Shown one piece after another: positions 1 to 38,576 of a stretch of DNA of 38,576 bases. The notes under the pieces are model-generated. The model did not search any database. It was not told where the DNA came from and saw only the letters and a list, made by a program, of their open reading frames with translations. The position numbers and the translations under genes are program-made. The DNA comes from Fidelibacterota bacterium (GTDB lineage Bacteria; Fidelibacterota; Marinisomatia; SCGC-AAA003-L08; D37C17): positions 16,755 through 55,330 of the forward strand of contig PCCQ01000023.1 of the NCBI GenBank assembly GCA_002731795.1, given 5' to 3'. Every line of letters starts with the position of its first letter. Position 1 is the first letter of the stretch.

Positions 1-1
1 G

Positions 2-1339
2 GCATCTCCTGGAGATAATGAAGCAATGTTAAGCTGGGATAGTGTTATCGAAGAGCGTGAGGAAGCATTTGTAGGATATAATGTATATCGGTCAACAACA
101 AGTGGTAGTTCATATGCTTTTGTTGCAGCGATCACTGGTGATGAGACTATGTATACAGATACAGGGCTTGATAATAGTCAAATGTATTATTATGTAGTTA
201 CCTCTCAGTATGAAGAGACTGAGTCTGCATACTCAAATGAAGCATCAGCTCAGCCAATGGATTTTATTCAGCTTAGCATGAGTGATGTTGAAGGAATCTA
301 TGCTCCTGGTGATACATTTGATGTAACCATCTCATGGGAAAACCCAGGTACGATTGCAGGTATTCAGCTTGTACTTGAGGATCTTCCTGAGGCGGTTACG
401 ATGACCAATGTTGAAGGACTTGGAGCTCTAGCAGGTGAAGATTTAAATGCCTACAGTTCAGATTATAACGGAGTTGCAACCATTCTTTGGTTTAGTCTTA
501 CAGGCGCTACTTTAGGTGCAGGTGAAGGTGAAATTGCTCGTGTAACATTTGAGGTTAATGATGATGCTGGATGTGGTAGCTTCGATCTTAACTTTTCTGA
601 TGATGCAACGGGAACCGTATTCTCTGATAGCAATGGTCTTGCATATTTCTGGGATGGGGAAGGACAAAGTATAAATACTATTTGTGATGCAAATTTATCA
701 TTGGTACAAGTATCAGAAACGGTATTTGAGGTTCATATGGTAAATACAGTTGATGTTGCTGGATTCCAGTTTGACCTGGTTGATACTCCAGATAATTTTA
801 GTATCTCAACATCTTCTACAACAGCTAGAACCAGTGGATACCTTGTAAGTACCAATGCAAGTGGTACTGTGATTGGATTTTCAATTACAGGTGGAACGAT
901 TGCACCTGGATCAGGAGCCATAGTACAGATCACTGCAGGTAGTTCGCTAAATGATACTGAGGTATGTTTTGATAATATCGTTCTTGCAGATCCAACTGGT
1001 GCAGAAATTGAAGCGAGATCTGAATGTATCATGTTTAGCGATGAACTAGCTAATGATGAATTAGAAATCCCTAATAATTTCTCAATTAGCAAAATTTATC
1101 CAAACCCATTCAACCCTAGTACAACTATTGAATGGACAATGAAAGAGTTTGGAAGTCATAGACTAGATGTATATAATACCAATGGTCAGCTTATTGATGT
1201 TATAAGCAATGGTTACATATCTCCAGGATATAAACAAAGTATGTGGGATGCTAGCAACCATGCTTCAGGTATTTACATTATTAGATTAGTCATTAATAAT
1301 AATCTAGTAAGCTCCAACAAGGTAATGCTTGTTAAATAA
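2..1339 (+). CDS. Secreted protein, 5'-truncated by window edge: fibronectin type III-like domain, cohesin-like domain, T9SS-type C-terminal sorting domain
   Basis: Frame is open upstream of the reported ATG to the window edge (ASPGDNEAMLSW...). Fn3-like 'YNVYRSTTSGSSYAFVAAITGDETMYTDTGLDNSQMYYYVVTS'. Cohesin-like beta-rich region (PGDTFDVTISWENPGTIAGIQLVLE...). C-terminus '[17 protein letters not shown]...SGIYIIRLVINNNLVSSNKVMLVK'. Confidence 0.85.
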   Translation, partial: ASPGDNEAMLSWDSVIEEREEAFVGYNVYRSTTSGSSYAFVAAITGDETMYTDTGLDNSQMYYYVVTSQYEETESAYSNEASAQPMDFIQLSMSDVEGIYAPGDTFDVTISWENPGTIAGIQLVLEDLPEAVTMTNVEGLGALAGEDLNAYSSDYNGVATILWFSLTGATLGAGEGEIARVTFEVNDDAGCGSFDLNFSDDATGTVFSDSNGLAYFWDGEGQSINTICDANLSLVQVSETVFEVHMVNTVDVAGFQFDLVDTPDNFSISTSSTTARTSGYLVSTNASGTVIGFSITGGTIAPGSGAIVQITAGSSLNDTEVCFDNIVLADPTGAEIEARSECIMFSDELANDELEIPNNFSISKIYPNPFNPSTTIEWTMKEFGSHRLDVYNTNGQLIDVISNGYISPGYKQSMWDASNHASGIYIIRLVINNNLVSSNKVMLVK

Positions 1340-1377
1340 TGTGACTTAGTTAACATTTGTTAACAATAAGACATAAT

Positions 1378-1422
1378 AACTTCCTCTGGTACTAAAAATA
1401 AATTTTAATACTAGAGGAAGTT
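1378..1422 (+). promoter_or_regulatory. Long intergenic hairpin upstream of the 1442 CDS (about 20-bp stem, 5-nt loop, one mismatch and one G-U pair)
   Basis: AACTTCCTCTGGTACTAAAA-ATAAA-TTTTAATACTAGAGGAAGTT read directly. No U-tract follows; a Shine-Dalgarno (AAGGAGG) and ATG lie shortly downstream. Confidence 0.6.
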
Positions 1423-1441
1423 CATCATAAGGAGGAGAAAT

Positions 1442-4102
1442 ATGTTAAAAAGATTTATTCTGCTAACACTATTTTCAACAATTTTTGCACAATTTGAAGT
1501 TAATGTTAATCCAACTGGAGAAAGCCATTTAGTTGTCCTACTAGATTCAGTATCAGGAATTGAAGTAGGTGATCAAATAGGAATATTTGATGCTTCAGGT
1601 GTAACTGAAAGCTGTATACCTGACTTGGGATGTAATACTAGTGCAGATGTTCAGTATGGTGAAGTATTGGTTGCTGCTGGAACTTGGGATGGCCAATCGA
1701 ATGAACAGGGTACAGCTATGGAATTATCTTCTATTATGTCTATCGATTTAAGTGATTTCAATGGACCGATATTAAATGGAGCTGTTGATGGAAATGCAGT
1801 AATTATAAAAGTATATGATGTAAGTGAAAATATAATTTTAGATACAGAGTTAACGATTGATAATGGTGGTGAGTTTGGTGATTTCTTTACAGTAATTTCT
1901 GAAATTAATGTAATAAGTGTTGATCCAATTTATGGATGTACTGATACCAGTGCATGTAACTATAATCCAGAAGCGAATACAAACGATGATTCATGTTTAT
2001 ATGATGATTGTAATGGCGAGTGTGGTGGAGATGCAGTTATAGATGAATGTGGTGAATGTAATGGTAATGGCCCTGAAGAAAATTTTGATTGTGATGGAAA
2101 TTGTATTATAGATGTAGATTGTAATGGTGAGTGCGGTGGAGATGCAGTTATAGATGAATGTGGTGAATGTAATGGTGATGGAAGTTCATGCGAGGTATAT
2201 ATTGAATTAGCGCTAACAACTACCCTTGATGAGCCAATTGAGGATGAAGAAGAACTTCAGCAATTTGAAGAAGATTTTGAAAGTTATATGGAGGTTGAAC
2301 TTGGACTTCCGGATGGTACTGTGGAAGTTACAAATATAATTTTTTCAGAAACTAGAGAGGTAGGAGTAACTATTGAATTTTCAGTAACATTAACTGATGA
2401 GGAATTATCCGAAACAGATTTCAATCCTGAAACTGCCGAAGAAGATATAGAAAGTACTGTATCTGAAGTTGAGGATGAAATTGAAGACGGTCTTCCAGAA
2501 TTCATTTTAGGTTGTACAGATGATTCAGCAGAAAATTATGATTCTAATGCAAATGTAGATGATGGATCTTGTGAATATGAAGCCCAAGCTCCAGCAGAAT
2601 TTTCATTTAATGCTTCTACTCTGCAAGCATTTTATTTTATGATTGATGCAAATATTGATGGAGAACCTCTTGAAATAGGTCAAGATTATATAGCTGCTTT
2701 TAATGGTGACCTTTGTGTAGGAAGTATTGCATGGGAGGGACCATATACGACAGTTCCTGCAATGGGGACAGATGGTGAAGGGTATTCTGATGGATATCTT
2801 TCAACAGGTGATGTTCCAATATTTAAAATTTATGACGCTTCAGAAGATAGTATAATTGAGGCTTGTCCACAGACTGAGTCTTCGCTTGCATTTTCAAATC
2901 TAGAATTTATCTATGTCGATATGTTGAATGGTAATCAGAGTTGTACGGTTTCATATGAGATAGATATGCACTATGGTGCTAATCTAGTTAGCTTCCATGC
3001 ACTTCCGGACGATGTATCTGTTGGAAATGTAATGGAGTCATTAGGTGATGTAGTCACGGGTGTTATTGGTGAAGGAGTAGCTGCAAGTCCAAACCCTGTC
3101 TTAGGATGGGTTGGTAGTTTATCTGAAATTTCAAGAACCTCTGGATATTGGATAAAGCTTAATACTGCTATGCCAATCGAGATTACAGGTGCAACTCCAT
3201 CTGATCCTAATCTCTCATATGATTTACATTATGGAGCTAATTTAATTTCCTTCCCAATACCTGGCTCTGTTTCTGTTGGAGATGGTATTCCTGATGATGT
3301 TGAAGGATATTTTACAGGCGTGATTGGTGAAGGAGTAGCCGCAAGTCCAAATCCAGTTTTGGGATGGGTAGGAAGCTTAAGCGAGTTTGAAGGTACCAAA
3401 GGTTATTGGGCTAAGGTCGATGGTGCATTCGAATTTTCATTTAACTTATCCAATGCCTCAAATAATCGTCAATCTTCATATGAAAGTTTAAATGATTCAT
3501 ATGGTTTTACTCAATCTACCCAGCAGGCATTTTATTTTATTGAAAATTTAGATGCTAATATTCAAAAAGGAGATTGGATTCTAGCTTATAATGATGATGT
3601 TTTAGTTGGAGCAAGACAGTGGAATGGTATTTTTACAGACATTCCTGCCATGGGATATGATAGCTATGCTACTGCAGGATACTGTCAAGATAATGATATT
3701 CCAAAAATTGTCTGGGTGGATTCTGATGGAAATGAAAATTTATTAGTTGGAGATATACCTTCATGGTCTAATAATGAGTTGTTTTATGTTTCATTGGAAT
3801 TAGAGTCTAATTCTTTGATACCGACTGATTATAGTTTAAGTCAAAATTATCCTAATCCATTTAATCCAAGTACTACTATTTCATTTAGTCTGCCTTCAGA
3901 TAATCATACAATTCTCAATATTTATGATATTTCTGGAAAATTAATTAATACACTGCTTGATAAAAATATGAAAACTGGTTATCATAATATTTCCTGGGAT
4001 GGAAAAGATTTCTATGGTCAGGAGGTATCAACAGGTGCATATGTTTATACATTATCTACAAATGATGTAAGTTTAAGTGGAAAAATGATTTTACTAAAAT
4101 AG
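1442..4102 (+). CDS. Secreted multi-module protein with Cys-rich repeats, duplicated modules and T9SS-type C-terminal domain
   Basis: Signal peptide [16 protein letters not shown]. Repeats '[20 protein letters not shown]' x2, 'CTDxSAxNYxxxAxxDDxSCxY' x2, '[24 protein letters not shown]' x2. C-term '[21 protein letters not shown]...KMILLK'. SD AAGGAGGAGAAAT upstream. Confidence 0.9.
2006..2181 (+). repeat. Two 65-bp direct repeat units (2006-2070 and 2117-2181), 3 mismatches, encoding [20 protein letters not shown][ND]G
   Basis: Direct sequence comparison of the two units. Confidence 0.9.
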
Positions 4103-4128
4103 ATAACGTTTTTTATAGTTTTGACTAG

Positions 4129-4166
4129 AAGTGCGATAAATAAATTTATTTTATCGCACTTTTTAT
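4129..4166. terminator. Bidirectional intrinsic terminator between convergent genes
   Basis: AAGTGCGATAAA / TTTATCGCACTT 12-bp perfect stem (4129-4140 with 4150-4161) followed by T-run; lies between the stop at 4102 and the minus-strand CDS ending at 4163. Confidence 0.85.
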
Positions 4167-5767
4167 TTATCTACTACATTTCCATTATTAAATAAAAAGT
4201 TAGGGTCAAATCCAATTTTACATTTGATAACTTCTTTAACACCATTCATTCCATAACATTCAATAAAATCTTTCTTTTTACGTTTTCCTGTTCCATGTTC
4301 AGCTGAATATATACCACCAAGATTTGAAGATATTTGAATAATATCTCGATAACATTTAATAGCTTCGTTTTCATTTTTGGAATTTGGAATTAAATGAAAA
4401 TGAAGGTGGCAGTCGCCCAAATGTCCAAACAAGAGATAGTCTATTTTTTTACTTTTTATTAAAGAATGAGTTTTTTTTATGAAATCATGAAATGAATGTG
4501 GGGGAACGATTGTATCTGTAATTATACTTGCTGTATTATATTCTTTAGATTTATGTAGAGCATTAGCTGGAATGGAATGACGTGCCTCAAAGAACGTTTT
4601 CCAATTATTAGGGTCATCAAGTGACAGTATTTGTTCTTCTTCATTTATATCATCAAAACCCATCAAAATATCATACCATTTTTCTATCCATTTATCAATA
4701 TTGTCGTCATACAAAGGTATTTGCATATAAATTCCAACTGAATATTTCTGATTAAAAAAATATTCATAATGATTCATATATGATCGACAATTATTTCCAA
4801 AATATTCAAATCCGGATAGGTTACCCATATCATCATTCAATATTTTTCGTATGTAGTTATAGAAATTAAAAGCTATTTCTTCATTTTTTAGTTTAACGAA
4901 GAGGTTAATATACTGACTTGGATTATCTGAAAGTTTTAAATGCACATTGGTAATACATCCAAATATTCCTTCACTACCTACAATTAAATCTATTAAATCT
5001 AATTTCCCATTTTCTGCAGAAAATGGACCACTTGCATTTTTTAAGTTTACTCTTTTATATCTTGGAATATAAACTATTGAATCTTCTCCATTTGAATCTT
5101 TAATAATAAACTGTCCATTTTTTGATATATATTGCCCTCTTTCTGCCGTTATATGCTCTCCATTTGGTAGTAAAAACTCTAATTGATTCACCCACATTCT
5201 CATTGAACCTTTGGGACCTGGTATGAAACCTGATGCATTGCATGAAACTGCACCTCCAACCATTGCTTCATTTCTACTTGTTGGATCAACAGCGAAAATT
5301 AAACGGTTTTGCGATTCATATTTTACAAACTTTCTAACTTGTTCAATATAAACTCCAGGATTAACTGAGATGAACTTATTTGAGGTGTCAAGACTATCAA
5401 TTTTATTCATTTTTTCAATAGATAAAATTAACCCACCATTTGGTGTTGCACTTCCAGTAAGATTTGTTCTACCTGCAGATATTGTAATTTTAATTTTTAA
5501 TAAACTACATAATTTGATAACAATAGCACATTCTGTAGAATTTGTAGGTCTACATAAAATAGAAGCATTACCTATCATATTAGACCAATCATGATTATAT
5601 GCAGAAATAATATCCTTATCATCTGTAGCATCTATTGAAAAATTTGTATTTAAAAATGATGAGATTTTTTTTGTTGAGGGTTTACTATTTGCAAACTCTA
5701 TAATTTTTATTTCTATTTCAGGCTTGATAATTGATTTTGAGTAAATGAAATGAGAGTGATTATTCAT
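4163..5767 (-). CDS. FAD-binding oxidoreductase, GlcD / D-lactate dehydrogenase type
   Basis: FAD-linked oxidase features: 'NLTGSATPNGGLILSIEKMNKI', 'DPTSRNEAMVGGAVSCNASG', 'GHLGDCHLHFHLIP', 'YSAEHGTGKRKKKD', 'FDPNFLFNNGNVV'. Confidence 0.88.
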   Translation of the reverse strand: MNNHSHFIYSKSIIKPEIEIKIIEFANSKPSTKKISSFLNTNFSIDATDDKDIISAYNHDWSNMIGNASILCRPTNSTECAIVIKLCSLLKIKITISAGRTNLTGSATPNGGLILSIEKMNKIDSLDTSNKFISVNPGVYIEQVRKFVKYESQNRLIFAVDPTSRNEAMVGGAVSCNASGFIPGPKGSMRMWVNQLEFLLPNGEHITAERGQYISKNGQFIIKDSNGEDSIVYIPRYKRVNLKNASGPFSAENGKLDLIDLIVGSEGIFGCITNVHLKLSDNPSQYINLFVKLKNEEIAFNFYNYIRKILNDDMGNLSGFEYFGNNCRSYMNHYEYFFNQKYSVGIYMQIPLYDDNIDKWIEKWYDILMGFDDINEEEQILSLDDPNNWKTFFEARHSIPANALHKSKEYNTASIITDTIVPPHSFHDFIKKTHSLIKSKKIDYLLFGHLGDCHLHFHLIPNSKNENEAIKCYRDIIQISSNLGGIYSAEHGTGKRKKKDFIECYGMNGVKEVIKCKIGFDPNFLFNNGNVVDK

Positions 5768-5770
5768 TTA

Positions 5771-6646
5771 CTATAAGTCTAATTCTTTTCTCTTTTTAAT
5801 TCTTTCTTCTCTTCCTAGTGGATTTGGTTGCGGGATTGCAGCTAATAAAGTCTTAGTATATTTATGTTGAGGATTTGAAAAAATTTCTTCTGTTTTATTA
5901 TATTCAACTGCTTCACCTAAATACATAACTGCTATTTCAGTTGAAATATGATTTACTACTGAAAGGTCGTGGGCAATAAATAAAATAGTTAAGTTGAATT
6001 CATCTTGCAAGTCCATCATTAGGTTAATGACTTGTGCTTGAATAGATACATCCAAGGCAGAAACTGGCTCATCAGCAATTATAATTTTTGGCTCTGTTGC
6101 TAAAGATCTTGCGATCCCTATTCGTTGTCGTTGTCCACCAGAAAATTCATGAGGATATCTCATTGCCTGTTCACCTGAAAGGCCAACTTTCTCCATAAGC
6201 CATCTAACTTTATCATTCTTTTCAGACTCATTCATATTAGTATGTATATCCATTGGTTCTTTAATTATATCTTGAACAATCATTCTAGGATTTAGTGATG
6301 AAAAAGGATCTTGAAAAATCATTTGAATTTGTGGGCGATAAGGTATGATTTCTTTTCTATTTAATTTAAGTAAATCAATATAAGAGCCATTATCGTTTAA
6401 TAAAATTTCTCCAGTAACCCTTACATCCGGCGCTGTAATCTTTAAAACATTTAAAATAGCCTTTCCTAAAGTCGATTTACCAGATCCAGATTCACCTACA
6501 ATGCCTATAGTTTCACCTTGACATACAGATAGGCTTAAATCTTTTACTGCATGAACATGCGATACTTCTCTTTGTAGGATTCCTCCAAAGATTGGGAATT
6601 CTACATTTAAATTTTTTACTTTTAAAATTTCGTTATTTTTTTTCAT
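5771..6646 (-). CDS. Oligopeptide-type ABC transporter ATP-binding protein (OppF/DppF-like)
   Basis: Walker A GESGSGKSTLGK, signature FSGGQRQRIGIARSLATEP, Walker B IIIADEPVSALD, 'MIFQDPFSSLNPRM'. Start chosen at the internal ATG (MKKNNEIL) rather than 6667, which overlaps the upstream gene. Confidence 0.93.
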   Translation of the reverse strand: MKKNNEILKVKNLNVEFPIFGGILQREVSHVHAVKDLSLSVCQGETIGIVGESGSGKSTLGKAILNVLKITAPDVRVTGEILLNDNGSYIDLLKLNRKEIIPYRPQIQMIFQDPFSSLNPRMIVQDIIKEPMDIHTNMNESEKNDKVRWLMEKVGLSGEQAMRYPHEFSGGQRQRIGIARSLATEPKIIIADEPVSALDVSIQAQVINLMMDLQDEFNLTILFIAHDLSVVNHISTEIAVMYLGEAVEYNKTEEIFSNPQHKYTKTLLAAIPQPNPLGREERIKKRKELDL

Positions 6647-7629
6647 TTTAGTACTTCTGGTTTGCATCTAACAAAATGATTAGGAGTTGCTTCAAAAAGT
6701 TCGGGTTCTTCTTTAGTGCCTCCACATGCACAATCTTCAGGATCAAATCTTGAACATAACTTACATCCATCTCCCATATCTAAAATTGAAGGTACCATTC
6801 CTTTTAGAGCTTTTAAACGATCAACTTTTTGATCCATTTTAGGTATTGAATCCATAAGAGCTTTTGTATAGGGATGAAGTGGGTTTTTAAATAATTCTTC
6901 TACAGTAGCAATTTCCTGAACTTTTCCTCCATACATCACAATAACTCGATCACATGTCTCAGCAATAACAGCTAAATCATGTGTTATAAGTAGAATGGCA
7001 GCACCTTCTCTTTTTTCTTTTAGACTAATCATTAAATCGAGAATTTGAGCTTGAATAGTTACATCTAGTGCTGTAGTTGGCTCATCTGCTATAAGAAGTG
7101 ATGGATTACATAGTAGTGACATAGCAATCATCACTCGTTGCCTCATACCTCCTGAAAATTGATGTGGATACTCATTAATTCTATCTTCGGGGTCTGGTAT
7201 ACCAACTGCTCGAAGCATATCCACACTTTTTTTAGTTGCTTCTTCAAAGCTTAAGCCTAAATGTCTCATTAACACCTCATTCATTTGAACACTTATTTTA
7301 AGCACTGGATTTAAAGAAGTCATAGGTTCTTGGAAAATCATGGATATGTCTTTCCCTCTATAATCTCTCATTTCTTCGTAGGATAAATCTAAAAGATTTA
7401 TACCATTATAAATTATTTCACCGGAAACAATTTTCCCTGGAGGGTCAGGAATAAGTCTATTTATTGATAATGATGTTACTGATTTACCAGATCCAGATTC
7501 ACCTACAATTCCTAAAACTTCACCCTTATAAATATCAAAAGATACACCATCAACAGCTTTTGCAGTACCTGCCTCTGTATAAAAGTGTGTATGAAGATCT
7601 TTTATTTCAATTAGTTTTTCACTACTCAT
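6643..7629 (-). CDS. Oligopeptide-type ABC transporter ATP-binding protein (OppD/DppD-like)
   Basis: Walker A GESGSGKSVTS, FSGGMRQRVMIAMSLLCNPSLLIADEPTTALDVTIQAQIL. Cys-containing C-terminal extension typical of the family. Confidence 0.93.
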   Translation of the reverse strand: MSSEKLIEIKDLHTHFYTEAGTAKAVDGVSFDIYKGEVLGIVGESGSGKSVTSLSINRLIPDPPGKIVSGEIIYNGINLLDLSYEEMRDYRGKDISMIFQEPMTSLNPVLKISVQMNEVLMRHLGLSFEEATKKSVDMLRAVGIPDPEDRINEYPHQFSGGMRQRVMIAMSLLCNPSLLIADEPTTALDVTIQAQILDLMISLKEKREGAAILLITHDLAVIAETCDRVIVMYGGKVQEIATVEELFKNPLHPYTKALMDSIPKMDQKVDRLKALKGMVPSILDMGDGCKLCSRFDPEDCACGGTKEEPELFEATPNHFVRCKPEVLK

Positions 7630-8804
7630 TATCTTAACCTCGAATGCACTTTGGGATCAAAGGCTTCTCTTATTGCTTCACCTATAAAAGTAATTAAGAA
7701 TAGGGTTGCTCCTATTGAAAATAGAGGCGAAACAATTAGGTGCCAATACTGAAGATTGGTTCTTCCTTGAGCCATCAATTCTCCCCAGCTTGGCGTAGGA
7801 GGTTGTAATCCAAATCCAAGATAGTCGAGTGAAACAAGAGCAGATATATATCCAATTATTGCAAATGGAGCAAATGTTATGACTGGAGTAAGTGAGTTCG
7901 GTAAAATATGCCTAAACATAACATTCCAGTGACTTTGTCCCATTGAGACTGCAGCAGAAACATAATCTTTTGATTTTTCTCTCAAGAATTCGCCTCTTAC
8001 ATACCATGTAATTCCAATCCAACCAGTAAGGAAAACATACATGGATGCCAAAATATAGACATTTGGCTTAATAAATGTAGCTAAAATCATAAGCATAAAT
8101 AAAAATGGAATTGACCCATAAATTTCAATTATTCTAAGTCCAAATAAATCAACTTTACCACCAAAATATCCAAGAGTTCCTCCAATGATAATCCCTATTA
8201 TATATGATAAGAAGCAACACACGATTGCAAAAGTGATTGATATATTAAAACCATATATTAATCGTGACAATACATCACGACCCTGATTATCTGTTCCCAG
8301 TAAATGTTGACTATTAGGAAAATTAGTATATTTATACTTATCAGCTATTCCATTTCCATTCTCATCAATAAAATTTTCTGAAGGATCCCAAACTCCATTT
8401 CCATTTACATCAGTAAATTGCTCATCTTTCTCAGAGATAACCTCTTCATATGGATCATAGGGATATAAAGGCATAATAACCCAATTCCCTTTATCCTCTT
8501 TTTGATATTGTTTTTTTAGTAGTCTATAATGTGGCTGTCCATATTTTTTTTTGCCTTTAATTTCAAATTGTCCTAAATCCTTTGCCTCAATATTCTTATT
8601 ACTAAATATTGAGTTAAAAAGTGGAAAATAATATTCATCATTATATTTTACCATTATAGCTTTACTATTAAAAATTATTGGAGCACAGATTGAAAGTACA
8701 TAGAGTGAAATTAAAATGATTAGAGAATAATATCCTCTTTTTATTGATTTAAATCTATTGATTCGTTTCTGAAGAATTGATTCTGATAAATTTTTATTAG
8801 TCAT
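7629..8804 (-). CDS. ABC transporter permease, YejE/OppC-like, with periplasmic insertion
   Basis: N-terminal 'RFKSIKRGYYSLIILISLYVLSICAPIIFNSKAIMVKYNDEYYFPLF' resembles YejE; 'HLLGTDNQGRDVLSRLIYG', 'VRGEFLREKSKDYVSAAVSMGQSHWNVMFRHILPNSLTPVIT' permease motif, 'LDYLGFGLQPPTPSWGELMAQGR'. Confidence 0.92.
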   Translation of the reverse strand: MTNKNLSESILQKRINRFKSIKRGYYSLIILISLYVLSICAPIIFNSKAIMVKYNDEYYFPLFNSIFSNKNIEAKDLGQFEIKGKKKYGQPHYRLLKKQYQKEDKGNWVIMPLYPYDPYEEVISEKDEQFTDVNGNGVWDPSENFIDENGNGIADKYKYTNFPNSQHLLGTDNQGRDVLSRLIYGFNISITFAIVCCFLSYIIGIIIGGTLGYFGGKVDLFGLRIIEIYGSIPFLFMLMILATFIKPNVYILASMYVFLTGWIGITWYVRGEFLREKSKDYVSAAVSMGQSHWNVMFRHILPNSLTPVITFAPFAIIGYISALVSLDYLGFGLQPPTPSWGELMAQGRTNLQYWHLIVSPLFSIGATLFLITFIGEAIREAFDPKVHSRLR

Positions 8805-8805
8805 T

Positions 8806-10209
8806 TTATTTAAACCTTATCCTAGGATCAATTATTGCATAGGTTATATCAGATATCAGATTACCGATCAATAGTATGACAACCTGTATTGCAAGAGCTC
8901 CCATCATAATGCTATAATCTTTATCTATTAGAGCATTAAATCCTAAAAGCCCAATTCCATCTATACCAAAAGTTTTTTCGATTAGATAGCTGCCTGCAAG
9001 AAAAATTCCAATCGAGGATCCAATACCTGTAGCAAGTGGAATTAGTGAATTTCTTACAGCATGGAAAAATATAACTCTTTTTTCAGATAAACCTTTTGCA
9101 AAAGCTGTTCTAACATAATCTTGATTTAGATTTTCCATTAATGAGTTTTTCATAAGCACAGTCATTGTAGCAAAGCTTCCAACCATATAGCACACAATAG
9201 GTAAAAATGCATGATGAATTTGATCCTTTATTTTTCCCCAAAGTGATAATTCTGAAAAATCTGGTGAGCGCCATCCATGAAGTGGAAAAATATCTCCTCC
9301 AAAGTAAGATAATAATAAAACTCCTAAAGCATATCCAGGTATTGAATATCCTGTAAAAACTATAATACTAGATAAAACATCAAATCTTTTTCCATGCTTT
9401 AATGCCTTTAGAATTCCTAGCGGTATACATATTAAATAAACCAGAATTAAACTTGTAAATCCAAAAAAAATCGATATATGCATTCTTTCTGCGATAAGTG
9501 TTGAAACATTTTTCCCTTTTTTCTCAGAGTAACCTAAGAACCCCTGAAAAATCCCATTAAACTCTTTTTTTACCAAGGTCACAGTATTATCAGAATTAAC
9601 TTTTTCTAAATCCCAATTTGAAAAATACCATGTTGATATTAACTCATGACTTGGGAGTTCTTGATATTCATTTTGAAAAAATATGTATTTATCAAAATCA
9701 AAATTTTCATCAGTTTGAAGTCTACTAACATCAGGTAAACTATATTTGAGGCCAGCGCCACTTTCTATGATGTTATAAGAGATATTATTATTTTTGTCAA
9801 CTTCAGATTCTACTAAAATATATTTTTGTAATTGTTTTTTTGAGTTTTCATTTATTTGTACAAAATCAACTGTTTCTCTAAAGTGCTTTCCAATTACTGC
9901 AGTTTCTCTTTTATATTCTTTAGGGAAAACACCAAGCCATATCAAGTATCTAATAATTATTGGTTTATCTAAGCCATATTGCATTCGTAAATCTTCAAGT
10001 ATATCTGGAGATAATTCTGAGCTATTTCCAATTAAATCCGATGACATTGAAACTCCACTTTCTGAAGTTGCATTTGCGCTTTTTAGCTGTGCAACAGCTC
10101 TTTCAAATGGACCATCTGGTGCTACTTGAAGAATGAAAAATACCATAAATGTTATTCCAAGAAATGTTGGAATCATTAAAAGTAATCTTCTTATAATATA
10201 TTGAAACAT
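8806..10209 (-). CDS. ABC transporter permease, YejB/OppB-like, with about 120-aa periplasmic insertion
   Basis: 'MFQYIIRRLLLMIPTFLGITFMVFFILQVAPDGPFERAVAQL' and C-terminal 'NSLMENLNQDYVRTAFAKGLSEKRVIFFHAVRNSLIPLATG...ISDITYAIIDPRIRFK' match the YejB/OppB pattern. Confidence 0.92.
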   Translation of the reverse strand: MFQYIIRRLLLMIPTFLGITFMVFFILQVAPDGPFERAVAQLKSANATSESGVSMSSDLIGNSSELSPDILEDLRMQYGLDKPIIIRYLIWLGVFPKEYKRETAVIGKHFRETVDFVQINENSKKQLQKYILVESEVDKNNNISYNIIESGAGLKYSLPDVSRLQTDENFDFDKYIFFQNEYQELPSHELISTWYFSNWDLEKVNSDNTVTLVKKEFNGIFQGFLGYSEKKGKNVSTLIAERMHISIFFGFTSLILVYLICIPLGILKALKHGKRFDVLSSIIVFTGYSIPGYALGVLLLSYFGGDIFPLHGWRSPDFSELSLWGKIKDQIHHAFLPIVCYMVGSFATMTVLMKNSLMENLNQDYVRTAFAKGLSEKRVIFFHAVRNSLIPLATGIGSSIGIFLAGSYLIEKTFGIDGIGLLGFNALIDKDYSIMMGALAIQVVILLIGNLISDITYAIIDPRIRFK

Positions 10210-10213
10210 TTAT

Positions 10214-12124
10214 CTAGTTTAAATTTTTGTAGAAATCTACAATTTCGTTTTCGATTGGTATTTTGATACTATTATCTTTTCTTGCTTCAATGAGTTTATT
10301 TTTTTTGATTGGGTCTATCCACCAGTAGGAGATTGGAGATAGCCAATTGCCACTATAGCCGATTCCATGTTCAGGCATACCAAATTTATCCCAATTTAAA
10401 CATCTATATCCGTAAGGTGCACCCCAGCCAAAAGCCCAATGATATTCTTTTGAGGCAATTTCATCAATTTTTTGAAGAATTTTAACTCTTTCGTCCATAT
10501 TCCAATTTGTATTGTAATCATCAATTAAATTATCAATTTCAGGATTTGCCATTCCTGTAACATTTGTAACATCAAGTTGCTTTGAATATTTAGAATGAAG
10601 CATGCCCTCAGGACTGGGTAGGAGTGAACCGGTCCATCCAGCAAATTGAACTTGAAATTTTCTATCCATCAATTTTTCAAATGGATTTTGTAACACCACA
10701 AGATTAATTTTTATCCCAATTTCTTCAAGATCTTTAACTAATGGATTAAAAATTCGATCCCAACCTGTATTGATATAAAAGTTTTCAATTTCAAAATATT
10801 CCCCATCTTTTGATAGTAATTTATCCCCAGGTTTTTTCGTCCAACCAGCCTCCTTTAATAGTTCAAGAGCAAGATCAGGATTAAAATCCTGCGCAGGGTT
10901 ATCAGGATTCGCATACTTACTTCTAGGAAACCATGAATTTTTTCGAACATACTCATGATAAAATAATTTATCCATAAGTTTCTCTACATCCCATAAATGA
11001 CAAAAAGCTTTTCTTACTTTAATATCATCAAAAGGAGCTTCGAGAGTATTAAACGCCAGGCCACCTACGCCTGCAGGAAGAAAATTAATAAACTTCTTTC
11101 TTTGAATAAGTCCCCTTTCAATTTCTGGATATTCAGCGGCTACAAACTTCTCTGCCCACCATTGAGCTCTTGAGACCATGTATGTATCATAATCACCCGC
11201 AAAAAAACGTTCGACTTCTTGATTTTCATCATTGATAAAAATAAACTCCAAAACATCAAAGTTATATAATCCTGTATTTCTATAGTGATTTGCTGCCCAA
11301 TAATCTCGCTTTCGATCTAGAACTACCAAGCCATTATTTTCCTGAGTGGTTCTTTGATTATTTAAAAGATAAGGACCGGATCCAGGCATCATTTCGAACT
11401 GATATGCATCTATATATTCTGCTCCAGTAGTTTTATTTAAATAATATGAAGGGTATACCATTATACTAGAAAAACTATATAAATTTCTCCATTCAGTTTT
11501 TTTAGCTTTTACGCTCACGATATATTTGCTTTTGGCTTCTGGCATATTGAATTTCTCACTCCAAAAAGTATACACATTTGGATCGCCATGACCTTCATCG
11601 ATAAGAATTTTATAGGTGGCTACAACATCTTCAGCGGTTACTTCTTTCCCATCAGAAAATCTCGCCCTAGGATCTATTCTAAATAAAAAAGTCAATGAAT
11701 CCGATTCTACTTTCCAGTGAGTTGCTAGGGCTGGTTCTAGTTTGAAAGTTTCAGAATCAAACGTTAATAGTGGCTCATAAATTAAGCTTTCAAGGGCACT
11801 ATTAAATTGCGATCTAGTCTCTTTACCAAATGCTCTTAGAGTATTTGGAAAAACCATATCAGCTAAAAATCTTAGAGTGTCACCTTTCACTGCATTCGCA
11901 TCTCCTGAAATATTTGGAGATAAGTTTGTAGTCCAACCCTGACTCTCAGCAATACTCTCAAAACCAAATCCCCCATCAGCTTTAGAATCAGATAAGGATT
12001 GACCTTGCTCTTGGTATTTATTTGATGTATCAAACTTTTTATACACCTTCTGATCATCACTATTGCAGGCAATAGTAAATAAAATTGCTATAGATATAAA
12101 AACTAACTTTAAATTAAATCGCAT
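10214..12124 (-). CDS. Extracellular substrate-binding lipoprotein of peptide ABC transporter (SBP_bac_5, YejA/OppA-like)
   Basis: Lipobox-like 'LFTIACN'. 'LESLIYEPLLTFDSETFKLEPALATHWKVESDSLTFLFRIDPRARFSDGKEVTAEDVVATYKIL' and 'DDIKVRKAFCHLWDVEKLM'. Confidence 0.93.
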   Translation of the reverse strand: MRFNLKLVFISIAILFTIACNSDDQKVYKKFDTSNKYQEQGQSLSDSKADGGFGFESIAESQGWTTNLSPNISGDANAVKGDTLRFLADMVFPNTLRAFGKETRSQFNSALESLIYEPLLTFDSETFKLEPALATHWKVESDSLTFLFRIDPRARFSDGKEVTAEDVVATYKILIDEGHGDPNVYTFWSEKFNMPEAKSKYIVSVKAKKTEWRNLYSFSSIMVYPSYYLNKTTGAEYIDAYQFEMMPGSGPYLLNNQRTTQENNGLVVLDRKRDYWAANHYRNTGLYNFDVLEFIFINDENQEVERFFAGDYDTYMVSRAQWWAEKFVAAEYPEIERGLIQRKKFINFLPAGVGGLAFNTLEAPFDDIKVRKAFCHLWDVEKLMDKLFYHEYVRKNSWFPRSKYANPDNPAQDFNPDLALELLKEAGWTKKPGDKLLSKDGEYFEIENFYINTGWDRIFNPLVKDLEEIGIKINLVVLQNPFEKLMDRKFQVQFAGWTGSLLPSPEGMLHSKYSKQLDVTNVTGMANPEIDNLIDDYNTNWNMDERVKILQKIDEIASKEYHWAFGWGAPYGYRCLNWDKFGMPEHGIGYSGNWLSPISYWWIDPIKKNKLIEARKDNSIKIPIENEIVDFYKNLN

Positions 12125-12260
12125 AATTTCTCCTAAATGTCCTATAATAATATGGAATGGCCTAAACTTAATAATATCTTTTTAATTCTCGAAGATTAAA
12201 AACAGATAGAATGATAAGTATTAAATATTTAAATTATTTCAACATTAATAGGGTGATTTT

Positions 12261-13682
12261 ATGAATTTAGTTGAGATTATAAGCAAAATAGATTTAGATG
12301 CTGAATGGTTTGGTTTAAGAGAGTACAAGGAAAACACTACATACCATGTTATAAGAGATAAAAATCCATTATCCAATGAGACTTCAATAGACCATGGTAT
12401 TATGGTTGAGGTGCTAAAAAATGGTCAGTTTGGATATTGCGCTACTTCAGATTTATCATTAAGTGGAATTCAGCGTGCAGCCACAACTGCACAAGAGAGT
12501 GCACTAAGAGCTTCAAAATATTCTGTATTTTCGTTTGAAAGCAATGTTCGTCCGAAGTCTAAAGGTGAATATTTAACTCCGCTAGAATTACCTTTTGATT
12601 CGTTAAGCGCTGGAGAGATAAATGATATTCTTATGAAGGCGAATGATTGGTTATTAAATGATAGTAGAATCATGTCTGTTTCAGCTATGGCAATGTTAGT
12701 TGAAACAACTATTAACTATGCTTGCTCAAATGGTAGCGACATTCATCAAAAAATTAATATTGTTGGTTCTGACTATTCTGCTACTGCAAAAAATGGTCAA
12801 ATTATACAAACTAGAACAGATGGAAGGTCCGGCAACCAAATGGGACTTGAAAGATTTAATCAGGATTTAGTTAGAGAAAAATGCAATAAGGTTTCCTCAC
12901 AAGTCATTGAGCTCATTGAAGCTGAACAATGTCCCACAGGTGAAATGTCTTTGGTCCTAGCGCCAGACCAAATGATGTTACAAATTCATGAAAGCATTGG
13001 TCATCCTCTAGAAATAGATAGAATTCTTGGTGATGAAAGAAATTATGCAGGGTGGAGTTTTGTACAGCTTGAAGATTTTGGTAAACTGCAGTACGGATCT
13101 GACTTAATGAACGTTACTTTTGATCCTACTATCTCAAATGAAATGGCATCATATGGTTTTGATGATGGTGGTTTTAAAGCTAGTAAAGAGCACCTCATTA
13201 AGGATGGTGTTTTATTGCGGGGTTTAGGAGCGCTTGAAAGTCAGGAAAGGAGTGAAGTCCCAGCTGTAGCAAACTTTAGATCCTGCTCATGGAATCGTGC
13301 ACCAATTGATAGAATGGCAAATTTAAACTTAGAAGCTGGAGATTCAAGTTTTGAAGATATTATATCTTCTGTTGAGTATGGTGTTTATATGGAAACAAAT
13401 CGCTCATGGTCAATAGATGACTATAGAAATAAATTTCAATTTGGATCAGAGTACGGGAAATTAATTGAAAATGGAAAAATAACTAAAACTCTAAGAGATC
13501 CAAATTACAGAGCAATTACTGTTCCATTTTGGAACAGCCTTTCAAAAGTTGGAGACGAATCCACTTTTGAAGTTCATGGCACTCCAAATTGTGGTAAAGG
13601 AGAGCCCAATCAGGTAATTAGAGTTGGACATGCATCTCCAATTTGTTTATTTGATAACATCCAAGTATTTGGTGGAGCATAG
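12261..13682 (+). CDS. tldD: TldD-like metalloprotease (TldD/PmbA family)
   Basis: HExxxH-type motif in 'QIHESIGHPLEIDR'. C-terminal 'TPNCGKGEPNQVIRVGHASPICLFDNIQVFGG'. Paired with the TldE homologue immediately downstream. Confidence 0.9.
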   Translation: MNLVEIISKIDLDAEWFGLREYKENTTYHVIRDKNPLSNETSIDHGIMVEVLKNGQFGYCATSDLSLSGIQRAATTAQESALRASKYSVFSFESNVRPKSKGEYLTPLELPFDSLSAGEINDILMKANDWLLNDSRIMSVSAMAMLVETTINYACSNGSDIHQKINIVGSDYSATAKNGQIIQTRTDGRSGNQMGLERFNQDLVREKCNKVSSQVIELIEAEQCPTGEMSLVLAPDQMMLQIHESIGHPLEIDRILGDERNYAGWSFVQLEDFGKLQYGSDLMNVTFDPTISNEMASYGFDDGGFKASKEHLIKDGVLLRGLGALESQERSEVPAVANFRSCSWNRAPIDRMANLNLEAGDSSFEDIISSVEYGVYMETNRSWSIDDYRNKFQFGSEYGKLIENGKITKTLRDPNYRAITVPFWNSLSKVGDESTFEVHGTPNCGKGEPNQVIRVGHASPICLFDNIQVFGGA

Positions 13683-13691
13683 GAGAAAATC

Positions 13692-15014
13692 ATGAAAGAA
13701 TATTTTTTTAATATATCAGAAAAAGTAATTAACACCTTATCTAATGATGAGCATTTGACTATATCTATAAACGGTGAAAACAGTGAATTCATTAGAATTA
13801 ATAATGCAAAGGTAAGACAAATTGGGACGGTAGCTGATGCATCGATGGGTATGGAATTGATAAAAAATAATCGTAAAGTTCAAATATCTTTTACTATTCA
13901 AAGAGATATGGAAAAAGATTATAAGATTATAATTGATTATTTAGATACAATGCGGAAAAATATTGTATCCTTACCTGAAGACCCTCTTTGTGTTTTACCA
14001 GAGAATCATGGTTCTTTAGATGAAGAATATACTGGACATCTTTTAAATCCAAAAGAATCAGTAGATGCTTTGTTGCCAGTTATGAGTGGCGTTGACTTAA
14101 TTGGGATATGGGCTTCCGGAGATGTTTTTGTAGGTAATACAAATAGTGCAGGGCAAAAAAATTGGTTTTCTACTGAAACATTCTCGCTTGACTATTCATT
14201 GATTAATCCATTGAAAAAAATGGTTAAAGAGACATATGCTGGAACTCATTGGGATCAAAATGATTACGAATCATTTATTAATTCATCCAAAGAAAAATTA
14301 TCTATGCTAAATGAAAAATCTAGAAAGATTAAGCCAGGTTCATATCGAACCTATATTGCTTCAGCTGGTGTATCTGATCTTATTGATATGTTTTCTTGGG
14401 GTGGAGTAAGTGAAAATTCTATAAGGAAAGGGCGTAGCTCATTTATTAAAATGAGAGATGAAGGTAAATCGTTATCTCCATGTTTTTCTTTAAAAGAAGA
14501 TTTTTCATCTGGGACTGTACCTCGATTTAATAGTAATGGAGAAATATCAGATATTGAATTGCCTCTTATTATCGATGGCGCATTAAAAAATACTTTAATC
14601 TCAACTAGAACTGCTAATGAGTATAATCTTTCGACCAATTTTGCTTCCCAGGGGGAATACCTTAGATCTCCAGTTATGAAAGAAGGTCTTGTTGAAGAAC
14701 AAGACATTTTAAAGGAACTAAATACAGGTGTCTATTTATCGAATCTTCATTATCTGAATTGGAGTGATCAGCTTGGAGGTAGGGTGACTGGTATGACTAG
14801 GTATGCTTGTTTTTGGGTTGAAGATGGTGAAATAATATCGCCTATTGATGATATGAGATTTGATGATACGATATATAATTTCTTTGGTGATAAGTTAGAG
14901 TCAGTTACTAGCAAATCAAGATTAAATCCAAGTGTTGGAACATATGGTGGAAGAAATTTAGGTGGAGTTCACTGTCCAGGTATCATTTTAAAATCTTTTG
15001 AACTAACTCTTTAA
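13692..15014 (+). CDS. TldE/PmbA-like protein
   Basis: 'GSYRTYIASAGVSDLIDMFSWGGVSENSIRKGRSSFIKMRDEGKSLSPCFSLKED', 'VYLSNLHYLNWSDQLGGRVTGMTRYACFWVEDGEIISPIDDMRFDD', 'GVHCPGIILKSFEL'. Adjacent to tldD. Confidence 0.88.
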   Translation: MKEYFFNISEKVINTLSNDEHLTISINGENSEFIRINNAKVRQIGTVADASMGMELIKNNRKVQISFTIQRDMEKDYKIIIDYLDTMRKNIVSLPEDPLCVLPENHGSLDEEYTGHLLNPKESVDALLPVMSGVDLIGIWASGDVFVGNTNSAGQKNWFSTETFSLDYSLINPLKKMVKETYAGTHWDQNDYESFINSSKEKLSMLNEKSRKIKPGSYRTYIASAGVSDLIDMFSWGGVSENSIRKGRSSFIKMRDEGKSLSPCFSLKEDFSSGTVPRFNSNGEISDIELPLIIDGALKNTLISTRTANEYNLSTNFASQGEYLRSPVMKEGLVEEQDILKELNTGVYLSNLHYLNWSDQLGGRVTGMTRYACFWVEDGEIISPIDDMRFDDTIYNFFGDKLESVTSKSRLNPSVGTYGGRNLGGVHCPGIILKSFELTL

Positions 15015-15027
15015 TACAATTAGTGTC

Positions 15028-16341
15028 ATGAATTTAATACCTATCATTATAATGATTAATGCTGTGTTCTCATATTGTGCAACTTTTGAAGTTGATATTT
15101 CTAATGCTGAAATCCCAGATGGTAATTTTATAGTTTTAATGAATGGATCATGGAATAGCTGGGGTTGGGGCTATCAGTTAGATGAAAGTGACGATGCTAA
15201 CATATATTCTGGTACATTTTGTGGATTTGAAAATGGAGAATATCAGTACATTCATTCTATTACTGGTGATTTTGACTCTTGGTCAGGCTGGGGTTTAATT
15301 GGAAATCCACCTTTAGCTTCAGATTGTGATTTTAATCCTAATGATAGCTATCAAAACTATGGATTTACAATAAATGGAAGTGATGTAGTAAATCAATTAA
15401 ATTCATGGAATTGCTGTGGAGTAAATGAATGTTCAGATTGGGATGGATGTAATTCTGGCGCGCTACAAACTGATCAATCATATTTATATGGAAGATTTGA
15501 AGTAAGAATGAAATCCGCAGACGGAGACGGACTAGTAAGTTCATTCTTCACTTATAATACCAATTGGGATTCTGGATTAGGTAACTTGAATTGGAATGAA
15601 ATTGATATTGAAATGACTGGAAACCGTGATAGTACTGTACAATTTACAACTCATCATCCAGGAACCCCAAATTCATGGTCATATGGTGAGATAATAGATG
15701 TTGATTTTAATCCTCATGAAAGTTTTCATGATTATGCATTTGAATGGACTCCAGATTATATTGCATGGTTTGTAGATGGAGATGAAGTTTATTCCCAGGG
15801 AATATCTATTGTTGATGATATGAATTTTTCTCAAAAAATTATGATGAATTTATGGCCAGCTGTTTGGGAAAGTTGGGTTGGGACTTGGGATGAAAACGAT
15901 ACTCCTAAGCATGCCTATTATGATCATGTAAAATATTATAGTTATAACCCCGGATTGGGAGACTATGGTACTAATAATAATTTTTCATTATTATGGGAAG
16001 ATGACTTTAATCATTTTAATCAAATTATTTGGGAAGATAACTCTAGCGGTTCTTTCAATGGGAATCTATGTTCTTTTAATCCACAAAATACAAACTATTA
16101 CAATGGCTATTTAATTTTAAGTTTAACTGATATTAATGATGATATTAATTGCAATGAAGTTAATGGTGACTTTAATTATGATAATACTTTAGATGTTATA
16201 GATCTTGTTACTGTTGTTAATTCTATATTATCATCAACATCAATTGAATTATGTCAATTTTTAGCTATAGATCACGATAGCAATGACTCTGTAGATGTTT
16301 TGGATATCATTCATTTTTTAAATGAAATTATTGGTAGCTAA
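15028..16341 (+). CDS. Secreted GH16-family beta-glucanase (licheninase-like), circularly permuted order, with dockerin-like C-terminus
   Basis: Catalytic ExDxE in 'NWNEIDIEMTG' (15598-15612). 'YGRFEVRMKSADGDGLVSSFFTY'. C-terminal 'LLWEDDFNHFNQIIWEDN...NYYNGYLILSLTD' is the usual N-terminal GH16 segment. Dockerin-like 'GDFNYDNTLDVIDLVTVVNSIL...DHDSNDSVDVLDIIHFLNEII'. Confidence 0.9.
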   Translation: MNLIPIIIMINAVFSYCATFEVDISNAEIPDGNFIVLMNGSWNSWGWGYQLDESDDANIYSGTFCGFENGEYQYIHSITGDFDSWSGWGLIGNPPLASDCDFNPNDSYQNYGFTINGSDVVNQLNSWNCCGVNECSDWDGCNSGALQTDQSYLYGRFEVRMKSADGDGLVSSFFTYNTNWDSGLGNLNWNEIDIEMTGNRDSTVQFTTHHPGTPNSWSYGEIIDVDFNPHESFHDYAFEWTPDYIAWFVDGDEVYSQGISIVDDMNFSQKIMMNLWPAVWESWVGTWDENDTPKHAYYDHVKYYSYNPGLGDYGTNNNFSLLWEDDFNHFNQIIWEDNSSGSFNGNLCSFNPQNTNYYNGYLILSLTDINDDINCNEVNGDFNYDNTLDVIDLVTVVNSILSSTSIELCQFLAIDHDSNDSVDVLDIIHFLNEIIGS

Positions 16342-16889
16342 GCTAAGCCAGATTGACCAGATATATTATTAAAGTTTACGTCAAAATTTGATGTCGCAAT
16401 TTTCCATTTATCTTTATGAGTTTTAGAAAAAATTAAATCTTTTGAACTTGGCATAATAATCCAATCCCCATTATCAAGTTCTTGCTCAAGCTGTCCCGCA
16501 TCCCATCCAGAATAACCCATGATTAATCTAAACTGACTTGGACCATTCCCATTTTTTATATCATTGATTATATCTTTGCTATATGATAATGCGGTAGTAT
16601 TTTCAATTATCATGGTTTCATTTTTTTTATAATTACAATCATGAAGAATAAAGCCTTTTTCAGGAGACACTGGCCCACCAAAATATACATTATAACTTTC
16701 ATTAGTCGTTAAAAGTCCAAAATCATTTAGAATATCTTTGTTTTGATTTCCTTCTAATGGCTTATTTATTATAAGTCCCATTGTACCTTCTTGATTATGT
16801 TCACAAATATATATGACACTTCGACCAAATATTGGATCGTGGCTTAAATGTGGCATATTAATTAAAAATGAATTTGAAAGATTTTTCAT
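16338..16889 (-). CDS. YqgE/AlgH family protein
   Basis: 'FLINMPHLSHDPIFGRSVIYICEHNQEGTMGLIINKPL', 'VYFGGPVSPEKGFILHD', 'RLIMGYSGWDAGQLEQELDNGDWI' match YqgE hallmarks. Confidence 0.93.
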   Translation of the reverse strand: MKNLSNSFLINMPHLSHDPIFGRSVIYICEHNQEGTMGLIINKPLEGNQNKDILNDFGLLTTNESYNVYFGGPVSPEKGFILHDCNYKKNETMIIENTTALSYSKDIINDIKNGNGPSQFRLIMGYSGWDAGQLEQELDNGDWIIMPSSKDLIFSKTHKDKWKIATSNFDVNFNNISGQSGLA

Positions 16890-16944
16890 GCTTTAATTCT
16901 ACAATTTGTTGTTAAAATATTAAAGAAAAATATTAAGTTCTAAT

Positions 16945-18543
16945 ATGAAAATGATATTTAAATTAATGATATTATATTTTTTCTTTTCTTGCGCTGTTCA
17001 AGGTCCAATTCCGGGTGGTCAGATTGATGAGTCAGGTCCAAGACTCATTAAAATATTTCCTGAAAATTTTTCTAATGATTTATTAGATGATCAAAAGATT
17101 ATATTATTTTTTGATGAACCAATTAACCCAAACACTTTAAAAAATTCATTTCAAATCTCCAATAGTGAGTTTAATGTTAAAGCTATAGGAAAAAAAATTA
17201 TCATTAGACCTAAAAATAAGTGGGATATAGAAAAAGCTTTGAATATTAATGTTAATAGAAGTTTATCTGATTACTACAATAATTCTATGGACTCTCCATT
17301 AAGTATATATTTTTCATTTGGCTTTGACATCCCAAAAGGATCCGTTATTGGAAAACTTTTAGATTTTAGCAAATTATATAACCAAAACTCTAATCGTGCT
17401 TCTAAGTCTGATTTATATGAAGTGGGTTTATATAAATTAATTAATAATGATAAGGTTTTAATTTCAAAGACTCAAACAGATATAGAATTAAATTTCAGTT
17501 TTAATGCACTGGAAGATGGAAATTATTTTATTATTGCTGTACAAAACAGTATTAATAACCCAATAGATGATTTTACTAAAAATAAGTTTTCAATTTATAA
17601 TAAGAATATTGAAATTGATAAAAATAATCTTGAGTATGATATTAAATTGAATATTGGGCTCCCAGTGCCAAAAAATGAAATTTCTGCAATGAATTTCATT
17701 AATAAATATTATGTTAAGTATGACTTTAGCGATGGTTCTCAATTATTTGGAATTATTGATACCGTATACAATAATTTTGATATGGATTTTTCTGGTATAA
17801 CTTTTTCTTCTCAACTAGAATTAGAAAATGAATTTGAACAATATTTAACTAATTCATTTGATTATATAATACCCGAAATAAATGATACAATTAACCCTAA
17901 AATAATTTCTTGTGAATTCAATGATTCTTTTTTGTCTGTTCATGTTTCAGAGCCTTTAGTAGAATTTTACTCTGATAGTATATTTTATCATATTTTTAAT
18001 GATTCAATAAATAAATTTATAGTTGGCACTTTTTATGAAATAGATTCTAATCCAATAAATCAATCAATAATTACTATCCCATTTCCATTAAAATCTGAAA
18101 ATATCTCTCGTATTTATTTTAAAGAGGGACATATTAAGGATTTGTCAAATAATTACATAGATAACTCTTTTCTAGATCTAAAATCTTGTACCGAAAAATC
18201 AAATTTAAACAATAATGAAAATTATCAAGGAGGAGACTTATCTGGTTCAGTTTACTCATCTCATGATAATCAATTGGTTGCTATTGTTTATAATCAAGAA
18301 ACTGGGAAATCATGGGAAACATTAATTTTAGATAATAAGTATTCTTTCCTGAATATTCCAGCTGGAGAATATTTTTTACAAATATATGAACAATATAATA
18401 CTGATTCTAATAAGGTTTCTTTAAAGTTTTTTCCTGGAAGTTGGACTCCATTTATTCCTTCATCTGGTTTTTCAGATTATATCGGTCCTATCGAAGTAAG
18501 AAAAAATTGGAAGATTAATGGCATTGATATTAACTTCGATTAA
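16945..18543 (+). CDS. Ig-like (Big_5/SbsA-type) domain lipoprotein
   Basis: Lipobox-like 'FFFSCAVQGPIPGGQIDESGPRLIKIFPENFSNDLLDDQKIILFFDEPIN', a typical N-terminus of FCB-group Ig-like lipoproteins. Confidence 0.8.
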   Translation: MKMIFKLMILYFFFSCAVQGPIPGGQIDESGPRLIKIFPENFSNDLLDDQKIILFFDEPINPNTLKNSFQISNSEFNVKAIGKKIIIRPKNKWDIEKALNINVNRSLSDYYNNSMDSPLSIYFSFGFDIPKGSVIGKLLDFSKLYNQNSNRASKSDLYEVGLYKLINNDKVLISKTQTDIELNFSFNALEDGNYFIIAVQNSINNPIDDFTKNKFSIYNKNIEIDKNNLEYDIKLNIGLPVPKNEISAMNFINKYYVKYDFSDGSQLFGIIDTVYNNFDMDFSGITFSSQLELENEFEQYLTNSFDYIIPEINDTINPKIISCEFNDSFLSVHVSEPLVEFYSDSIFYHIFNDSINKFIVGTFYEIDSNPINQSIITIPFPLKSENISRIYFKEGHIKDLSNNYIDNSFLDLKSCTEKSNLNNNENYQGGDLSGSVYSSHDNQLVAIVYNQETGKSWETLILDNKYSFLNIPAGEYFLQIYEQYNTDSNKVSLKFFPGSWTPFIPSSGFSDYIGPIEVRKNWKINGIDINFD

Positions 18544-18557
18544 CTAAAAATTGAATT

Positions 18558-18821
18558 ATGAAAACAGCAAAAAATTTAAGAAATACGTATAATGAATTGA
18601 AGGAAGTCTTTGAAAAGCTAAACTATAAAGTAGTTTTAGATAAGGGCAATTTTAATACAGGTTATTGTTTATTAGAACATGAAAAAATCATAGTTGTTAA
18701 CAAAAACAAGCCATACGAGAATAGAGTTAAAATTTTATCATCCATTCTTTCAAAAATCGATACAGATGACATATATTTAAAACCTAAAATTCGTGAGTTG
18801 ATGATTAGTTATAAAAATTAA
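18558..18821 (+). CDS. Conserved-looking small protein (87 aa), function unknown
   Basis: Complete ORF in the same direction as the upstream gene, balanced amino acid composition ('LNYKVVLDKGNFNTGYCLLEHEKIIVVNKNKPYENRVKILSSIL'). Confidence 0.7.
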   Translation: MKTAKNLRNTYNELKEVFEKLNYKVVLDKGNFNTGYCLLEHEKIIVVNKNKPYENRVKILSSILSKIDTDDIYLKPKIRELMISYKN

Positions 18822-18898
18822 ATCATGAGATTAAATAAAAATATAAAATTACTTTTTTCATTTTTGAATAAGGTAGTATATTCGTTCACAAATTTAAT

Positions 18899-18972
18899 TC
18901 CGGTATAGCTCAGTTGGTTAGAGCAACGGACTGTTAATCCGTGTGTCCCTGGTTCGAGTCCAGGTACCGGAG
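18899..18972 (+). tRNA. tRNA-Asn (anticodon GTT)
   Basis: TCCGGTA/TACCGGA 7-bp acceptor, D-arm GCTCAGTTGGTTAGAGC, anticodon stem ACGGA/TCCGT with loop CTGTTAA, T-arm CCTGG-TTCGAGT-CCAGG. 3' CCA not encoded. Confidence 0.98.
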
Positions 18973-18973
18973 C

Positions 18974-19005
18974 AAAAAACCCTTGATTAATCAAGGGTTT
19001 TTTTT
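18974..19005 (+). terminator. Rho-independent terminator after tRNA-Asn
   Basis: AAAAAACCCTTGATTAATCAAGGGTTTTTT perfect inverted repeat followed by T-run. Confidence 0.93.
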
Positions 19006-19017
19006 CTTTAAAAGATC

Positions 19018-19041
19018 GGGGCCCCTATACAGGGGCCCCTA
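19018..19041. repeat. Tandem GGGGCCCCTA direct repeat (2 copies, 4-bp spacer), each containing the palindrome GGGGCCCC
   Basis: GGGGCCCCTA-TACA-GGGGCCCCTA read directly; very GC-rich in an AT-rich intergenic region. Confidence 0.95.
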
Positions 19042-19238
19042 GAAAAAGCAAGATGAGGAGGAGATTAGAGAATTAACGGATGATTCTTGCTCTTCCTAAA
19101 TTATTTTAATTTATTAAATATAATCGCTCAGAAACAAAATAAATTTAATTTCTCCTTAGTTATTTTTTTAAATTTTAAAGAGATTCTTTATTTTGATCGA
19201 AAATTATGTAAATTTTAGGAAATAGAAGGAGTTGTAAT

Positions 19239-20696
19239 ATTATTTTATTAATTAAGATATTTTTTATTTCATTTATTTTATACTCTCAGGAAGTATACGA
19301 AGGATATACTCTTTTTACTCCAATAACTGAGGGACCAAACGGAGGAGGAGATAATTATACAAGATTAATTGATAATCATGGAAATATTATAAATCAGTGG
19401 AATCATGAGTCTTGTGCAGCTACTACCGCTTACTTGTTGGAGGATGGTTCTTTAATATGCCCAATGAAAGTTGAAAATCCGTTTATGGTAGGGGCAGCTT
19501 ATGGTGGAAAAATAGTAAAATATAACTGGAGGGGTGATATAATATGGGAGTATTCATATTCAGATACCAACCATCTTCAACATCATGATATAGAGCCGAT
19601 GCCTAATGGGAACATTCTATTATTATCATGGGATCGCAAAACCTATCTTGAAGCAATTAACGCAGGTAGAGAAGATATTGAAAGTGATATATGGCCAGAT
19701 AAAATTGTTGAGGTTGAATTGATAGGCAACAATGAAATTAATATTGTTTGGGAGTGGACCTTTTGGGATCATTTAATTCAAGATTTTGATTCTACGTTAT
19801 CTAACTATGGTGTTATTTCAGATCATCCTGAGCTACTTGATATCAATTTAGTAAGTCTTGATCTTGCAGCATTGGGATATTCAGATTGGACACACTCGAA
19901 TTCCATTGATTATAATGAAGAATTAGATCAAATTTTAATTTCTTGCCGAAATCTGCATGAAATATATATAATTGACCATAGCACAACTACTGAAGAAGCT
20001 GCAAGCCATTCAGGTGGGGATAGCGGGATGGGTGGTGACATATTATATAGGTGGGGGAATCCTATGAATTACAATCGTGGAAATCAGCAAAATAGAATGC
20101 TTATTGGACAACATGATGCAAATTGGATTGAGAACAGTTTTCCTGGAGAAGGTAATATTTTAATATATAATAATGGATCTATTACTAGTTTTGGACAAGA
20201 TTTTACACAATCTTCTGTTGTTCAAATAGAACCACCAATCAATGAATATGGTATTTATGAAATTGATGAAGTGCATTCATATTTTCCACTTGATTATAAT
20301 TGGAGTTATACTGATGATTTTTTCTCTCATATAATGTCTGGTGCTAGAAGATTAGAAAATGGGAATACTTTGATTGTTCCTGCAACTGAAAATAAAATTT
20401 TTGAAATAAATTCTGAAGGAGAAATTGTTTGGGAGTATTTACATAATGAAGTTGGTCATAATTCAATTTCAAAAGCATTTAAATATCCTTTAGATTATCT
20501 AAGATCAGGAAGTTTGTTGTTTGGGGATGTTAATTTTGATCAGAATACCGATATTTTTGATATTTTATTTATAATTAATTATATTCTTGAAATAAACCAA
20601 ATGGCTCAGAGTCAGATATATATATCAGATGTTAATAATGATCAAATTGTAAATATAGACGATATTATATCTCTAGTATTGCTAATTATTAATTAA
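19239..20696 (+). CDS. Arylsulfotransferase (ASST)-like secreted protein with dockerin-like C-terminus; probable non-canonical ATT start
   Basis: 'NHESCAATTAYLLEDGSLICPMKVENPF', 'LQHHDIEPMPNGNILLLSWD', 'DWTHSNSIDYNEELDQILISCRNLHEIYIIDHST', 'GDILYRWGNPMNY' resemble ASST beta-propeller. Frame is open upstream to 19212 and encodes a signal peptide (ILLIKIFFISFILYSQ). SD AAGGAG at 19226-19231. C-term 'GDVNFDQNTDIFDILFIINYIL...SDVNNDQIVNIDDIISLVLLII'. The ORF track's TTG start at 19434 would remove the signal peptide. Confidence 0.75.
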   Translation: MILLIKIFFISFILYSQEVYEGYTLFTPITEGPNGGGDNYTRLIDNHGNIINQWNHESCAATTAYLLEDGSLICPMKVENPFMVGAAYGGKIVKYNWRGDIIWEYSYSDTNHLQHHDIEPMPNGNILLLSWDRKTYLEAINAGREDIESDIWPDKIVEVELIGNNEINIVWEWTFWDHLIQDFDSTLSNYGVISDHPELLDINLVSLDLAALGYSDWTHSNSIDYNEELDQILISCRNLHEIYIIDHSTTTEEAASHSGGDSGMGGDILYRWGNPMNYNRGNQQNRMLIGQHDANWIENSFPGEGNILIYNNGSITSFGQDFTQSSVVQIEPPINEYGIYEIDEVHSYFPLDYNWSYTDDFFSHIMSGARRLENGNTLIVPATENKIFEINSEGEIVWEYLHNEVGHNSISKAFKYPLDYLRSGSLLFGDVNFDQNTDIFDILFIINYILEINQMAQSQIYISDVNNDQIVNIDDIISLVLLIIN

Positions 20697-20748
20697 GATT
20701 ATTATGGAACAAATAATTGTATTAGACTTTTAATATATGAGGATAATT

Positions 20749-21720
20749 ATGAAAAAGATATTATACACAGCTAAAATTTCAATATTAATTTTATTTCCTT
20801 TATTCAGTTCTGGGTGCTACACGATAATTAACCCTCCTGAAGACTATAGTAATTATCAAAATAATGATAGTTATAGCAAGACAGATACATTGAAAATTGA
20901 TGGTAATTATACTATTATAAATAATTATGAATCTAATGATCAAGAGGTATGTTGTAATTACAGTGATTGCCATGATTGGCCATGCACTGGGCATTACCAT
21001 GGACATCATCAAGGTCACCATTATGGTCATTATCATGGGTATGGATATTTTTACCATAGCCATCATCATCATTATTATGATAATGGTTATCATTATGGAT
21101 TTCATGATGGGTACTGGTGGGGCTATGAAGATGGATATGACGATGGATGGAATGACAATGAAGACTATAATGATGATTATGGTGAATCAAATAATGAGTA
21201 TGGTAACTCATCACATAATACTATTGAAAGGCGCGAAAATAGTTATAATCCGGAACAAGAAGAGATTGAAATTGGACAAGAAGATAGCTACGATCAGAAT
21301 GATGAAGAAATTGATGATAATACCTCAAATGATATCATAAATATAGAAAAAGATTTAATAATTAAACCCTCAATCCCTAATGATAATTCAGATAATAGTG
21401 AGAATTCGCCATATGAAAGAAAGTATAATGTAAATGACAATTCATCTCCAGTAATTAACTATGAAAGCATTTTACAGGAAGATAAGAAGGTTAAGCATAA
21501 AACTAGAAACAGAAATAGTGCAGCATTTGATATTGCTAAAATAATTATCACTTCAATTTCGAATTCAAAAAAATCAAAAAGCGATAAGTCTTCAGTATCA
21601 AAATCTAAAAATAAAAAAAAGGATAAATCTTCCACTAAAAAAAATAAAAAGAAAGATAAGTCCATTACTAATAGTAAAAAGAGTTCAAAAAAATCTTCAA
21701 ATGAAAAGCGTGGGATATAA
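20749..21720 (+). CDS. Putative lipoprotein with His/Tyr/Gly-rich metal-binding-like region and Lys/Ser-rich C-terminal tail
   Basis: Signal peptide MKKILYTAKISILILFPLFSSGC. 'CHDWPCTGHYHGHHQGHHYGHYHGYGYFYHSHHHHYYDNGYHYGFHDGYWWGYEDGYDDG'. Tail 'KKSKSDKSSVSKSKNKKKDKSSTKKNKKKDKS'. SD 'TGAGGATAATT' before the ATG at 20749. Confidence 0.8.
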   Translation: MKKILYTAKISILILFPLFSSGCYTIINPPEDYSNYQNNDSYSKTDTLKIDGNYTIINNYESNDQEVCCNYSDCHDWPCTGHYHGHHQGHHYGHYHGYGYFYHSHHHHYYDNGYHYGFHDGYWWGYEDGYDDGWNDNEDYNDDYGESNNEYGNSSHNTIERRENSYNPEQEEIEIGQEDSYDQNDEEIDDNTSNDIINIEKDLIIKPSIPNDNSDNSENSPYERKYNVNDNSSPVINYESILQEDKKVKHKTRNRNSAAFDIAKIIITSISNSKKSKSDKSSVSKSKNKKKDKSSTKKNKKKDKSITNSKKSSKKSSNEKRGI

Positions 21721-21722
21721 CA

Positions 21723-22898
21723 ATGAAAAAATATGTATTCATTTTTTTTATAATTAGCTCACAGGTATTTGGACAAAATCCAATAGATGCATTAAGACCT
21801 TTTTGGGGATATGAGTACTCACAAGTTTTATCTAATAGTATTGGAAATGCAACAGTTGCATCTGGATATATAACTCCTGGATTAACATCAAATCCAGCAA
21901 ATCTTGCAGCTATTCAATTTGGATATTTTCAATTAAACTTTTCTAATCGTCAATATAATAGTAATTCTTCAAGCGTCACAAATACAGGTTTCAATGGCAT
22001 TGATCTTGTTCATCCCGTTAAGGTATTTAGAGGAAGATTAGTCTACAGTCTAGGTGCTCATAAAAAGTCTGATTTTATTTCTAACTATCAAAATAATACA
22101 TCGAGATTTAATGAAAAAGGAAAACTCACCTCATATCATGTGGCTGCAGCATTAGAATTTGCTAGAAACTTATACTTAGGAGCAGATTTTAATTTTCTGT
22201 ATGGAAATAATGAGATGACAGTATTGGGTAATGATAAAACATATTATTATAAGCCGAGATATTCTGGTTCAAACATTACCCTAGGATTATTGCATATATT
22301 ATCTAAAAATTTTCAATATGGATTATCAGTTGATATGCCAACATCTTTATCAGTTAAAGAAAAGTATATAGAAACTAATTATCCTAGTGATGGAAATACG
22401 TTTTCACAAGTATATAATTATGAGGCAATAAAACCTATTACATTACATTTTGGCGCAGCTCTGTTATTAAAATCAGTTAATTTTTTTTATGAAGGGAAAC
22501 AAACAGATTGGAGTAATTTAGAGTTTGATTCTAATGAAATTGTTGAACAAGATGGAACCCCTGCTTCAATTTTAATTAATGAAGAGATTAGAAATATATA
22601 CACTTCAACGACATCACACCATTTTGGAACTGCTATAAAATTAAGAGATACTCCAATAAACTTATTTTCTGGGTATCAATATATACCTACACCCTTTAAT
22701 AGTGTTGATGAAGAAAATATAAATGAAGTTTTTGCGCGACATGCATATAATTTTGGTATTTCTTTGTCCCTTCAAAAGAACATTACAATCCAAGGATCAT
22801 ATGAAAATTACAATATAGACATAGCCGATGAATCAAATAATTTTGAAAGAATATCGATTGGCTTGTCTCTACATGACCTTTCGGGGTTCTGGAATTAG
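21723..22898 (+). CDS. Outer-membrane beta-barrel protein (FadL/TodX- or PorV/PorQ-like)
   Basis: Signal peptide MKKYVFIFFIISSQVFG; 'SIGNATVASGYITPGLTSNPANLAAIQFGYFQLNFS'; alternating beta pattern; 'FSGYQYIPTPFNSVDEENINEVFARHAYNFGISLSL'. Confidence 0.7.
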   Translation: MKKYVFIFFIISSQVFGQNPIDALRPFWGYEYSQVLSNSIGNATVASGYITPGLTSNPANLAAIQFGYFQLNFSNRQYNSNSSSVTNTGFNGIDLVHPVKVFRGRLVYSLGAHKKSDFISNYQNNTSRFNEKGKLTSYHVAAALEFARNLYLGADFNFLYGNNEMTVLGNDKTYYYKPRYSGSNITLGLLHILSKNFQYGLSVDMPTSLSVKEKYIETNYPSDGNTFSQVYNYEAIKPITLHFGAALLLKSVNFFYEGKQTDWSNLEFDSNEIVEQDGTPASILINEEIRNIYTSTTSHHFGTAIKLRDTPINLFSGYQYIPTPFNSVDEENINEVFARHAYNFGISLSLQKNITIQGSYENYNIDIADESNNFERISIGLSLHDLSGFWN

Positions 22899-22903
22899 TA
22901 AAT

Positions 22904-25552
22904 CTAAAATCCCATGTCCATTCCATCGCCACCCATAGAACCTTCGCGTTGGAATGATCTTCTTTGTTTTTCAAGTTCACCAAAATTATACTTTATTGAT
23001 ATAGAGTAGGTTCTTCCATTTCTTGAGCTACTCAAATCAGTATATTCCTCACCACCTGAATAACCAGGTGCGATATAGTCAATACCATCAATTAGAGGTT
23101 TTGTACGTGTCATTGAAAACCCTCCACCATTAAAAATATTATCAATATCGAATGAAAGTCTTACTCTTTTTTCAAATAGAGATTTTGTAATTCCAATATT
23201 TGCCCATATTGTACCCTTATTTCCAAACATTGAACCGTAATCATCGGCGCTTTTCATGTAGTAGTATCCAAATTCAAATCCAAAGTATTTAATATATTTT
23301 TCGGGCAAATTAACTTTACCATACATATTTAATCCTTTATTAACTCCATTAAGCTCAGAGTCGTCAGATCCATCTTGAAGATCATTATACCAAAACCCTC
23401 CACCTATAGTTTGACCCATTATCATAAAGAAGTACTCTAAGCCATAGCTTTTTGCTCTATCTGCATTTGCAAAAGTAACAACATCAAAATTTTCATATGA
23501 GTTATCACTATACCACTCAATTTTATCTCTGACTTCATTTAAATATAAATTAGTATAGAAAAATCCCATTGGAATTGGAGATTTAAATGATAATTCATAG
23601 TTTGTAGAATATTCAGGTTTCAAATTAGGATTTCCAACAAAAATAAAATTATTGGAGTGTATATCTCTAGGGAAAGGTCTAATTTGTCTTGATCCTCTGT
23701 GATGACCTCCGCCAGGCCTCTCTACTCTTGAACTTATTGCAAATTGCAGACTTTGTTTTTCTGTAATATTATAAGTTAGGTGTAAGCTCGGATATAAACT
23801 TGTATAATTATCTTTTAAATCAGTATTATTATTGTTCTCTAAAATTTGAGCATATGCTCCAATCTGATCTGAATCGCTTGATGTAAGCTCACAATTTTGA
23901 CAGCCACTTGTTATACAATCATCATATGTATCAAATTCTTCCTCATTGCAATACCAGGCATCAGGCAAGCCAGTAAAAATAATATTTTTATCAATATACT
24001 CTGTTCTAATTCCAGGTTTTATACTCCATTTATCATTAATTTGCGCATTGTATTCAAAAAATATGGCATGAATGTCTCTTTTGTATTTATAAATATTTTT
24101 TCCGGTTACTGATTCTACACTATCTACATATAATGAATAAAACATAGTCTCATCATTATTTCCTCCACCAAAACTATAACCTAATTCAAACTTTGAATTA
24201 TCATTTAGGGGAGATGAATATGAAAGGTCAAATTCTTGAGATTGAAGTTTACTTGAATGAGATGATAAGCTCTCATTACCACCTTGTATAACGGTTTCAG
24301 ACCCCTCATCAATTGGATGAGTATCAAAAGAATATGATAATGACAATTTTTTATCAGGATTATCATAAGATTTATCAGCTGAAAATGAAATTCCTATTTC
24401 ATAATTTTTATCAGATTCTTCTTCATTTGAAATTTTTGTTGTTGGGATTGGTTCATAACTATTTTCCAGGCCTGTTTCACTGGAACTGTAATTATTATAT
24501 CTAGATTCTAGATTTAAAGTTAAATCATCATCTATGTAATAATCTGATCCCAATCGTAAAATTTGCCCCCTCTTCTTTTTTTGACTATCCCAATCAAAAT
24601 AAATATTATTAGTAAGATCTTCTAATGAATCACTTGTAAAAGTAGTATATGATTTTCTGTAACCACTCCGATCCCTATATCGTAAACTATTTGAGTAAGA
24701 AGTATAGACATTAAATTTTTCTGTTTTATAATTTGAACTTATCGAAAGTCCTCCCATATCCAAAAAATCATGGTTTTTATTTTTCTTTGTAAATAATTTA
24801 ATTTCACCATTAAAACCCCGATCTTTATCTTTTTTTAATATGATATTTATAATTCCAGCCATACCTTCAGGATCATATTTTGCAGAAGGTGATGTAATAA
24901 CCTCTACTTTCTCAATCATTGATGCTGGGATATTATCAACATCATTACCACCTTCTCCAATTCGATTTTCACGACTATTAACAAGAATCTTTACATTTGA
25001 ACTTCCTTTTAAAGTTACAGAGCCATCTTGATCTACAAGGACCATAGGGACATTATTTAGTACATCTTCAGCAGATCCACTTGAAGCTAGGATATCTCCT
25101 GATGGAGTATAAACTAATTTGTCTGTTTCAAATTCAATTTTAGGCATATCTTCTGTAACACTAACTTCAAGAGCATCGATAGATTTTGGGCTTAAAGCTA
25201 TTGTTCCCAAATTTATTCTTACACCACTAAGAGTATTCAAAGAAATTTGATTATTTTTATAAATCTCATATCCAATAAACTGAATGATTAAGTAAAAATT
25301 ACCCATGGGAATTTTATCAATAGAAAAATATCCCTCTGCATCAGTTATTGAACCAAAAATTAAATCATCAGTATCAAGATCATATAATGATACTGAAGCA
25401 TATTCAATTGCATTTTTATTATCAAAATTAATAACAGTCCCATCAATAAAACCAATTGCAGAATAAGAGTTATCGTGTGAATGACCATCATCAGAATCAC
25501 CATGAGCAAAAATTGCGCAACATATTAATAGTAAAGTAAGAAATTTTTTCAT
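22904..25552 (-). CDS. TonB-dependent receptor with carboxypeptidase-regulatory-like N-terminal domain (outer-membrane beta-barrel family)
   Basis: 'GFIDGTVINFDNKNAIEYASVSLYD...GYFSIDKIPMGNFYLIIQFIGYE', plug 'ASSGSAEDVLNNVPMVLVDQDGSVTLKGSSNVKILVNSRE...ASMIEKVEVITSPSAKYDPEGMAGIINIILKK', long beta-barrel. Confidence 0.93.
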   Translation of the reverse strand: MKKFLTLLLICCAIFAHGDSDDGHSHDNSYSAIGFIDGTVINFDNKNAIEYASVSLYDLDTDDLIFGSITDAEGYFSIDKIPMGNFYLIIQFIGYEIYKNNQISLNTLSGVRINLGTIALSPKSIDALEVSVTEDMPKIEFETDKLVYTPSGDILASSGSAEDVLNNVPMVLVDQDGSVTLKGSSNVKILVNSRENRIGEGGNDVDNIPASMIEKVEVITSPSAKYDPEGMAGIINIILKKDKDRGFNGEIKLFTKKNKNHDFLDMGGLSISSNYKTEKFNVYTSYSNSLRYRDRSGYRKSYTTFTSDSLEDLTNNIYFDWDSQKKKRGQILRLGSDYYIDDDLTLNLESRYNNYSSSETGLENSYEPIPTTKISNEEESDKNYEIGISFSADKSYDNPDKKLSLSYSFDTHPIDEGSETVIQGGNESLSSHSSKLQSQEFDLSYSSPLNDNSKFELGYSFGGGNNDETMFYSLYVDSVESVTGKNIYKYKRDIHAIFFEYNAQINDKWSIKPGIRTEYIDKNIIFTGLPDAWYCNEEEFDTYDDCITSGCQNCELTSSDSDQIGAYAQILENNNNTDLKDNYTSLYPSLHLTYNITEKQSLQFAISSRVERPGGGHHRGSRQIRPFPRDIHSNNFIFVGNPNLKPEYSTNYELSFKSPIPMGFFYTNLYLNEVRDKIEWYSDNSYENFDVVTFANADRAKSYGLEYFFMIMGQTIGGGFWYNDLQDGSDDSELNGVNKGLNMYGKVNLPEKYIKYFGFEFGYYYMKSADDYGSMFGNKGTIWANIGITKSLFEKRVRLSFDIDNIFNGGGFSMTRTKPLIDGIDYIAPGYSGGEEYTDLSSSRNGRTYSISIKYNFGELEKQRRSFQREGSMGGDGMDMGF

Positions 25553-25633
25553 TTAGTAGCCTGTGTCGTTAAAGTTAGAATCATATCATTTTTAATAAAA
25601 AATTTAATAATATGAAGATATAGATAAAGTTTG

Positions 25634-25707
<74 letters not shown>

Positions 25708-25796
25708 TAACAAGTGAATAATTTATTATATCCACATATCTTTTCATAGCAAATATGATGGTTTTTTATTTAATGGATTTTGTATTTTAGGGTACT

Positions 25797-26345
25797 ATGA
25801 TAGAATATTTATATAGTATTGATTTTAAAATTTTATTTTTTATTAATCAGACACTTTCAAATTCTTTTTTTGATTTTATCATGCCACTTTTTGATAATGT
25901 CAAAAATTGGATACCTTACATTTTAATATTATGGATTTTATTATCATATTTTGATAAAAAAAATAGGGTCAAACTATTAATCCTCATTCCATTAGTAATT
26001 ACAATTGGAGATCTTCTTGGTAAGAATATTAAACATCTTGAATTACGAGATAGGCCTTGGTTTGCATTAGGAGATACAATTAACCATTTAGGTGGACATG
26101 GTGGTAAACACTATTCTTTCCCTTCCAATCATGCACTCAACATAACTAGTATGAGCTATATTTTTAGTTCAATATATAAAGATTATTCAAAATATTTCTG
26201 GTTTTATGCAGGGATAATTATTTTTTCTAGGGTATATATTGGAGTTCATTACCCTTTTGATGTTGTCATTGGCTCGTGCATTGGTTTTTCAGTAGGGGTG
26301 TTTAGCTATAAGATGTACAACAAAATAACTAAAATCCTTTTCTAG
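25797..26345 (+). CDS. PAP2-family phosphatase
   Basis: Three-part signature: 'KHLELRDRPWF' (KxxxxxxRP), 'SFPSNHALN' (PSxH), 'SRVYIGVHYPFDVVIG' (SRxxxxxHxxxD). Confidence 0.95.
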   Translation: MIEYLYSIDFKILFFINQTLSNSFFDFIMPLFDNVKNWIPYILILWILLSYFDKKNRVKLLILIPLVITIGDLLGKNIKHLELRDRPWFALGDTINHLGGHGGKHYSFPSNHALNITSMSYIFSSIYKDYSKYFWFYAGIIIFSRVYIGVHYPFDVVIGSCIGFSVGVFSYKMYNKITKILF

Positions 26346-27246
26346 AGTATTTGACTTCTAAGCCTGGGAATGTATAAAGAGTTGCATTTAATGGGTATTC
26401 ACATATTTCGAATGCACAAATATTATAATATAGATTTTCAGCTTCATTACATTTTTCATCATTTATTTCTATTTTTTCCTCTTCATAATTAAATGTCCAC
26501 AGTCCAACTAAATTACATAGTGATGAATCTTGCATTGTATTAATTAGTTTGTCTGAAGATTCAAAGTGCATATCCATTATTTCATCTGATAGAATATCAT
26601 TCCAAAGTCTTACCTCATCTATATATCCACTCCAGGGGTTACTTACATCATGCTGATTTCCCCTTGCACCAATCAATAAATCAGAACCTTGAATCATAAT
26701 ATCAGCTTTTAAAGATAATATTTTATCACGATCAATATAAAAAAATATACTATCACCATTAGATGTGATTTGTAAAAGGTGGAACTCATCTTCAGAATTA
26801 AAATTTTTATCTTCAAATAATATTTCATTTTCAATATCATTTATGTAAAAACTTAGTAGATTATTTACTGTTGGATCATTTTGGACTGCTAACACAACAA
26901 ATTCATCATTAACTTCAATATCTAAAGTTCCATCCTCATTGCTATCAATTTCATTTTCATCTAGTTCGCCATTACAATTACTATCTTTAAAGTTTTCTGT
27001 TTGTTTGCCTGTTAGGCTAAAAATTGTACCTGCAGAATTTGTATTTTTATTATCACCACTAAAATATATCTCAAATGTGAAATTATCATCGAATACACGG
27101 AGGTCATTGGTACAATTATAGTTTTGATTTGGTATTTGAATCCATCCATTTCCATTGAGATGTACTGATTTATAGTTTTGAATATCAGGAATGAGCATAT
27201 TAGTGCAAGCTGTTAATAAGAGCATAAATATTGATATTAGTATCAT
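26329..27246 (-). CDS. LamG/concanavalin A-like domain lipoprotein
   Basis: Lipobox 'LLTACTN'; 'SVHLNGNGWIQIPN...FTFEIYFSG...GTIFSLTG...GYIDEVRLWNDILSDEIM'. Confidence 0.85.
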   Translation of the reverse strand: MILISIFMLLLTACTNMLIPDIQNYKSVHLNGNGWIQIPNQNYNCTNDLRVFDDNFTFEIYFSGDNKNTNSAGTIFSLTGKQTENFKDSNCNGELDENEIDSNEDGTLDIEVNDEFVVLAVQNDPTVNNLLSFYINDIENEILFEDKNFNSEDEFHLLQITSNGDSIFFYIDRDKILSLKADIMIQGSDLLIGARGNQHDVSNPWSGYIDEVRLWNDILSDEIMDMHFESSDKLINTMQDSSLCNLVGLWTFNYEEEKIEINDEKCNEAENLYYNICAFEICEYPLNATLYTFPGLEVKYSRKGF

Positions 27247-28304
27247 AATCTAGTATCCCCTTCAACTATTTCAGAATAAACTTCTTGGCCATAATTGTTA
27301 AAGGTTTTAATCAAATAGTACCACTTTTTACCTGAACCAATTTCAAATCGATCTTCAAAATAATTTAGATTTTTATTTGTCACTTCAACTAATTTTTGAC
27401 CATTACTAATCAAATCTTGATGAGTACTTAAATTGTCATCATGTCTCCAGATTTCATAAGAGTAAAAATCATTATAATCATAAATGTCCCAATTTAGGAT
27501 TATAACATCTTCAAAATCATTTGAAGCAACTAAATTAAGCTCATGATCGTTTATTGGGTTTATCATTTCTGCTACTGCAGGTTTTATGATGCTATATCTA
27601 TAATTTTCTATTACATCCGAACCTTCTATTTGCATTTTTATACAATAAAAATATTTATAATCAGAAAAAATATTTAGAGTATCAATGAAAGTTGTGCCTA
27701 TATCAGTTGTTTCATACACAATTTCCCATTGCCATTCTTGTTGTTCAGGTAGACCATTTGATGGATTTATTAATAAGTTGGGGATCTCACCGTCCTCTTG
27801 AATAAATGACCTAAATATTATCAAGCCACTAGCATTATTTTGATCATCTATATTCCAACTAAGATTATGTTGCAATGGATCTGTATCAATCAAAATTTCT
27901 GATGCTGGAGATAGCGGTTGAGTAAAAAATTGCATTGTATCTGATGAAATATATGTATCAATATCATCTTTAGTGTAATTTGCAATGACACAGATTTTAA
28001 GGAATGTCCCCGTAGCAAAATCAATAGTGTACGTAGTATCTGATGTATTTGTAAAATCTTCCAAAAGTTTGTCATTCTCAGTAGTAACATCTTTAACATA
28101 ATAGCTTAGAAATGAAGTTGAATCATTTGTAACCCATTTATTCCATTTAATATCTACTTGAGTTATTGATCTTGGCTCACTATTGTTCCAATCAAGATTA
28201 ATTGAATAAGAAATAGTAGGCGTATAATCATTTGAAATTCCAGCTATAGTTTTTTCACCACATCCATATAAAAGAATTAGTATAATGATAGATATTCTTT
28301 TCAT
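27243..28304 (-). CDS. Lipoprotein with fibronectin type III-like domains
   Basis: Lipobox 'ILLYGCGEK'; 'LNWDIYDYNDFYSYEIWRHDDNLSTHQDL...NYFEDRFEIGSGKKWYYLIKTFNNYGQEVYSE' Fn3-like pattern. Confidence 0.75.
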   Translation of the reverse strand: MKRISIIILILLYGCGEKTIAGISNDYTPTISYSINLDWNNSEPRSITQVDIKWNKWVTNDSTSFLSYYVKDVTTENDKLLEDFTNTSDTTYTIDFATGTFLKICVIANYTKDDIDTYISSDTMQFFTQPLSPASEILIDTDPLQHNLSWNIDDQNNASGLIIFRSFIQEDGEIPNLLINPSNGLPEQQEWQWEIVYETTDIGTTFIDTLNIFSDYKYFYCIKMQIEGSDVIENYRYSIIKPAVAEMINPINDHELNLVASNDFEDVIILNWDIYDYNDFYSYEIWRHDDNLSTHQDLISNGQKLVEVTNKNLNYFEDRFEIGSGKKWYYLIKTFNNYGQEVYSEIVEGDTRL

Positions 28305-30058
28305 GCTATAGAGCTTTTTATTGAATTCATTTTATTTTGAATTTCTGAAATTTTCAAGATTAAATTTGAATCCTCTTTGAATGAATCCTCTGCATTTTTC
28401 AGCTTATTTCTATAATGTTCCAGCTGTTTTTTAAGATATATATGTTCAATCCTCCTAATACAGTTTTTGGCCATAAGAATTGAAGGTGTCATTTTATCAA
28501 CTTCAAATACTATGCTAGCAAGTTTTTTATGATCTTCTTTTGAGTCAAGTTGATCTAATATAATACTAGCATCTGGTTCAAATTCTGAATTTAAGTGGAC
28601 AAATAATTGCTTGTAGATACGTTTTGATTGCTCACCTCTCATCCAGTTAAGATTAAAATTATTATATATTTCATGTCGTATTTTTTTATCTTTTGAAAAA
28701 CAAAGCATAAGTAAATCGTCTTCAAGTGATAAATGTTCAAGAGCAACATTAGTCTCAGTTTTTTTATATTGATCGCGTTTTTCTTTTTTAATTATAATGT
28801 TTGAGAAATTATTTTTAATGCTTTCAAATGAAATTCCTGTACATTTAGCTAGAAGTTTTAAATTAATTTCTAATATAACATCGTCATTGATTTGAGCTAA
28901 TTCAAGTAATGTTTCATTTATAAAATCTGCAACATTTTCATTTGGGCCATTTTTAAATTTATTATAACTAAATTCGATAACTGATAAAGCATTCTTTGCA
29001 GAATCCATAAAAGGCTCAGCGCCCTCTTTTAAAACCCAATCATCAGGATCTAAACCATCTGGAATCTTTATGATAGATGGCTTAAGACCATTTTTTAATA
29101 AAACATATGAGGCTTTAATTGCTGCTGATATACCTGCGCTATCACCATCATAAGCAATTAAGACATTCTTGGTCAATCGCTTTAAAAGATGAGCATGCCC
29201 ATCTGTAAATGCAGTTCCTGAAACAGCTACGATATTTTTAATCCCAGACTGATAAAGTTGAAGAAAATCTATATACCCTTCTACTATAATAGCGCTATCT
29301 TGTTTTGAAATTTCATTTTTTGTTAAATGCAAACCGTATAAAGTTTTACTTTTATTGTAAACCTGGGTTTCAGGAGAATTGATATATTTAGCATTCTCAT
29401 TTTTATCGATTGCTCTACCTGCAAATCCTATAACTTTACCAGTTATATTAAAGAGGCTAAACATGATTCTATTCCTAAATCTATCAATATATCCATATTT
29501 AGTATCTACAAAAAGGCCACTAGATAGCATTGATTTTGAATTATATTTTCCTTGAAAGGATTTTAGGACAAAGTCTTTTTTTGTACTACTTAATCCTAAA
29601 CCAAATTTTTTGATAGTATCTTCAGTTAATCCTCTATTGGTTAAATGTGATAAAATTGATTTATTTTGTTCATTAAATAGATTTTGTTGATATATTTGCA
29701 GCGTATTTTGGTTCATCTCATGGATATTGGCAGTTATATCTTGCCCCTTCGAAATTGTATGGGTTTCTTCAATTTCAACTCCGTATTGGTCTGCTAAATA
29801 TTTTATGCTTTCTACAAAATCAAGTTTTTCAATTTCCATTACAAAGTCAATGGAGCTTCCTCCGGCACCACAGCCAAAACATTTGAAAATTTGTTTATCT
29901 GGATTTACTGAAAATGATGGTGTTTTTTCATTATGAAATGGGCAAAGTCCAAAAAAATTTCTTCCTCTTTTTTTTAATTCAACATAGGAAGAAATAATAT
30001 CTATAATATCCGCCCGATTACGAATTTGCTCTATACTCTGTTCTGAAATTTTAGCCAT
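28301..30058 (-). CDS. dnaG: DNA primase
   Basis: CHC2 zinc finger 'GLCPFHNEKTPSFSVNPDKQIFKCFGCGAGGSSIDFVM'; Toprim 'AIIVEGYIDFLQLYQSGIKNIVAVSGTAFT...VLIAYDGDSAG'. Start placed at internal Met (MAKISEQSIEQI). Confidence 0.97.
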   Translation of the reverse strand: MAKISEQSIEQIRNRADIIDIISSYVELKKRGRNFFGLCPFHNEKTPSFSVNPDKQIFKCFGCGAGGSSIDFVMEIEKLDFVESIKYLADQYGVEIEETHTISKGQDITANIHEMNQNTLQIYQQNLFNEQNKSILSHLTNRGLTEDTIKKFGLGLSSTKKDFVLKSFQGKYNSKSMLSSGLFVDTKYGYIDRFRNRIMFSLFNITGKVIGFAGRAIDKNENAKYINSPETQVYNKSKTLYGLHLTKNEISKQDSAIIVEGYIDFLQLYQSGIKNIVAVSGTAFTDGHAHLLKRLTKNVLIAYDGDSAGISAAIKASYVLLKNGLKPSIIKIPDGLDPDDWVLKEGAEPFMDSAKNALSVIEFSYNKFKNGPNENVADFINETLLELAQINDDVILEINLKLLAKCTGISFESIKNNFSNIIIKKEKRDQYKKTETNVALEHLSLEDDLLMLCFSKDKKIRHEIYNNFNLNWMRGEQSKRIYKQLFVHLNSEFEPDASIILDQLDSKEDHKKLASIVFEVDKMTPSILMAKNCIRRIEHIYLKKQLEHYRNKLKNAEDSFKEDSNLILKISEIQNKMNSIKSSIA

Positions 30059-30073
30059 ATTTAAAAAATACAA

Positions 30074-32419
30074 TCATTTTTTTGAAAATTCTACAATTGT
30101 TATTCCGCTACCTCCTTGATTTAAAGGCGCAAATGAAAATTTAATTTTATAATTAGAAGTTTTTAGGTACTTATGAATTCCAGTTTGTAATGCGCCTGTA
30201 CCCTTTCCATGTAATATTTCAATGTAATCAATATTAGATAATATTGATTTATCCATAAAAGTTTCAAGTTTTTCAATTGCAGGATTAAGTCTTAATCCTC
30301 TTAAATCAATCCTGTAGCTATTTAAAGTCTCAATATGATTATAGTTGATAGATGTTTTATTTTTCTTGATTTTTACATTTTTTGAAAGATTTAAAAGGTC
30401 GATATTTGTTGATAATTTTTTCCCATTTATTTCAATAACTGCTTTGTTATTTTTACTATTGAGGCTAATAATTATACCAGAATCATTTAAATTATCAATA
30501 TACACATTATCGCCAATCTTAAGTTTTGTTGCTTTTTTATTTTTTTTACTTTCTTCATTAATAACTAAAGAATTAATTGAATCTTCAATAAAATGTTGTG
30601 CTTTTTTAATTGATGATTTGTCTGCCTTATTTTTTTTGATTTCATAAACTAAATTTTCAAGCTTTTTTCTATATCCTAAAATTTCATTCATCAATTCTGA
30701 CTCACGATTTTTAGATATTATTTTTTTATTTTCTGATAGTTCTTTTTCTAACTGATTTAATTTTAATTCTTTATCTTCTAGATTAGCTTTTAATGAATTT
30801 GCATATATTAACTTTTCTTCTAACTCTCTTTTCTCATTATTAATTGAGCCTAGTAATTTTTCCAATTGAAATGATTTATTTGATAAATTATTAGTCGCAT
30901 CTAATATAATATCACTTTCAAGGCCCATTCTTTGTGCGATTTCTATCCCATAGCTTGATCCAGGGATTCCCATTCTAAAAATAAATGTAGGTTTAATATT
31001 TTTATCATCAAATTCCATGCTCGCATTTTTTGCATCCAAATTCTCATCTGCCCAGATTTTTATGGGCGTTAAATGGGTTGTACATAAGTTAAATGATTTA
31101 TTAGTTCTCAATCTATTAAGAACTGAAATTGACAAAGATGCACCGATTTCAGGGTCAGTCCCTGTTCCCATTTCATCAATAAGTACTAATGAGTTTTTAT
31201 TTGAAGTTTTAGTGATTTCAGATATTTTTTTCATATGAGCTGAAAAAGTGGAAAGGTCATCATCTAATGATTGTTTGTCACCGATGTCAGATAAAAATAT
31301 ATTAAAAATAGGTACGACTGCAACTTTAGCTGGAATGTGAATTCCACTTTGAGCCATAATACTATACAATCCAATAGATTTAATCACTATTGTTTTACCG
31401 CCTGAATTAGGACCTGAAATAATTATAGTTTTGTGATGATTTGAAGAAAAATTTAGTGGTATATATTTCTTTTTTGTTAATGTAAATAATGGATTAATTG
31501 CATCCTTTAAATTAAATTGATTACAAAATTTAGGAGTTATTGAATTCAAATTAATCGCTAATAGTGATTTTGTGTAGTGAACATCATAATAAATTATTTT
31601 ATTATTAATATTATTAATTAAATTTTTTTGGATAGCGATTTTTGAAGTTAGTTCTTTTAGAATTTTTCTTATTTCTTTTTCTTTACTTATTAAAAATTCA
31701 TTGAGTTCATTGTTGAGTTCAAGCAATGAAAATGGTTGCATGAAAGATGTTTGTCCAGTTGCTGAATAGCTATCAACAATACCTTTTACTTTATTTTTAT
31801 ATGAAGATATGATAGGAAGAGTAGCTTTCTCAGCTTTGTATATAATCTTATTATCTTTAAGGTAGCCTAGATTACTATATTTTTTAAACTCTACTTGTAT
31901 TTTCTTTTCAATATTCTTGTTAATGTTATTAATTGATTGATTAATCTTTTTAAGATTTTTAGATGCATTATCTTTTATGTTTCCATTTTCATCAAAAACA
32001 TTATTTATTGTATTAATTACCAAATTTATTTCTTTATAGTTTTTTATTAATTGGGCCCAAAGTTCAAAATGCTTGCCCTTTATTTTTTTATTTAATAAAA
32101 AATAATATTCAAACAATCTTCGAATTTCAATGACTTCTGCAGCTTGAAGTGTATATTCTTTAACGTCAAGCAGTTGAATAATTTTAGTCATAGATTGAAT
32201 TTTAATATGTGGAAGATTGTCTTTTCGTTGAATTGATGCTATTATTTCATCAGTATGTTGAAACTCTGAATTCAATAAATTTTTATCATTAGATGGACTT
32301 AGATTTAAGAAGTAATCTTTATTTTCAATACATTGTGAATTAGTAGATAACCATTCTTTTATTACTTGAAATCCAACATCATTAGTAAATGAATTATCAA
32401 AATATATTTCATTCTCCAT
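30074..32419 (-). CDS. mutS2: MutS2 (ATPase with C-terminal Smr domain)
   Basis: Walker A 'ISGPNSGGKTIVIKSIGL', 'LVLIDEMGTGTDPEIGASLSISVLNRL', Smr domain 'IDLRGLRLNPAIEKLETFMDKSILSNIDYIEILHGKGTGALQTGIHKYL'. Confidence 0.95.
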   Translation of the reverse strand: MENEIYFDNSFTNDVGFQVIKEWLSTNSQCIENKDYFLNLSPSNDKNLLNSEFQHTDEIIASIQRKDNLPHIKIQSMTKIIQLLDVKEYTLQAAEVIEIRRLFEYYFLLNKKIKGKHFELWAQLIKNYKEINLVINTINNVFDENGNIKDNASKNLKKINQSINNINKNIEKKIQVEFKKYSNLGYLKDNKIIYKAEKATLPIISSYKNKVKGIVDSYSATGQTSFMQPFSLLELNNELNEFLISKEKEIRKILKELTSKIAIQKNLINNINNKIIYYDVHYTKSLLAINLNSITPKFCNQFNLKDAINPLFTLTKKKYIPLNFSSNHHKTIIISGPNSGGKTIVIKSIGLYSIMAQSGIHIPAKVAVVPIFNIFLSDIGDKQSLDDDLSTFSAHMKKISEITKTSNKNSLVLIDEMGTGTDPEIGASLSISVLNRLRTNKSFNLCTTHLTPIKIWADENLDAKNASMEFDDKNIKPTFIFRMGIPGSSYGIEIAQRMGLESDIILDATNNLSNKSFQLEKLLGSINNEKRELEEKLIYANSLKANLEDKELKLNQLEKELSENKKIISKNRESELMNEILGYRKKLENLVYEIKKNKADKSSIKKAQHFIEDSINSLVINEESKKNKKATKLKIGDNVYIDNLNDSGIIISLNSKNNKAVIEINGKKLSTNIDLLNLSKNVKIKKNKTSINYNHIETLNSYRIDLRGLRLNPAIEKLETFMDKSILSNIDYIEILHGKGTGALQTGIHKYLKTSNYKIKFSFAPLNQGGSGITIVEFSKK

Positions 32420-32882
32420 AATCTACAAGTACAGTTTTGGTTATGTATATACTATTAAATAACGCTGACTTCTTAAGTCTTTCAGTAGTATTATCATTTA
32501 TTTTAAAGCTATAGAAAATAATCGATATAAAAATTGATATAAAAATTATTCCATTTATAAGCCCAACTATTATTCCAAGGGTAGAGTCTATAAGTTTATT
32601 TTTATGAAGATTCTCTAGATTTGATTGTATAAAATTAAAAATAAATCTTAAAACAAAATAGATTATGGTAATAGACATAAAATAAACTATTGGTTTTGTT
32701 TGTGCTGATAAACCAATGTATGGAATGAAGAAAATTATTAGCTCTATAAAAATCACTTTCGTAATTAGGATAGAAAGCAGTATTGAAAGTAGCTTATTAA
32801 ATTGCATATTGAATCCACTATATTTACCAAAAAGCCCTGCAGTTAGAATTGAAGCGGTTAGTATGATATCCAGAGGATTCAA
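32409..32882 (-). CDS. CvpA family membrane protein
   Basis: 'MNPLDIILTASILTAGLFGKYSGFNMQFNKLLSILLSI' plus four hydrophobic segments and 'DSTLGIIVGLINGIIFISI'; conserved position upstream of mutS2. Confidence 0.85.
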   Translation of the reverse strand: MNPLDIILTASILTAGLFGKYSGFNMQFNKLLSILLSILITKVIFIELIIFFIPYIGLSAQTKPIVYFMSITIIYFVLRFIFNFIQSNLENLHKNKLIDSTLGIIVGLINGIIFISIFISIIFYSFKINDNTTERLKKSALFNSIYITKTVLVDYGE

Positions 32883-33316
32883 GATAATTTATCTTTCACT
32901 ATTTTGCTTATAAGAGCACCATCTCCTCGACCTTCCATCTTAGCTATTGACATGCCCATAACTTTTCCCATATCACTCATTGATGTTGCATTAATACTAT
33001 TAATAACCTCATCTATAATTATTGACATTTCAGCTTCTGATAAAGGTGTGGGTAAAAATTCATTAAGGATATCAAGTTCTTCTTGTTCTTTATCTGCTAA
33101 ATCTTTCCTATTACCTTTAGTGAATTGGGAGATTGATTCTTTTAACTGTTTTCCCATACTTTGAAGAACTTTCAAAGATTCTGCATCGGAAAGATTTTCC
33201 TTCTTCTCAATTTCTTTTGCCTTAAGTTTTGCAATAATGTTTCTTAACGCCGTAATCCTATTTTTATCTTTATTCACCATTGCATTTTTTAGGTGCACTT
33301 TAATATTATCAATCAT
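32879..33316 (-). CDS. GatB/YqeY domain protein
   Basis: 'LKNAMVNKDKNRITALRNIIAKLKAKEIEKK', 'EQEELDILNEFLPTPLSEAEMSIIIDEVI', 'MGKVMGMSIAKMEGRGDGALISKIVKDKL'. Confidence 0.95.
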   Translation of the reverse strand: MIDNIKVHLKNAMVNKDKNRITALRNIIAKLKAKEIEKKENLSDAESLKVLQSMGKQLKESISQFTKGNRKDLADKEQEELDILNEFLPTPLSEAEMSIIIDEVINSINATSMSDMGKVMGMSIAKMEGRGDGALISKIVKDKLS

Positions 33317-33407
33317 ATTTTCTCCATTAATTTAAAATTATAGTTCTGATAAGATAAAAAAACAATATAAATTACAATGCAATAAATAAATAAATAATAA
33401 GGATTAT

Positions 33408-34124
33408 ATGGATCAAGAACTAAAAAAATTGATTTCCTTACAGCACGTTGACAATGAAATCCAAGAGATTGTATCTTTGTCTGGAGATTTGCCTAATCGA
33501 GTCGATAAAAAAGAAGCTCAATTGAATGATATCAAATCTAAATTAGAAACTACAAATCAAAAGATAGCTGATTTAGAGAAAGATAGCAGAAAAATATCTA
33601 GTGAAATTGAAGATAGTCAATCAAAGCTAGATAAATATAAAGATCAGTTATTTTTAGTAAAAACAAATAAAGAGTATGATGCTCTTAATAGTGAGATTGA
33701 TCACCTCAAATCTGTATTATCTGATTCTGAGGATTTAGCGCTAAAAATGCAGTCAGATCTTGAATCAGAAGGTGAAATCAAAAAAGTTAGTGAAGTTGAA
33801 ATTGAAGAAATTGCTACATCTTTAGAAACTGATAAAAAAAATCTAGATAATTCTCTTTCTGAATCAAAAGATCAACTGGAAGAGTTGAATAATAGTAGAG
33901 AGGCAATTCTTAAGGACATAAGCAATAATCTTTTAGCTAAATATAATCAATTACAGAATACTAGGGGAGCTGGTGTAGCAGCATTAAATGGTAATTGTTG
34001 TGGAGCATGTTATAGTACTCTTCCACCTCAAATGGTTATTGAAATTCAATCAAATGAAATAATTCATACCTGCCCATCATGCTCCGTATTTTTGTTCTCC
34101 GAAGAACAAAATATTGAAGAATAA
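33408..34124 (+). CDS. Coiled-coil protein with C-terminal C4 zinc ribbon (zf-RING_7-like)
   Basis: Long charged coiled coil, then 'NCCGACYSTLPPQMVIEIQSNEIIHTCPSCSVFLF'. Confidence 0.9.
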   Translation: MDQELKKLISLQHVDNEIQEIVSLSGDLPNRVDKKEAQLNDIKSKLETTNQKIADLEKDSRKISSEIEDSQSKLDKYKDQLFLVKTNKEYDALNSEIDHLKSVLSDSEDLALKMQSDLESEGEIKKVSEVEIEEIATSLETDKKNLDNSLSESKDQLEELNNSREAILKDISNNLLAKYNQLQNTRGAGVAALNGNCCGACYSTLPPQMVIEIQSNEIIHTCPSCSVFLFSEEQNIEE

Positions 34125-34129
34125 AATTT

Positions 34130-34463
34130 AGGCTAGCTGGATGATCGCTCTTAATTTAAGAGAGGAAAGTCCGAACTCCGCAGGATAGGGTGCCTCCTAA
34201 CGGGAGGACTCATTAAGAGATGGAAAGTGCAACAGAAAGTAAACCGCCTTTTTAAGGTAAGGGTGAAACGGTAGTGTAAGAGACTACCAGAAAGGCTTGA
34301 GAAAGCTTTTGCTATGCAAACCCCACCTGGAGAAAGATCAAATAACTTTGTGTTATCCGCACATAAAAGTGGGTAGATCGCTCGAGCCTATTAGTGATAA
34401 TAGGCCTAGATGAATGGTCATCGTTCAGTTTACTGAATACAGAATTCGGCTTATAGGCTAGCC
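34130..34463 (+). ncRNA. rnpB: RNase P RNA, bacterial class A-like
   Basis: 'GAGGAAAGTCCGAACTCCGCAGGATAGGGTGCC', 'GCAACAGAAAGTAAACCGCC', 'AAGGTAAGGGTGAAACGGTAGTGTAAGAGACTACCAG', 'GCAAACCCCACCTGGAG', 'ACAGAATTCGGCTTATAGGCTAGCC'. Termini pair (GGCTAGC/GCTAGCC). CCGAA...TTCGG replaces CCGGG...CCCGG as a compensated pair. Confidence 0.97.
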
Positions 34464-34474
34464 TTATATTTTCT

Positions 34475-36187
34475 ATGAATAATTCAAATTGGCATATAGA
34501 AGACTTTGATTTAAAACTTGTAAAGCAAATTGCAGAAGAGTTTAGTCTTCCACAATCAATTGCAAAAATTATGTCTTTACGTGGAATTATCGATAGAGAT
34601 ATCAGTTCAAATTTTTTCTATCCCAATAAACAAAAACTTCATAACCCTTATTTGCTCAAAGATATGGATAAAGCAGTTGATGCTCTTATTAAACATATAA
34701 ACGAAAAGAAAAAAATAATGATCTATGGTGACTATGATGTTGACGGAGTATCATCTACTTCTATGTTGTATAAATTTTTCAAATCTATAGATCTTGATGT
34801 TAGTTATTATATTCCTCATAGAGATATTGATGGATACGGTTTATCGAATAGAGGTATTGATTTTGCTAAAAGTATTGGTGCGTCTCTTATTATTACTTGT
34901 GATTGTGGAATTAATGCTTTTTCACAAATTGAATATGCTAAAAATATAGAAATAAATGTTATCGTAACAGATCACCATAAACCTGAAGATAGTATTCCTG
35001 AATGTTTAGCCGTTGTTAATCCAAATAGAACAGATTGCTCATATCCTTTTAAAGGACTGTGTGGGGCTGGGGTAGCATTTAAACTTGCTATTGCTATTGC
35101 TGATAAACTATCTATTGATTTAGAGAAAGTATGGAAGTATGCTGATCTTGTTACTCTTGGTATTGCTGCAGATATTGTTCCCATGATTGATGAAAATAGA
35201 ATTATTTCACACTTTGGCTTACAACAAATAAGACAGGGCGATAATCTTGGCGTTAGATTACTGATTGAAAGTTCTAAAATCAATATAGATAAAATTGGTA
35301 TTGGGCAGATAACATTTTGGGTAACTCCTAAGATTAATGCCGCAGGTAGACTTGGGGATGCAGCAAGAGCTGTAAAATTATTAACAACAAATAACCCTAT
35401 CAAGGCAGGAGAAATTTCTAACGATCTTAATAAAGAAAATGAAAAAAGAAAATTAATTACTATTAATATGGAAAATGAGTCCCTTTCAATGGTTGATAAT
35501 AACTCTGATTATGATGATAAATATGGTATCGTACTTTATAAAGAAAATTGGCATGCAGGGGTTATTGGTATTGTAGCTTCAAGAATTAAAGAAATTTATA
35601 ACAAACCTACTATTATTATTGGAGTTGATGATAGCATAGGTAAAGGATCATGTAGGAGTATACCTCAACTCGATATGGTACAAGCGCTTGATTATTGTAG
35701 TAGTATGTTAGACGGTTATGGCGGCCATCCCATGGCTGCTGGACTTACAATTGATGAAAAGAATCTAGAAAAGTTTTCAATACTTTTTGATGAATATTGT
35801 AAATTAAATTTGACTCAAGATGATTTCATACCAACTATAAAAATTGATTCTGAGATTATGCTTTCTGATATAAATGGAAGAATGATTAATTTTTTAAAAT
35901 ATTTAGAGCCATATGGACCTAAAAATCCTAAGCCAAAATTCATTTCTAGAGAGTTAAAAGTTGATGGTATTCCAAAAGTAATAGGAAAAGATCAAACTAC
36001 AGTAAAATTTAAAGTTAAACAAAATAAGAGTATATATGATGCAATTGGATTTAGAATGATTGATGATTATGAAAAATTAATTTCTGGGAAGCCAATTGAT
36101 ATTGTTTATAATATTTCAGAGAATCATTGGAATGGAAAAACCTCTTTACAATTAGATATAAAAGCAATAAGATATTCATATGAATAA
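34475..36187 (+). CDS. recJ: Single-stranded-DNA-specific exonuclease RecJ
   Basis: DHH motifs 'IMIYGDYDVDGVSSTSML', 'VIVTDHHKPEDSIPECLAVVNPNRTDCSYPFKGLCGAGVAFKL'; DHHA1 'GYGGHPMAAGLTI'. Confidence 0.97.
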   Translation: MNNSNWHIEDFDLKLVKQIAEEFSLPQSIAKIMSLRGIIDRDISSNFFYPNKQKLHNPYLLKDMDKAVDALIKHINEKKKIMIYGDYDVDGVSSTSMLYKFFKSIDLDVSYYIPHRDIDGYGLSNRGIDFAKSIGASLIITCDCGINAFSQIEYAKNIEINVIVTDHHKPEDSIPECLAVVNPNRTDCSYPFKGLCGAGVAFKLAIAIADKLSIDLEKVWKYADLVTLGIAADIVPMIDENRIISHFGLQQIRQGDNLGVRLLIESSKINIDKIGIGQITFWVTPKINAAGRLGDAARAVKLLTTNNPIKAGEISNDLNKENEKRKLITINMENESLSMVDNNSDYDDKYGIVLYKENWHAGVIGIVASRIKEIYNKPTIIIGVDDSIGKGSCRSIPQLDMVQALDYCSSMLDGYGGHPMAAGLTIDEKNLEKFSILFDEYCKLNLTQDDFIPTIKIDSEIMLSDINGRMINFLKYLEPYGPKNPKPKFISRELKVDGIPKVIGKDQTTVKFKVKQNKSIYDAIGFRMIDDYEKLISGKPIDIVYNISENHWNGKTSLQLDIKAIRYSYE

Positions 36188-37178
36188 AATCAGATCATAC
36201 ATAAAAGGTGTTGGTCATAACGTTCCTGATCGAGTAGTAACGAACGATGAACTATCTAAGCTTATGGACACAACAGATCAGTGGATAGTTGAGCGCACTG
36301 GAATCAAAGAAAGAAGATTTGCAGATGAGGGAGTTGGACCATCTGATCTTGCTATTCCTGCTGTAGAAAATGCCCTACAAGATGCGAATCTAAGCAAAGA
36401 CGATATTGATTTAATTATTTTTGCGACAATCTCTTCTGATTATTATATCCCAGGAGCGGGTTGCATTCTTCAAGATAAAATGGGTTTTGGTAATATCGGT
36501 GCTTTTGATATTAAAACATCCTGCGCTGGGTTTATATATGGAATATCAATGGCCGATCAATATATCAAATCCGGTACATTTGATAATATTTTATTAGTTT
36601 GCTCAGAAGTTCAGTCAACAACTATGGATTTATCTGATAGAGGTAGAAATACTGCAGTTATTTTTGGTGATGGAGCTGGAGCTATTGTTCTTAGCTCAAC
36701 AACTGAAGATAGAGGTATCCTTTCAACTCATCTTCATTCAGATGGAAAAAATGTTAAAGAATTATGGTTAAAAGAACCATCAACTAAATCTTCAAATAGA
36801 TTAAGTAAAGAGTCTATTGAACGAGGAGACCATTTTTTATTTATGAACGGTAGAGAAGTATTTAGGCATGCTGTGAAACGTTTTCCTGAAACAATAAATG
36901 AATCGCTTGAATTTAATGGATTAACATCTGAAGATATTGATTTACTCGTTCCTCATCAAGCAAACTTGAGAATATCTGATATGATTCAAAAGAAAATGGG
37001 ACTTCCTGATAATAAGGTTTTTAATAATATTCAAAAATATGGCAATACAACTGCTGCATCTATTCCTATTTGTCTTTCCGAAGCAAAAAAAGAGGGTAGA
37101 ATTAACAATAATGATTTAGTAGTGTGCGCTGCATTTGGAGCTGGTTTCCTATGGGGATCAACAGTAATTAAATGGTAG
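36180..37178 (+). CDS. fabH: 3-oxoacyl-ACP synthase III
   Basis: Catalytic Cys 'DIKTSCAGFIYGI', His 'VPHQANLRI', Asn 'NIQKYGNTTAASIPI', 'DQWIVERTGIKERRFA'. Confidence 0.97.
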   Translation: MNKIRSYIKGVGHNVPDRVVTNDELSKLMDTTDQWIVERTGIKERRFADEGVGPSDLAIPAVENALQDANLSKDDIDLIIFATISSDYYIPGAGCILQDKMGFGNIGAFDIKTSCAGFIYGISMADQYIKSGTFDNILLVCSEVQSTTMDLSDRGRNTAVIFGDGAGAIVLSSTTEDRGILSTHLHSDGKNVKELWLKEPSTKSSNRLSKESIERGDHFLFMNGREVFRHAVKRFPETINESLEFNGLTSEDIDLLVPHQANLRISDMIQKKMGLPDNKVFNNIQKYGNTTAASIPICLSEAKKEGRINNNDLVVCAAFGAGFLWGSTVIKW

Positions 37179-37186
37179 GGAAATAA

Positions 37187-38338
37187 ATGAAAATATATTT
37201 TAATGAAGAACATATCTTGCTTAGGGATATGGTTAGAGAATTTGCAATTAATGAAATTAGACCACATGCACAAAATGTAGATACAGGGCAATTTCCAACT
37301 GAGAGTATAAAAAAAATGTCCGAGTTGGGCCTAATGGGTATACCATGGGATGAAAAGTATGGTGGAAATGGTATGGATACAATTGCGCTTGTGATTGCTA
37401 TTGAAGAGCTCGGCAAAGAGTGTGCTTCTACTGCAGCTACAATGATGGCTCATACCAGTCTTGGAACTACCCCAATTGCAGTATTTGGAACTGATGAACA
37501 AAAAGCTAAGTATCTTCCAGATTTATGTTCTGGTAAAATGCTTGGAGCTTTTGGGTTGACTGAGCCCAATGCGGGTAGTGATGCAGGGAATACTCAGACC
37601 AGAGCTGTTAAAAAAGGTGATGGGTATGTAATTAATGGACAAAAAGCATTCTGTACAAACGCAGGCTACGCTGGAACAATTATTATCACAGCGGTAGTTG
37701 ACGATGGCACAGAAGGTAATCAAATTGGAGCATTTATTGTTGAGAAAGGAACAGAAGGCCTTAGGATAGGAGAACCTGAACATAAGATGGGTTGGAAAGG
37801 ATCAGATACAAGATCTGTATACTTTGAAGATATGTATATTCCTAAAGAAAATGTTCTTGGAAATCCTTCTAAGGGGTTTAAACAGTTCTTGCGAACTTTA
37901 ACAGGCGGTCGTATAACTATTGGTGCATTAGCACTTGGAACTGCTCAAGGTGCGTATGAAAGAGCATTGAAATATTCATGTGAGCGCGAGGCATTTGGTA
38001 AGCAGATAAATAAATTTCAAGCGATTTCGTTTAAGCTTGCTGATATGGCAACTTCAATTGAGGCATCAAAACATCTGGTTTATAATGCAGCGTACCTAAA
38101 AGACGAAGGCGAAGACATTATTAAAGAAGCAGCAATGGCTAAATTATTTTCAAGTGAGATGTGTATGCGTGTAACCACAGAGGCCATTCAAGTTTTAGGT
38201 GGCTATGGCTATATTAAAGAATATGATGTAGAACGCTTTTTCAGAGATTCAAAAATATTAGAGATCGGTGAAGGTACAAGCGAGGTTCAAAGAATTATCA
38301 TCTCAAGGGAAATTTTAAAGAATATTAGCTCTGTATGA
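37187..38338 (+). CDS. Acyl-CoA dehydrogenase
   Basis: 'GAFGLTEPNAGSDAGNTQTRAVKKGDGYVINGQKAFCTNAG', 'EVQRIIISREIL', 'QVLGGYGYIKEYDVERFFRDSKILEIGEGTSE'. Confidence 0.97.
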   Translation: MKIYFNEEHILLRDMVREFAINEIRPHAQNVDTGQFPTESIKKMSELGLMGIPWDEKYGGNGMDTIALVIAIEELGKECASTAATMMAHTSLGTTPIAVFGTDEQKAKYLPDLCSGKMLGAFGLTEPNAGSDAGNTQTRAVKKGDGYVINGQKAFCTNAGYAGTIIITAVVDDGTEGNQIGAFIVEKGTEGLRIGEPEHKMGWKGSDTRSVYFEDMYIPKENVLGNPSKGFKQFLRTLTGGRITIGALALGTAQGAYERALKYSCEREAFGKQINKFQAISFKLADMATSIEASKHLVYNAAYLKDEGEDIIKEAAMAKLFSSEMCMRVTTEAIQVLGGYGYIKEYDVERFFRDSKILEIGEGTSEVQRIIISREILKNISSV

Positions 38339-38576
38339 TTACAGTCGACATTCACAATGAGTTTGATGTCCAATTAAATAAAAGTTCAATTCAAGGTTTA
38401 CTTGAAAATATTTTATTTGACAATAAACATAATACTGGCTCAATAAATATTATAATGACTGATGATGATACTCTGCGTCGCATGAAAAAAGAATATTTTA
38501 ATCAAGACTTGTATACTGATGTTATTGCGTTTAATATAGATGACGATCCCTTTGAAGGCGAAATTTATATTAGTCA
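38335..38576 (+). CDS. ybeY: YbeY-like endoribonuclease, 3'-truncated by window edge
   Basis: Translation MITVDIHNEFDVQLNKSSIQGLLENILFDNKHNTGSINIIMTDDDTLRRMKKEYFNQDLYTDVIAFNIDDDPFEGEIYIS; 'L...YFNQDxxTDVIAF...GEIYIS' is a YbeY hallmark. ATGA overlap with the previous stop. Confidence 0.9.
   Translation, partial: MITVDIHNEFDVQLNKSSIQGLLENILFDNKHNTGSINIIMTDDDTLRRMKKEYFNQDLYTDVIAFNIDDDPFEGEIYIS

Follow-up and report, generated by a model that had tools for sequence, protein, structure and literature searches.

A circularly permuted lichenase-type GH16 domain in a Fidelibacterota genome and its relatives across the FCB group

Introduction

The usual example of natural circular permutation in an enzyme is a single one, the Fibrobacter glucanase. 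The fold of this F. succinogenes 1,3-1,4-beta-D-glucanase (PDB entries 1mve, 3axd, 1zm1 and 3h0o) is a jelly roll reported to be circularly permuted in nature (Tsai et al. 2003, cited in PMC2395249). Features of the GH16_21 subfamily include an ExDxE catalytic strand and a phenylalanine at the -1 site, and its characterised enzymes cut mixed-linkage glucan only, strictly requiring mixed linkages (PMC6827312). The main text of that work on GH16 subfamilies mentions neither permutation nor Fibrobacter. No paper on a permuted GH16 outside Fibrobacter was found in a search of mainly open-access literature, which is weak evidence for novelty.

The window analysed here is a stretch of 38,576 nucleotides from the metagenome-assembled genome (GCA_002731795.1) of a marine bacterium of the Fidelibacterota (Neomarinimicrobiota), and it encodes a 437-residue GH16 protein that has the same segment order, breakpoints and ExDxE triad as the F. 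succinogenes glucanase, a similar junction linker, and a fold match to it over the full length. The two enzymes differ in sequence (~33% identity), in the replacement of the Fibrobacter residues E11, R137 and W203, and in accessory parts, the window enzyme having an N-terminal module and a dockerin-like tail. Canonical GH16_21 lichenases, such as those of C. thermocellum (3wvj) and Bacillus (1gbg, 3o5s and 2ayh), share a homologous core and catalytic strand with the permuted set (41-42% median core identity), but they carry the two segments in the opposite order and match collinearly after de-permutation. The laminarinase-type enzymes of GH16_3 also have the GH16 fold and are often encoded near permuted genes, but they contain ExDxxE, keep the canonical order and form a separate clade at 100% support.

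Results

Gene structure and coordinates

The gene and its parts are listed in Table 1. The GH16 domain spans about residues 143-368, where the segments follow one another as YGRFEVRMK, EIDIE, HVKYYSYNPG (the last core strand) and then FSLLWEDDFNHFNQIIW...NGYLILSLTD. An earlier note, made from the DNA letters alone, had read this permuted order from the motifs, and the profile, Pfam and predicted-structure results given below bear it out. Its coordinates were exact for EIDIE (15598-15612) and close for the moved segment (about 15979-16131, here 15982-16131), while YGRFEVRMK, which it placed at 15481, corresponds to residues 154-162 and has its first base at 15487. The putative N-terminal signal suggests that the protein is secreted.

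Table 1. Features of the permuted GH16 gene and of the cohesin gene, in window coordinates.
Feature	Position	Strand	Basis
Permuted GH16 gene P0001, 437 aa	15028..16341	+	Open reading frame; full-length 93% identical orthologue from the same genus
Putative signal peptide MNLIPIIIMINAVFSYC	15028..15078	+	Read from sequence; hydrophobic start kept in orthologues
N-terminal accessory module, residues 18-125, mobile, weakly CBM48/AMPK-beta-like	15079..15402	+	Occurrence elsewhere; PDB profile
GH16 core, residues 143-306, the C-terminal part in canonical enzymes	15454..15945	+	PF00722; canonical-only HMM
Catalytic EIDIE, E191/D193/E195, equivalent to F. succinogenes E56/D58/E60	15598..15612	+	Alignment of 113 distinct permuted domains
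Junction linker NPGLGDYGTNNN, joining the canonical C- and N-termini	15946..15981	+	P[GND]x[GA] motif
Moved segment, residues 319-368, equivalent to the canonical N-terminal W.DDF...GYLxLxL strands	15982..16131	+	N-segment HMM; predicted structure
Dockerin-type-I-like tail, EF-hand-like calcium loops at residues 381-392 and 415-426	16150..16338	+	PF00404; loops from sequence
Cohesin domain of the window's first gene (26-1339, end of a 1526-aa frame)	266..604	+	PF00963, 35.1 bits in the window
Type IX secretion sorting tail of the cohesin protein	1094..1324	+	PF18962, 37.7 bits

The source genome was assembled from a metagenome in 93 contigs, so an assembly or binning artefact was considered. 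The reading frame is open, an orthologue in a same-genus genome is 93% identical from end to end, and orthologues with 57-93% identity were found in six other genomes. The cohesin gene lies ~14.7 kb upstream of the permuted gene, with equal spacing in the window and in the same-genus genome, and the architecture is repeated in 139 ORFs. The artefact reading is refuted by these observations and retains a negligible probability. The neighbours of the permuted gene in the window are PmbA/TldD and AlgH-like genes, with no glucan-use cluster there, and a PADLOC search gave no match.

Evidence for the circular permutation

The 14 domains used to build a profile HMM were all canonical GH16_21, taken from the PDB, from plasmid-borne genes, and from FCB and other MAGs, and no permuted sequence was included. 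On the native domain this canonical-only HMM gave two swapped matches, to model positions 56-209 (141.5 bits) and then 1-45 (17.9 bits), and on the de-permuted domain one collinear match to positions 1-209 (163.8 bits), compared with a maximum of 150.1 bits when the C-terminal segment of the de-permuted domain was shuffled 200 times. The earlier note had proposed that a GH16 profile should hit twice and out of order, and that collinearity over one segment would speak against permutation; the native domain is not collinear and the de-permuted domain is. Likewise, the C. thermocellum lichenase aligned with the de-permuted domain over 12-215 (110.7 bits) and with the native domain over the core only (101.7 bits).

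Pfam PF00722 matched the native protein once (100.3 bits, E 1e-28, cut-off 22), and its coverage of the 175 model positions extended from 30-162 in the native to 7-162 in the de-permuted sequence. A Pfam search of the moved segment alone gave no match, probably because the segment is too short for the model. Seen through Pfam only, with one collinear core match and none for the C-terminal piece, the protein could be taken for an ordinary GH16 core followed by an unrelated C-terminal domain, an option also raised by the earlier note. Against this, the piece alone scored 39.8 bits with the canonical N-segment HMM, where 200 shuffles gave at most 5.8; canonical and permuted N-segments reach 55-56% identity (Bacteroidota enzymes and another MAG); and the piece is integral to the predicted structure, sitting within the sandwich of the AF2 domain model. 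The segment is homologous to the canonical GH16_21 N-terminal strands, and both the sequence and the predicted structure refute the unrelated-domain reading, leaving it next to no probability.

The AF2 model of the domain, based on 14 homologues, had a pLDDT of 85.2 and a pTM of 0.86, with a loop at about residues 340-348 below pLDDT 50; compared with solved GH16 structures, it shows the beta-jelly-roll of GH16, as a prediction only. A full-length AF2 model from six orthologues was set aside (pLDDT 34.5). In a Foldseek search of the PDB with the domain model, the best nine matches were all F. succinogenes glucanase (TM 0.81-0.87, 229-234 columns), followed by the engineered Bacillus glucanase permutants 1cpm and 1cpn (231 columns). 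Canonical lichenases aligned over about 130-180 columns only, in the core, as expected of a permuted jelly roll aligned in sequence order. In sequence, F. succinogenes 3axd and the window protein share a single collinear HSP over 144-370 (E 2e-34), in agreement with the F. succinogenes topology that the earlier note had named. Taken together, these results confirm that the GH16 domain is circularly permuted.

Catalytic site and predicted function

The window enzyme scores above the GH16 profile cut-off and has the ExDx(x)E strand of the family (EIDIE, residues 191-195). ExDxE was found in 112 of the 113 distinct permuted domains, the remaining one being truncated. The strand has no bulge and a phenylalanine lies at the -1 platform, both as in GH16_21: F174 aligns to Fibrobacter F40, which is the equivalent of Bacillus Phe-92 by alignment. 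The trees place the enzyme with subfamily 21 and away from GH16_3, a split with 100% support. The NF047856 BGlucanaseBglS equivalog model matched at 127.5 bits (model 79-235) and its cut-off of 300 was not reached; by this profile the enzyme is a relative of that family and not an equivalog.

Equivalents of Fibrobacter F40, W54, W105, N139, W141, W148 and W186 are retained. Three other positions are changed: E11 to A145 (E in 105/113 relatives), R137 to M272 (M in 111/113 relatives, as is usual in the clade) and W203 to G341 (H in 103/113 relatives). These changes weaken a simple transfer of function from Fibrobacter. The window enzyme, with its intact ExDxE triad, is predicted to be an endo-beta-1,3-1,4-glucanase, with both activity and specificity putative.

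The same permuted fold could act instead on another substrate, such as laminarin or an algal glucan, or be a weak or inactive binder. The lineage is marine, the altered E11, R137 and W203 are Fibrobacter substrate positions, and the other GH16 of the genome is a canonical laminarinase-type enzyme adjoining a 322-aa GH17-like protein; in a relative, the permuted gene itself adjoins a canonical laminarinase-type GH16 with the same N-terminal module. However, the strand is ExDxE, one residue shorter than the laminarinase-type ExDxxE, and the -1 phenylalanine is conserved, both features of GH16_21, a subfamily with a strict need for mixed linkages (PMC6827312). We regard a different substrate or a binding role as unlikely, though deserving some weight, and favour mixed-linkage or related beta-glucan as the substrate.

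Distribution of the permuted form

The earlier note, stating that few natural circular permutants are characterised, treated the enzyme as a rare second example, a view amended by the present survey. Over all loci, 139 permuted ORFs were found, with Neomarinimicrobiota, Calditrichota, Ignavibacteriota, KSB1 and Bacteroidota as their sources. The moved segment lay downstream of the core in every one of them, and none was a duplication intermediate with the segment on both sides of the core. In a collection of species-representative genomes, all 80 returned loci were permuted. Most were labelled Neomarinimicrobiota, Calditrichota, Ignavibacteria, KSB1 or Bacteroidota, and a few carried Chloroflexota, Caldisericaceae or Deltaproteobacteria labels, which may reflect mis-binning or transfer; L027 clusters inside the window's own family in the tree. 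A domain match at E < 1e-60 was detected in 72 of 245 Neomarinimicrobiota genomes. An even draw across the phylum Bacteroidota returned a GH16_21-like match in 40/398 genomes, and of 28 new loci fetched from it 24 were permuted and 4 canonical. The permuted GH16 form is widespread across the FCB (Fibrobacter-Chlorobi-Bacteroidetes) group, and the Fibrobacter case is thus no lone oddity.

Origin of the permutation

In the trees and alignments, Fibrobacter was represented by its PDB sequence only. Canonical GH16_21 enzymes fell on one side of a single branch, with support of 98 (SH-aLRT) in a quick tree and 89/93 in a careful one, and Fibrobacter formed a long branch. Holding all permuted sequences as one clade gave a likelihood slightly above that of the free tree (p-AU 0.525), and holding Fibrobacter with the canonical enzymes was not rejected (p-AU 0.347). 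Because both arrangements of Fibrobacter are compatible with the data, this phylogeny, which the earlier note had called for, does not by itself choose between one and two permutation events.

Evidence stronger than the tree for a common origin comes from the junction linker, which is present in permuted proteins only. The P[GND]x[GA] motif was found in 100 of the 113 permuted domains, Fibrobacter among them, and the junction stretch has 21 residues in 102/113 and 19 in Fibrobacter. The moved segments had median identities of 36-45% (maximum 56%) with canonical genes of the FCB group and of one unclassified MAG, a median of 44% with Fibrobacter, and lower values of 33-35% with Firmicutes. The canonical N-segments most like the moved segment are those of L136, L151, L154 and L158 (FCB) and of L120 (unclassified MAG RSWS12), several of which share an HTF..N motif, all in canonical order. 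Two genomes, G257 and G544, encode a canonical and a permuted enzyme on one contig. One Neomarinimicrobiota gene (L119, G201) encodes PKD-like repeats followed by a canonical-order GH16 with ExDxE, which forms a long branch in the tree.

The permutations in the window enzyme and in Fibrobacter could have arisen independently in the same loop, by convergence. The long Fibrobacter branch and its unrejected grouping with canonical enzymes leave room for this, as do the Bacillus permutants 1cpm and 1cpn, which were engineered at the same site and fold well, indicating that the loop tolerates cutting. Two origins nevertheless appear improbable, given that the breakpoints are identical, that the linkers are alike (VYKYTPGQGEGGSDFTLDW compared with YYSYTPGQGEYGTSNNFSFEW in L008) and near-constant in length, and that the one-clade constraint is slightly likelier than the free tree. 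As the simplest history, and not a proven one, we infer a single ancient permutation in an FCB-type lichenase.

Accessory modules and gene neighbourhood

The N-terminal module also occurs on other proteins of relatives. The earlier note had called it carbohydrate-binding-like; a module is indeed present, but a Pfam search of it gave no match and its profile had AMPK beta-2 as the best PDB hit at E 0.12, a weak CBM48-type resemblance. In L007, a 448-aa canonical laminarinase-type GH16 encoded on the minus strand adjoins the permuted gene in divergent orientation; it shares the N-terminal module and also ends in a dockerin-like tail.

The dockerin-like character of the tail, also proposed in the earlier note, is borne by two calcium loops that look intact and by homologous tails on many family proteins, whereas the PF00404 Dockerin_1 score of the tail alone (14.9 bits, E 0.031) is below the 22.9 cut-off. 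The source genome (1.55 Mb) contains 50 Dockerin_1 matches at E <= 0.001 (27 at 1e-6), three cohesins and 27 type IX tails. The cohesin of the window's first gene scored 37.6 bits with PF00963 in the genome search; elsewhere in the genome, a 240-aa protein (L104:1411-2133) seems to consist of a signal, a cohesin and a type IX tail, and cohesin frames of ~245-290 aa are found repeatedly across the bacterial family. A possible partner of the dockerin-like tail is the cohesin of gene 26-1339, but a simple pairing is weakened by family f3, which has cohesins and almost no dockerins. Within the window, an arylsulfotransferase-like protein at 19212-20696 (frame open from 19212) has a clear Dockerin_1 tail of 30.9 bits.

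Two permuted enzymes, in L039 and L056, have a malectin domain and a type IX sorting tail instead. In both loci a PorV-like gene precedes the permuted gene, which is followed by genes with Pfam matches to a second GH16 and GH5 in L039 and to GH3 and a sodium:solute symporter in L056. A gene of ~480-510 aa sits immediately upstream of the permuted gene in L010 as well as in these two loci, where it had no Pfam match; by eye, the L010 copy and ORFs in L021 and L022 start alike, as ...FI(R/K)R(A/S)EY.IRP.Y.KG. Another GH16 ORF was found near the permuted gene in 25 of the fetched loci, and in L013 and L014 the permuted GH16 shares its ORF with a downstream region that resembles a GH5 glucanase.

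Discussion

The window protein is very probably a secreted lichenase-type (GH16_21-like) GH16 enzyme whose permuted jelly roll would be shared by descent with F. succinogenes and a broad FCB clade. The canonical N-terminal strands have been relocated to follow the last core strand, to which a short PGxGxxG linker connects them. The enzyme is predicted to be a retaining hydrolase of mixed-linkage or related beta-glucan; by alignment to F. succinogenes E56 and E60, E191 would be its nucleophile and E195 its acid/base. The N-terminal module may bind glucan, and the dockerin-like tail may dock the enzyme to a surface cohesin.

A broader and more tentative proposal is that the permuted GH16_21 form is an ancient and major FCB architecture of single origin, with Fibrobacter as one of its branches, combined in this Neomarinimicrobiota family with surface display through dockerins and cohesins. 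In such a display, dozens of dockerin-tailed exported proteins would dock on small type IX-anchored cohesin proteins. If true, this would be a cellulosome-like arrangement in marine bacteria.

The kind of permutant known from Fibrobacter is far broader than one enzyme. Standard domain annotation reports a single truncated GH16 match, so the permutation stays hidden, and yet the architecture occurs in more than 100 genes of several phyla. Canonical cousins are found within the same phylum, two genomes having both forms on one contig, and their presence alongside permuted genes makes how and when the permutation happened testable by phylogeny and by segment-order swaps.
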